Source of the DNA: Polytrichum commune
Taxonomy: Eukaryota > Streptophyta > Polytrichopsida > Polytrichales > Polytrichaceae
Reading direction: 5' to 3'
Length of the DNA stretch: 64,000 bases
NCBI GenBank assembly: GCA_950295325.1
Contig: OX485804.1
Span: 32,116,001-32,180,000 of the forward strand
Shown: positions 1 through 64,000 of the stretch, piece after piece
Numbering within the stretch: the stretch's first letter is position 1
Layout of the letters: each line of letters begins with the position of its first letter
Notes under the pieces: model-generated
What the model was told of the DNA's origin: nothing
Databases searched by the model: none
What the model saw: the letters and a program-made list of their open reading frames with translations, nothing else
Program-made: the position numbers and the translations under genes

Positions 1-1733
1 AAATGTAGTTGTATCCACACATGTGACATGGCATCATTTTTCAAAGCAAAATTAATCTTCTACACTAGGCAATCACAAGTTTACACTTGAGTCACATGGT
101 GGGGAAACACTTCACTTTTGTCATGATGTGAATCCCCTCGTTAATGTCATGTTGCTTACCATTTTTGGTATAGGAGAGGTATATTTGTGTGAATTAGGTT
201 TTGATGTGGGTCGTTCAAATACATGTGGACATCATCGAGAGGTTTCACCCAATGGATGGAAATCCTTTCTGATAGTTGGAGAAATACCAACCGTACTTAG
301 GGTGCATTTCAAGAATATGCATCCATACTAATCGAAGACAACCATGTCAATATTGTCATGGCTTCAAGTAAAAATAAGCTTATACAAGTGACCAATGACC
401 ATGACCATCGCTTCTCAAAATCTCTCATTAATTGAGAAATGAAATTTGATCCCACTTTGTTTTACACTCAATCACCTAAACTGAAAGTGACCATGCATGT
501 GAATGTCAAAAAAAACAACATAAGTTTTTGCATTTATCATTTAGTTTGCTAAAGTGTTAATGTATGTTCCGTTTTGTTATCAAACTTATTCTACATATGG
601 TGAATCACTCATGGTTCAAGCAATAGGTGCACTCATCTTATTCCCAACAGAATCCACTCAATTTAGAGAACCAAAATGATGTGAGTGGGTACTTTTGACC
701 CCTCCCCTCCCTAATTATGGAACAAAATGAAGAGGAAAAAAAGTACATGTCAAACCTTCGGTGCAAATGCTTTGTGGTGGGAAAAGGTATATATTATTTG
801 TCATCGTTTCTAAGAAAATAAAAATGATGAAAAATTGAATAAGACTTTCACGCAAGTTTTGAAGGCTACCTTCATTCAACTTGGGCAAAGTTTTTTGGTG
901 AGATGAAAGAATCGCAAGTATTGAGATAAAAATATATGCCCAAAAAAATGATTGTTGAAATGTAAATAGGGGAATGTTACAAATATATCCCACTAAAGTT
1001 ATTTCGAATCTCTACATCGAGTGCATCCTCTTGGTCTTATTCACATGTTGGAGTTGCCATGGAGGCCTCATGAACGTTCATGTCGTCTCGGGGGGTTCAC
1101 TGGCGAAAATCGTAAAACAACGTGCGATAAAAAATAAGGTCCAATATATTCATTGTAGATAAATTTTGTAAAAAATGTACATGTAAAATAGGGGATTTTA
1201 AAACAATGAAACATGTTTACATGTAAAATACCATCACATATAATAGTTTCAGGCTTTTTACATGTAAAATACCATCACCTTATAATCTTTTATGCAAGGT
1301 AAATAACCCCCCCAATAAATAGGTCCCGAACGAACGTGTATGCAAAATATAAGAGGGAGTGAACCCCCTGAGCATGTCATCCAGGCTATGAATTTGCAAC
1401 GTAGGGTTAATACACATCATAAGCACAACACGTTGTGTGTTGGAAAACAAAATGCTCAAAAATTTGTGGACTGAAATCAAATCAATGACTAATTGTACCA
1501 TCAAAATGGTTAAGTCTACTCTTACAACTCAATGAAGGAGAAACTTCCCATTCCTCAGGTAGAATCATTATCAAATCACACTCGCTTGGTTGAGCTACGC
1601 TTGCCCCACATATGGCAATACCAAAGGCACGATGATTGAAGGAATGGAACTTCTTACAATGCACAAACCCAATCATGTACCAACACAATGCTTAACATCC
1701 CTCAAGCACTCCCTTTCCTATTCAAACATACAA
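1..1733. other. Gene-free stretch with old dispersed repeat sequence
   Basis: I see no supportable gene here; all open frames are short and unlike known families. Positions about 10-140 resemble 34,685-34,800 (shared words include CACTTGAGTCACATGGT-like and CATGATGTGA-like strings), so this is a dispersed repeat. About 355-535 weakly resembles 42,540-42,740. A short word, ACATGTAAAATACCATCAC, occurs twice around 1,217 and 1,260. Confidence 0.5.
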
Positions 1734-2219
1734 TACACTCTAAACTCCATAGTATCACACCTATGGCAACCAACATGATAGTACGGAGTTTTGTAGTGTT
1801 AACATGGATGTGTGATGTTATAGGATTAGTGGAGCATGTAACATTATGGAATAACACATAGGAGATGTGAGGACAATTTGAATCCGTTCTCCCGTCACCT
1901 ACGCTAGTGTGGTCCACTCCATGGCCTTCCCGGACAATGTGACGGATGCATACACCAACATTCAACAAGTGGTATAAGAAGAATAAGAATAAGAATAAGA
2001 ATAAGAAGGTGACACTCCACATGTTGACACATGGCACACCGTGAGGGTGTGGGTTGACTTCTTAAGTGGTTTGCATTAATGACAATATTCATGGCATAAG
2101 GGAGAGAATGATGACAATAGAGAGTGGGATTTGAACCATGAAGATCCTTTCCCTAAAGTTTCAGGATATTAGAGAGTGTGTGACATTATGGAGATTTATA
2201 TTACGGAGTTTAGGGTGTA
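1734..2219. mobile_element. MITE-like element, family A copy 1 (TIR ACACYCTAAACTCC)
   Basis: The left end reads TACACTCTAAACTCCATAGT and the right end is its near reverse complement (ATTACGGAGTTTAGGGTGTA), giving terminal inverted repeats of about 20 bp around a 486-bp non-coding body. The interior holds an (AATAAG)n tract at about 1,980-2,008. The body resembles the copies at 3,493-3,854 and 57,885-58,234. I could not find a clean target-site duplication, so the superfamily is left open. Confidence 0.6.
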
Positions 2220-3492
2220 GTAAATGAAATAAAGATAATTGTTGAGACAGTTGACATTATGTATTTCACCACCTTCCACTATGGGACACACACAAACAAA
2301 TTTGGCATGGCTCAACAACTACCTTGCATCCACTCTTCCCATGAATAATGGAAGAATAGATGTTTGTAGATTCTTGGGCCAACAAAGCCCATGAAGGTTG
2401 TCGAGTAACATCACGACACGATAAACTCTCACTTTCTTACTTAATTTAATACATTGTATTCTATTTGGGTTACCTTTGCAATGGATTTTCTGAATTTGTG
2501 TAATAATAATAATAATAATACATCCTATTCGTCAAGAATGACATCCCAATGGAGCTCCTACACTCAAGTTGCGGTGAGCCTTGTGGGCGAGGAGAAGGCC
2601 ATGTCATGGATTAGCAAAGTGCCAAGTGGTTGAAAGTTTCCCTCAAAACTAAAAGGCCTTGGATAGAATCCCAAAGCACAAACTAAACAACATGTGTAGC
2701 CTATGCCAAGGTAGAAACTAGCAATTATACTTAGCTTGAGTACTAGAGACTAACGACACATAATTAAATATATTGAGCATAAAACATGGCATGACCATCA
2801 ACATCATGTCGCGTAATAACAATGAGCGCATCAACAATTGCATATATTTGTGTCCATGGCGTCATAAGATATTGCAATTTACTACTATCTTAATCATGGT
2901 GTGCCATAAGACCTTGTGTCCATGGATGCCAAGGATTTTGGGTTATTGGACAATTAAAAAATAAAAAACCAATAATTTGTAGTAATTTTTATTTTGTTGC
3001 AATTTCTTTGGAATCGATAGAACCTTATTTTTAGTGTTTCAAAATTTGATTTTCATTAATTTTTATTTTTATTATAAAAAAAATCCCAACCTAAAACCAC
3101 TTTACACCATGTCCCATGCCCAAGGCTTTTAAAAAGTGATGTGGATTTTTCTTGGTGGTCTTCAAATTGTTGACCACGACCACAATAAATCCTGAATTGT
3201 TGCTTCATGAGTTGTAGACTCCCCTAAATCATTTTTCATGGCACTTGGTCATGTGTGTAAAATGGCCATAATTAAGTTAGAAATATATTTGAGTTGTATT
3301 AAGTTCCCAACATTTTCACCTTCAACTTAGTTGCCACGGTTTTCCAACCGACAAGGATGTTGAAATGTAGGTACAAGATGATTACAACTAAACGACCTTT
3401 TATCTTGGTATGACATTGAAGTCATCCCTAGTAGGTTAGGTTCAAACATCCGGTGTTTGGAGGTGCATCTTATCTTTAAGGTGTTAGCCAAA
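2220..3492. other. Gene-free stretch, microsatellite
   Basis: No gene is supportable. It holds an (AAT)n microsatellite at about 2,503-2,521. Sequence around 3,100-3,270 weakly resembles 42,890-43,080, so part of it is dispersed repeat. Confidence 0.45.
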
Positions 3493-3854
3493 TACACTCT
3501 AAGCTCCGTAATATCACACTTGTGGAAACCAAAGCGCACGTGATATTCAAGAAATGTGTAGTGTTAACATGGATACGTGATAAAAGAGCATTAGTGCAGT
3601 GTGTGACATTGTGGAATAACACAATGTCAACATTGCAATAATGACAATAATTTACATCGATGACAACGTGATACGGGCAAGCGTGTGGTTCGAATTCTTT
3701 GATGGTTTACTTTAATGTCAAAAACCATGATATATGAGAGGGAAATGTGACAAAACAGAGTGAGATTCAACATGAGAAACCCCATTCCCTAAGGTGTTTG
3801 GATGTAGGAGGAGGAGCAACATTAAGGAGGTAGATATTACAAAGTCTAGAGTGC
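3493..3854. mobile_element. MITE-like element, family A copy 2
   Basis: It starts TACACTCTAAGCTCCGTAAT and ends near 3,854 with a degenerate inverted copy (ATATTACAAAGTCTAGAGTG). The interior shares long stretches with copy 1 and with 57,885-58,234, for example the words GTGTTAACATGG, TTTAATGTCAAAA and CATTCCCTAAGG-like. It is non-coding. Confidence 0.55.
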
Positions 3855-5930
3855 ACTTTATATTCCACACAAAATCGTCCAAATTTAAACATGCCAGACC
3901 CACGAACCTCTCGGCTCCCAAGAAGTTCCCAAACTCAATTTACATGTTCTCAAGAGAGAACAACCAAATTCCGGTGAAGTTGAGAATAAGAAGAAAAACA
4001 CTTTCAATGTGTGTTTATTTATTTATACGTCTTAATGAATTGCCCCTCTTGTGTGTGCGCGCACGCGTTTATAGCTATACAAAATTAGAGTTGCCTAGCT
4101 ATGAACTCACAATTGTTTCGAGTGTTTCACCCTCTAACTAACCTTTGGAGGATAACTCCAATGACTAGTGGGGGACACGCTAATCAAATAGTATAAGTTA
4201 TTAGTGTAGTTTTGAGGGAAGTTTCTTGACATTCTCGTATTGGCTCGTGGGTTGTCATTCCTCCACATTAATTGCTGGTGTGGTCACACCAAAGTTAGTG
4301 GGGCGTGCATTTAAGAGGTCCCGCAAACTTGGAAGAATTTCTTAACTTAAGTGATATCCTAGGGCTGCCGGGAGGATTAAAAATCGTGGAATGACATTGT
4401 ATAGGGACTCGTAGGTCATAAACTATTAGGAATGACCATAAAGTAGATCCTACATGGTAGGCCAAAGGATTCCATTAATGGGTGTGAATGGAATGCATAT
4501 AGAGTGGTCATAGAATGTGCTCACATAATGTTTTATAGGTTTGCATGTTGCCGGAATACTATAGCTCTCTCGACACGATGCCAAAAATATGAGTCATCTT
4601 CGCTAAAGGTAGGAGCATCTTATTAGATCAAGACATCCCCCAAAGCCAACACTTTTGAAATCTTGCATGATAAGTACATGGAGATGATGGGAATGTTTAC
4701 CATGTGAACATCAGCCCTCGCTAATGGTGTTAAGCGACAACACACTTTTCGCTTCAATTTTATTGTAACTACAATACAACTGGTCTATGTTTTTTTCTAC
4801 ATGGGAATAGGATTTTCGGTTCATATGGCTACCACATGTATGTCAAATACATTAACATCCTCGGTCTACAACGTTCCTACCTTACTTCTTTTGTCTTAGG
4901 TATAACGGTGTTTTGCCTTTCTATGCTAAATCGGTTGGTTAGTATCATCAACAAATATTGCAAGTTGCAAGTGAGGCAACAACAAATATTGTCATTGTAT
5001 TGGCAGTTGTGATGTTGGGCATGCTGTGCAAATATGGACTATTGTTCCAAGGTCGTTTATAAGTCATCGCAATGGGCGTCACTTAACCACGAGTAATCAC
5101 ATTAAAAATATTGCCATTAATCTTTTTATTACGCCAACTTTAGCCGCTAACAAGATGAATAGTGTTGATGCGAACAAATGTTGTCCACAACGTAATAGAA
5201 ATGAAATTGGAACATTGTTCATGCACCAGTCTAAATGTGGGCCCGTTCTCCTCATATTGGTCATGGGTGTCCATGATGCAGTGTAGGGTGTATTGCCTTC
5301 CTCTTGGAAATTTCAGTGATACTCATTAGCCACTTTTTTATATTATATTATTTTGACTCCACCCTTGGAAGTTGGATGTAACTTAATGACTTGAGAAGGA
5401 GGAGTTGTTTGCTTTCTTTATTCTATATTACTTGTATGATACCCATGCTAAAAGGATGGACATTGAACCAATTATAGTCTTTCTTTGCCAAATCTCCACA
5501 AGGTGAGTCACCCAATGTCAACATCAAACACATGTCCATTTAAATGAAAGGTCCTATAGGAGTTCATATTAGAACACAAATATCTAGGGTCAAGGTTGGA
5601 CGCCCACTTCGTTGAGTCGGGCCCTAACTACTATCACCAAAGTAAAAGGGGTATAATAAAGAACCGGCCCTTATAGATTTGTGATTGATTCATCTCAAGT
5701 AGATGTCTCTAGATTACTCCAGAACCCCTCATGCTAATTACAAGGTCAAACCCCTCAAACAAACCTATGTGCTTTAATATAGTTTAGTGTGTTTTACTTT
5801 GGGAGACATTAGGCCTTGGCTCCAAGAGGTGGGTGTCTAGCTCTAGCCCAAACCTAGGACCTTCAAATTTGAGTACATCATTTTGAAATCGTTGAATGAA
5901 CCACATGGTCTTCCCACTAGGTCCATATCA
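3855..5930. other. Gene-free stretch with one shared dispersed repeat
   Basis: No gene is recognisable. About 5,150-5,320 matches about 24,700-24,830 (shared strings around GCCCGTTCTCCT and CCATGATGCA), which marks an old dispersed repeat. A GTGTGCGCGCACGCG palindromic tract lies near 4,052-4,067. Confidence 0.45.
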
Positions 5931-6232
5931 CTACACTAAATATGATATTTAGTGTTAGATACACTAAATACGAACACTACACTAAATATCACTAACCCTA
6001 TGAAAGTAAGTAACACTAAATGTAAACTCAAACACTAAATATCATCTATGGTAATATGTGAAAGTTACATGCACGAATTTAGTGTTTAGTAGGAAAGAGG
6101 TGGCAACAAGGAAGGCGGCGGCGGCGCATTTATGTCTAACACTAATTATCAAAGAATTGAAAATTAGTGTTGAGCATAGTAGGTGGTAAAACACTAAATC
6201 TAATCAAACACTAAATATCATATTTAGTGTAG
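5931..6232. mobile_element. 302-bp MITE with 26-bp perfect terminal inverted repeats
   Basis: The first 26 bases (beginning CTACACTAAATATGATATTT) are the exact reverse complement of the last 26 (ending ATCATATTTAGTGTAG). The word ACACTAAAT or its complement recurs many times inside, mainly near the ends, as subterminal repeats do in DNA transposons. There is no coding capacity. A GGCGGCGGCGGCG run lies at about 6,115. A diverged relative begins near 6,570 (ACACTAAATATTGTATTTAG). The perfect ends suggest a younger insertion than its neighbours. Confidence 0.75.
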
Positions 6233-8505
6233 ATGGATTACGATCTATGCAATTCTTAGATATTAACCATGTCCATAGATTTTGCAATTATCTAGAGATG
6301 AGACCACAAGATTCTCGTAGTGAGGACAAAAGTAGGACCTCCAAAATCTTAGTACTTAGAACATGTTTAAATTGCAAGTTGTTATCAATCTTACAAAACT
6401 TGTGAATCCATTAAATTTATAAAACGATGACCACTAACACAAACATGAGAACATTGTATTTTACACGGACACCAATATCACCTCGATTTCACACATGTTA
6501 ACATTTGGAGTCACATGTTACATGGAGCTTTATAATGACAATGTCACTATAGACTGGCATAAATAGGTACACTAAATATTGTATTTAGTATCACCAATTA
6601 TATTTGTCTTGCTCGATACTAATTGTAAACCGTATGTGTAGTGTCACTGACACTGAATGCAAACCTAAAATTTCTGTCATTCCTTGTAAAAAAAATTACA
6701 TTATAAATATTCGACGTTGGTTTTCTTTTGACTCACAAAGCGATTTTTCATCCAAATCTCAATCACACACGACATGAATTCATTACATTAGTATTGGGAT
6801 GCAAAATATACCAAAAGTGGATGAACTGAAAGTGATTTGGGATGATAATATTTGTAACTTGTTCAATAAGAAGTGTCATTAGAAAAGTTACCACAATGAC
6901 CTAAACTACCATGTGGCACATGATATGGTATTTTGTGTAGTATGCACGTCAAGGACACATGGTATAATTTGCTTGGTATAAACTATAGCAATGCATAACC
7001 CCAAATGATAACCCACACTATAATAGGTGATATTGGTGTTCTTGACAGTAATGTGAAGCACGAAGTGCAACACGTCATCTTATGTATACATTTTGAATAG
7101 AATTTTCCATCATTCCATTCCAACCATGATACAAACTTTTTGTAGAATTCTACTTTTTTATAGAAACCGTATCAACCCTTTTTCTCTCCTACTAAAGCAC
7201 CTTCGACCTTCCTTTCCTAGGAGGACCATCTCATGACATGGAATCAAGGTGGCACTCCTCCCTAAATATACATTATTTTATAGTTTTTTATTTTAATAAT
7301 AATACTTATTATTATTATTATTATAACTAGTGAATTAAACTTTCATGTCCAGGGTGGCAACTCAAACAAATGATTACAGGGGGTTCGTCCAAAAATTTCA
7401 TAAAGGCATAGATTATGTACACATAATGGTACATATAATCATAGATTATGCTTCAAATTATATGGATTCAAGAGTTTCAGAAGAGAAGCATGAGAGAAGC
7501 CACCGAGAAAAGTCGGGAAGAGAGTTAGGGTTAGGGCAAGCTTACAAGCCAAAATAATATATATTATCTTCAAAGAAAAGTGTAGATTATATAAATTATA
7601 ATTAGGTATGATGGAGACCAAATTATGGATGAGCCCCCCTGTCCAAGAGAAAATCCACGTTATTTTCAGATTATTCATGTTTTATAATACAAAGACATGC
7701 TCAAATCAAAAAAATATTACTTAGTATGGACGGTCTTAGTGTGCATCACTCCATTTTAAGTTTTGTGAAATTGTTCTTTGGTATGAATGTACAAGGTTAA
7801 TATGGATGGATTATATGTTACAAATTATTTAGCACTATGGGCTTTCATGTGAACTTAACCTAACTTTGATTATGAGGAGGATGATCCTCCAATGTGTGGT
7901 TGGAGCTGGTAGGAGGTCATTTACTCTTGGGGATGGAGTTAGTGATATAACTATCAATTCTCTTTAGCATCTTGCTAGCAACACCCTAAACAAACATGGC
8001 ACTCAAGCCCAATATGAGAGACACCCATCACCTAGTCAACGAACTTCAATGCCTTCTACAATAGGAATATGAACTTCAAATTTAGGTATTGAAATTCTCA
8101 CATGTATGTATTCCAATTTCAACCAATTAATTGTTCAAACAATGTAATATTTCATATACTCATCCCAAACAAGAAAAGCCTATCCTCACTACAGTAGTTA
8201 CCTCTGCATGGAAACTACTACTTTGCAGTTGTTGGGTCTTCTCAAATTTGTGATTTTATTTCTCTTGTCTAGATGTGTATTGAAGCTACATTGCTTATCC
8301 TAATAATTGAGAGAGGACTAATGGTGCGTGTGGGAAACTATTGAAGGTAATACTAAATTACTTTACGCTATGAAATTAGTGCCACCAAATGATTTAGGAA
8401 ACATTGTTCATCCTGGCATTGTTCATTGAAAATACTATTCATAGGATCATTGTTTATTATTCATCCCAACGATGTTTACTATTCACAGACAATCATGTGT
8501 TGCAG
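6233..8505. other. Gene-free stretch
   Basis: I see no supportable gene. Apart from the diverged repeat fragment near 6,570-6,660 and a short (AAT/ATT)n tract near 7,299-7,322, I recognise nothing in it. Confidence 0.4.
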
Positions 8506-9530
8506 ATAGATAGAAACTCCGGTCCCCTTTCGAGGCCGGCGTGAATAGAGTGTCTGTTCGTCTTGTCAATGAGCCAGTGCCCACCGGGCAGGGGAACATT
8601 GGTACAAGACTACTCTCCTCTTTCGAGAATAGACACTTTAGTAGCCAGTAAACAGATAAGAGTAGCCCTTGGTGTTTGATTAGTGAGTATTAGATAATTG
8701 TGGTGTAGTATAAGTAGGGGTCTTTTTGTGTCGATGGTCACCAAGTCATGTTTCCTTGGTTGGTTGAGGGAGGGTATTTGTATTATACTCTAGATGGTCC
8801 GGGTTCGATTCCCGTTGAGCGTTTAGTGTGTTGTGCATGGCTTGGTGCTGCTAGTGATTTACGGCAGGAAATTGTTCCAACTAGCTGGCTTCTACCCATC
8901 TTCCTGAGCTATAGGCTACATTATGTTTAATAAATATTAGATTTTATTAATATGTGTATTTATTGTTTATTTGTTCTATTTTGTTTTAGTGGTATAATGG
9001 ATGGTTTTAGGCATGTCTTGTCCTAACAATCTGTTGGTATTGCTTGGTGATTTTCGATACGTCTTTTGTGTAATAGAATTGAGCTAGCATATTGGATGGC
9101 GTTGGTGTTTATTACTTTGAATGTGTGTTTAATTGAAGTTTCAGGTAGTTTGAATGTTTGCTCGAGTTGTTTCATTGAGGGGGCGTGAGTGGTGCCTCTA
9201 GCTCCAGCTGTCACAACTATAAGTGGATCTATCTTCCAACCTTTTTGTGCAATGTCATCAATTAGTGGTTGGTATTTGTGAATTTTACTAGTGATTGTCT
9301 CTTGTGGGAATCTGTCATTTGTGTATGTGAATTCAATAAATTGTACCGTGAGGTTGTCGGTTGGGTGTGTTGGCGGTGTGTTTTGGTGAGGGAGTCCTTT
9401 GATGCATAGTAGGTCGGGTTTGAATCTGGCGTTGCAATGGCATCTGTGTTGTCTGCATGTGCAGGGTAGGAGCCATGCAGGGACTGTGTTTTCCTGTTGG
9501 TCATGTGTTGCATCTATATGTTTATCTAAG
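8506..9530 (-). mobile_element. 5'-truncated retroelement with endonuclease-like C-terminal domain
   Basis: On the minus strand an uninterrupted frame of about 160 codons runs from about 9,525 to a TAG at 9,023-9,025. In order it shows a Cys cluster (CTCRQHRCHC), a RFKPD motif, FIEFTYTND, KYQPLIDD, a GW..PLIV.TAGARG block and a final HKRRIENHQ. The spacing of PD followed by E-x-T/K-Y suggests a PD-(D/E)xK-like nuclease fold, as in the C-terminal endonuclease of R2/Dualen-type non-LTR elements. That class is inferred from motif shape, not from a search. A non-coding 3' part follows down to 8,516 and ends in CCGGAGTTTCTATCTATCT, a microsatellite-like tail. The reverse-transcriptase part is missing, so this is a truncated copy. 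Confidence 0.5.
8754..8826 (+). repeat. tRNA-like Pol III promoter unit (SINE-like head)
   Basis: An A-box-like string TGGTTGAGGGAG starts at 8,761 and a perfect B box GGTTCGATTCC at 8,802, a distance of 41 bases, close to that in tRNA genes. The acceptor ends do not pair, so it is not a working tRNA gene. It lies antisense in the 3' non-coding part of the retroelement. Confidence 0.35.
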
Positions 9531-9605
9531 AAGAAGAAGAAGAACTCCGGTCTCCGGAGGAGGCCAGAGTGAATAGAGTATTTGTTCGTAAAACATCCTT
9601 AGCCA
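9527..9605 (-). mobile_element. Second retroelement 3' end abutting the first
   Basis: Read on the minus strand, this short piece carries the same end signature as 8,516-8,570 (ACGAACA, CTCTATTCAC, GGCCTC, CCGGAGTT) followed by a (CTT)n tail. A third copy of the signature lies near 28,490-28,540. Only about 60 bp of shared sequence is visible, as expected for a severely 5'-truncated insertion. Confidence 0.45.
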
Positions 9606-9949
9606 CGCCCACTGTCTATCTAACTATATATGCATTTATGCTCTACAAGCACCTTAGAGCATACACTAATTTCCTTTCAATGTATGACAAATGAGTATGT
9701 ATTCATGAATTTAGTGTCAACTAGTTAAGAAGTCAACCCTCACTTATTTTGAGACTTGACAAACCACAACACGTTCCAAAAATTAGTACCACACACACTT
9801 ATTGGGTGACAAGTCGAATGGAAGCCTTCATCATCAATGGTGCTCTAAATTTTTCTATCCTTGATGTAATGTATCCATTAGAGGAAAAATAAGCTAATAG
9901 TTTAAAAGTGATTTCCGATGAACTTCATTTAGCCACATAATGAATGTGA

Positions 9950-10190
9950 ACCCGAAGAATCGGTGTCCGGGAAGATTTTTCGGGCATAATCGGTTACATG
10001 CCGATATCTTTTGGTTTTCTTCATCATATTGAATAATATTCTCTTCATTGTATTGAAGAATATTCCGTAGAAGTCCTCAAAACGGATCGGAAATTCTCCC
10101 AAAGTCTTTAATTTGAACCGGTTATTCCTCAAATTCAACCGGCTCATCCGTTATTAGTAATCGGTTTTACCGGTTCATTGCCGAAGATCG
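9950..10190 (+). repeat. ACCGGTT-rich dispersed repeat, copy 1
   Basis: This is about 240 bp beginning near GTGTCCGGGAAG and ending in repeated CCGGTT words. It aligns along most of its length with 12,645-12,862 and, in the opposite orientation, with 13,590-13,805; a diverged copy lies at 36,085-36,232. No clear terminal inverted repeats or coding frame were seen. Confidence 0.6.
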
Positions 10191-10401
10191 AAATTATTGA
10201 GGGATTTTGGAATGCTAGGTGGGCCACATGCATACTAGTTCTACTTCTAGGTCAACCCAATGTCGCAAACCTTATCCCTTTTTGAAGACCACGCGGATTT
10301 GAGTCAATGTTTTATAACCTAACTTATTGGTTTTGACTACCATTATACACCCGTTTAAGAGTTGTGCTCAAGGGCAAGGTATGTGGGCTTTGCGTGGTCA
10401 A

Positions 10402-10556
10402 CATAACATTATTCACAATCATAACAATGTTTTGTGGGAGTGACAATATTCCATGGAATATTCCCTTGTTCATACTAAATGTGATACTAATTGGGAATAT
10501 TCCATGGAATATTGTTTGTCCCACAAAACATTGTTATGAATCTAAATAAATGTTAC
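10402..10556. mobile_element. Fold-back MITE, copy 1
   Basis: The element is almost entirely one inverted repeat. The left arm runs through CATAACATTATTC to GTTTTGTGGG and GACAATATTCCATGG, and the right arm returns as CCATGGAATATTG, CCCACAAAAC and TGTTACG. It would fold into a stem of about 60-70 bp. A related copy lies at 23,038-23,184. The two short opposing open frames inside are a product of this symmetry. Confidence 0.7.
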
Positions 10557-12644
10557 GTTTGGTTCTGTTTGTAAAACATGGGTTGTATATGGTGAGCTTG
10601 GGGTTGTTTTACACATGTGACCATGGCTTTTACTATGATTCAGGACTTCACGTGGTCATGTCGGCGGTTCAAAGCCACGACTACAAGAAACCCTATATCA
10701 TTTCAAAATGATATGGTCATGGATTTAGGCTGACCAGTGCATGATGTTTTTAATGAAGAAAAAATATATAATTTTATATAGAGAAACATGTGTAATGAAA
10801 AATACATGTGACTAAACACATGATCATTTTGACATGGTCACCTTCATTATATGTCTAGACAACCTAGTTGGGTTGTCTCGCCGCAAAATCCAGCTGACCA
10901 CAAGAAATTGTCCATTTATGGACATGTAGGAATTCACGTCACTTTCTCATCCATTATTTGACATGGTCAATCTTATTTATGGTGACCTTGTGCAAAGCGA
11001 CACGGGACATCCACACATTTCTTAACCAGTGAGGGAATTTAGAAAGGGGTGGTCATGGTTCTTGGTCACAAAGTGCAAACAAACTCTTATAGTTAAGAAC
11101 GTACACTTGAAGAACTCTTAAAGATATGTGTTACAATGAGATTAAACTAAGCGCTTGAAATTTATTAGCCATTCTAGGTTCAATAGTTGTACATAATTTG
11201 GAGAGCCTATGTGATCATAGAGAGAGAGAGATCACTTTGACCTCTTATAACTATTGCATTTCAACTCCATATTTGAAACTTAGAATGACAAATGAGTTAT
11301 TCTCAACTATTTATTGCACAAGACAAATCCCGATTCAATCCAACGGCTAGAATAATGCATGGAGTTGGAAGTGCCCAAAATAGGCCCACGTACCTCGACT
11401 TACTTAAATTGTGTGATAAAGGTAGCCAGAGATGATTTTGTGTAGGTGGTTCTACACTTGTCATAAAGTGGTGACACAAATAATTATTCATTTGCAGTGT
11501 ATTGGATTGTAGCTAAGTGTGTCCATTCCTCGTTGCTTGCAATTCGGTAGTAAGAATTTAGGGTTTAGATTAAGCAATAGGAGTCAATTGTTTGCACATA
11601 CTTGTGCACAAGGAACCCATTTTGTTCATAATTTGCTCTTTTGGGAGAAGTATTTGATTCCATGAATAAGCATGATTATTGTCATCTTCTCCTTGTTTTC
11701 TTCTGTGTTGTTTTTAGCACATGTAGGTTTCAATGCAAGTTAAGTTTTCCTTTCTTTTCTTTTGGCACAAATTGAAAATTCAATTGCAGCCCCCAGGGTG
11801 CACTCCATTGTCAAGTTGAACATCACGTGCGATTAATATATATATATATATAGACACACACACACACACACACACATAAAGTATCACCAAAATGGGTCAA
11901 AATTTATCAATTGTTTTTCATGAGTAGATATACACGGTATCTACTACATAGTGAAAAATGGTAACCAAATTTGATGCTTTTGTTTTTTTAGGAAAAATAC
12001 CATTTTAAACTAGAATGACGCATAATTGAACTTAAAAACTACTACAAAAATGAAGATGACCAAAAAATTCAAAAAAAAATTACAAAAGATATTATCAATG
12101 GTTATGTACATGTAGAAAAATATCAGAATCTTTAAAATTATTTATGGCATATAATATAGGGTAGCAAACTTTTTATCGCATGTGGTTATGAAACGTAAGA
12201 GGGTGTGATCATCCCGAGAATCACAAAAGAGGAACCAAAACACAACCAACATGGGAGAACAATGCAACCCGAGTGGAAATCAAGAAATAATGGCCATCAA
12301 AGGTCTAACCTTCCAGGTGGCAACTAAGTTGCTCCGGGTCACGATAAGGCCTTTGACCCCCCAAGTTGAATCGAATTCATTAAGAACGTCTTGGTAGGCA
12401 ACGTCCAGTGCCATTTCCAAATAGGTTTCAATGCAAGTTGCAGGTGCATCGTGATCACATGTTTTAAGGTCTTTCCTTTTCACTTCTTTTCGTTTTTTTA
12501 TTTTTTTATTACCTTTCCCGGCTTGTATATCTTTGGTTTCTTTTTCAACTCCTCTTCGTTCTTCTTATGCCAATCTTCTAAATGTTTTTAGTTTTCTTGG
12601 TTTGTGGAGAGGATGCTTTAGTTGCACTTTAGGGTTCTCAATAG
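10557..12644. other. Gene-free stretch with microsatellites
   Basis: No supportable gene. It contains (GA)n at about 11,220-11,232 and adjoining (TA)n and (CA)n tracts at about 11,837-11,876. Around 11,165-11,210 it shares the phrase AGCCATTCTAGGTTCAATA with 63,178-63,197, a dispersed repeat. About 12,160-12,240 resembles 15,010-15,070. Confidence 0.45.
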
Positions 12645-12862
12645 CAGTGCCCGGGAAGTTTTTGGACATAGTTGGTCAAGATCCCAGTGATTCTAAATCC
12701 AACCGATTACATGTTGACATCTTCTGCTTTTCCTTTATTCATACGAGGTATATTCTTCCATAGATTCCTCTAAAATGATCGGTAATTCTCTTGAAGTCTC
12801 CAACTTCAACCAGCTATTTCTCAAACTCCACCGGTTCATCTGCAACTAACAACCGGTTCTCC
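12645..12862 (+). repeat. ACCGGTT-rich dispersed repeat, copy 2
   Basis: Same family and orientation as 9,950-10,190: CCCGGGAAGTTTTTGGACATA at the left, ATGATCGGTAATTCTC in the middle and two CCGGTTC words at the right. Confidence 0.6.
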
Positions 12863-13589
12863 CCGAGCCCTTGTTTGCACTAAAGAGGATGCTTTAGTTG
12901 CACTTCCTCTTTTGTTCAATTTATTATGTGTGCAGGTTTAGGCTTATTGGTTGCATGTTTAGGAAATTTCTTCTTGCTTGCAAGAATGAAGGCTCTAGGT
13001 GAGCTTGCAACTCATGGTTTGAGGTTGCTATTGGTATTGAGATTTGTTTTTTTGGCTGCATTTTTAAGCTCGTGGTTGTATGCTTGACATTTTGGTTGCA
13101 TGTTCATCATGGTCTGTTGATCTAGGTTCTGGAATCAAAGATTTACTACTTCCCCGTGTGGTGTTAAGGGAGGGGATTCTTTTATTGTACAACGTGGTGT
13201 TATAGGGGGTAGTATTTTATCGTTCAACGTTGTGTAAGTGGACAACATCATTAGCATATTTTGTATGGGTCATTTGCCAATGAAAACCAAGTTTAATGCT
13301 AATATTGGTTGTGTCATGTCTCTGAAGTGGTCAATTGTAAGATAAAATGTTGCGGAATTGTTGTTCATTATAGAATACCCACAATACAAGTTGGTTGGCA
13401 CATCACAACCACATGCCGCCTCCTAATTTGCCCACCTCGGGCACAAAACTTGAGCCTGTCATATCTCAGTGAATAGCACTCCTCATTATGGAGGATGAAG
13501 AGTGTAGTTTGACTTTTGCAAAGGTATTTAACCCAAATATCATCAAGGTGATGGCTAAATCACCATGTATTACTCACCCCAATGAATAG
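12863..13589. other. Gene-free stretch between two repeat copies
   Basis: I recognise no gene or element between the two oppositely oriented ACCGGTT-family copies. Confidence 0.4.
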
Positions 13590-13805
13590 GGAGAACCGGC
13601 TGCTAGCTACAGATGAACCGGTTGAGTTTGAGAAATAATTGGTTGAAGTTCAAGACTCCATACAATATAACCGGTCATTTAGAGAAATATATATAATGTA
13701 CCTCAAATTATTCAAGAAAAGCCGGAAGATCACAACATGTTCTCGGTTGGACTTGGAAATACTAAGATTTTGGCTGATTATGCCCAGAAAACTCCCCGGA
13801 CACTC
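13590..13805 (-). repeat. ACCGGTT-rich dispersed repeat, copy 3 (inverted)
   Basis: Its reverse complement aligns with copies 1 and 2 from GTGTCCGGGGAG to CCGGTTCTCCC. With copy 2 it forms a large inverted pair separated by about 730 bp. Confidence 0.6.
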
Positions 13806-16480
13806 ACTCACCCACCTTGGGGAGGTGACTATCATAATTTTAGAAAACCACGCGAGATTATAAATAAACAGGGTCAATTTAATTTGTTTAGGGTAAATTT
13901 TATAATTTTTTTGGATCTACCATAGCATTGGAAATATGTCCCTTGCATGATTATATGTAAAATAGGATGGTGGATAATTCCTTCTTTCTAGTAATCAGTA
14001 GAAAAAAAAAGGCAATGGACATAGGATCTCTCCTAAAAGTTTGTAGTAAGATCAATAGAATAATTATGGGTATGTCTACTTGAATGAAGAAGTGTGTAGT
14101 CTTTGTCCAAATTTGAATCAAGTGGGCTAGTATGGAGGGAAGTGTCGTGGGGTTCTTTCGGGGGAATGAATGTGATGGCGTTCCTCAACAATCGTGGGGT
14201 TTTGCAACTGCGTTGAACATGTGGGACCTTGCTAGACGCTTAGAACATGACAACCTCCACCGTCACCCTCAATTGCTTCCTGCAATTAACTTCGATTTTG
14301 TCACAACCTCGATCTTTGATTGTGAAGCTTGCGCTTTTTCTTTGCGTTTTCTAGGGTTTTCTTCATGTAGATTGATGATGCAAAGTGGCCACTTCCTTTG
14401 CAATGTTTTCCACGTGTAATTGGTTTAGGGTTTAAGTTGTAAATGCTTGACACAAGGTTTGAGTGGGGCTGTAGTTAAATGTGTTTGTGAACACAATTAT
14501 AGTTTATGTTTTTAATTTTTGTATTTAGTTTTTTCGTATTTGAATGCAACCTTGGTTTTTGGGAGTAGGTAATTGGGAAAAATTTCATGTCTTGTCACAA
14601 CTGATTATATATATTTTTGTTCTATTCATGTTTACAACTTGTTTATTTCAGCTTGTTTATTTTGTTATCTCCATGTTGATTGATAACCCTTCAACTAGTA
14701 TTCAAGTGTTATTGGTTGTGTTTTGGATGGTTTAGGATTGGTACTACTAATTAAAACCAAATGAATGACAATTTGAATGGTATAGAATGCTTGTTGCTCA
14801 CATAGTCGGTTTCGCAATGTTGTAGTATTCTGTTCACTATTTGATACTTGTACGATTTATAAAAGAATATTGTGCTAAACTTAGCCTCTTCAAAATATTA
14901 CAAATAAATATAGGGTGCTAAAAATATGTCAAAGTATATTTTTATCTACAAATAAGGAGGGAAAAATTATCGAGAGGTGCATAAATGCCCCCCCCCCCGA
15001 AATTAAACACACCATTATCGCTCGTGGGTAAGAAATGTAAGGGGGTGTGATCGCCCCCAATCACCTACTGAATTAAAGCAATTGTATGACCGATTAGGAG
15101 CCAAAAACAGGTGTCATATTAATGAAGCTAACTAAAGTAGCCTCATGTACCTTAGTGCAACTCACATGTTTAAGGTAATATAGCACCTTAAACCAAGAAG
15201 TTAAGGTATTTGGCGTACATGTGGTAGCCTTATGAATTGGAGAAAGAACATTCCCATGTAGAAGAAAAGAGACTAGGTGTACTCCAAGTTACCCCCCCCT
15301 CTTTTAAAATATCGAAATAAATACAAAATTTTGGACTAAAACGGTGTTACCACCCCTATTTGTGATAAAATTTGCCCTAATATTGATAACTATAGCACTA
15401 CATATTGATATTGAAAACACCCAATTGCAAGTTCTTATGAACTTGGAAGATGGAGTTCCAAAGTATGCGAAACCGATAACATACGTACCTTGTGCTATAA
15501 TATTCTAGCCTTGAAATTGTCAATAAAGAAATCCTTAATAAAACACAGCCAACTTGGAAAATACACTCATGACCTTATTCCAAAAAATAAGTGCTGCCCG
15601 AATTAGTGGCATGAATACAATCATGTTGAAAAAGAAATCGCGGCAATGGGTCATGCCCATTTTGGTTACTAGGGTATTCTACGTCATAGTTTCGGAGGTT
15701 GTTTTGGTTTACAATGCTCCTACCTTACAACACAACACAATCATACCGAATGGGTTTTCAAATGTATGACAACGATACATGATGTTGATTTTCGATTGGT
15801 TGTTTGTGTGAATAGGCCTACCCTAGGTCTCAAAAGTGCACATTCTACAAAGATCCAAAGCTAAATTAAATCCATGTATGAGATGATACATAAACCATGT
15901 ACACGTGTATGTAAGGTATATGGGTCATAAGTGGCTCGTTTTCTTAATTGGACCCCTGTATTTGATTGGTATGTGGTTCGGTGAGGATCAAAGAGCAAAC
16001 ATCGTAAAAGCACATGTTTAAAAAGAGGTTGGATTGTGTCTTCGTTGGACTATGTCTCCAAGTATTAATAACCACACTACACTTATTAGTGAACACTCTT
16101 GGGAGGACTCTATGTATCAAGTTGAGAAATCAACGAACATGCACTTCTGATAACCCATAAGTGAATCAAGGAAAGTCCGATTTTCAATCTGGTTTTTGCA
16201 GATGTTTCATCGTAAACTCGTGAACGCGACATGAGTTTTGTTGTGTAAATCTAGTCCATAGAAGACGGAGAACAAGAAAAACCGAACCAAATGACACCCA
16301 CATACCTTATGCACCTAAGAAAGCTCCTTGATAACTCAAAGGATAAGTGTCTGTGTGGCGATGTGACAATTCTAAACCACCAATCGGCAGCAGCCACGTC
16401 ACTTTCGAGACCTCGAATGGGGACCTCGAATGACAGGCGCTGAATCTCCAATGTACATATACGAGCTGAAATCTAGGTTT
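13806..16480. other. Gene-free stretch with homopolymer C runs and dispersed repeats
   Basis: No gene is supportable. C runs lie at 14,988-14,998 and about 15,291-15,299. Sequence near 15,950-16,040 resembles 63,480-63,590 (a phrase around ATGTGGTTYGGTGWGGAT), one of the dispersed repeats also seen near 58,650-58,960 and 62,840-63,370. Confidence 0.45.
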
Positions 16481-17500
16481 CCCGCGCTGTGATCCCCAAA
16501 TACGTAGATACGGGTATTCAGGTATTCTACACGGCCTTTGAAAAGTAGGCGCCCTTTTGTCAGAAACCTCGGAGTTTAGTTACTGGTAACTTGACCCAGA
16601 CAGCCTGACACGTAGATGCTTCGGAATCTACAAACCTCGGGGATACAATCAACGACTGGATCAATCCCTAATCTCCGTATGACGCCTAATCTGGAGGAGT
16701 CTACAGAATCGGCAGATTCTCTAGAATCTACGTGATTTGTTGTTCGAGGGACAACCCAACTAACCAGCTAATGATCTACGTGTCAAGCCTATATCATAAG
16801 GTACACAAATCCTTGTGAAGTTACTTCTGACACCTAAACTGGCATATGGTCTGATGTGGCTATAAGAACGGACGCCGTAAACGTTCCAAAATGATCGGGA
16901 TTACAATGCTTAAAGATGTGATAACTAATTTGGGTTCAATAGTCGACTTGATCGAGGGCAACCTATATGATAGTTTACGAGCACAAGAGTTTTTGCACTG
17001 TGATAATGAATGAGATGTTCATATGAAACCCAAAATTATGAGGAATGTGGTGAGGCCTCAACTTGGATTAAGTTGGTAATCATCGTGCATTTAAAGCATG
17101 TGTTTTGTATCTTAGGAGAAGTGAGGTAATCGGAATGAGTAACCTCTTAAGACTCATCTACCTTAGGTGTAAGGTTACCTAAGGGAAGTGAGCAATCACC
17201 GAAACGTAGATGCTGAGAAATCTATGTTCTCTCCTGTTTAGGGCCGCAAATATACTATCTACGAAATGTGTCATGAAGGCCTTGATCTACGTATAGTAGG
17301 TAATATGGGCATTGTTAGGGGCTCCGATAGGTAGATGTACCGGAATCTAGAAACCGGAGAAAGATATTAGCAAGTTATGAGGTGTTAGGGGGTTCGAAAT
17401 CTACTAATTGGGCTGGATCGGAAGCGTAAGGTGAGGTGAGGGTATAAGATCTAGGATTTGTGATGATAGGAACTAGAAATAACGTAGATGAACAGATCTA
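16481..17500. repeat. Region with recurring CGTAGAT / ATCTACG words
   Basis: The 7-mer CGTAGAT or its complement ATCTACG (or a one-base variant) occurs around 16,502, 16,612, 16,727, 16,768, 17,211, 17,256, 17,284, 17,329 and 17,482, often followed by CGGAATCTA. The spacing is irregular, so this is not a tandem array. It lies 0.5-1.6 kb upstream of the BAH-PHD gene. Part of it (about 16,900-17,130) also belongs to the dispersed repeat seen at 63,180-63,350. Confidence 0.4.
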
Positions 17501-18041
17501 TATTTATGCAAGAATTTGAGTTGTGAGGGGCAAGGGCGGGGGGGAAAGGAGTTGGCACCTACCTTGGGAAGAACGGTCTCCGCCATAGCTGAGGTGCATG
17601 CGTTCTTCGACCGGTTGCTCCGACGGATCGGTGGGAGCAAAATATTTTGTGTGGTGTTTGTGAGGTAGCAGGTGCGGAGAGCTTCGTTTCGATCTCACTT
17701 TTTCTATTTATGGTGGAGTTTCGGAACAGCCATGGCGATGGTCTGAGACCTATATTTTCGTGGTGAGGACGTTCTTCAGCCGCCGCAGAAGGAACACTCT
17801 GGAACCTCTGGAGCAGGAAGGGACGGATTTCTGTTCCTGTCCATCTTGGAGAGCAGATTGGTTGTTGTTGTTTGTCTGGAGAAGGAAAGTTTCGTGTGAT
17901 CGATCAGTGGAGGACAGATTTAAGGTTGTGTGATTCGGGCTTGGGAATAAGCGAGTCACGATTCTTTTGTTGTATACGGAGAGCCAGGTTTGATGTGTTT
18001 ATTAAGTGCGAGGAGGAAGGTCTGAGGGCAATGGTTAGACG
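17501..18041 (+). promoter_or_regulatory. Probable promoter and 5' leader of the BAH-PHD gene
   Basis: Base composition becomes richer in G and C than the flank, as expected at the 5' end of a plant gene. I could not place the transcription start. An ATG at 18,031 lies 11 bases before the chosen start in another frame and would run to a stop at 18,088-18,090, so it could act as an overlapping upstream reading frame. The chosen ATG at 18,042 has the better context (A at -3, G at +4). Confidence 0.4.
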
Positions 18042-21000
18042 ATGGCGAAGTCCAAAGGTGCCAAGAAAGCTCTCGACTCGTATACTGTGAAAGGCACGCA
18101 CAAGGTCGTGAAAGGTAAGACAGAAGACCTACATACTTACTCACTCACTTACATACGTATCTTATATTCCTTTCATTACATGGCTCTGATTAGCTACAAC
18201 ACTGCTACACTAGTTACAAAAAATAGAAACAGAAAACACATACACATGCAAATACATGCCTCTTTTAATTGGTTCTACAGATGGGAGATGAGACAACTGT
18301 AAGTGGCTATGAATGGCTTCTGGTGAAATCCACCTGGGTAAATTCTTGGCAGCGAGGTGGAAAGAGTTGCAAGCACATGATGTCTAATAAGTCGCCATTG
18401 TAGATAGGTTTCTGCGTATGGAGAATGTCATGGTGGCTGGGGGTGGAAAGTGCAAGAAGTGTGATGACAACACCACACTGTTGACAGTGTTGTGAAGACA
18501 TGATGCTTCTGATATGAGCTTCCATTTTGTAAATGCCTTGTGATTGGGAGCTTGTTTTTTTAACTGCAACTTTTTCCGACTATCGAAGAAGTCATCAGGA
18601 GTGGCACTAGACAACAAACACATTTATTGCCTTGCGCTTCTAGACCTCATCTCATGGGAGATACTTATATGATATGCATGATTCTATGATCATGCATGCT
18701 GCTATTCCGTGCCTTTGGCATTCAGACCATTTTCTGTGGAGAGATTATTATTTCTTGTCTCTGTCTGCTTGCCATTTGAAAATGTGACACAGTTATGAGG
18801 GGCTCTGGGCTGAAGGATCACTAGCTTTGCTGTTCGTATGTATTATCCACTCCGAAATCCAGTTCTGTCCGTTATATTTTCCCGCGCAAGGCTTCTGTCT
18901 ATTTAGGGAACCCGAGAGTTTAAATACTGAGAGTGGACTGTTGCTACAATGCAAGCTACTAAAGGAAACTTATGAGTCTGCGGAGGAAGGTCAACCATTG
19001 CTGCAGTTCTACTTTTGCTTGTGCTTTCCCTTGCTATCGAAGATGTCCATCGCAGGTGCATCCAATGAATGGAGGATGTGAAGATATGGATATGATATCT
19101 AATATATTCAATTGGACTGTTCTTGGAAAGTTTAGGATTGCCTTCTTGGCGCTGAAAAACCTTCTTCTAGCATTCTACGAATTCCTGATGCGACATGCAT
19201 GCCCTCTGAGCAATGAAACCAAGAACTATTAAGTATGTTGTGAAGCTAGGATAAATGCACTTTTTTTTTTTCAAAGAACTCAATAGAAGCTGAAAAGTGT
19301 CTTTAGCGCAAAGCCTTTTGCGTGGATTTTTTTGCGATCCAGTTCCTCTTCTTCTCCTGCGATAATCTGAACGCTTCTTGTTTGAAAGCACATAATTTAA
19401 ATGCTATAGCCCAAGGTTGAAACAGCTATACCGCTCAAGTCAAGATAATTCTGACAGTTATATTGGAGTGCATGCATACGAAGCTGCTACTACTGTAATA
19501 GGTTGATAAAGAAACCCAGGTATAAAAGGCTCAACAAAATGCAAATGGTAGCATATCCCTAATTCAAGGCCTGGTACGGTTTTGAGGACGCTGATGTTTT
19601 AGAATGATGACTATGGTGGCCTGTGACGGTGAAGACTTTTATTTTGTTCCAGTTTTGTTACCCGTTGGGACTTTGGTTTGATACCTTGGGTAAACCTAAG
19701 TGTGTCATGTGTGCTGCAAGGCGGACATTCTCTATAGACTTCAAGAAACTATTTCTTGTGATTTATTCAAATGGGATCACATGTTTTTTATGCAGTGGGA
19801 GATTGTGTTTTGATGCGTGGACAAGACCCTGAGAAACCACCATATGTTGCGAAGATAGAGAAGATTGAAGCTGATACTAGAAACAACACCAAAGTTAGGG
19901 TACGATGGTATTATCGGCCGGAAGAGTCTATGGGAGGGAGACGTCAGTTCCATGGTGCGAAGGAGCTCTTTCTGTCTGATCACTATGACATACAAAGTGC
20001 AGACACTATTGAAGGCAAATGCACAGTGCACACCTTTAAAAACTACACAAAGCTGGAAAGTGTTGGTACTGATGACTACTTCTGCCGCTTTGAGTATAAA
20101 GCAGCTACTGGCGGATTCACTCCGGACCGTGTGGCTGTGTACGTCATATTTTCTCCTTTCTTCTGTTGTTTGTTGCCACGGTAGTAGTTCCCTAGTTGCT
20201 CAGTACTCCCTTTGTGCAATTTCTTGTTTGAAAGTAAAAGATGACCTCTTTGGGATCTAATGTTAATGGGTTAGGACTGTTTACTTTTAAATAGGTTTTT
20301 GTTAAACCATGACTTCTCCAGCTCATGGATTTTGTCTGCAAAAACCACTGCAACTTTTGTGTGTTTGAACTCTTTGCTATCAAGGAGGCTGATATCCATT
20401 GTGACTGTTTTCTATAGGTACTGTAAATGTGAGATGCCATACAACCCTGATGACTTGATGGTGCAATGTGAAGTCTGTAAGGATTGGTACGTTCAACATA
20501 CCTGCAAGCTTCTCTGCGATCTTGTGGTAGGATACTGTGGATAAGCTAGGTTGGAATATTTATTGGCCCTCAAAATCTATTTGTGCTATGGGATAGTGTG
20601 ATAGGGTTGATGGTATGTTCAGCATAATGGGTAGGATCACCAAGTAGTGGCCCATCCTTTGGTGGTTGAAGATATGGGATTTATGTAGAGTATTGAGGAT
20701 TGAAAGCACTGCTAGTTTGAGTTCGAAATTCAGGTTAACATCTGCACATTCACAAGGATATATTTAGGGTATTAGGGTTATTGAAGACGGTTATCATGCA
20801 TCTCAGCTTATATATTTGTCTTTTCATCTGTTGACCAGGTTCCACCCATCTTGCATGAGCTTCACACCAGATCAGGTGAAGAAGATAGAACAGTTTGTGT
20901 GTCCTGATTGCTCTTCACCAGGTGGGGATAAAAAGATTCGCCAATCGTACCCTAGATCTTCTCCACCTCCTGATCATCCTACCAAGGTATGTCTCAAAGA

Positions 21001-21205
21001 TAGTCGGCAAGTAACCAGAATTCCCAATTTGACTCAGATTTTTCCAAAGTGTGCACCATTCTTTTGTGTTGGCTTATTTTACATAGCCATTGAGTTTAAC
21101 TTTGATGATGCACTCAAGCATCCTTCTGGAAACATATAGAACATGTCATGGATTGATCTTATGGTTATGTGGCTGCAGCCTGAATCAAAGCGACGGAAGA
21201 GGTGA
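18042..21205 (+). CDS. EBS/SHL-like: BAH-PHD chromatin reader of the EBS/SHL family
   Basis: Five exons join in phase: 18,042-18,114, 19,796-20,138, 20,418-20,486, 20,839-20,986 and 21,179-21,205, giving 219 aa (Arabidopsis EBS and SHL are about 230). Introns are GT-AG; intron 1 is 1.68 kb. The BAH domain spans about residues 25-138 with candidate aromatic-cage residues Y41, W62 and Y64 (in ..[11 protein letters not shown]..). The PHD finger spans about 140-187 with complete C4HC3 ligands C141, C143, C156, C159, H164, C167, C183, C186 and cage W162. A proline-rich tail ([10 protein letters not shown]) precedes a basic end, PESKRRKR, probably a nuclear signal. In Arabidopsis these proteins bind H3K27me3 through BAH and H3K4me2/3 through PHD and restrain flowering genes. 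The match is strong; choosing EBS or SHL as the closer relative is not possible here. Confidence 0.95.
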
Positions 21206-23037
21206 TATAGGCTGAGCATATGGCGATGTGCAAAATTATGGGTCTCACACGATGGTTGCAAGTTCTAGTGTACAAGAGATTGTTGTGAACAAGACCACAT
21301 AGCACCTCTCAGGTTTGATTTTGGGAAGAAGAGATGGTGTAGAATAGCAAACAGGATACGCAGATTGCACTTGGCATAGAATGGTTGTAGTGGTCTTCAC
21401 ATATTGCAGAACTTCGCAGGCAGGCACTGACATTGCTCAATGCAAGGCTTCTATGGTGTGAATTAACTGTTTGTTTTGAAAATTCCCTTCTACCTGTCTA
21501 ACGTGGAGGTTAGTCCTCTCTCTATTTCTCTCTCTTAGGTGACTAGCCAAGAAGAATAGCGATGTTTCTCAATGTGATGTTTCCGTTTGCCTCTCCAACA
21601 CCTTACATGTACCTGAAGCTACATGACAATGAAGGATGTGATTTATTACATGTATGTGAATACATCAGGGGCACATAGGAGATGTATGGGTGCATTCCAG
21701 TAGTCTGGCTGGATCTTGGTTGAAAATGAGTTTTAGCTTATTAGGTATACATCATCTGTCATGTCCAGCCATCTCATTTCACAGTTTTGTGGCTGTTCAT
21801 TGTTGATTATCACGGCATCAATATGTGGGAGCAAAAGCTTATTTGCTGGTATGAGTTAAGCCTGCTCTTCATGGAAGTCTCTAACTTTCAACATTGGTGT
21901 CCAAAGATTTTGTTGGAACTAATGAACCCTGAAACAGAAGAATGCCTAGCGCTCTTGCAGAAGATCAACTCAAAGCGACAGGACTTCTCCGAAATCGTCA
22001 TTCATGGCCACTGCACAGGTAGATTGTGGGATGAATCTACTACTAAATAAAATTTATGTATACAAGGTAGATGGGTCTCAAATGGTCCCTTTTCCTATTA
22101 GTCCACTTCTCTTAGGGTACTCAATAAGAGATGATTAGTGAATCCAAATCATAGTCATTTTCCTCATTACTTTCAGAGCTTCAATCTTGTGTGATCATCT
22201 TATTCACATTGAATATTCTCCTTCAACGAGCCCATGACATGTCCAACCTAATCAGAGGACAAAGAGATGCCAAAGTGAAGCAGCTCAAGTTATCATGAGC
22301 AAAAGGGTGTTGCACATTCTAAGATGTGTTATGGAAGCATGTCTGCAAGGGTCTATTGAGAGTTGTCACAAACGAGAAGATTACTCCCATATGGTTAAAA
22401 ATCGAAAGGACACATAGGATCCTCAAATAGTTCATTCATACCCAATCACTTAAACAAATCCGTCGGGAACAAAACTTTTTGATGGAAACTTTGATATATT
22501 TGGCTAGAATTATACACCATTTAAGTGACAATCAAAATGTTCTGTGGGATGTGAAGCCTTTGTACGACGTTCAGATTTTCGAGGTGATGGACAAATTCAA
22601 TAGTAATGCTCAAGGAAAAAAAGAATGGGGAACTATTGAACTTATTAAAAACTACTTGGTTTTACAGCAAGTTCCATCCACTTGTTCAGAGTTTCATGAG
22701 GTGCAACTGGCAACCCAGGTTATAAGTCATGGTTGTGCCCTGAATCAACTTCTAGCCTGCTCAATCATTCTGTTGCCTCACAAAGACCATCTCTATTGGC
22801 ATGCCCAAGGCTTTTTAACCGAAAAATAATTGCTCATGGAGTGAACGTAGTGGGAGCACAAAGAGAGGAACCACCTATTCTATTGAAGAGGATGAACAAG
22901 TACCCATGGGGGAGTGGAGAGTATACAACATGTGTTGTTTCATAGCACCTACCAAGGGGGAGGGTAAAAGCAATGAATATAGTATGTAAATCATGTATTG
23001 GTATATGAGACAATATTAACCCCTACATCGGGATTAG
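21206..23037. other. 3' flank of the BAH-PHD gene and unexplained sequence
   Basis: The first several hundred bases probably include the 3' UTR. Open frames at 21,787-22,050 (87 aa) and 22,479-22,829 (116 aa) on the plus strand have ordinary-looking composition but resemble nothing I know; they could be relics or chance. Confidence 0.35.
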
Positions 23038-23184
23038 CATAACATTATTCAAATCCATAATCGTGTTTTGTGGGACTGACAATAGTCTTGGGAATATTCT
23101 CCATATTTAGTCTGGATGTGGGGAATATATTGTAAAATATTGTCAGTCCCATTGAACACTATTATGGATCTGAATAGTGTTATG
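23038..23184. mobile_element. Fold-back MITE, copy 2
   Basis: The left arm CATAACATTATTCAAATCCATAAT and the right arm ATTATGGATCTGAATAGTGTTATG are near-perfect inverted copies. Both continue inward through GGGACTGACAATA. It is the same family as 10,402-10,556, about 147 bp long, and almost wholly palindromic. Confidence 0.7.
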
Positions 23185-26100
23185 AAAGACCTTGAATTGG
23201 TATAATAAATTATAAACTAGGATGAATGAGCAACAAACAAATAGGGCATAGGTTTTTATCCCCCCCCCCCTTTGATAAGTGTTTGGTAACAAAATATGTT
23301 TTTTGCACTACTCGCAAGATGGTGTAAGAGGCTTCATGATCAAGCATGTGTTTGAATCGTTGTGTGCAATCACTATGAGGAAATGATGCCAAGGAGCTTT
23401 GTGTTACGCCATGTGGGATCGACAAAATCATAAGAAAGTTAGGTTTGGCAAAATGTCACTATGTTGATTTTCTTTCATCGACAAATTATTGGTCTTGATA
23501 GAATTAGGACTAGAAATGAGGACAATGTGTAGGGCTCTGAGTTTGTATGAACATAAAAGGTGAAGAAGGCTTTCACTGTTGGCATATTTGGGGCACATTT
23601 GCAAAACTAACCTAGGCTCCGCACTTCGTAAGAGGCAAGAAATCAACCAGGGATGCCGAAATAGAAGTCACATCCATAACTACCTCATGTGTGGTGGACA
23701 TAAGCACCGTAGAAGTACATTGATGGTGGATTTGACTGAGATCAAGGTTGCAGACACGTGATCTCAGGCCAAACCATAGGCCTCCCAAATCAAGGTGTAG
23801 AAGCAAGATCATTGAAATGACAAGATGGGCGAGCTCACCCTTCAAGCAGATGCTAGGGCGATTTCACATATGACCTCAACCCACATGAAGAAGACACAAA
23901 CTTTTACGTGACATGAACGTCAATGGATCCAATAGAGGGCCAAACCCAACTCTGAGACCATGCCCAACCTATAGTTCAATGGATTCTATTTGGAATTCAA
24001 TGGTCCAAACTAGTTGGTGAGTGTAGGCTTGACCATTTTGAGACCTACGACTTTCAAAAAGCTTTGAATTAGGCTACTTATTAATGATTTGAGGTCTTTT
24101 GAGTTTAATTTAGATATCAAAATTTTAAAACAAATTTTTTGGTAACACTCCTAATTACATCTAAACATATGAGAGTTGAGTAGTAACATAACATTTCTAG
24201 CAAGTGTGAGGCTCCACTCTCCCCAAAGACATCACATACATGTTGTATTGCTTGTAATGTTGTGTAAGAGGCTCACCTCGGTACACTAGATTATGTAACT
24301 ATTCAAGTGGAATAAACATCATGGATCGCATCAAATGTTTCTCCGATGAGATTTATAGTGACTAAAAAGTGAAAATTTTGACATGCGTCCACTCTCCCTC
24401 AAGAACTCAAGGTTGTGAAACTTCACAAATCATATTTTTGATCCTATAGGTCCACTTGAAATGCTCACTAAACCAACCTAATATTGAAGATGGGAAATAA
24501 AGTAAATGGCATCTCTAGAATTTAATACCTTTAATAAACATTTGATGAGTCCACGCTTTTGTATTCAAAGTTGGAAATTGTTACAATTACTTCAAAACTT
24601 AATGTGCTTCCCACCAATTACTTAATTTAGTGTAGTTGGAGCTTTTATCTTTTCCGACCTTCCTCCCTTCTTGGTGGATTGAAACATAATGTTTACAAAC
24701 GACTCGTTTAAACATCAACGTTTAAGAAACGTCGATGTTCTTACATTGACATGAATGTGAGCCCGTTCTCCTTATACTAATTGTGGTTGACCATGATGCA
24801 TGATAAAGTGTATTGTCGTCCTTTTTGAGTTCGGATTCTTCATGTGGATGGGGTATCCCTCTTCACTTTACTAGGGCATGGACTCCTCACCTTGACTTCT
24901 CATAACTTTTGCATCATAATGTCAATTCTAATAATTGAATTGATAGTAGTCATGATTCGCAAATTGTTAACCTAGTGAGGTGATGCACAATATGATCCAA
25001 CCGCCAAAATGGTGTTTGAAGTTGGAAGTATTCACAGTAGGGGTCGCAAATCTTAAGGTAGGAGGTGGTAAAATTTGTTGTTTCTAACGTTGAGTGTATC
25101 TATTGTTATTGGATTGATGAAGTTTTGGATTTTTGTTGTTGAACATCGAAAGAAGATTTCAACGCACCATAATATGTGTTGCGAATTCCGTATACACAAG
25201 TTATAAAATTTTACAATTTCATTGTTTGAGATCCCACAACCAACACCAAAACATGATGTTAAGACAGTGAATAGTCTCAAAAACCAATATGTACTTGTAA
25301 TGCAAGATTTCCGTGTATTGATTATGGGTGGGATTTAGGTTATATCAACCTCTACCATTCATCCAACATGAAACCCTTGAAGTAGTATGCAAACCGGAGG
25401 CTATTTCATGCTTATAGACTTGACAATAGAATCAAAATTCACAAACCCCGAATTGAATGCATTTGAGGTCACTGGAGATGAACCGGCGACAAGCCTACAT
25501 GGGTCAAGTTTCTACCTTGGATGGACAAGAGGTATGCTCGTATGCAACAAGAAAACGGTAGAACCGTGAGGCTTTGTCCTTTGCTATGAAAGACTACAAT
25601 TGTAGCTAATTACTTTGCTCATGCCAATCCATGGCTACTCACTATACCAAACCTTTCTTGGATTTGGTGCACCTTCTTCTCAAATACGGGTCAAGGATTG
25701 AAGCTACTCACTTATCACCCGAAAATTTTAAAATAAATAATCAAGAACTGCCGAAATAACTATAGTTAACTAGATTTCTTTCAATGCATTTTAGGGAGCA
25801 CTTGTATACATATATATATATATAAACTATAGTTAACATCCACATTACATAAAGTGGACCAAAAATAAGAAGAACAAATAACGTCCAAGTGTGAACACAA
25901 AGTGGTTAGGAAATTTGCTCTTGAAACGAAGAAGTTGATGCATAGTCTCTGTCCTACAGACAGAGCCAATAAATCTCTCCCTCCTAGGATCGAGGCACAG
26001 ATTAGCAGCCAACTTGGGATGCGACTTTGTGAACTCATACATCGTGGCTTTGATAAAAACAAGTTATGCATAAGAATGATGGCCGATTATTCATTCGTGA

Positions 26101-26597
26101 TGCACTCCACCACACTAATTTGGGACTTCCGATGCTATTTCCGGAGCCAAATCGTCTTTAAACATTCATTTGCAGGCTATAATATAGTTCACTGCATTTT
26201 CACCTCCGCAAACGGATAAGCCTGGGAACGTATCTTAACTTATAGCCTGAAGTGCCGTAACCTTAACTTACACATGCACCGCTGACGCATTTGTCAGGTT
26301 CGTTGCATGATTATTCTAGTATCCTGATTGATTAGGCATGATAATATCTGAGGTAACTTTTGTACTAAGGGGGTCCTATATACCAACATTAGAACTTACA
26401 TATGCTAGGTCAAAAGGCAAGGGTGAGAAGGAATATTCTATTTTTGGATAATAATACTTTTTGTTAGTCAACAGTGTCTGAGTTGAAGATTGGCTTTGTA
26501 AAACGTATGTACCATTATTTTTTATTTTTTATTTTTTATTTTTGGGGGGGTGTGTGTGTTAAACTTCTACCCCTATAGGTTCATTGGTGATTCGTAC
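23185..26597. other. Gene-free stretch
   Basis: It contains a C run at about 23,262-23,271, the repeat at 24,700-24,830 shared with 5,150-5,320, and an (AT)n tract at about 25,806-25,823. Overlapping open frames on both strands at 25,845-26,219 are the most coding-like part: the minus strand reads about 65 aa beginning MYEFTKSHPKLAANL. I recognise no family, and a stop lies just upstream. Confidence 0.35.
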
Positions 26598-26600
26598 TAA

Positions 26601-27186
26601 GGGCCGGTTCACACTACGGTCAAACTTTGAGAGGAGAAGCGTTTGGACCAATGAAAATGCAGAAATGTCCAAAGTCCGTCCTCTCGGCCTTCACACTAGA
26701 GGCCGAAGTCCAAAGAATGTCGCCTCCAAAAGAGCCTAGGTGGCAGCACTTTTAGGAAGTTATGGCGCCAAGAGTTCGGCCTCTCGAGCAAAGTTTGGGT
26801 TGAGCAAAATGCTCGACCCAAACTTCTGTCGAGAGGCCGAACTTTTTTTCATTAAAATATCAATCATTGACAAGATCTTGACCATTAGATTGGAGGTGTT
26901 ATTTTGAGCAAGGAATAAAGTGGGATGCTCCTTTGGGTTTGGACTTTGGGCTCGGCCTTTGGAGGCTTCACACTATGGCCGTCCAAGTCGAGAGGCCGTG
27001 GGAGTTCATGGCCAAAGGTTAGGACTTTGGGCTTAGCCTTTGGAGGCTTCACATTATGCCCGGCCAAAGGCTCCACTTACTATATTTTATTGACTACTTT
27101 CAGCTCATTTCTTTGGACTCTCAACAAAGTTTGGCCGCTCAATCCCACGGCCTCTCGACTTCGACGGCCATAGTGTGAACCGGCCC
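26601..27186. mobile_element. PIF/Harbinger-like TIR element, copy 1
   Basis: The ends are GGGCCGGTTCACACTACGG and its near reverse complement (CCATAGTGTGAACCGGCCC), flanked by identical TAA triplets at 26,598-26,600 and 27,187-27,189. A 3-bp TAA duplication with GG-starting ends is typical of PIF/Harbinger (Tourist) elements. The 586-bp body lacks a transposase and repeats words such as GAGAGGCCG and TTTGGAGGCTTCACACTATG. It is non-autonomous. Confidence 0.8.
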
Positions 27187-27227
27187 TAAGTTGACTTCAC
27201 TAGACTAATTTGGAGTCTATGATCTCA

Positions 27228-27738
27228 GGGCCGCTTCAAATAGTGGCTGAACGTCGAGAGGCCGTCGATTTCCACCAATCGGAATGCAAGAAACTAAGAA
27301 TTCGGCCTCTTGACCCTGCACACTAGAGGCCAAAGTCCAAAGGCCGTCACCCTCCAAAATGTCTACATGGCAATACTTTTTGACGAAGGCGACGGAGTCT
27401 CAAAGGATGTTTAGGTTGGACATGAGTGGAAACTCAAACTATGGTTGAGAGGTTGTCGATTTTTTTTTTCAAAAAAAAAATTGAGAATTGAAAAGATCTT
27501 GGCCGTTGGATTGGAGGGGTTATTTTGGGCAGGGAATAAAGTGGGATGCTCCTTCTTCCTTAGCTATGGGTTTGGACTTTGGGCTTGGCCTTTGGAGGCT
27601 TCACACTATGCCCGGCCGAAGGCTCCAATTCCTATAACTGATTGATTATTTTCAGCCCATTTCTTTGGACTCTCAACAAAGTTTGGCCATTCAATCCCAT
27701 GGCATCTTGACTTGGACAGCTATAGTGTGAAGTGGCCC
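27228..27738. mobile_element. PIF/Harbinger-like TIR element, copy 2
   Basis: The ends are GGGCCGCTTCA and TGAAGTGGCCC, flanked by TCA and TAA (one mismatch). The body shares a block with copy 1 (GGAATAAAGTGGGATGCTCC, GGTTTGGACTTTGGGCT). It lies only 41 bp from copy 1 in the same orientation. Confidence 0.75.
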
Positions 27739-29395
27739 TAACTAGCCTATGTTAGCCGTCGCAAGGTAGGAATACCAACTACGTTCACTATGTAACGAAA
27801 CTCACCATGTTCTTGGTTAATAGTAAGACTTGCTCAAGGTACAAACATATGTATTAAACATATACCATTTAAAGTGGCCCGCACTATTCACCAAAGATTC
27901 GCGTTAATTGTCTTGCATTTTCATGTGTTGCTTTGAGGGAGGTATATTTTGAAGGGCCAAATCACATTTGAAGGGCATTGAAGACTTCAATCTCGAACAT
28001 TGCCCACATGCCTTATAATAATAGTGTGAGGGATTGTGAAGCTTCGGAACATGTAAAGTTACATGCAACTTTAGCATGGACAACCAACACGGGCTAGTTC
28101 CTCAGGATGTAACTTAGGGCTCGTGATGAGGATGATGTTTGGAAGCTGCCAATACCTTTACAAACCCACCAACCAGGTGAGCCAAAGAGCTGTTCCTTGC
28201 CAAAAAGTGATGTTTAAAATAGCGATTCCGAGTCAAATAGTGTGGTCAGAGCTTATCATATTGTTCACATGGGGACAAACGAGGAAGCACTACATACAAA
28301 ACACTGCATTTCTTATGTCATTCATTGGATCACCAAACTATAAGGCTTGACCTTGCATGTAGCAAACCCACATTTCACATGTGTCCTTCGTTTGATTTTG
28401 AATGATTAGACAACATGTGGATAAGCCCCCCAAGTGGGGCCTATGATTTGTACATGATTGCATTTGATCTTCATATGTTTATAGATATATAGATAGAAAT
28501 CCATACCTCTTTCAAGGCTGGCGTGAATAAAATGTATGTTCGTAATGTTAATGACCTAGTTATATGTGTGTGTGTGTGTGTGTGTGTTTGGCTATAGATT
28601 TGTTGTAGCTATGTAACTCATTTACAATTTGTTTTAGAGTTATCGAAGCGTTGATGAGGGCAACGCTCTGAGACAAGGAAAGTGATTATTTTAGAGGTAA
28701 CTCATTTTAAGAGTTTTTTCCATCATTACTCAACACTATGGTGTTGTACCCTAGCATTGTAATTTTGCGATCATCATGTCCCATGTATGTTGGGCCACCT
28801 TCACAAAAGTGCGTACTAGTGAATATGAATATTGTGTAAGGCTTTCCCATTGGTTTGCATTGGTTCTCCTAAGGTGGTTGTACTTTGGTTCCATTCTTGC
28901 AAATGATTTTTCAATTTGTGCCCAAAAAAAAAGGTATTGTTTAAGGTTGTATAGGCAAACCGATAAGTGAGCCTACCACATGCATCTCTTACCGAAACAT
29001 TCATATATATATAAACTTGCATGCATGCCAATCGGCCTACGTGCCTACCCACCTATTACATGGGGCCCGACACCGCATGTCGTAACAGACACCATGTTAA
29101 CTAGGGTGAGAATCTTCGGCCATGTGTGTTGGAGAGAGAGAGAGAGAGAGAGATTAACCTTAGTGGGATCAGCGTGATTGAAATGCACACTCAACCCACC
29201 TTTAGTATTATGTCCACTAAACATAATATCAATGGTGTAGGAATGCTAACCCCTCTCAGGGTGGGCACTATAGTAACTAGGGTGACCAAAGTGACCATGA
29301 GAATTGAGTGACTGGATGATCTTTGCAATGTTGGGGTTAGTGTGGTTGTGGTGTTGTAGGGGTATATGATCATTTTTCTTCGTAAGGTGGCCACC
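27739..29395. other. Gene-free stretch with repeat fragments and microsatellites
   Basis: About 27,935-28,010 is a reverse-oriented fragment of the repeat at 37,443-37,825. About 28,490-28,540 carries the retroelement end signature with an ATAGATAGATAG tail. (GT)n lies at about 28,565-28,588 and (GA)n at about 29,132-29,153. No gene. Confidence 0.45.
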
Positions 29396-29400
29396 GAGTC

Positions 29401-29475
29401 ATAAGACTTCTCAATGGTTAATTGTAGCATCACATGTTTAGTGGTTTGGGTTCGATCCCCGAGAGCCGAATTTTT
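29401..29475 (+). repeat. tRNA-like Pol III promoter unit (SINE-like)
   Basis: An A-box-like CTTCTCAATGGTTA lies at about 29,407-29,420 and a perfect B box GGTTCGATCCC at 29,449-29,459. The acceptor ends do not pair, so it is not a working tRNA gene. A perfect 11-bp hairpin (ACTCGGATGAA, GT loop, complement) follows at 29,509-29,532. Confidence 0.4.
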
Positions 29476-29532
29476 GGCCAAATAGTTTAACTATGGGCAG
29501 ATGGTCAAACTCGGATGAAGTTTCATCCGAGT

Positions 29533-32500
29533 AGATGGAAATAGTTTAACCATAGGCTAGGAAGGTAGTTATAACTATTAGCGTGGGCTTAGGCGCCCAT
29601 AGTTGGTTACAAAACCTATCATCACCTCTCTGGCCGAGCCAAGGGGCCTAGCAGTGGAGAGGAAATCATACATTCCATGAACATTGTTGAGCACATAGTA
29701 GAACTTATAGGTTTGTCTCCGTCAACACCGAGAGTGGGTGAGAATAATAATTAAATTGTTTTCCTTGTAATTCGAGTAACCACTGCAGTGATTGCGGGAT
29801 TACCGATTCCAGTTGAAGTACATTGTTAATTTGAATTTTAAGTTATATTGAATGGCCGAGTGTGGTCAAACTATCTTCTGTTTAAATTGCATGAATGCAA
29901 GATTAGAAAACCATAGTCAATTGTTGTGACTGCAAGTGATTAAGATAGGAATTGTGAGAGTGAACATTTGAGAGTTGATAAGGATGAATGCATATGGAAA
30001 AATTAAATAATATGTGAGAAGACAAGAGATTCTGAAATTGCCAGGAAGAAGTAAGTTGCGAAAGATAGAATGAGAAAGGAAGGAGTGAGAATGTGTGAGG
30101 GATTAGCGAGTGAATGCTAGAGCGAACACTATTGTCGTAAGAATTTGAGGATTGTGTAAGCATGGTCCAAGTGTGAAGTCCTAAATATGGTTGAGTAATT
30201 GAAGTTGTGCACTAGGAGTGTGAAGATTGATGTATGAAAAAACTATTGTCTGAGTGGAAAGCCTCTTGAATCAGAGAGATAGGACTATAGTGATAAGTGT
30301 GACGTTGATACAAACTTGTGTCAAACTATGGGCAAAGATTCCAATTGAACAAGGAGTGTATGTAATATCTTTGGCCGAAGAAGGTGATGGAAAATGAAGG
30401 AACGTAAAGAAGTAGGTACTTCATAACGAAGCGAGTCGCCAAAGAGTGGAAACCTAAGCGACAAAGTGAGGAAGTTAAGTCATTGTCCAATGAGTTGAAA
30501 GATAACAGAAGGCCATACTTGAGTGAAACTATTGGACTTTCCAAGAGAAGGAGAAACTGAGAGGCCAAGCGTTAGGGCGAGAGTGAAACTATAGCCCATT
30601 GTTGAAGCATGTGAGAGGCACTGAGAGAGAGCAAAAGGAAGAGAGAAGAGACATGGTACATATGAACTACGACTATAGTTAAAGTAAACACTATAGGCTG
30701 GTAGTAGTAGAATCTATTAAATTAGTCTAATGAGAGAACCATGTCAACTAAATGTGATGAGAAATAAACTATGATCAATTGATTAATAGAGAAAGTAATA
30801 GGGATAAAGTGAATTGAGATAGGATAAACTTCGGATTATCAAAGAGATTTAGGCTTAAGTTGTCCTAGACTTAAGTAGAGTTTTATATTGATGTATAGTC
30901 TAGAGACTTGATATTTGAGTATGAAATACAAGCTAACCATATCAACTATTGTCTTGTGTGTTACCCTTGTTGTTGTTATTATTGTTGTTGCACGTAGTGT
31001 TGGGCAATCAAGACTATAGCTTGATCATGATAATTGTTGTTAGTTGCATAAGTTGTGAGTGATGATTAAATCTTGGAATTAAGGAATAAACAATTTGTCT
31101 TGTATTGGAATTAACATTGACCAATCAATGAAGGAATTGTTGTGATTTGAAGATGCATTGGCGAATGGTTACCAAAGACAATTGTGAAACTCAAAGAATA
31201 TTGTTCTCAAATGACTATTGTTCTACAATCTCATGACGAGATGGATACTTACACTGACTGACACACATACCTCACTGGATGAGAAACGGTGAGAGGAAAT
31301 TTTGAGAGAAAGGAGAGTAAAAGATGATCGAGCGATGTATTAGAGTGAAGATAGCAACCCTATTGTTTGATTAATGAACTATAATGTGACAAATGCATGT
31401 AATAAACACTAGTAAAGTCTTACTTGAGAGTCTGTACCATGGGTTTTGGTTATTTTAGTCATAGCTAAAACCTAACTACAATCCGTGATGGCCTTGTACA
31501 AGCAATGCATTGTGTATTGTAGTGTGTTGGGCCAATTACTAAGCCTAGTGTAAGCCTTCCTATTTTAACAACAAAAACTCACTATATAGGTTGTGTAATG
31601 CTATGTTCATCATAAATCATGTCAATTTCAAGAAACATATCATGACCTTGTAAGGTTTAAGATAAGCATAACTTATGTGGTTTATTTTTTTCTTGATATG
31701 GGTGCAAGCAAGGTGAAGTGGACCAAAATAATGCTCTGGTATACTAAAACCATGTTTTTTGGTCAAAGGCCTAAAAATAGTAGAAAAATGTTGTTAAAGT
31801 TGGAACTTCTTTCATGATGACCTCTATTTAATGTGTTAAATACTCAAATGTAGAAGATCAACTTGAGATCTATAAAACTTATCATTAAAAGTGAGTGCTC
31901 AAAAAAGCACATGATTAAATCTAATTTTGAACGTAAATATCATGACATTAAGCATTTTGAAGTTGAATTTTTTTTTCATATTCCTTGAATTCATTATATA
32001 TTTGAGGTCATCATCACAAAAAAAATTAAGAATGCCATCAATCCAATGTAATTTGATCATATATTAAATAAATTTCAGACAGTTTGATGTTCAATATCAC
32101 CTCATGTCACACCACTTACACCATCTTCTAAAAGATGTAGACTTTTCTTGGAATTATTTTTCGTCATCATAAATTGCTTGGCCTTGTAGATCAATATGTT
32201 ATTTCAATGTCTATGAATTTTTTCTTCATAAAATTCAAGGAAGTGTATACTTTGGAATAACTTTCACTTGAACCTAGGCATGGATAAAGAGTTGTCCACT
32301 TAACCGTGCTTGCACCCATCTCCATATTATGTTGATCCACATGTATTGAAATCTATGTTGCATTAGCAAATCTACAAAAATGAAACATCTACAAAAATCG
32401 GATTCAATTCTATAACTCCCCGTATTGGTCGGAAATGCATTTGTGTTGATTATCTAAACGAGTGCAAAAGCCTTGCCAAGTGCATTGAATGTTGAGTGCA

Positions 32501-33060
32501 GGCAGTAGTAGAATTTGAAGAAAAAATCCAATCTCTATGTAAAATATGTGTCTTTGAGATGTTTGTTCATAGATCCACAACTAACTATACAACATTCAAA
32601 CATGGGTGTCGGATTTTAAAAGAGTGATTGGATAAGACTGTGCATACCTTATAAGTTAAGTTGAAACTTGGACCATTCAAACGGTTTCTAGGATTTGTGG
32701 CACTCGTTTATGGGGGACTATGGTAAAAACCAACGCCCTACATGTTTGTGGTTGACCCTTCCCAACTTAGGGCCACTAGCACCTTGAAGGTAGAGCCAAA
32801 TTTATATGATAGCATAAGCTTAACAAATCAAGAGCTTGACAATGGGAATAAAAAAATAAAAAAATAAAAAACTAGCATACATAAGAGCGATGGCATGTCA
32901 TATGTGGAGAATTGACGAGCACTTGACTTGAACACAACAAACTCCGCGAGAATAAGATATACATGGCCTCATTCATCAGTGACCCAATTCCAACACCTAC
33001 TTTCTGGTCCCAAAATGGACAATATGTATTTCAAAGAAAATGTTAAGGATGTCATCCTAA
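29533..33060. other. Gene-free stretch, purine-rich on the plus strand
   Basis: About 29,900-31,400 is strongly A/G-rich on the plus strand, and the minus-strand open frames there are low-complexity reflections of that. No gene or bounded element is recognised. Confidence 0.4.
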
Positions 33061-33611
33061 GGGTTGCTTCACACTAATGGCCGTCCAAGTCGAGAGGCCG
33101 TGGGACTGAATGGTCAAACTCTGTTGAGAGTCCACTCAAACGGGCTGAAAATAACCAATAAAATGTAGGGATTGGAGCCTTCGGCTAGGCACAGTGTGAA
33201 GCCTCCAAAAGCCAAGCCCAAAGTCCAAAGGAAGAAGGAGCATCCCACTTTATTCCCTGCCCAAAACAACCCCTCTAATCTAATGGTCAACATTTTGTTA
33301 GTTAGTAGGAGTACCTAAATGGCCTTACATCAATAGGGCTTTATCATAGCACGCTTGCAAAACATGCTTCAATCAGTGTTCGACGGCCTCTCGACCATAG
33401 TTTGGGTTTCCATTCCCGTCCGACCCAAACTTTCTTTGAGAGTCTGTCACCTTCGTCAGAAAGTATTGCCATGTAAGCATTTTGGAGAGCGACAACCTTT
33501 GGACTTTGACCTATAGTGTGAAGGGTCGAGAGGCCGAATTCTTGGTCTCTTGCCATCTGATTGGTGGAAATCGACGGCCTCTTGACCTTTGGCCATAGTG
33601 GGAAGTGGCCC
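33061..33611. mobile_element. PIF/Harbinger-like TIR element, copy 3
   Basis: The ends GGGTTGCTTCACACTAATGG and CCATAGTGGGAAGTGGCCC are diverged inverted repeats, flanked by TAA and TAG. The interior carries the reverse complement of the block shared by copies 1 and 2 (GGAGCATCCCACTTTATTCC), so it lies in the opposite orientation. Confidence 0.72.
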
Positions 33612-36600
33612 TAGGATTTGGGCAGGCGGTGGTGGTGGGTTGCAACCCCTTGGGCTTACTTTAGTTATATTACATCATGTCAATGAACTCAATTGCATTG
33701 ATATTCCTATGTTTATTGTTTGAATTGTTCCTTGAATTTTAGGTTAAGTACTTGAAGATGCAAAGAATTTACTTGATAAGGGGTCCCAACCACAACATTA
33801 TTCAATTGTTATCAGCCGTTCTATTCTAATAATACCAGTGACATTGCTTTGCTCAAGTTTATCATGCATAATCTACTAGTGTAGTGCTTTGTTGAGGAAA
33901 TAAACATAGTGTAATTTTGAATAGAATTTGGTTTATTCTTGGCCCCACCCAACATACAAACTCAGTTGGATAATGTTATGACATGCCAATATGTTTCTCA
34001 ACAAAATAAGTACTAATATAAATGAGGCACTAAAAGAGGAAGGATGACCAATCTTCTATTGGTAATTCATGTGTTAAATCATGCTTGATGGAAAGGGAGA
34101 ACCACTTGCAGGTGTGATACAACCAAATGTAGACAAATACCCATGTAAGGCATACATATGGAAAACAATGAAAATAAGTTGAGTTGTCCATAAACAACGG
34201 TTTGGACTTTGTGCAATGATTTTTCAGAGATGTAGTAGATGAAATGATGAGGAATGCAAGTTGTTTCGTAATTTGATTCCATGTAGATAATCAATTATAT
34301 TTCCCAAAACAGGCAAGTAAGATAAATCCCCTATTTGTGTACTACAGTCCCCCTAATCTAAGAATCAAAGTATCCTCCTTTGCATAAGAATGCAAGTGGA
34401 GTGAAAAGAATCAAAGTATCCTCCTTTTGCATAAGAATGCAAGTGGAGTGAAACAACACCTATCCAACCAATCATTTCATCCCACCTATCACTGCATCCT
34501 TTTTGGACCATCATTTTTACACTCGGCCATTTTGGGTCCACACAGTAATAATTCTACCCCCAATCTAGTGCACCAGTAGTGGCCATTCATTGTTTCCGTT
34601 TTCGTACCTTAGCCAATATAGAAAAGGATTCCCAGAAAGGATTGTCGACACCACACTTGGATGGTTAAGAAATGGAAGGGGTTGTATGCACACATGTAAG
34701 ATATTTGAGAAAAAATTCCTTGGCATTTAGTGCAGTGGCAAGTTTGCACTTGAGCCATGTGGTAGGCGAATACTTTGCTTTTCATGACACGGGTTTTTTT
34801 CTTCTTCTTTTTCTTTTTCCCCCGAGAAGAAGTCTATGGGCGATGAAAGCAACTTCTGGCTTCTGGTGAGGCCACGTTGCATGTGCATTCTCGACCGTCG
34901 GATTTAACCGATGTAAGATCTCCACCGTTCCTGCCACCACTCATCCACTGCGTTTTTTTCTTCCCATTTTCATTTAGCTAGATTATGTTATTACCGTGGG
35001 AAAGAGGTACTAATTAAGGTAAGTTGTGTCCCTATTGTGGGCATGTGCAACTCCACACATAAACTTCACAGTCATATCGGCTCAAGTTTTATCTTAGCTA
35101 GTTAGTATTTGTGAATAATAAAGTCTCTTCATTTCAAGTTCCAAAATCTAAATTGAGATGCAACAGCTACAAGATCAAACTAAAGCTTCTCTTTCTTTTA
35201 TGTTAACTATTGAGCCTGGACATCAATACTTTGAGCACATAGTCCAATCTCATTATAATATATGTTTTTTTGATGTCCGCTTCCCAGTTCAAGTTACCAC
35301 TCAAATGCAGGTGTAAATTAAGATGAGTGACCACATAAAGGCCCACATACCTGAAGCACACAAAATAGTCCTATCATTGTGGACCACACTCGTACTCTAG
35401 AGCCCACATTAATTTCAACTCACGCCAAATCTGTAGCTCAAAATATGCATGGGCCGCAATAAGTGTTTTTCTAGGAACTGATGTGGGTTGAATACTATTT
35501 TAGTTATATGATACGTTTGTTGTTAAGGTGATTATTTTATTTTATGTAAGGTGTTGGTCAGAAGTTTCATCAAAGAATGTGGGGGAAGGCTCAGGGTCTT
35601 GGACACACATTATTTCCACCCGACCAGTCAACCCAAGTGGCCATTTTAATCAATTCAACGCTAATTCTCCATCCATACTAATAAGATTGTTCAGTGTACA
35701 CCGTTTATGGTATTTAATGTCACTTGCTATTTAAAATCATGAAATGTTCTAGAATCTTGCTTTACCAACAATGACGGAATAAGGTTTATGAAGCTCCCAA
35801 TAGTAAGGGACACTAGATACCATAATCGGTGTCCACTTATGTAGTGTCAATGATTATTTGTAGTTACGCAATACCATAATTTCTTGATAAGAATGTAAGT
35901 TTCCACCAAGTAAAGTTATTCATGTTGCATGCTGTCCACACCACTTACTTAAGCTCCTTTGGTAGAATTGAAATCTATAATAAGAAGTTATAGCATCATG
36001 AAATTCTAAATAGGAAGTGACACTTAATACCATAGCATTGTTTAAGGGAGGTTTTGGGGCATAGACGTTTAATATCCTAGTGTTTCCAAGTCTAGATGGT
36101 TACATTTTGACATCTTTTTGGGGGTTTACTTATTAAATTGGGACATATATTTATAAAATTCTTCTAGAATAACTGGTAATTTTTTTAAAGTCTTGAACCT
36201 CAACCAATTCATTTGTAATTACACTGATCATCCCAACTAGTGTGTGTTATTATTCGGAATGACAAAATGCAATAACGTCTTACTTGGGAGTTTCAAATTT
36301 GACTAACAAATGTTCAATAGGTTGTTTGAACATTATAGAATATAAATGACTTTTCTTGATAACGTATCACATTCTCATCAAATAGTTATAGTATTGCGAA
36401 ACTCCGAATAGTAACACGCATTAATTGGGAGAATTAGTGTAGCAGGAAACAATTGTACGTAGTGCTACGCGTTGCCTTGAGTTACTAGGAGACACCATGA
36501 GCAATGTTCAATATTGAAGTCTTCAAAACATGTGAAATACCAAGTTGGTGGGGGGGGGGGCACTTCACAAAAACGTGCTCTACAAAGTTTCCACTAGTCA

Positions 36601-37442
36601 CAGTGAAGGCCTCTCCAGAAAATGCATGTCACAAAATATAGTGGCTGCAATTTGCAAATAGAAACATAGCTAGACTCCAATCTTGGCACTCTAGTAGACA
36701 CTCCTAATTTCCAATAACTCTTGTAATTTCAACTTTGCAACTTCGACTCGGCACTAATTACGACTTCGGCTTGGCAAACACAACTACATGTGAACATGGA
36801 TTTTCCAAACAAGATCGGGTGAAGAGTGAGCGCAAAAGTCCATTGAAACTTGAAACATTGGATGCATTGAGGCGAGTGTCATTATGCAGTCTGCCGGTTT
36901 AAAATATGAATTGGGCTAGAATCCTTGACACCTGAAAATTGACCAAAAACTGGAGAGCTTCGCGTTTGGAGTTGGATGATGATTAAGTACATTACATAGG
37001 GAATCTAAATAAATGTAGTACATCATTTTATATACTTCTTCAATGTAGTGAGACATCATATTATTTTCATATTCAATCCTAAATGGCCAATATAAAGTTT
37101 TTGGTGAAGTGTTGCAAAAAAGGTTGGAAGTTTGAGTGAAGTGTGATTATTTTGAAGCCCTTCACATTGGAATACACGTGCACACTTCAAACTTGAACAC
37201 GGACCATGAGTGAAGTCCTAGATGGCATGGTAGGGGATGTGCTTTTTCTTACCTTTTGGGTGTAGCTGGAAACGTGATGTTCGACATTGAGGAGAAAAGG
37301 GATTGTGGTCCCATCCAACATGTGTGTGTCATAGTACGGGTGGCACTGACACCTGGCTGCCAGCTCAGAAAGCACACTGGTGACGTGGCAGACTTCCAGA
37401 CTTAGCTCGGACACATGCCCAGTGGTCACCCGGAACCAGTGT
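33612..37442. other. Gene-free stretch with dispersed repeats
   Basis: It contains the tandem duplication at 34,361-34,453, the repeat at 34,685-34,800 (matches 10-140), a repeat at 35,545-35,710 that matches 43,198-43,345 (GTTGGTCAGAAGTYTTCAT-like start), the diverged ACCGGTT-family copy at 36,085-36,232 and a G run at about 36,550-36,560. No gene. Confidence 0.45.
34361..34453. repeat. 46/47-bp tandem duplication
   Basis: Unit 1 (34,361-34,406) and unit 2 (34,407-34,453) both begin AGAATCAAAGTATCCTCCTT and differ by one inserted T. Confidence 0.85.
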
Positions 37443-37825
37443 CTATTAAGATTGAAGTCTTCAATGCCCTTCAAACGCGATTTTGGCCCTTCAAAATATA
37501 CCTCTCTCAAAACAACCCTTCATAACATAGCCCCAAATTTAAAAATGAAGACGTCACTTGAAGTCCTCAATATAATATGTTTGCCACAAGAATGAACAAG
37601 AGTAGGGCATTGTCACTACAAAAAATGAAGTTGAATGGCTGGTTCTTAATTCTTCATATTGGATTGGAAACATGTACCATATAATTCATGCACAAGTTTT
37701 AATACGAGTTTTGTATTTCATTTCTATATTCTTGGATTGATGTCTTAGATTTGAACCAATCCTTTAGTTGAAGAGCTCAAGTTTGAGAGCCCTTCAAAAT
37801 GAAACTCATATGAGGGCTTCACTCT
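37443..37825 (+). repeat. About 380-bp dispersed repeat, copy 1
   Basis: It starts AAGATTGAAGTCTTCAATGC and ends TGAGGGCTTCACTCTTG, whose reverse complement CAAGAGTGAAGCCCTCA resembles the start, so short inverted ends are likely. It matches 51,398-51,775 along its length, with a reversed fragment at 27,935-28,010. It is probably a non-autonomous DNA element. Confidence 0.65.
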
Positions 37826-39060
37826 TGAACGTTGCTCCCCCTGCCCCTCAGTCCCTGGCCCCTACTGTCTGATTGGAACGGATGGTTGAGATCTATCAAC
37901 TTGTTTGGGGTCTGGGCCGCCCCTTGCACTCACGTACTCCTTGGGTAAGTTGAACTCACAGAAGTGCAACCTCAATTTCATGATATTACAAGCCAATTTA
38001 GCAATAGGTTCTACCATTTCCATTGGAATCATGAACCACGTTCACTATATAGACAACCAATTTCATGATTTGATAACTATATTCACTACTGCATGAACTA
38101 TATAATTCTATTTCACAAAGAATAAGGTTTTCCTAACCGCTCCCCATGACTAGCTCTACCAAAATTTTGATTGACTTCTCTTATCCAACCTTAATTTGGA
38201 CCGTGTCTACAGTGATTACTTGTACGTCGTCATTGATGTGAGATGGTTTTGGAGATCATTTCATCACACATGGCTTTTGATGTGTCCAAATACTCGTTCT
38301 ACAACATTGACAAATGAACTATACGATGGCAAATGAAAGTAGATATGCTCAACACTTTCAATAGCTTGTCGTATTTCACGAGATATGTGACATGGGACGT
38401 TGTCCATGAGGACGAACCTTTGTCTATCGAGGCTAGAAAATTGATGTAAAGGCTAGAGGCTTCCATGTAAACACATAACAAAGAGGAGCCCATGAACAAT
38501 GACAAGGTGAAGAATGTGAAACAAGGAGGTGAGAGGTTGAGAAGTTGAGAATACGAAAACTAAAACTAAAGAGTGCGAAAATGTATATGAAATTGGTTTG
38601 GAAGATTCATGAAGTTGTTATAGGTAAAGGTCCACTATCATGAAATTGAGGTGTGCCACATGTCAAGTCGGTTTAGAAGAATCATGAGCTAATTTAGAAA
38701 GTTCATGAAATTGAGTTTGCACTTATGTGAAGTCATCTTACCAAAGGAGTAAATCATGCAATCCTGAAACTCATCCAAGCAATTAGCTTGATTCCCAATC
38801 ATCATCAACCTCAACACTTAAAATGTAGGGGGAGGTTCACACTGCAAAGAACACCACAAATGTGCATATATTGTGAGTAGATTCGAGCTCGGGTCTTTGC
38901 ACACACAATGATGTGATCTAGATTGAGTTAGCCATGTGCACACTCACCAAATTGTTATTGACTTGCACGTGGTCACCCATCTAGTTGTATTTATAAAAGG
39001 AAAGATGGGTGACCACGAGCAAGAGAGTGGGGACTTCATTGGGAACCATGTCCCCACTTT
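37826..39060. other. Gene-free stretch
   Basis: I recognise no gene, RNA or bounded repeat here. Confidence 0.4.
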
Positions 39061-42000
39061 CATGCTTCTAGTTGCCATGTTTCTTTAGAAAACATCATTT
39101 CTTCATCCATTTCCTCAAAAGGGTTGCTTGCTTCAAAGAATGCCAAAAACTTCAATGGTCCAAATCCCAAGTTCATCCATGCATAGGGCCCATCTCAGTA
39201 GGAGCCATACACATGGATGCCCCCGCCATGTTGTCTGTGGACGGGGCACCTATGACCCAAGTTCCCACAACAACCTCCTTCCCATCCCCTTTGTTCATCA
39301 ACCCATGGACTTGTTTGTTTTGTGGTCTCTATTATAAAGCGGATGAACAATTGAAGTGTAGTAGAATGTCCTCTTGGGTCGCGTATTCTCGCGTGTAATG
39401 GTACTGATTGGGTGGGAGCCCAAGGCCTTAGTGACACTACATGCGGGAATACCCAACCCGAAAGGCATCATACTACATTAAGAAACGTTGGTTTTTGTCT
39501 TTAACGCAACATTCCAAATTTGTCTAGTGCATTCCACCTGGTGGAAATTGCCCTACTTGAGGGGTACACTCTAGCATATCAAGGATGTAATAGTAACACA
39601 CGGAAAAATACAATCGTTATTTTATGTATATGGGAAGGCCTTGAATGGAGGATTACCCCAAAAATGAAGTGTGTTGCCCAAGTGGAGGGTTTGTCATTTT
39701 CAAAAAGATTAACATGCAAGGCCTTCCTTTGTTTTGAATGCGAGGGCGTTTTGTGGCCTTGTAAAGCCAAGTCCGAAATATGTAATGCCTTTATTCAAAT
39801 CGTGGCGGGAATTGCAATCACAATACACCCCCAGTTAACATAGCAATGGCCACCTTGAATGGCAAGAAGGGCAACACCATGTATCACCCACACACAACAA
39901 ATGCCTACCTTGCGTGCTTCACAATGGCAACAACTTACAAAAAAAGAGGAAAAACATACATGGCCCTCTGCATTCACCAAGCCCCATGCATGTTACCCAA
40001 ACACCCAACCCACAAATAAACTCAAGAACATACTAAATCACCCTCCACACCACTCCAAATCACCACCACCACTCCTCACAATTCACAACGTGCAACTCTT
40101 CACATAGGATCACCTTCAATAGCCAACCGACCCAACTCTTGCTATAATTCATGGACTACCAACAACACCAAGATTGGCCATTACAAAGGCAACACCCCCA
40201 AATTTGAGAGACGTGGGCACAACCAACAATCTCGTTTATACAACAAAAGTAGGAGCAATCCCGTGAAAATCAACACCTCAAAGAAAGCCAATTGCCAAAG
40301 GAGTAGAAGCAACCAAACCAAAGACAATACAAGTGGCACCAACCTGGAGAAGAAGTTAGTTGTAGACACAACCATAGCCCCAAAGTGAACAAAAACTTCG
40401 GTGGTAGATTGAACCAAGGCAACATCAAACATGACCATAGCAGACATTCAAATTAACACTAGAGCAAAGGACACAATCACAGTCCAAGAAAGAATTGTAG
40501 CCAAAGGAGGTGTTCCAATCGTCCGACAACCCAATGCAAGAGGAGAACCTATCAACCCACAACAAACCCAAACTGCCGTAGGTACCAAATACATAAAGTC
40601 AGAGGAAAATATCGAGGACCTTGCCTCATTGAAGTTGCATCAACACCACACTAAACTCTATGCACCAAAATTGCCACACAAATGGAAAAGCCAGCTCCCA
40701 TCACCCACAACAAAGTTACAATGCGCATGCACTAGAAGCCAAACAACCACAAGAATAAGCAACCAACCAAACACACATCAAATGACCTAGGAATCAAAGT
40801 CAATCCACAACACAACAAACCAATGTTAGACCAAAAAATACCAATTTGGCAACATCAATAACTCAAATTCACTAGCAAATGAATACCACAAATTTTGTAC
40901 CAAAAGTCACATCCTTAACCATGCCCCACACCAAGATCAAGATCATCACAATACCAATTTATGAAAGAGTTCAAACTTTGAGGAAGATGACGACCTTGAT
41001 ATGGATGGATGCCTCTCTGGATAAGAGTAATAGCTCCCCGCAACTCACCATGGCAGAGAGCCCACACTACCTCAATGTGACCACTCCTAATGTTGTGCAC
41101 CTAGCCAATAACACTCCTTCAACATCATAATATCACAATCCTAGAATAGACCACATATTAAAGAGTCATAGTGCAAAGAGGAGAATAGCCAAAGACTACA
41201 TTGCCACCTCCACGCCCGACAAATAATTCGTTGCCACTTTGACGCCAACATACACAAAAAGGAGAATGCCCCTCTTAAGCGTTGACATGATTGCCACCTC
41301 CACGCCCGACAAATAATTCGCTGCCACTTTGACGCCAACATACACAAAAAGGAGAATGCCCCTCTTAAGCGTTGACATGATTGGGCAATTGTGGCTAGTT
41401 TCCAAATGTATGAGGCACTCACAATTCAAAGAGGGAAGCACATTTTGGTGGAGAAATGGACCAATGAAGAATTCAACATCTTAGGAATACTTGCATGCAA
41501 AATTGACAAATATCGCACCCTCTGAGGACGTTCTCAATAATTGAGCAAGTTCTCTACCCCACCGGACATCTAGACATTGTTCACAACCAACATCTTCATT
41601 TTTCACATATACCAATGCATGAAAAGGTGTCGCCTGATGCCAATCTCATGGATGGATACCACATCATTATCCAATACAAAGACAAGGTCAGATCCATGGG
41701 AATAAAGCGAGGTTAAGTCCACTTGCTTAGGTAGATTTAAGAATACGAACATCCCCTTAGGCTCCGCATACACCAACTCATAGGACATAGGTATCAACAC
41801 AATGGGCAAGAACTAGGTGGGCTTCATGAAGCTCCACCTTCAACACCCAAAATGAGACGGTTTGGCATTATACATGGTGAGTGAGCCTTTGTCATGAAGA
41901 TGGAGGATGGGGAGCAAGTAACAGACAAAGTCGAGAATGGCTTTTAGTTGATTACCAAAGCTTGAACCATGCGCCTCCACCTCAAAGAGGACAACCTCAA

Positions 42001-42130
42001 CAACCTCAACAACAACACAACCCATAGCATCCTCAAGGCTCTCATGCAAGATTGCTACTATAAAAGGAATCATTCAAATCCACATTTTGTTTGTCTTAGA
42101 CTCTGATACACTTTGCACCAACATGGAGAT
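39061..42130 (+). pseudogene. Decayed coding-like region of unknown origin
   Basis: Several plus-strand frames look like worn protein-coding sequence. 39,072-39,398 carries a CLFCGLYYKADEQLKC motif. 39,520-39,843 is Cys-rich (KAFLCFECEGVLWPC). A frame at about 41,290-41,525 includes EALTIQRGKHILVEKW and is broken by stops, and another around 41,617-41,715 reads HEKVSPDANLMDGYH. The frames change and stops intervene, so no intact protein exists. Between about 39,860 and 41,130 the plus strand is strikingly rich in A and C. I do not recognise the family; a decayed transposable element is one possibility. Confidence 0.3.
41201..41380. repeat. Perfect-length 90-bp tandem duplication
   Basis: 41,201-41,290 and 41,291-41,380 both begin TTGCCACCTCCACGCCCGAC and differ at a single visible base (ATTCGTTGCC versus ATTCGCTGCC). 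The unit is a multiple of three, so all frames run through. Confidence 0.9.
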
Positions 42131-43460
42131 ACAATAATTGAGAAGAAATTTACTCTTCAATTACAACTAATGTTTTGGTAGGCAGTTTTGTCCCAAATTT
42201 GACAATTGGTGAAGTTCAAGGAGTGTTAAAGTGATGTCGGAACCCTTGATTTTGGTCAATTGAAGTAGAGGTATATGATTTTGGCTAGATGACAATCATG
42301 TAGAAATGAATTCTTTGTCAAGCTCTTGAGAGCACCATTTTAGGAGATTTCAAAAGCTTATCATGAATTTGTTTTGACATTGCCATCTTGTGGCCAAAGT
42401 CAAGCATCTCCCCTTTTGTTTAGCCAAAACAGGGGGTTTCTAGACACTTTAAAACTCCGTAAACATTATAAATTCTAACCAATGGGCCACAAATTGATAC
42501 CAAAACAAAAAATCTGAGAGATGTTTTAGAATAACTATATTATGTGTTAAAAACACAGTTTACATGATTGACTAATGACCACGACCACTACTTTCTAAAT
42601 CCTCTAATTGGTTGAGATGATTGAGTGGCAATATCATTTTTGTTTTACACAAGGTCACAAAAATAAAGAGGATGACGAATTGACAAGAAGTACACGTCTA
42701 GAAATTAATGCATGATGTTTCATGGTCATGTAGACTTTGGGGTGAAGGAAGCTAAATAAATTGTCTCAAACAAAAATTAAGGTGACCATGGTAGGAAAAT
42801 AACAATTAAAAAAAATTATATTTTGATATCTAAATATAATAAATATAATAATATTCAATACTACATATTTATTTTTGTATTTTCATTAAAACATGCTATG
42901 TCCCAATTTAGGTTTGCTTTACAATATGTCTCATGATGACCAAGAGTTTTACAAAAAAATGCAAATCTCTCTTGGAAGTGGTCTTTGGACTGCCGACCAT
43001 GACCCATATCATATTCCCATGGCCTTAGGTCATGTATGTAAAGTGGCTCATATTATTATTATAGGCCATAAAATTTTTCAACTATGCTAAATTTATAGTA
43101 CAAAATCATCACATGCCACATTAGTCATTTAAAAAAAAAGTTAATACATGTGATAATTTTGTTTTGTGCCATTTATGTCCCACAATTAATATGCAATGTG
43201 TTGGTCAGAAGTCTTCATGAAGACTTCGGGGAAAACCCTGGGTCTTGAACCCACATTAATTCCACCTTGACTCGAAAATTAATGTGATCCACACTAATCA
43301 TTTCCACTTTAAATTTCCACCCACACTAATAAGAGTCTTTAGTGTAGTTGTTGTTGAAAGTGGGCCCAAAACTTTTCACAACCATGCGAGACTTGTGTCG
43401 TGTTGTAAAAGGCCGTCCAGCTCCTCCACGGAATCGTACAAGTTTCGTTGGTGCCAGAGG
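42131..43460. other. Gene-free stretch with dispersed repeats
   Basis: It contains repeats at 42,540-42,740 and 43,198-43,345 that match 355-535 and 35,545-35,710 respectively. It is AT-rich around 42,780-42,890. No gene. Confidence 0.4.
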
Positions 43461-44029
43461 ATGAATGAAAACCCTGTATAGCAGGTTCTCATCCACATTC
43501 CGACCTGCTGACACCGGTCGCCTCCGGCGATCTCGTGGCATAATTGGCCATGAGCGTCGCACTCGCCATCGCCCCTGTCCTCGCATCGTTCTTCTTCTTC
43601 TTCTTCTTCTTCTTCTTCTTCTTCTTCGTCTTCTTCGGCTTTACCAACACATTCTAACGATGTCAGAACAATTTATCCATTTATCTATACAGTCGCCAGA
43701 ACACGAGGATTCTGCACTTGGACACTACAGAAATAGTAATGACCGTCCCAATCATACCGGCGGACTCTGTGCAAATGTCACGCTTCCGAAATGACGAAGG
43801 AGCGCAGTGGTTTCTTTAAGGATCTATGGCACCTTATTAGTCGGCTGGAAGGATCTTCGATTCGATAACGATGCGATTACGATGCTCTTTGCGGGGGTGT
43901 ATGTATTCTCCTGCTTCTTCTTTCTCATCTGCGTGCAGATCTTAAGGGGATGCGTGTTGTCGACTGGCGTTTGGGAGAGGTTTGGTTACCGTGTCGTAGT
44001 ACAGTGTGTGGGATTTTGTTCTATTCTGC

Positions 44030-44588
44030 AATTGGCATTCACTTAAGGTGTCTGCGGACGTGGAGAGGATTGCTTTTGTTTTGTACCGTGAAAGAAGAGG
44101 ATATTCTTGTAGCCGGTGTAGCAGGAAGGTTGAGTATTCTTGCCACGTTACTACTTGCGTCGTCGTCGTCGTTGTTGCCGCCGTGGCTCTTTTTTCTCCC
44201 CTTGTGCTACCAAGATTCAGCTTAGCAGGCTAAAATGTTTGTGTCAATTATTCTCTGCAGAGTTCGGAGAGGATTTATTCTTGCAGCCGTGGAAGAAGAG
44301 GAATGCTGCGGTGTAGCAGGAAAGGTGTGCTGTCTTGGCCACGTTTTTGCCTTGTGTCTTAGTTGTTGTTACCGTGGCATTCGTTACCCCTTGTGTTGCC
44401 AAGATTCAGCTTGGTAGGTTAAAAGATTTTCGTCAATTCTTCTCTGTGGCCTTCGGAGAGTATTTTTTTTTGCAGCCGTGGAAGAAGAGGAATGTTGCGA
44501 TGTAGCCGGAAGGGTGTGTTTGCGTGTCCAAATTTTTACTTCTGTCGTAGGAGTTGTTGCCAAGACATTCTTTTCCCTTGCGTTGCCA
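44030..44588. repeat. Three imperfect tandem copies of a unit of about 188 bp
   Basis: Units are about 44,030-44,212, 44,213-44,401 and 44,402-44,588. Each has GAAGAAGAGG, GTAGC(A/C)GGAA and a GTTGCCA-like end followed by AGATTCA. They lie upstream of the transporter coding exons. Confidence 0.7.
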
Positions 44589-44778
44589 AGATTCATCAAC
44601 TTAACCAGGCGAAAGCTTGGTTCAATTTTATGGAAGGGAGCCTTTAGTTTGTAATGTGTCGTAGCAATTTTTTTTTTTTGATTCGCCACACGAAACTCAC
44701 CAAGCCAACATTTCCTTTGAAATTCGATATCTTATGATGTTGATACTGGATTGAGATTTATAAGTTGGCTGTCAGTGC

Positions 44779-44804
44779 CATGTAATCACTGTAATGATTA
44801 CATG
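44779..44804. repeat. Small palindrome
   Basis: CATGTAATCA, a 6-base loop, then TGATTACATG form a perfect 10-bp stem. The same word TGTAATCA recurs twice more before 44,840. It lies in the presumed 5' intron of the transporter. Confidence 0.7.
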
Positions 44805-45444
44805 TGATTGCATGTAATCAACAATGTAATCACATGCAAGTCCCATGACCTTGCGTGGTTCATGTTTGTGCCATAAGCATATTTTTTGTCTGACACCTCA
44901 AGGGATTTTCCTCTTAACAGTATCTTTGACTGGGTTTACAGTATTTTGCTGTGCTAAGAAACCTAATTAGGGATGGTATGAAGGCCATACTGACTTGTGT
45001 GAAGGATCTTAATATTTTCTCTTGGTACATTTTAGTGATAATTGGCCTCAGCCTGTTCGTGATCTAAGAACTAGTGGAGGGATTGCGCTTGAATGATCAT
45101 TGTTGGAAATAAGCCTATTCAGCTCTGCAGTGGAAGAACTGGATTGTACCGTTTATATGTTAGTTGCTGTACTTGCGGATGACATGCGTTGTCAGTACTA
45201 GTCTACGTCTACTTGAGAATCATGAACTTGTATCTAAAATCTCAACTTGATAAGAATACTCCCTTGCAATACTTCAAACCAAGAGTTTTCTGCTTCGATT
45301 TGCTGATGTGCTGATTGATTTTTCTTTCTCTTGAGAAGTGTTTTATCACTCATGTATTTCTCTTTCTTGATCCCTGTTAACTAATACATAACTGGTGCTT
45401 GAAGCAGGGTGTTCAATATACTGCACCGAGGGTTGAAGCTTACA

Positions 45445-48370
45445 ATGGCAGGAGATGCATGGAAGCCACATGCTGCTTTATTACTAATCCAGCTGATTTA
45501 TGGAGGCTATCACGTAATAACGAAATTAGCACTTAGTGTGGGACTCAATCAACTGGTCTTCTGTGTGCTACGGGACTTAATTGCATTATCAATTTTGGGG
45601 CCACTAGCTTATTTTTATGAAAAGTGCGTCTCTTGCCTTTACTCTGCATTGCCTTTACTCTGTATTTCTCCACTTTGGTTACACAATTTCGTAGATGTAC
45701 AGATGAAAGCCATGGTAGAGGACATAGAAGCTTGAAAGTTGAACAACTCCAGAATGTCCAGACTTTTCTGTTTCCTTTTGAAATCCTATTTTCTTTCAAG
45801 AAGAAAGTGACTTTTGAACTCCCTTCTGCACCGAATTCTTTTCTGCATCCTTGCTTGCATTATTCACAACCTTTTTGTCACAATGAACTAATTATTGGAA
45901 TCGACTCCTCCTGGGAGCATCTATGTGTACCACGGTCTACTTGGTGATGGACATTCTGAAGTGCTTCATCCATTTGTTATGAAGTTGTTGAGACTTTGTG
46001 TATGTGATCCTGTTTGATCCTTTCTCACAAACTTACAATAATACTCATCCTCTGAACTAATATATTTTCTCACTCGTTGGAACTGACAGAAGGGCTCGAC
46101 CTCAACTTTCAGGCTACTTATTATTTTCCTTTTTTTTCCTTGGGTTGACAGGGTAAGTCTGATTTTTTTGACCAAATGATTCGACAGGGGGACATGGAAA
46201 AAACACTATTGGGTCTTGTAGATGACTGCTTTCCTGCTGCCAATATGAATCCCAGAGAGTTCCAAGATCGAACTATTGTAACAGAGGTCTGTTCTTGTAT
46301 TCCTCAACAGTTAGAGAGGAATAGATGAGCGTTTTGAAATGATGGTAGCAGTACTCCTGCAGGGGAACATGATACATAAAAGAAATCACCCGATGCTTGT
46401 GTATGATCCTGATTCTTATAATACTGTATGACTTCTATGCACATTGTACCAGCCTTAATGAAGTAGCCAGATTCCTTAACAAACTCACCATGTAAAATTG
46501 CACATTTGAAGTATCTACAAGATGTGTGGATTGCTGTAAGAGTGCATGACACATGTATGTGTGGTGGAGGCTTACTTCATAGGCTGACTTGCAGGATATT
46601 TGCAAACCAGCTATTCTTCACGTTGGGACTCAACCTGACGTCGCCTTCTTATGCTGCTGCTATGCAGCCTGCTGTCCCTGTCTTCACTTTTTTACTTGCT
46701 CTCCTATTCAGGTCAGCTGAATGTTATAATACAGGATGTTTCTGACCACAAACAATGCATGAGTAATGTGATTCAGTTTTAGGTTTGTATGTGAACATTG
46801 TGTACTTCTGGAAGGAACTGGATTGGATTTGGATCCTTGTTATATATGATTTTGAATTTAATTCACTGTGCTCTAGGAAGTCTCTATCACCTCTCTCCCC
46901 TCTGCTAACGTCCCTGCATCTTTGGTCTTTGTGGTTACAAGCAGGACGGAGTCTGTGAATTTGGGAAGAGCAGATGGCAGGGCAAAAGTTGTTGGAGTGA
47001 TAGTCTGCGTTAGCGGTGCTCTATTTATGGCTTTTTACAAGGGTCCTGCACTACTTGGCGATGGATTCTCAGACTTCAACTTGGAAGGAATGGCCATAGC
47101 AGGCAAACCTGCTCCTGAGCCAGTTGGATGGCTAGCTACTGCTTTGCTTGACTTGGGTATAGACCTGTGGCAAATCGGTGTGTTCTGCCTCATTGCCAAT
47201 ACCATGTGTTTGGCTGTGTATATTGCCTACCAGGTAGCCTAGCTGAACAATCCGTTCTCTAATATTGCCAGTGACTTAAGCAATTGCAATCTTATTTTTT
47301 CCAAGATTATCTAAAAATCCAAAACAGGATTGTAGCCAGGCATGGTGTGCTTGAAATTCTGCACATTGCTGTGTGTATCTCAGATTCTCAAAGCAATCCT
47401 TGATTTTTCAAAGATGTTGTTGAGTCACTTGAATAGCAAAGCTCAAGATTATAAAAACTGTTCCAGTAGACTCTGTTTGATTTAACTGGTTGCTGTGTTG
47501 CAGGCTCCAATACTGGCTAGCTATCCAGCTGGTCTGTCTTTGACAGCTTATTCATATGCATTTGGAGCAAGCTTCATGTCATTGACTGGATGCTTCTTCG
47601 CTAATGATATCTCTGACTGGAGTTTAACACGTGCAGAAATACTTGCTGTCCTCTATGCTGTAAGATACTTTCAGGGACTGAGTATATCTTTGTGATGATT
47701 GCTTCTGTGGTTAGCAAATACATGTTTAATTTGTCATGAGCAGTTTTCAATCTTTGTGCATTTTAATCTTTCAAGAACCCATTGAACTGCCTGTGGTCAA
47801 TTGGTGCTCCAACTCATTGTGCTTACGTCACTTGTTGGTGATCTTGTGTAGGGAATTATGGCATCAGCTGTGAATTATGGACTCCTAACCTATGCCAACA
47901 AGATGGTGGGACCTTCTCTAGTTGCTTTATATATTCCCCTTCAGCCACTGGCATCGTCTATTCTCTCCCGAATATTTCTTGGAAGCTCCCTTTATGCTGG
48001 AAGGTAAGTGCTGAACACCCCCCCCCCCCCCCCCCCCCCCGAGCTCTTCAGTATTGATGAAAGCTTGAAAGCAGATGTTTATAAGATGTGCTCACTTTTT
48101 TTTTTCTCTTGGGTTCCATCCAGCATTGTTGGTGGAGCATTGATTATTGCAGGCCTGTATATGGTTACTTGGGGTCGGAGGGAAGCTGATCAATTTGTAT
48201 TCTCATCACAACGGTCACTTGGCTATTCAGGTTGCGATGCCTCATTGACTGTTCGCGACCCTCTACTAAAGGTGCTCAATCATAGAGGGCCTTTTAATGC
48301 CAGGGGTCCTTCTTTGCCTATTCTAGACCTTGGCAGCTTTTCTATGAATCAAAAAGTGGCAGTGCTCTAA
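45445..48370 (+). CDS. WAT1-related EamA/DMT transporter
   Basis: Seven coding exons join in phase with GT-AG introns: 45,445-45,623, 46,090-46,152, 46,595-46,711, 46,945-47,233, 47,504-47,659, 47,852-48,003 and 48,124-48,370, giving 400 aa, the usual length for plant MtN21/WAT1-related proteins. The start is the first ATG in its exon. Hydrophobic segments recur through the protein in two EamA halves (about residues 10-140 and 180-340). Motifs include [61 protein letters not shown] and [16 protein letters not shown]. The tail from about 345 is hydrophilic. It most resembles the Arabidopsis At4g19185/At5g45370 group by recall. WAT1 itself exports auxin from the vacuole, but the substrate of this group is unknown to me. 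Exon 2 is only 63 bp and intron 6 begins with a long C run. Confidence 0.93.
48018..48040 (+). repeat. Run of 23 C residues in transporter intron 6
   Basis: An uninterrupted poly-C starts 14 bases after the 5' splice site at 48,004. The complement could form a G-quadruplex. Its length may be uncertain because such runs are hard to sequence. Confidence 0.9.
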
Positions 48371-51300
48371 CTGTGAATTTTGTCAAATCACTCAGTCTGT
48401 GGTTTTAGGCCAATCAAGTACCCACTTAGGCCACAACCCACCAAAATACCCTCATACTGAACTTAACTTTCAGATCGAAACCCAAGGTCATCATCGAGTT
48501 GTGATGCTTCACTAAAGGGACCTCATTTTTGAGAGGTCCTGCTCAGGTAAAAGAGGTTTTCCTGCACCATTAATGCGGGGAAGAGGGAAGGAAGTTGATC
48601 AAATTATAATACTAGGTAATTTTTTTGTCATGCAACAATATTGACACCAACTGAAGTTAAAAAGGGAGATTGCACTTACTAACTTTGATATAATTACTCC
48701 CAGAAGGATTAGGAAATGAATGAGGTATACGGTCCCTTTTCCATTTTTTTAGTAACCAGCTGACAGATTTCACATATTTTACCAAACAGGTATGACCATG
48801 TACTTTTCTTTTGCTGTCCCTGTAAATGGCGTTCTTTCACCCCAACTTGCTAGTGCACATTATTGACCTTGGTGAGCGGCTACCTTGCATGTGCCTGTGT
48901 CAACTGATGTTCTGTCAGGTCAAGGTCCTGTCAATGCAGAGAGGAGTTCCCTTAACTCTTATCGTGTTGTAACTGAGAACTGAGGTTGGGAGTTCCTTTG
49001 CAAGTGAGTAACTTCAGAAGATAGGGCTCTGGATTCGTAGATGGAAAGATGCAGTAAAAGGTAGATGGGTAATGCTAAGCATCGAGATTGTCCTGGTGTC
49101 CATGGTCCTCATGTTTCGTGACACTGTCAGAATCATGCCATGTGTCTATGTTGTAGGCCAGGTGTTCCTTGGTGAAGTAGAGGATATTGAAGAGCTTGCA
49201 TGAATGTGAATGTGGCAGTGAACGACAGGCGATCCTGGCTGACAGCAGTCTAATGGGGCAATTCCCAAGTAAAGTACTATTTGTTGGCACATTGCAGCAT
49301 GATTTGTTGTCTCCACCTTCTCGTGCAGTGTATTTTGATTGCACGGCAAAATGTGAATACCATATCATCAGAGTATGCTGCCAAAATTCCACCCTGTCTG
49401 CACAAGAAATGTTGTTGGTTTCTGAATGTCACAAGCATGTTTGCAATCAAGAGGAGGTAGATTGTTCAAGGACAACCTTTTTCTTTCTTTCTTTTCTTGC
49501 AAGAGTGGTGGAGTCTGCCAGTCAAGATGGGCAGTTTTTAAAGCATTCCTCCAGAATATAACATATATCCATTCTGTAGTGGTCACTTTGGGAGTACTGC
49601 AGTCATGCAATGTTGCTTTGGAAGATGAAAACTTAAGCACAGGTGAAGAGAGTCCTTTCAGCACAGTATCTCGACATCATGCATCTCCCTACATTCTTCA
49701 AACTCGAAAGTTTTTTTGGGTAATGTCATATGAACATTTCACATAGGCTCATTGAGGCCATCATCAGTGATCATGCGCAGCAGGTGGAGTTTTTTGATAC
49801 TGTATGCAAAACAACCTATGAAATATCATGTAGGACCAACATAGGATAAGTCTAACTCTATTGTAATAAACAAATTGTTTACTGGAAAAAAATGGCATCT
49901 TAGGTCTGCTTTACATAGGACTCGAGGCCTTCAAATTCCAAAGCCAATTCACACAAAATATTGACTTGGGCCAAGAAGGAAGCAAGTTATGTTTCCATTT
50001 TGGTCCAACCCGAGTCTCTTTTTGTGGGCCATGTGAGATTTCGTCTTTAGTGCATTGAAATATAGTTCCACCTCATTAGAATATGAAATTTGATGAATGG
50101 TGGCCTTGGGATTGATTTTAGTGGATCAAACCAATGATAAAGAGGGAGTTGCATAATTGGCCTTTGGAACCAATCGAAAAACATTTACCCTTATCCTAAA
50201 AATTGCCAATTGAGCATCCAATTGTGTATTTGACCATAAATACAAATTGTGATTGACCATTCATTCAAACTTCAAGTTTATCACATAAACATATTGGCAT
50301 GTGCATCAAAGATATCATCACATGTTACGCTTCGTTAAAAATTTGAAGATACATGATATTTTTATAAAATTGGACAATTTGAAGCCAATTGAACTCTATG
50401 TATTATTATGTTACATTTAGGTTGTCTTGCTATAGAAGGTTTTTAAATCGCACAAACTGAACACATCACCAAATGTGAATCTTAACAAATTCCACCTATA
50501 AATATCTCAAAGTACACATGAAAGAGTGACTTAAAAGTAAGTTGATTATATTCAAATGCTTGTTGTTCACATGGCTCGTGTACTTATTTAGTTATAGATT
50601 CAACTTTAAGAACTTCAATCTATTTGTTTGAGAAAGAACCTTAAAGGGTTACTAGTAGAAATTTAGTTGCCACCTTAATGATATTTGGGTTGGTCGTCAT
50701 TGCAAAAATCTATGTACATCCAATTTCTTCCATAATTAGGAGTGCCATCCATTGAGCCCTAACATACTTGATTTTTGTGGGTAAGCTGGGTAGATTAGGA
50801 GGTGACAACTTGGGCAAATTAGGATGCGACATGTGGTTGTGAGGTGTTGCTTAACTTGTATTACAAGTATTCTATAATGAAAAGCTAGTTCAACAACATT
50901 TTACCTTACATGTGACCACTTTAGAGACATGACACAGTCAATAATGACATTAAGCTTGGTTTTCATTGGCAAATGACCAATTTAGAATATCCTAGTGATG
51001 TCGTCCACTTACACAACATTGAATGATGAAAGAGATTCCCCCTTTAACATCAAACTGAGAAGCAAAAAATAATCTTTGATTCTAGAGCCTAGGTCAACAC
51101 CTTCCTCAACTCCAATTTCAATTATTTCAAATTCTTTGTTATCGATTTGCAATTGCTAACCTACTCGAACTTCTATTGCTCAAATCCATCGGTTGGGTGA
51201 ATCCATAGGGTTGGAGGTGTCCACATTAGCCTCATCTACCGTAGTCTAAGCATGCCTTAATATCAATAAATAAAGAAATAAAAGTTCAACACACCTCCAT

Positions 51301-51397
51301 GTAGAAGAGAGATCAAATTCCTCTCGTCATTCAATGGGTCTTCACGAACTTGTATTGGTTGGCACATGCGGAAAGTGTGCCCCATGCCAGCGTTTAA
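48371..51397. other. 3' flank of the transporter gene, then gene-free sequence
   Basis: Up to about 49,770 the composition stays like that of the gene and probably includes the 3' UTR. The open frames on both strands around 49,075-49,746 look like chance. From about 49,800 the sequence becomes AT-rich repeat-type flank with nothing recognisable. Confidence 0.4.
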
Positions 51398-51775
51398 GTT
51401 TGAAGTCTTCAATGCCATTCAAACGTGATTATGGCCCTTCAAAATACACCTCTCTCAAAACAACCCTTCAAAATGCAACCCCAAATTAAATATGAAGACG
51501 TCACTTGAAGTCCTCAATATAATTTGCCCACCACAAGAACCAGCAAGCGTAGGGCATTGTCACTACAAGAAGTGGAGTTAGATGGTTGATTCTTGATTCT
51601 TCACATTATACTAGAAACATGTGCCATATAATTCATGCACAAGTTTAATATGAGTTTTATATTTCATTTCTACATTCTTAGATTGACGTCTTGGATTTGA
51701 ACCAACCTTTCAACTGATGAGCTGAAATTTGAGAGCCCTTCAAAATGAAACTCATATGAGGGCTTCAATCTTGAC
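51398..51775 (+). repeat. About 380-bp dispersed repeat, copy 2
   Basis: It matches 37,443-37,825 in the same orientation, from TTGAAGTCTTCAATGCC to GAGGGCTTCAATCTTGA, with small indels. Confidence 0.65.
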
Positions 51776-51974
51776 CACCACCCCAAGGCCCATAGTGTAA
51801 ACACAACCCTTGATCCATGTAAAGGTTTTCTTCATCAAGCGTTTGCGTCGGTGGAACCAGGCTGGTACTGTTAGGATAACTTATGTTTTTCTGTCGCCAC
51901 TCGGTCGACACGTCACCATAAGTGGGACCCGCAAGAAGCGCCAGCTGGAGAGAAACGTGCCACCATAGCCATTC

Positions 51975-52203
51975 ACGAGCATACACAGATGTCCACACGT
52001 ACATGACCATACATGCCCATACCCATACAGACATAGACGATCATAAACAGATGTCCACATATAGATGACCATACATGTCCATACCCATACAGACATAGAC
52101 GAGCATAAACACATGTCCACACATACATGACCATACCCATAACAGATATGCAAGAGCATACACACATGTCTACACATACATACATTGGCATACATACATC
52201 GCC
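51975..52203. repeat. 62-bp minisatellite, about 3.5 to 4 copies
   Basis: Units are 51,975-52,036 and 52,037-52,098 (both 62 bp, ending CCCATACAGACATAG), then two shortened ones at about 52,099-52,152 and 52,153-52,203. It lies directly upstream of the first Rab2 copy, and its right edge coincides with the left edge of the gene duplication. The second copy lacks it. Confidence 0.85.
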
Positions 52204-52504
52204 ATATATGAGCATACCATACGCATGCCTGCCGAGCAAAGGGAAAACCAGAGAAAGTGAGCAAGAGTAGAGTGGCGATGATCGAGCGAGCACACCAAAC
52301 TTCGCTTCACTCTTCTCGCGCTCTCTTCCCTCGACGCCCTCTTCTCCTCTTACGCCAGATCGCAAGCCTCTTCTTCTCTCCAACTCCATCGTCACGCCCA
52401 TCCTAGGCGTGCCACGGCTCTTCTTTCTTGTTGCTGTAGAGTCGCAGACTGCAAGCGTTGGAGCCTACTTCCCTGCGAAGGCTTGGGAATCGAAGGCGGG
52501 GAGG
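52204..52504 (+). promoter_or_regulatory. Core promoter and 5' leader of Rab2 copy 1
   Basis: These 300 bp are almost identical to 59,007-59,304 upstream of copy 2 and are G/C-rich compared with the flank. That makes this the likely shared promoter and leader. An antisense open frame through both reflects this conservation and is not counted as a gene. Confidence 0.5.
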
Positions 52505-54701
<2,197 letters not shown>

Positions 54702-55725
54702 AGAAGTTTGCTGTAAGGCATAATATTGGGGTTAGCAGCTAGTGTTTGCAAGATCTGCCCTCTGAGAAGTTTTGAAGGTTGCTCATGTAGAGGGCTATTT
54801 CCAATTTAGGCAATGTACTGTCACTTCCAAGTATGTGAACAGTATTGTACTGAAAGAATGTAGGTGGAGTGTGAAAAGCATAAAACATCAATTTGTCCAG
54901 CCTTATTGATCCAGCTGCCGGTCTGGACTTTTTTCGACCTAGTTGCTGGGATTGTTACTATTATCATGATGTACAGTTAGCATATTAACATCCCCATAGA
55001 TAAGACATTGTTTCTGTTTGTTCCTGGAAAAGCATTGGGTTGCTCTGTCTAATTTGTATCAATTCCTTTCCCAGCTACTGATGATCTGTTTTCATCATGT
55101 GCTGTTACTCTTTTTAAGTTGCCATTGGTGTGTACTCATTGACATTAATTGATGCACTTTGTGCAAGTTCTGTAAGTGTTGTTTGACCAGTGATACTTAC
55201 AAGGACATTTGTGCTAGTTCTGCATAGTTTGAGTAGCACTGTATTATGGTGTGTTGCAATCAATTTTCTTATTTAAATTTCTGATTGTGATATGCTTGTG
55301 CTATGATTGTGATATGATTGTTCATTGTATTCACCAGAAAGCAGTAGATGACTCTCATTGCCAGTACTCCCTTTTGTGTGCACATTCTTCCATGCTCATG
55401 TGGATGACATTCTACACCCCTGTTTGCACCTTTGAGGAGCTGTCCTCAATAGCATGCCTGCCACATAATGCAATGCGTGGCATCTGGATACCCTGCTAAA
55501 ATGTAGTCTATGAGCATAATGGTTCCCTTTTACCTTTTCAACTTGACGACTGTAGAGAATATATGTTTCCTCTGTTGAGTCCAGAGTCAATACACTGATG
55601 CTTTTGACCAGCACAAAGCCGTTTGACACCAGGCTTATCCCATTTTAAGGGTAACAGATTGCTTGTCCCTCTTTCAAGCTTGGATAGTTCGGCATCATAT
55701 GAAAGCCTGGTTGCTGGAAAGCGGC
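54702..55725 (+). other. 3' UTR and downstream flank of Rab2 copy 1
   Basis: It aligns, with indels, to about 61,591-62,500 behind copy 2 (shared CTTAATTGATGCACTTTG-like and TTTCAAGCTTGGATAG words), so the duplication extends this far. No separate gene is seen. Confidence 0.6.
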
Positions 55726-57884
55726 GTAACTTATTGGTTGGTATTGATCGTCTACCTTACAATTGGCCAAGGTAGGCGCTTAAAGGTTTGAATCTCAAGA
55801 TTTGAAGAAACAAGATGCACATGCGTCACTAATGAGAAGCAATTGACAACACTTTGATTATAGTGAGCATGGATGAAATCGAGTATGTACAGAAGATTTG
55901 ACTTTTTTGCGACAAATGATACTAATTGGTGTGGATCACCTGATGATGTATTGGTATTGATCCTCTCGAATGAGATAAGAATACAAGGCGGAGAGCACTG
56001 TGGGGGGTGCCGAACAAGCCAACAAACAATGTAACTTGCCACATTCCCTGTGGCATGAACATGAGCACGATGCCACACCGTTGGTCATTGCGAATGCTAC
56101 TCCCACACATGCGGGCTTCGAAATGTCAGGGATACTAACCATGTAGTTTTGCTTCATATGCCTAAACAATGCAGCCAAGGTGAAGGCAAGCACAGCAAGT
56201 GGGGGGTGCCGACATGGGGATTGGTGAGGGCCGCCTAAAGTGCGTTGGCTTGCAAGGGCAGGGTGAAGAGAGGGGGCAAGGTGACCATAGCAATGATGGT
56301 GGCTTTGGAGGTGGAGGTGGAGGTTTACTAGGGGGAGTGCGGGTCGTAGGAAGAGATGAGCGCTAGGAGGAGCAAGATTGCCATGGTTAGCGTGGGGATG
56401 AGGAGGATGGCCACCGTGTGAGGAATTGGTATGTTTCCCCATAGTTGCGTTGTGTCCAGTAGTCTTGCCATCGTTGCCAACCTCACCAAGAATGTTGTGG
56501 TGCTCGAAAAACCCCCACATGTAACCCTTGTCATGATGGATGTTGTACAAAATCTAGATTTCAAATTTCTCTCACAAGGATTTTGCACCCAAGTATTCTG
56601 AATTCGAGGGGTAACTTCAGATCGCCATTGTGTGCCAGAATCCAGTTTTGCCCGAATGCTAACACCTTGGAAGCTTGAAAATGGTGTGCAACCCCCAAAC
56701 ATGCAAGAGGTTTGTGTGGAGCTTGAAAAGAACAATTTTGCAAATTACCAAGTTTTCACTCCCACTATCTCAGAGCTCTTTGATGAAATGATCCACAGTA
56801 ATTTGAGGTTATGCTTCCCACGACTACTAGCTTCATACAGTAGACCCCCTGGAAATTGAGCACTTTGTGCACCAGCTACACAATAGAACACAATTTCTTT
56901 GTGCCAAAATCCCCGTGATCAATGGTTTTGCATATTCAAAATTATGCCTAAACTACACTTTTAAAAAGAATTTACCACATGTTGTTGAAATTTTGCAAGC
57001 TTTTTAAGATGATTTAAGATGAGTATTGAGCTTCATATTCTTCCTAAACTTGATCAATCCAAGGTTCCTCACCAACTACCTCCAAATCACAAAACCTTAA
57101 ACCCTCCCTCACATCACCAAAACCCCAACACACCTTTGACCACCAAACTTGTCAACTCGCACAAAATTCTTCATCCATGACAAGCCACACTTCGATTGAC
57201 ATATCCTCCCACAAATCCACCTTTCCATGATGTGAATTCTACGACTCTATGTTACCCATTATGCATTCAAAAATTGAGTGCTAAATTTGCAATGAAAAAT
57301 TAAATGCCTCCTTGGCGCTCAAGTTCATGAGAAAGCCATCCTCACATGGGCAAGGTGAACCCTATCCAAATGAAAATGCAAAACATTTTCAAATTTTGAA
57401 CCAATAATCAAATTTCTACACATAGCTTCTTTGGGAGAGAGAAGAGAGGTAGAAACAAAGGAGAAAAAGGGTTCTCAAATCTTTTGGGATCCTAGATATG
57501 TTGGTGGTTTTGAAAGATGGGTGTGGATCCTCTAGTTTGGTAGATTTTAGGGGTTCCAATATTGACATGTGGCGCAATGTGAGAGTATGGTTTAACTTCT
57601 TTGGTGGTTTGCATTAATGTCAAAACCATGATATAATGAAGAAAAATGTGATAATAAGGAGTGAGATACTGAACAAAGAACATCCATCCCTTAGGATTTT
57701 GGGATATTGGTCATTAGTGATGACATTTTCTTTTCAATATTTTATCGCACATAAATGATCATCTTGGTGATACACATCAAATTTGAAACAAAAATGATAC
57801 AATTTGCATTTCTTATGGAATTAATGAATTATTTAATCTAATATTTTGAAATTTAATATCTAGAGAATTTCAACTTTTTTGTTT
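55726..57884. other. Spacer between the Rab2 copies, possible worn coding sequence
   Basis: A 204-aa open frame on the minus strand (55,936-56,550) is His/Pro-rich and unlike any family I know. The opposite strand has a plus frame from ATG at 56,431 broken only by TGA at 56,599 and running on to 56,859 (with PPNMQEVCVELEKNN), which looks at least as coding-like. A (GGAGGT)n stretch lies at about 56,303-56,325. About 57,540-57,720 is a partial family A element. None is called as a gene. Confidence 0.3.
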
Positions 57885-58234
57885 TACACTCTAACCTTCT
57901 AGTTATAGCACTCTTTATTATCATGCTTGTTGCAACCAAAGTGCACGTGATATTAAGGAGGTTTGCACTGTTAACATGGGTATGTGATGATAGAGAATTA
58001 TTGCAGCGTGCGCCATTATGAATAACTCAAAGTCAATGGTGCAAGAATGACAATGATGACAACATGACATTTGCGAGCATGTGGTTTGAATGCTCTGGTG
58101 GATTATTTTAATGTCAAAACCTATGATATATTTGAGGAAAACATGATAATAAGCAGGGAGATTTAAACTGCGCACATTCGTTCCCTAGGGCTTTGGGATG
58201 TAAGAGAGGGAATGACTATGGGGGTTAGGGTGTA
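57885..58234. mobile_element. MITE-like element, family A copy 3
   Basis: It starts TACACTCTAACCTTC and ends GGGGGTTAGGGTGTA, diverged inverted repeats of the family described at 1,734-2,219. The interior matches copy 2 (CACGTGATATT, GTTAACATGG, TTTTAATGTCAAAA). Confidence 0.55.
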
Positions 58235-59006
58235 ATTCATCTTTTTTCTTGAATAGAGGAAACTATTTCCATTAACTCTTCTTTTGAAATAAACATCATT
58301 TCATGGATTAAAGTCTATGGTTTTCATGGATATAGTGATTCCATTGGGGAAATAGTTCACTAGTTGGGAAGTTGGCAATGAGCTCAATGGAGAACCATAA
58401 ATAATATGGTAAACCCAAATTTACTTCAAAAAAAAACATCATTGTAGAATAAACCTTGCACACTCCACAAAATAAACCTTAGGAGCATAGTATCACCAAG
58501 CTCGAGACCACAGTGTGTCCTCGAAACAACAAATCTTCGTGACTGCAGCTCGTGATGATGACAATTTCCATTCCAACCCAAGGACCAATTCAATCCTTTT
58601 ACAATAGGAACCACATACCTTAGGACGAGTTCACATTCAGTTCTATCTTCAAGACACATGTTTGAAAAAGAGCTTGGATTATGTGCTTAAAAACATGCTA
58701 ACTATTCTAAACTCAACAATCAACATGATTGGGGGAAAGGGGACCCTGTATGCCCACTTACTGTAATCAGACGAAGAGTCATCGCTTTAATAATGAATAA
58801 GATATTCATGGGGGCTCCAAAAATTATGAGACAAATGGCTACAAACACGATTTCGATACCCTAATCGACTCCTCTTGTTAATTTATTTGGGTGCGTGTTT
58901 CATATCCTCCGGGAAGTGGGTGTAGAGAAATAGAGCATCCGAATAACAACCTTAACTCTTGAACTCCTCGAGTCCCAAATATTGCTCAACAACTTCCGTG
59001 GCCACG
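58235..59006. other. Gene-free spacer with dispersed repeat
   Basis: About 58,640-58,960 resembles 16,900-17,130 and 63,170-63,360. No gene. Confidence 0.4.
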
Positions 59007-59304
59007 CATGAGCATACCATACGCATGCCGATCGAGCAAAGGGGAAACCAGAGAAAGTGAGCAAGAGTAGAGTGGCGATGATCGAGCGAGCACACCAAAC
59101 TCCGCTTCACTCTTCTCGCGCTCTCTTCCCTCGACGCCCTCGTCTCCTCTTACGCCAGATCGCAAGCCTTTTCTTCTCTCCAACTCCATCGCCACGCTCA
59201 TCCTAGGCGTGCCACGGCTCGTCTTTCTTGTTGCTGTAGAGTCGCAGACTGCAAGCGTTGGAGCCTACTTCCCTGCGAAGGCTTGGGAATCGAAGGCGGG
59301 GAGG
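59007..59304 (+). promoter_or_regulatory. Core promoter and 5' leader of Rab2 copy 2
   Basis: Almost identical to 52,204-52,504. The sequence to the left differs completely and has no minisatellite, so the duplication edge lies here. Confidence 0.5.
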
Positions 59305-61590
<2,286 letters not shown>

Positions 61591-62500
61591 AGGAATTTTG
61601 CTGTAAGGTATAAGATTGGGGTTAGGAGCTAGTGTTTGCAAGACCTGCTCTCTGTGAAGTTCTGAAGGTTGCTTCATATGGAGGGTTTATTCCAATATAG
61701 CCAGTATACTGTCACATCCAAGCAGGTGAGCAGTGTTGTATGGAAAGGAGGTAGTTGGCGTGTGTGAAAAGCATAAAACATCAATTTGTCCTGCCTTATT
61801 GATCCAGTTGTCGGGCTGGATTTTTTCGATCTAGTTGCTGGGAAGGTTATTTTCATCATGTTGTACAGTTAGTATATTAACATCCCCATAGATAAAACAT
61901 TGTTTCTGCTCGGTCCTGGAAATGCATTGGGTTGCTCTGTTTAAGTTATATCAATTGCTTCTCAATCTACTGATCTATCTTTATCGTGTTGCTGTTGCTT
62001 TTTGTAAGTTGCATATATTCATTGACATTAATTGATGCACTTTGCGCGAGTTCTGCATAGTTTGAGTAGCACCATATTATTGTGTTGCAATCATTTTTGT
62101 AGTCTGAATTTTCTGATTGTGATGTGCTTGCACTTCAATGTATTCAACTTCACCATAACTCTTATTGCCATTGCTCCCTTTTGTGTGTGCAATCTGCCAT
62201 GCTCATGTGGATGCCTTTGGAAACGCTGTAGTCTTTGCCATTGCAGAACAGTTTTTCTCCACCCCTCAATAATATGTCTGGTTTTAAATGGGGTTTGTAG
62301 ACACCCTGCTAAATTGAGTTCGTGAGCATAATGATGCCTACTGGGGAATAAAGTTCAAAGGACTTTGTGAATTCAACTAAAAAATGTTACTCCAGAGTTT
62401 GTTAAAAGCTTTCACTGTTCGGGATAGCGTAAGAGGTTTCTCGCACCCAACTTTCAAGCTTGGATAGGTGTCAGTTGAAAGCAGGTGCTGTTACTGGCAA
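61591..62500 (+). other. 3' UTR and downstream flank of Rab2 copy 2
   Basis: It aligns with 54,702-55,725 with indels; homology fades near 62,500. No other gene is seen. Confidence 0.55.
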
Positions 62501-64000
62501 GGTTTGATCTCATTGAGTGTAAAAGTGTCATTGTCAAGTTAATGTCATTTCTAAGAAAGCCTATGGGCTTGGATGCATTGCTCTTCTCCCTTTTTGTAGA
62601 TGTCTTGGAGAACCTTATTATTTTCACATCTATTATCAAATCTGCTTCAAAAGTAACCATTGATACTCAACAGGTGTAAACATTAAGACACCTATGTGGG
62701 CTTTATGTGGTTGCTCTTCTTATTCAGATGCTTATCTGTGAGAGGTATATAAGAAGGTTCATAGTCAAGAGTGGACACCCAAAAGACACAATTTATGTTG
62801 AGATTGGACTAGGTATGTGCTCAAAATGTAGACATAAATCTCTACATTTAATTAGTTAACATAGTTGGGTAGAAATGGGAGAGCCGATATCTTCACATAG
62901 GAAGATGATCTTCAATTTGACAACAAAAAAAACTGTGTTTTGCAATTTCCAATTAGATGAGGCAATGCTTGAGCTAATCCAATAGTCAAAGTTGTCTGTG
63001 GAGTTGGAGATGTCCAAATTAGGACCACATACTTCAATAGGTAGATTTGTGGTAATCCAACACCCCGCGATATGGACATCTATATTTGAGTGATGTGTGG
63101 TTAAGTGTGGATCTAAGGATGGACACAAAAAGACATGTGTTCAAAAGAGATTGGACTGCATGCTCATAATGTAGTAGCCATTCTAGGTTCAATAATCAAC
63201 TTAATGAGCACAAAAACCTCTTACAAGTGAATGAGATGTTCATACGAGCTTAAAATATTAAGAGAAAAATGGTTATGGGCATAATCTAAATTTGCTAATT
63301 ATCTTGCACTAATCTAGCATGTATTTCATATTCTAGGAGAAGTGGGTGCAGAGAGAAAAATGTCTCAATAAAGGGCTAGTTATATTATAATTTTAATTGT
63401 TTAGAAAATAAATTTCCAATAGGAAACAAAGATTACAAAAGTACCTTATACATATGGTAAAGAACCCTTATTTGGTTATTTTTCTTAATCGGACACCTAT
63501 GTTTAAGTGATGTATGGTTTGGTGTGGTTCCAATAATGAATACCAAAAAGATGTGTGTTCAAAAGAGATTGGACTATGTGCTTAAAATAACATAGTCATC
63601 ATAGAGATAATTGAATAGATGTATAGATAATAGATTATTGAAAAAATGATAAGAAATGAGGGTTGAATTAGTAGCAATAAGTGAGATTAGAAATATCCGT
63701 AATACAAAAAATATGGTAGGAAGAACATAATATATTGACAAAGACAATGAAAAATTTTGGATAGAAGAAAATGAAAAAGATGAAGATTTATTGCTGGAAG
63801 CTACAAACATGCATATAACAATAGCCAAATATTTGTGATAGATATAGCTTCAAAAATATTTAAACCTACAATTTCAGGGTATGGATATTGATTCTGATAT
63901 GAGTGAATAGTTATGATTTTTGTACTAATGTTGTCATATGAGCATCTATAAATTTCAATAAAATTGTTGTTGCCTGAAAAGATGAAATCAAATTAAAAGA
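62501..64000. other. Gene-free stretch with a repeated dispersed element
   Basis: About 62,760-63,140 and 63,480-63,600 share a phrase (GTGTTCAAAAGAGATTGGACT) with each other and with 16,000-16,050, and 63,170-63,360 matches 16,900-17,130 and 58,650-58,960. It is AT-rich. No gene. Confidence 0.45.

Follow-up and report, generated by a model that had tools for sequence, protein, structure and literature searches.

A 5'-truncated LINE in a moss genome and its very probable origin in a dual-endonuclease family with a CAPAM-like domain

Retrotransposons that carry two nucleases bear on the shift of LINEs from an R2-type to an L1-type nuclease, and green algae are the chief known source of such elements. 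The Dualen element described from Chlamydomonas by Kojima and Fujiwara in 2005 is said to include a cysteine protease as well, and an RT position midway between the RLE and APE groups in phylogenies counts as a further mark of Dualen/RandI. Elements of Dualen/RandI type unite an AP endonuclease (APE) and a restriction-like endonuclease (RLE) with a reverse transcriptase (RT) and an RNase H (PMC3636483, PMC4640811) and, in Chlamydomonas, are accompanied by partner SINEs that share their 3' tail, with (ATT)n or (CTTT)n repeats (PMC3747384). Moreover, there are non-LTR elements with 2A-like peptides (Odon et al. 2013, cited in PMC12846837).

The window analysed here is a stretch of 64,000 nucleotides from the moss Polytrichum commune, and its copy 1 (Table 1) is very probably a 5'-truncated, dead member of a non-LTR retrotransposon family that is large, was active recently in this plastid-bearing streptophyte and has the Dualen/RandI architecture. 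A previous, sequence-only reading had noticed a minus-strand frame with a Cys cluster and the motifs RFKPD, FIEFTY, TAGARG and HKRRIEN, all of which are present, and had taken it for a retroelement remnant, which is borne out by homology, copy number and target duplications that agree at 12 of 12 bp. Copy 1 is 83% identical in DNA to the intact copy L031, and its RLE part has 82% amino acid identity to residues 2764-2919 of the intact second open reading frame (ORF2). When the 157-residue window frame was searched against the 408-Mb genome at the protein level, at least 151 matches were obtained, with E values down to 1e-107 and relatives mostly 67-84% identical. The 3' end of copy 1 reads GGACCGGAGTTTCTATCTATC (8505-8525), and a genome-wide collection of 3' ends, as the same reading had proposed, gave 793 exact matches to a degenerate 3'-end pattern and none to the reversed control. 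Of the 191-codon frame, the initial ~32 codons (9598-9501) were rejected as part of the element, since the 12-bp duplications, identical at both ends, leave them outside a 5'-truncated insertion; they represent readthrough of the stub copy and host DNA. By itself, the window frame had no match in a Pfam scan, and nothing reached the gathering score in an Rfam scan of the window and two intact copies.

Table 1. Features of the window, in window coordinates
Feature	Position	Strand	Evidence
Target-site duplication of copy 1, 3' side, TGCAACACATGA	8493..8504	-	exact 12 bp
Copy 1, 5'-truncated dual-endonuclease LINE, 996 bp	8505..9500	-	12/12-bp target duplications on both sides
Intrinsic tail TTTCTATCTATC, (TATC)n type	8505..8516	-	tail type the same in 50/55 ends with different flanks
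Structured 3'-terminal RNA, common to LINE subfamilies and SINE	8515..8645	-	33-pair consensus structure
tRNA-like sequence CCAAGTCATG...GGTTCGATTCC...CATGGCTTGG, antisense in LINE 3' UTR	8741..8846	+	B-box motif
Coding part of C-terminal RLE, about 157 codons; stop 9023-9025	9026..9496	-	homology to intact ORF2
Target-site duplication of copy 1, 5' side, TGCAACACATGA	9501..9512	-	exact 12 bp; empty-site paralogs
Target-site duplication of copy 2, 3' side, TTAGATAAACA	9519..9529	-	identity 10/11
Copy 2, 83-bp 3' stub, sister subfamily with (CTT)n tail	9530..9612	-	TCYGG hairpin and (CTT)n as in L104-L105
Target-site duplication of copy 2, 5' side, TTAGATAGACA	9613..9623	-	identity 10/11
Copy 3, decayed 3' terminus, LINE or SINE of the same family; tail CTATCTATATATCTATAA	28489..28560	-	79% over 73 bp

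The organization of the family is best read from its intact copies. ORF2 has 2919 codons in L031/L014 (C1), whose L031 numbering is used for ORF2 residues throughout, and 2625 codons in L032 (C5), the same 2625-codon frame being open in two more copies. The C5 copy has TTTGAATTAGGA on either side, and these matching 12-bp target duplications delimit an element of about 12.5 kb; for L031, a search for a target duplication at the 5' end found none. ORF1 overlaps ORF2 and contains a conserved core of about 480 amino acids, with 39% identity between the two lineages; the long frames upstream of the core are unconserved, and a Pfam scan of ORF1 gave no significant domain. ORF2 comprises, in this order, a 2A-like motif, an APE, an RT, a PCIF1/CAPAM-like domain, an RNase H, a CCHC knuckle and an RLE. 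Its conservation between lineages begins near the 2A-like GDIETNPGPM at residue 578, and the open leader upstream of this motif is poorly conserved. The motif takes the form GDIE(T/P)NPGP in the family, and a codon-degenerate pattern for it found 112 genome matches, with many synonymous variants, against 0 for the reversed control. No Pfam protease was detected in ORF1 or ORF2, a result of sequence profiles, which alone cannot exclude one. Residues 2018-2100 (YLCQW...W...LFP) are predicted to form three strands and a helix (pLDDT about 70-84) in a chromodomain-like arrangement; a chromodomain was considered there and dropped, since Pfam gave no match and the Foldseek matches listed included no chromodomain. 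By reading of the sequence, a pogo/Tigger-like DDE transposase frame lies just downstream of an intact LINE (L014 2997-3467). A search of viral contigs for relatives of the family found none.

Between RT and RNase H, residues 2171-2299 match PF12237 (2.9e-12, 47 bits, cut-off 31.1), whose Pfam label, PCIF1_WW, is misleading: a later interpretation makes this family a CAPAM-like methyltransferase (PMC7641849). In phmmer searches, the domain matched the solved CAPAM chains 6irv (3.3e-4) and zebrafish 6irx (2.7e-3), and 6irx was also the first Foldseek match of the region, which, coming from a weak model (pLDDT 49), would carry little weight by itself. The genome contains the domain in at least 150 places, and a search with PF12237 for a host PCIF1 gene gave, among the matches listed, only LINE-like ones. 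The median pairwise dN/dS of its core is 0.16, an upper bound because decayed copies were among those compared, and adjoining segments have 0.21-0.24. The domain is thus homologous to CAPAM and kept by selection.

Catalysis by N6-adenine methyltransferases involves the Asn of the NPPF motif and its aromatic residue. The alignment places the A-N-P-P-F of CAPAM opposite A-H-P-P-N of the LINE domain, and in all ~40 copies read, which cover a wide range of divergence, the position reads HP(H/P/Q/Y)(N/T) (HPPN, HPHN, HPHT, etc.), with His in place of Asn and Asn, Thr or another non-aromatic residue in place of Phe. Thus, the domain is probably not a methyltransferase, and with the catalytic NPPF lost, a non-methylating role in binding RNA or a partner seems likelier than methylation; perhaps it serves as a reader of the cap or of RNA. 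One tentative and rather doubtful form of this reading is a pseudo-CAPAM, that is, a cap-specific adenosine methyltransferase captured by the LINE and turned into a non-catalytic reader of the capped 5' end, or of cap-proximal RNA, of the element's own mRNA. In that event, RT and RLE would grip the structured 3' end, and the element's own full-length RNA would be favoured within a very large dual-nuclease complex. Homology to CAPAM and purifying selection would also fit an active RNA N6-adenosine methyltransferase that modifies cap-adjacent or internal adenosines of the element's own RNA, but the replacement of NPPF by HPxN or HPHT in every copy read makes this improbable. A search of a literature library for PCIF1/CAPAM in retrotransposons found no paper. 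As a conserved part of a LINE, a CAPAM-like domain would be a novel type of accessory for retrotransposons, and one may ask whether the mRNA cap is sensed by LINEs.

The enzymatic domains around the CAPAM-like region decide the classification. The APE of L031 (residues about 795-1045), with QETK, GDFN and SDH, exceeds the Pfam cut-offs of PF03372 (31.1 bits, cut-off 24.5) and PF14529 (29.9, cut-off 27.4), and that of L032, at 18.1 bits, is under the cut-off with its catalytic residues present. It lies N-terminal to the RT (residues 1418-1681, Pfam 3.9e-27) in one ORF, and the closest sequences to the RT among solved structures are R2 proteins (7.6e-33). The RNase H (PF00075, 1.5e-14) occupies residues 2434-2577, between RT and RLE, and a CCHC knuckle (C2700...) is followed by the RLE up to the end of ORF2 (residues about 2690-2919). 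In a profile search, the RLE matched no PDB sequence, and since neither Pfam nor PDB detected it by sequence, its predicted fold was used instead. The five best Foldseek matches of this model (pLDDT 68.5) were all R2 retrotransposon proteins (1.1e-4), and comparison with the R2 C-terminal nuclease gave a VIA Z of about 10, with viral cap-snatching nucleases next, at about 8. The C-terminal nuclease-like domain perceived in the sequence-only reading is therein upheld, as a restriction-like endonuclease whose predicted fold is closest to R2. Among the relatives then suggested, Dualen proved the right one, and R2 and NeSL did not. The family possesses together the traits of Dualen/RandI, with APE, RLE and RNase H around one RT, and can be assigned with high confidence to this architecture, where clade membership rests on domain order. 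An R2/NeSL-type element with the RLE as sole nuclease, to which the R2 likeness of both RT and RLE among solved structures would point, is hardly tenable, since the intact ORF2s also have an RNase H and an APE over two Pfam cut-offs, the latter in the same 2919-codon frame, and insertions are dispersed with 11-14 bp duplications.

The Dualen/RandI-type family also has a characteristic 3' end, whose last ~130 nt form a putative conserved RNA structure common to the LINE subfamilies and a SINE. Two-sided changes occur in 10 of its 33 pairs, with 35 such cells versus 12.5 in shuffles (0/500), in a test somewhat favourable to the structure, which was predicted from the tested alignment itself; when partners were slid, the pairing was destroyed. 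Main-lineage copies end in GGAGTTTCTATC(TATC)n in 50 of 55 ends, the sister subfamily L104 and L105 has a TCCGG hairpin with (CTT)n, and L106 has a T-run. In some main-lineage copies, the tail has shifted to (CTTT)n, (CTT)n or (ATC)n, a change that slippage during initiation of reverse transcription would produce. The repeat tail is intrinsic to the element and subfamily-specific.

The SINE constitutes a young family of about 357 bp plus tail, with copies mostly 92-99% identical (L036-L062, e.g., L053), and accounted for 14 of the first 30 3' ends retrieved. It joins a tRNA-like head containing the B-box-like GGTTCTATTCC to the last ~147 nt of the LINE. In addition, the LINE 3' UTR contains an antisense tRNA-like sequence closed by 10-bp arms (CCAAGTCATG/CATGRCTTGG), whose B-box GGTTCGATTCC was present in 29 of the 32 copies searched, the divergent subfamily (L105, L106) included, and which may be an old SINE or serve as a pol III promoter in antisense. 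ARAGORN found no tRNA gene in the LINE 3' UTR or the SINE.

Regarding the other copies in the window, a second 3' signature with a (CTT)n tail beside copy 1 and a third copy near 28,490 had been pointed out earlier, and both are real: the former is copy 2 and the latter is copy 3, which is degraded and whose flanks show no clear target duplication. Copies 1 and 2 are separated by 29 bp of host DNA (9501-9529), consisting of two target duplications and 6 bp. Inspection of empty sites, likewise proposed in the sequence-only reading, was carried out with a 219-bp query made by joining the flanks of both insertions, which retrieved from the genome the halves of the window locus and many uninterrupted paralogs of the host repeat across both insertion points. 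In the 10 paralogs aligned, the copy 1 site reads ATGCAAACACATGCTTGTC or near it, without the element and without (CTAT)n, and the copy 2 site is variable and rich in A/T, one paralog having (TA)n and none having (CTT)n; copies 1 and 2 are therefore both plain insertions.

Among 22 tail-adjoining target duplications of 11-14 bp, hand-chosen as unambiguous, the first base is T in all 22, the preceding base is G in 17 and the further bases are A/T-rich, indicating a preference for A/T-rich but otherwise ordinary DNA at a G|T motif. The T signal is partly due to how duplications are delimited, which leaves the G at -1 unaffected (binomial p about 1e-8 at 20% G). The first T of the duplication is also the final tail base, an overlap that would be expected from priming by the nicked strand's 3' A on the terminal RNA U. 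Specific insertion of an RLE element into microsatellites, as some RLE elements do (PMC4640811), or into earlier copies, which the (CTAT)n and (CTT)n ends and the adjacency of two copies had suggested, is very improbable, being refuted for microsatellites by the ordinary sequence on both sides of the 22 duplications, by empty-site paralogs free of either repeat and by a tail unit that tracks subfamily rather than flank, and unsupported for earlier copies by copies 1 and 2, which lie side by side with separate duplications of their own.

The host DNA around these insertions (8393-8492 and 9613-9713) is a dispersed repeat (TAAATTCATGAATACATGCTCATTTACCATACATTTC...), with about 40 members among the matches listed. 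Elsewhere in the window, two tandem repeats look like short duplications, one of 90 bp (41200-41383; 2 copies, 98%) and the other of 189 bp (44198-44595; 2.1 copies, 80%). In the genome, C8, a contig additional to the seven large ones, holds a full rbcL of green-plant type that by reading of the sequence has a non-seed aspect; rbcL fragments in nuclear contigs (C3:14137891-14138196 and C2:70106055-70106189) are probably plastid DNA insertions.

For plain insertion at A/T-rich G|T sites, a mechanism can be inferred from predicted domains, sequence and junctions. An endonuclease would nick the bottom strand at (A/T)nG|T, the RT would recognise the conserved 3'-terminal RNA fold, and target-primed reverse transcription would begin at the last base of the tail, the 3' A of the primer pairing with the terminal U. 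Slippage upon initiation could account for the variation among (TATC)n or (CTT)n tails, cleavage of the second strand 11-14 bp off would give rise to the target duplications, and an early stop of reverse transcription would leave 5'-truncated copies, such as copy 1. The LINE machinery could also mobilise the tRNA-headed SINE bearing the LINE 3' end, and the CAPAM-like domain might bind capped RNA, RNA from the 5' part of the element or a partner. This streptophyte family offers near-identical intact copies, a SINE partner, mapped target sites and a 3' RNA of defined fold, so that it becomes testable which nuclease cuts which strand.

Compared with known systems, the moss LINE resembles Dualen/RandI in its APE, RLE, RT and RNase H within one element and in its tail-sharing partner SINE and simple 3' repeats. 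However, it differs in its streptophyte host, its length of 12.5 kb, its (TATC)n or (CTT)n tails and the lack of a Pfam match to a cysteine protease, as well as, relative to published descriptions of algal Dualens, in the PCIF1/CAPAM-like domain and 2A-like peptide; a literature search found no report of a CAPAM-like domain, a 2A-like motif or a streptophyte host for elements of this architecture. With R2 it shares the RT nearest in sequence among solved structures and a C-terminal CCHC-RLE arrangement of the same predicted fold, whereas APE, RNase H and ORF1 set it apart, as does dispersed insertion with no rDNA target seen. PCIF1/CAPAM methyltransferases have a core homologous to that of the LINE domain, with FxSPxxC, FGSxG and the NPPF position, but the LINE domain sits inside a retrotransposon ORF, has an altered NPPF and belongs to a protein without a WW domain in the Pfam scan. 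Finally, as in 2A-bearing non-LTR elements, D-I-E-x-N-P-G-P occurs near the N-terminus of a retrotransposon protein, whereas here the motif is preceded by an open but unconserved leader and opens the conserved part of a dual-nuclease ORF2.
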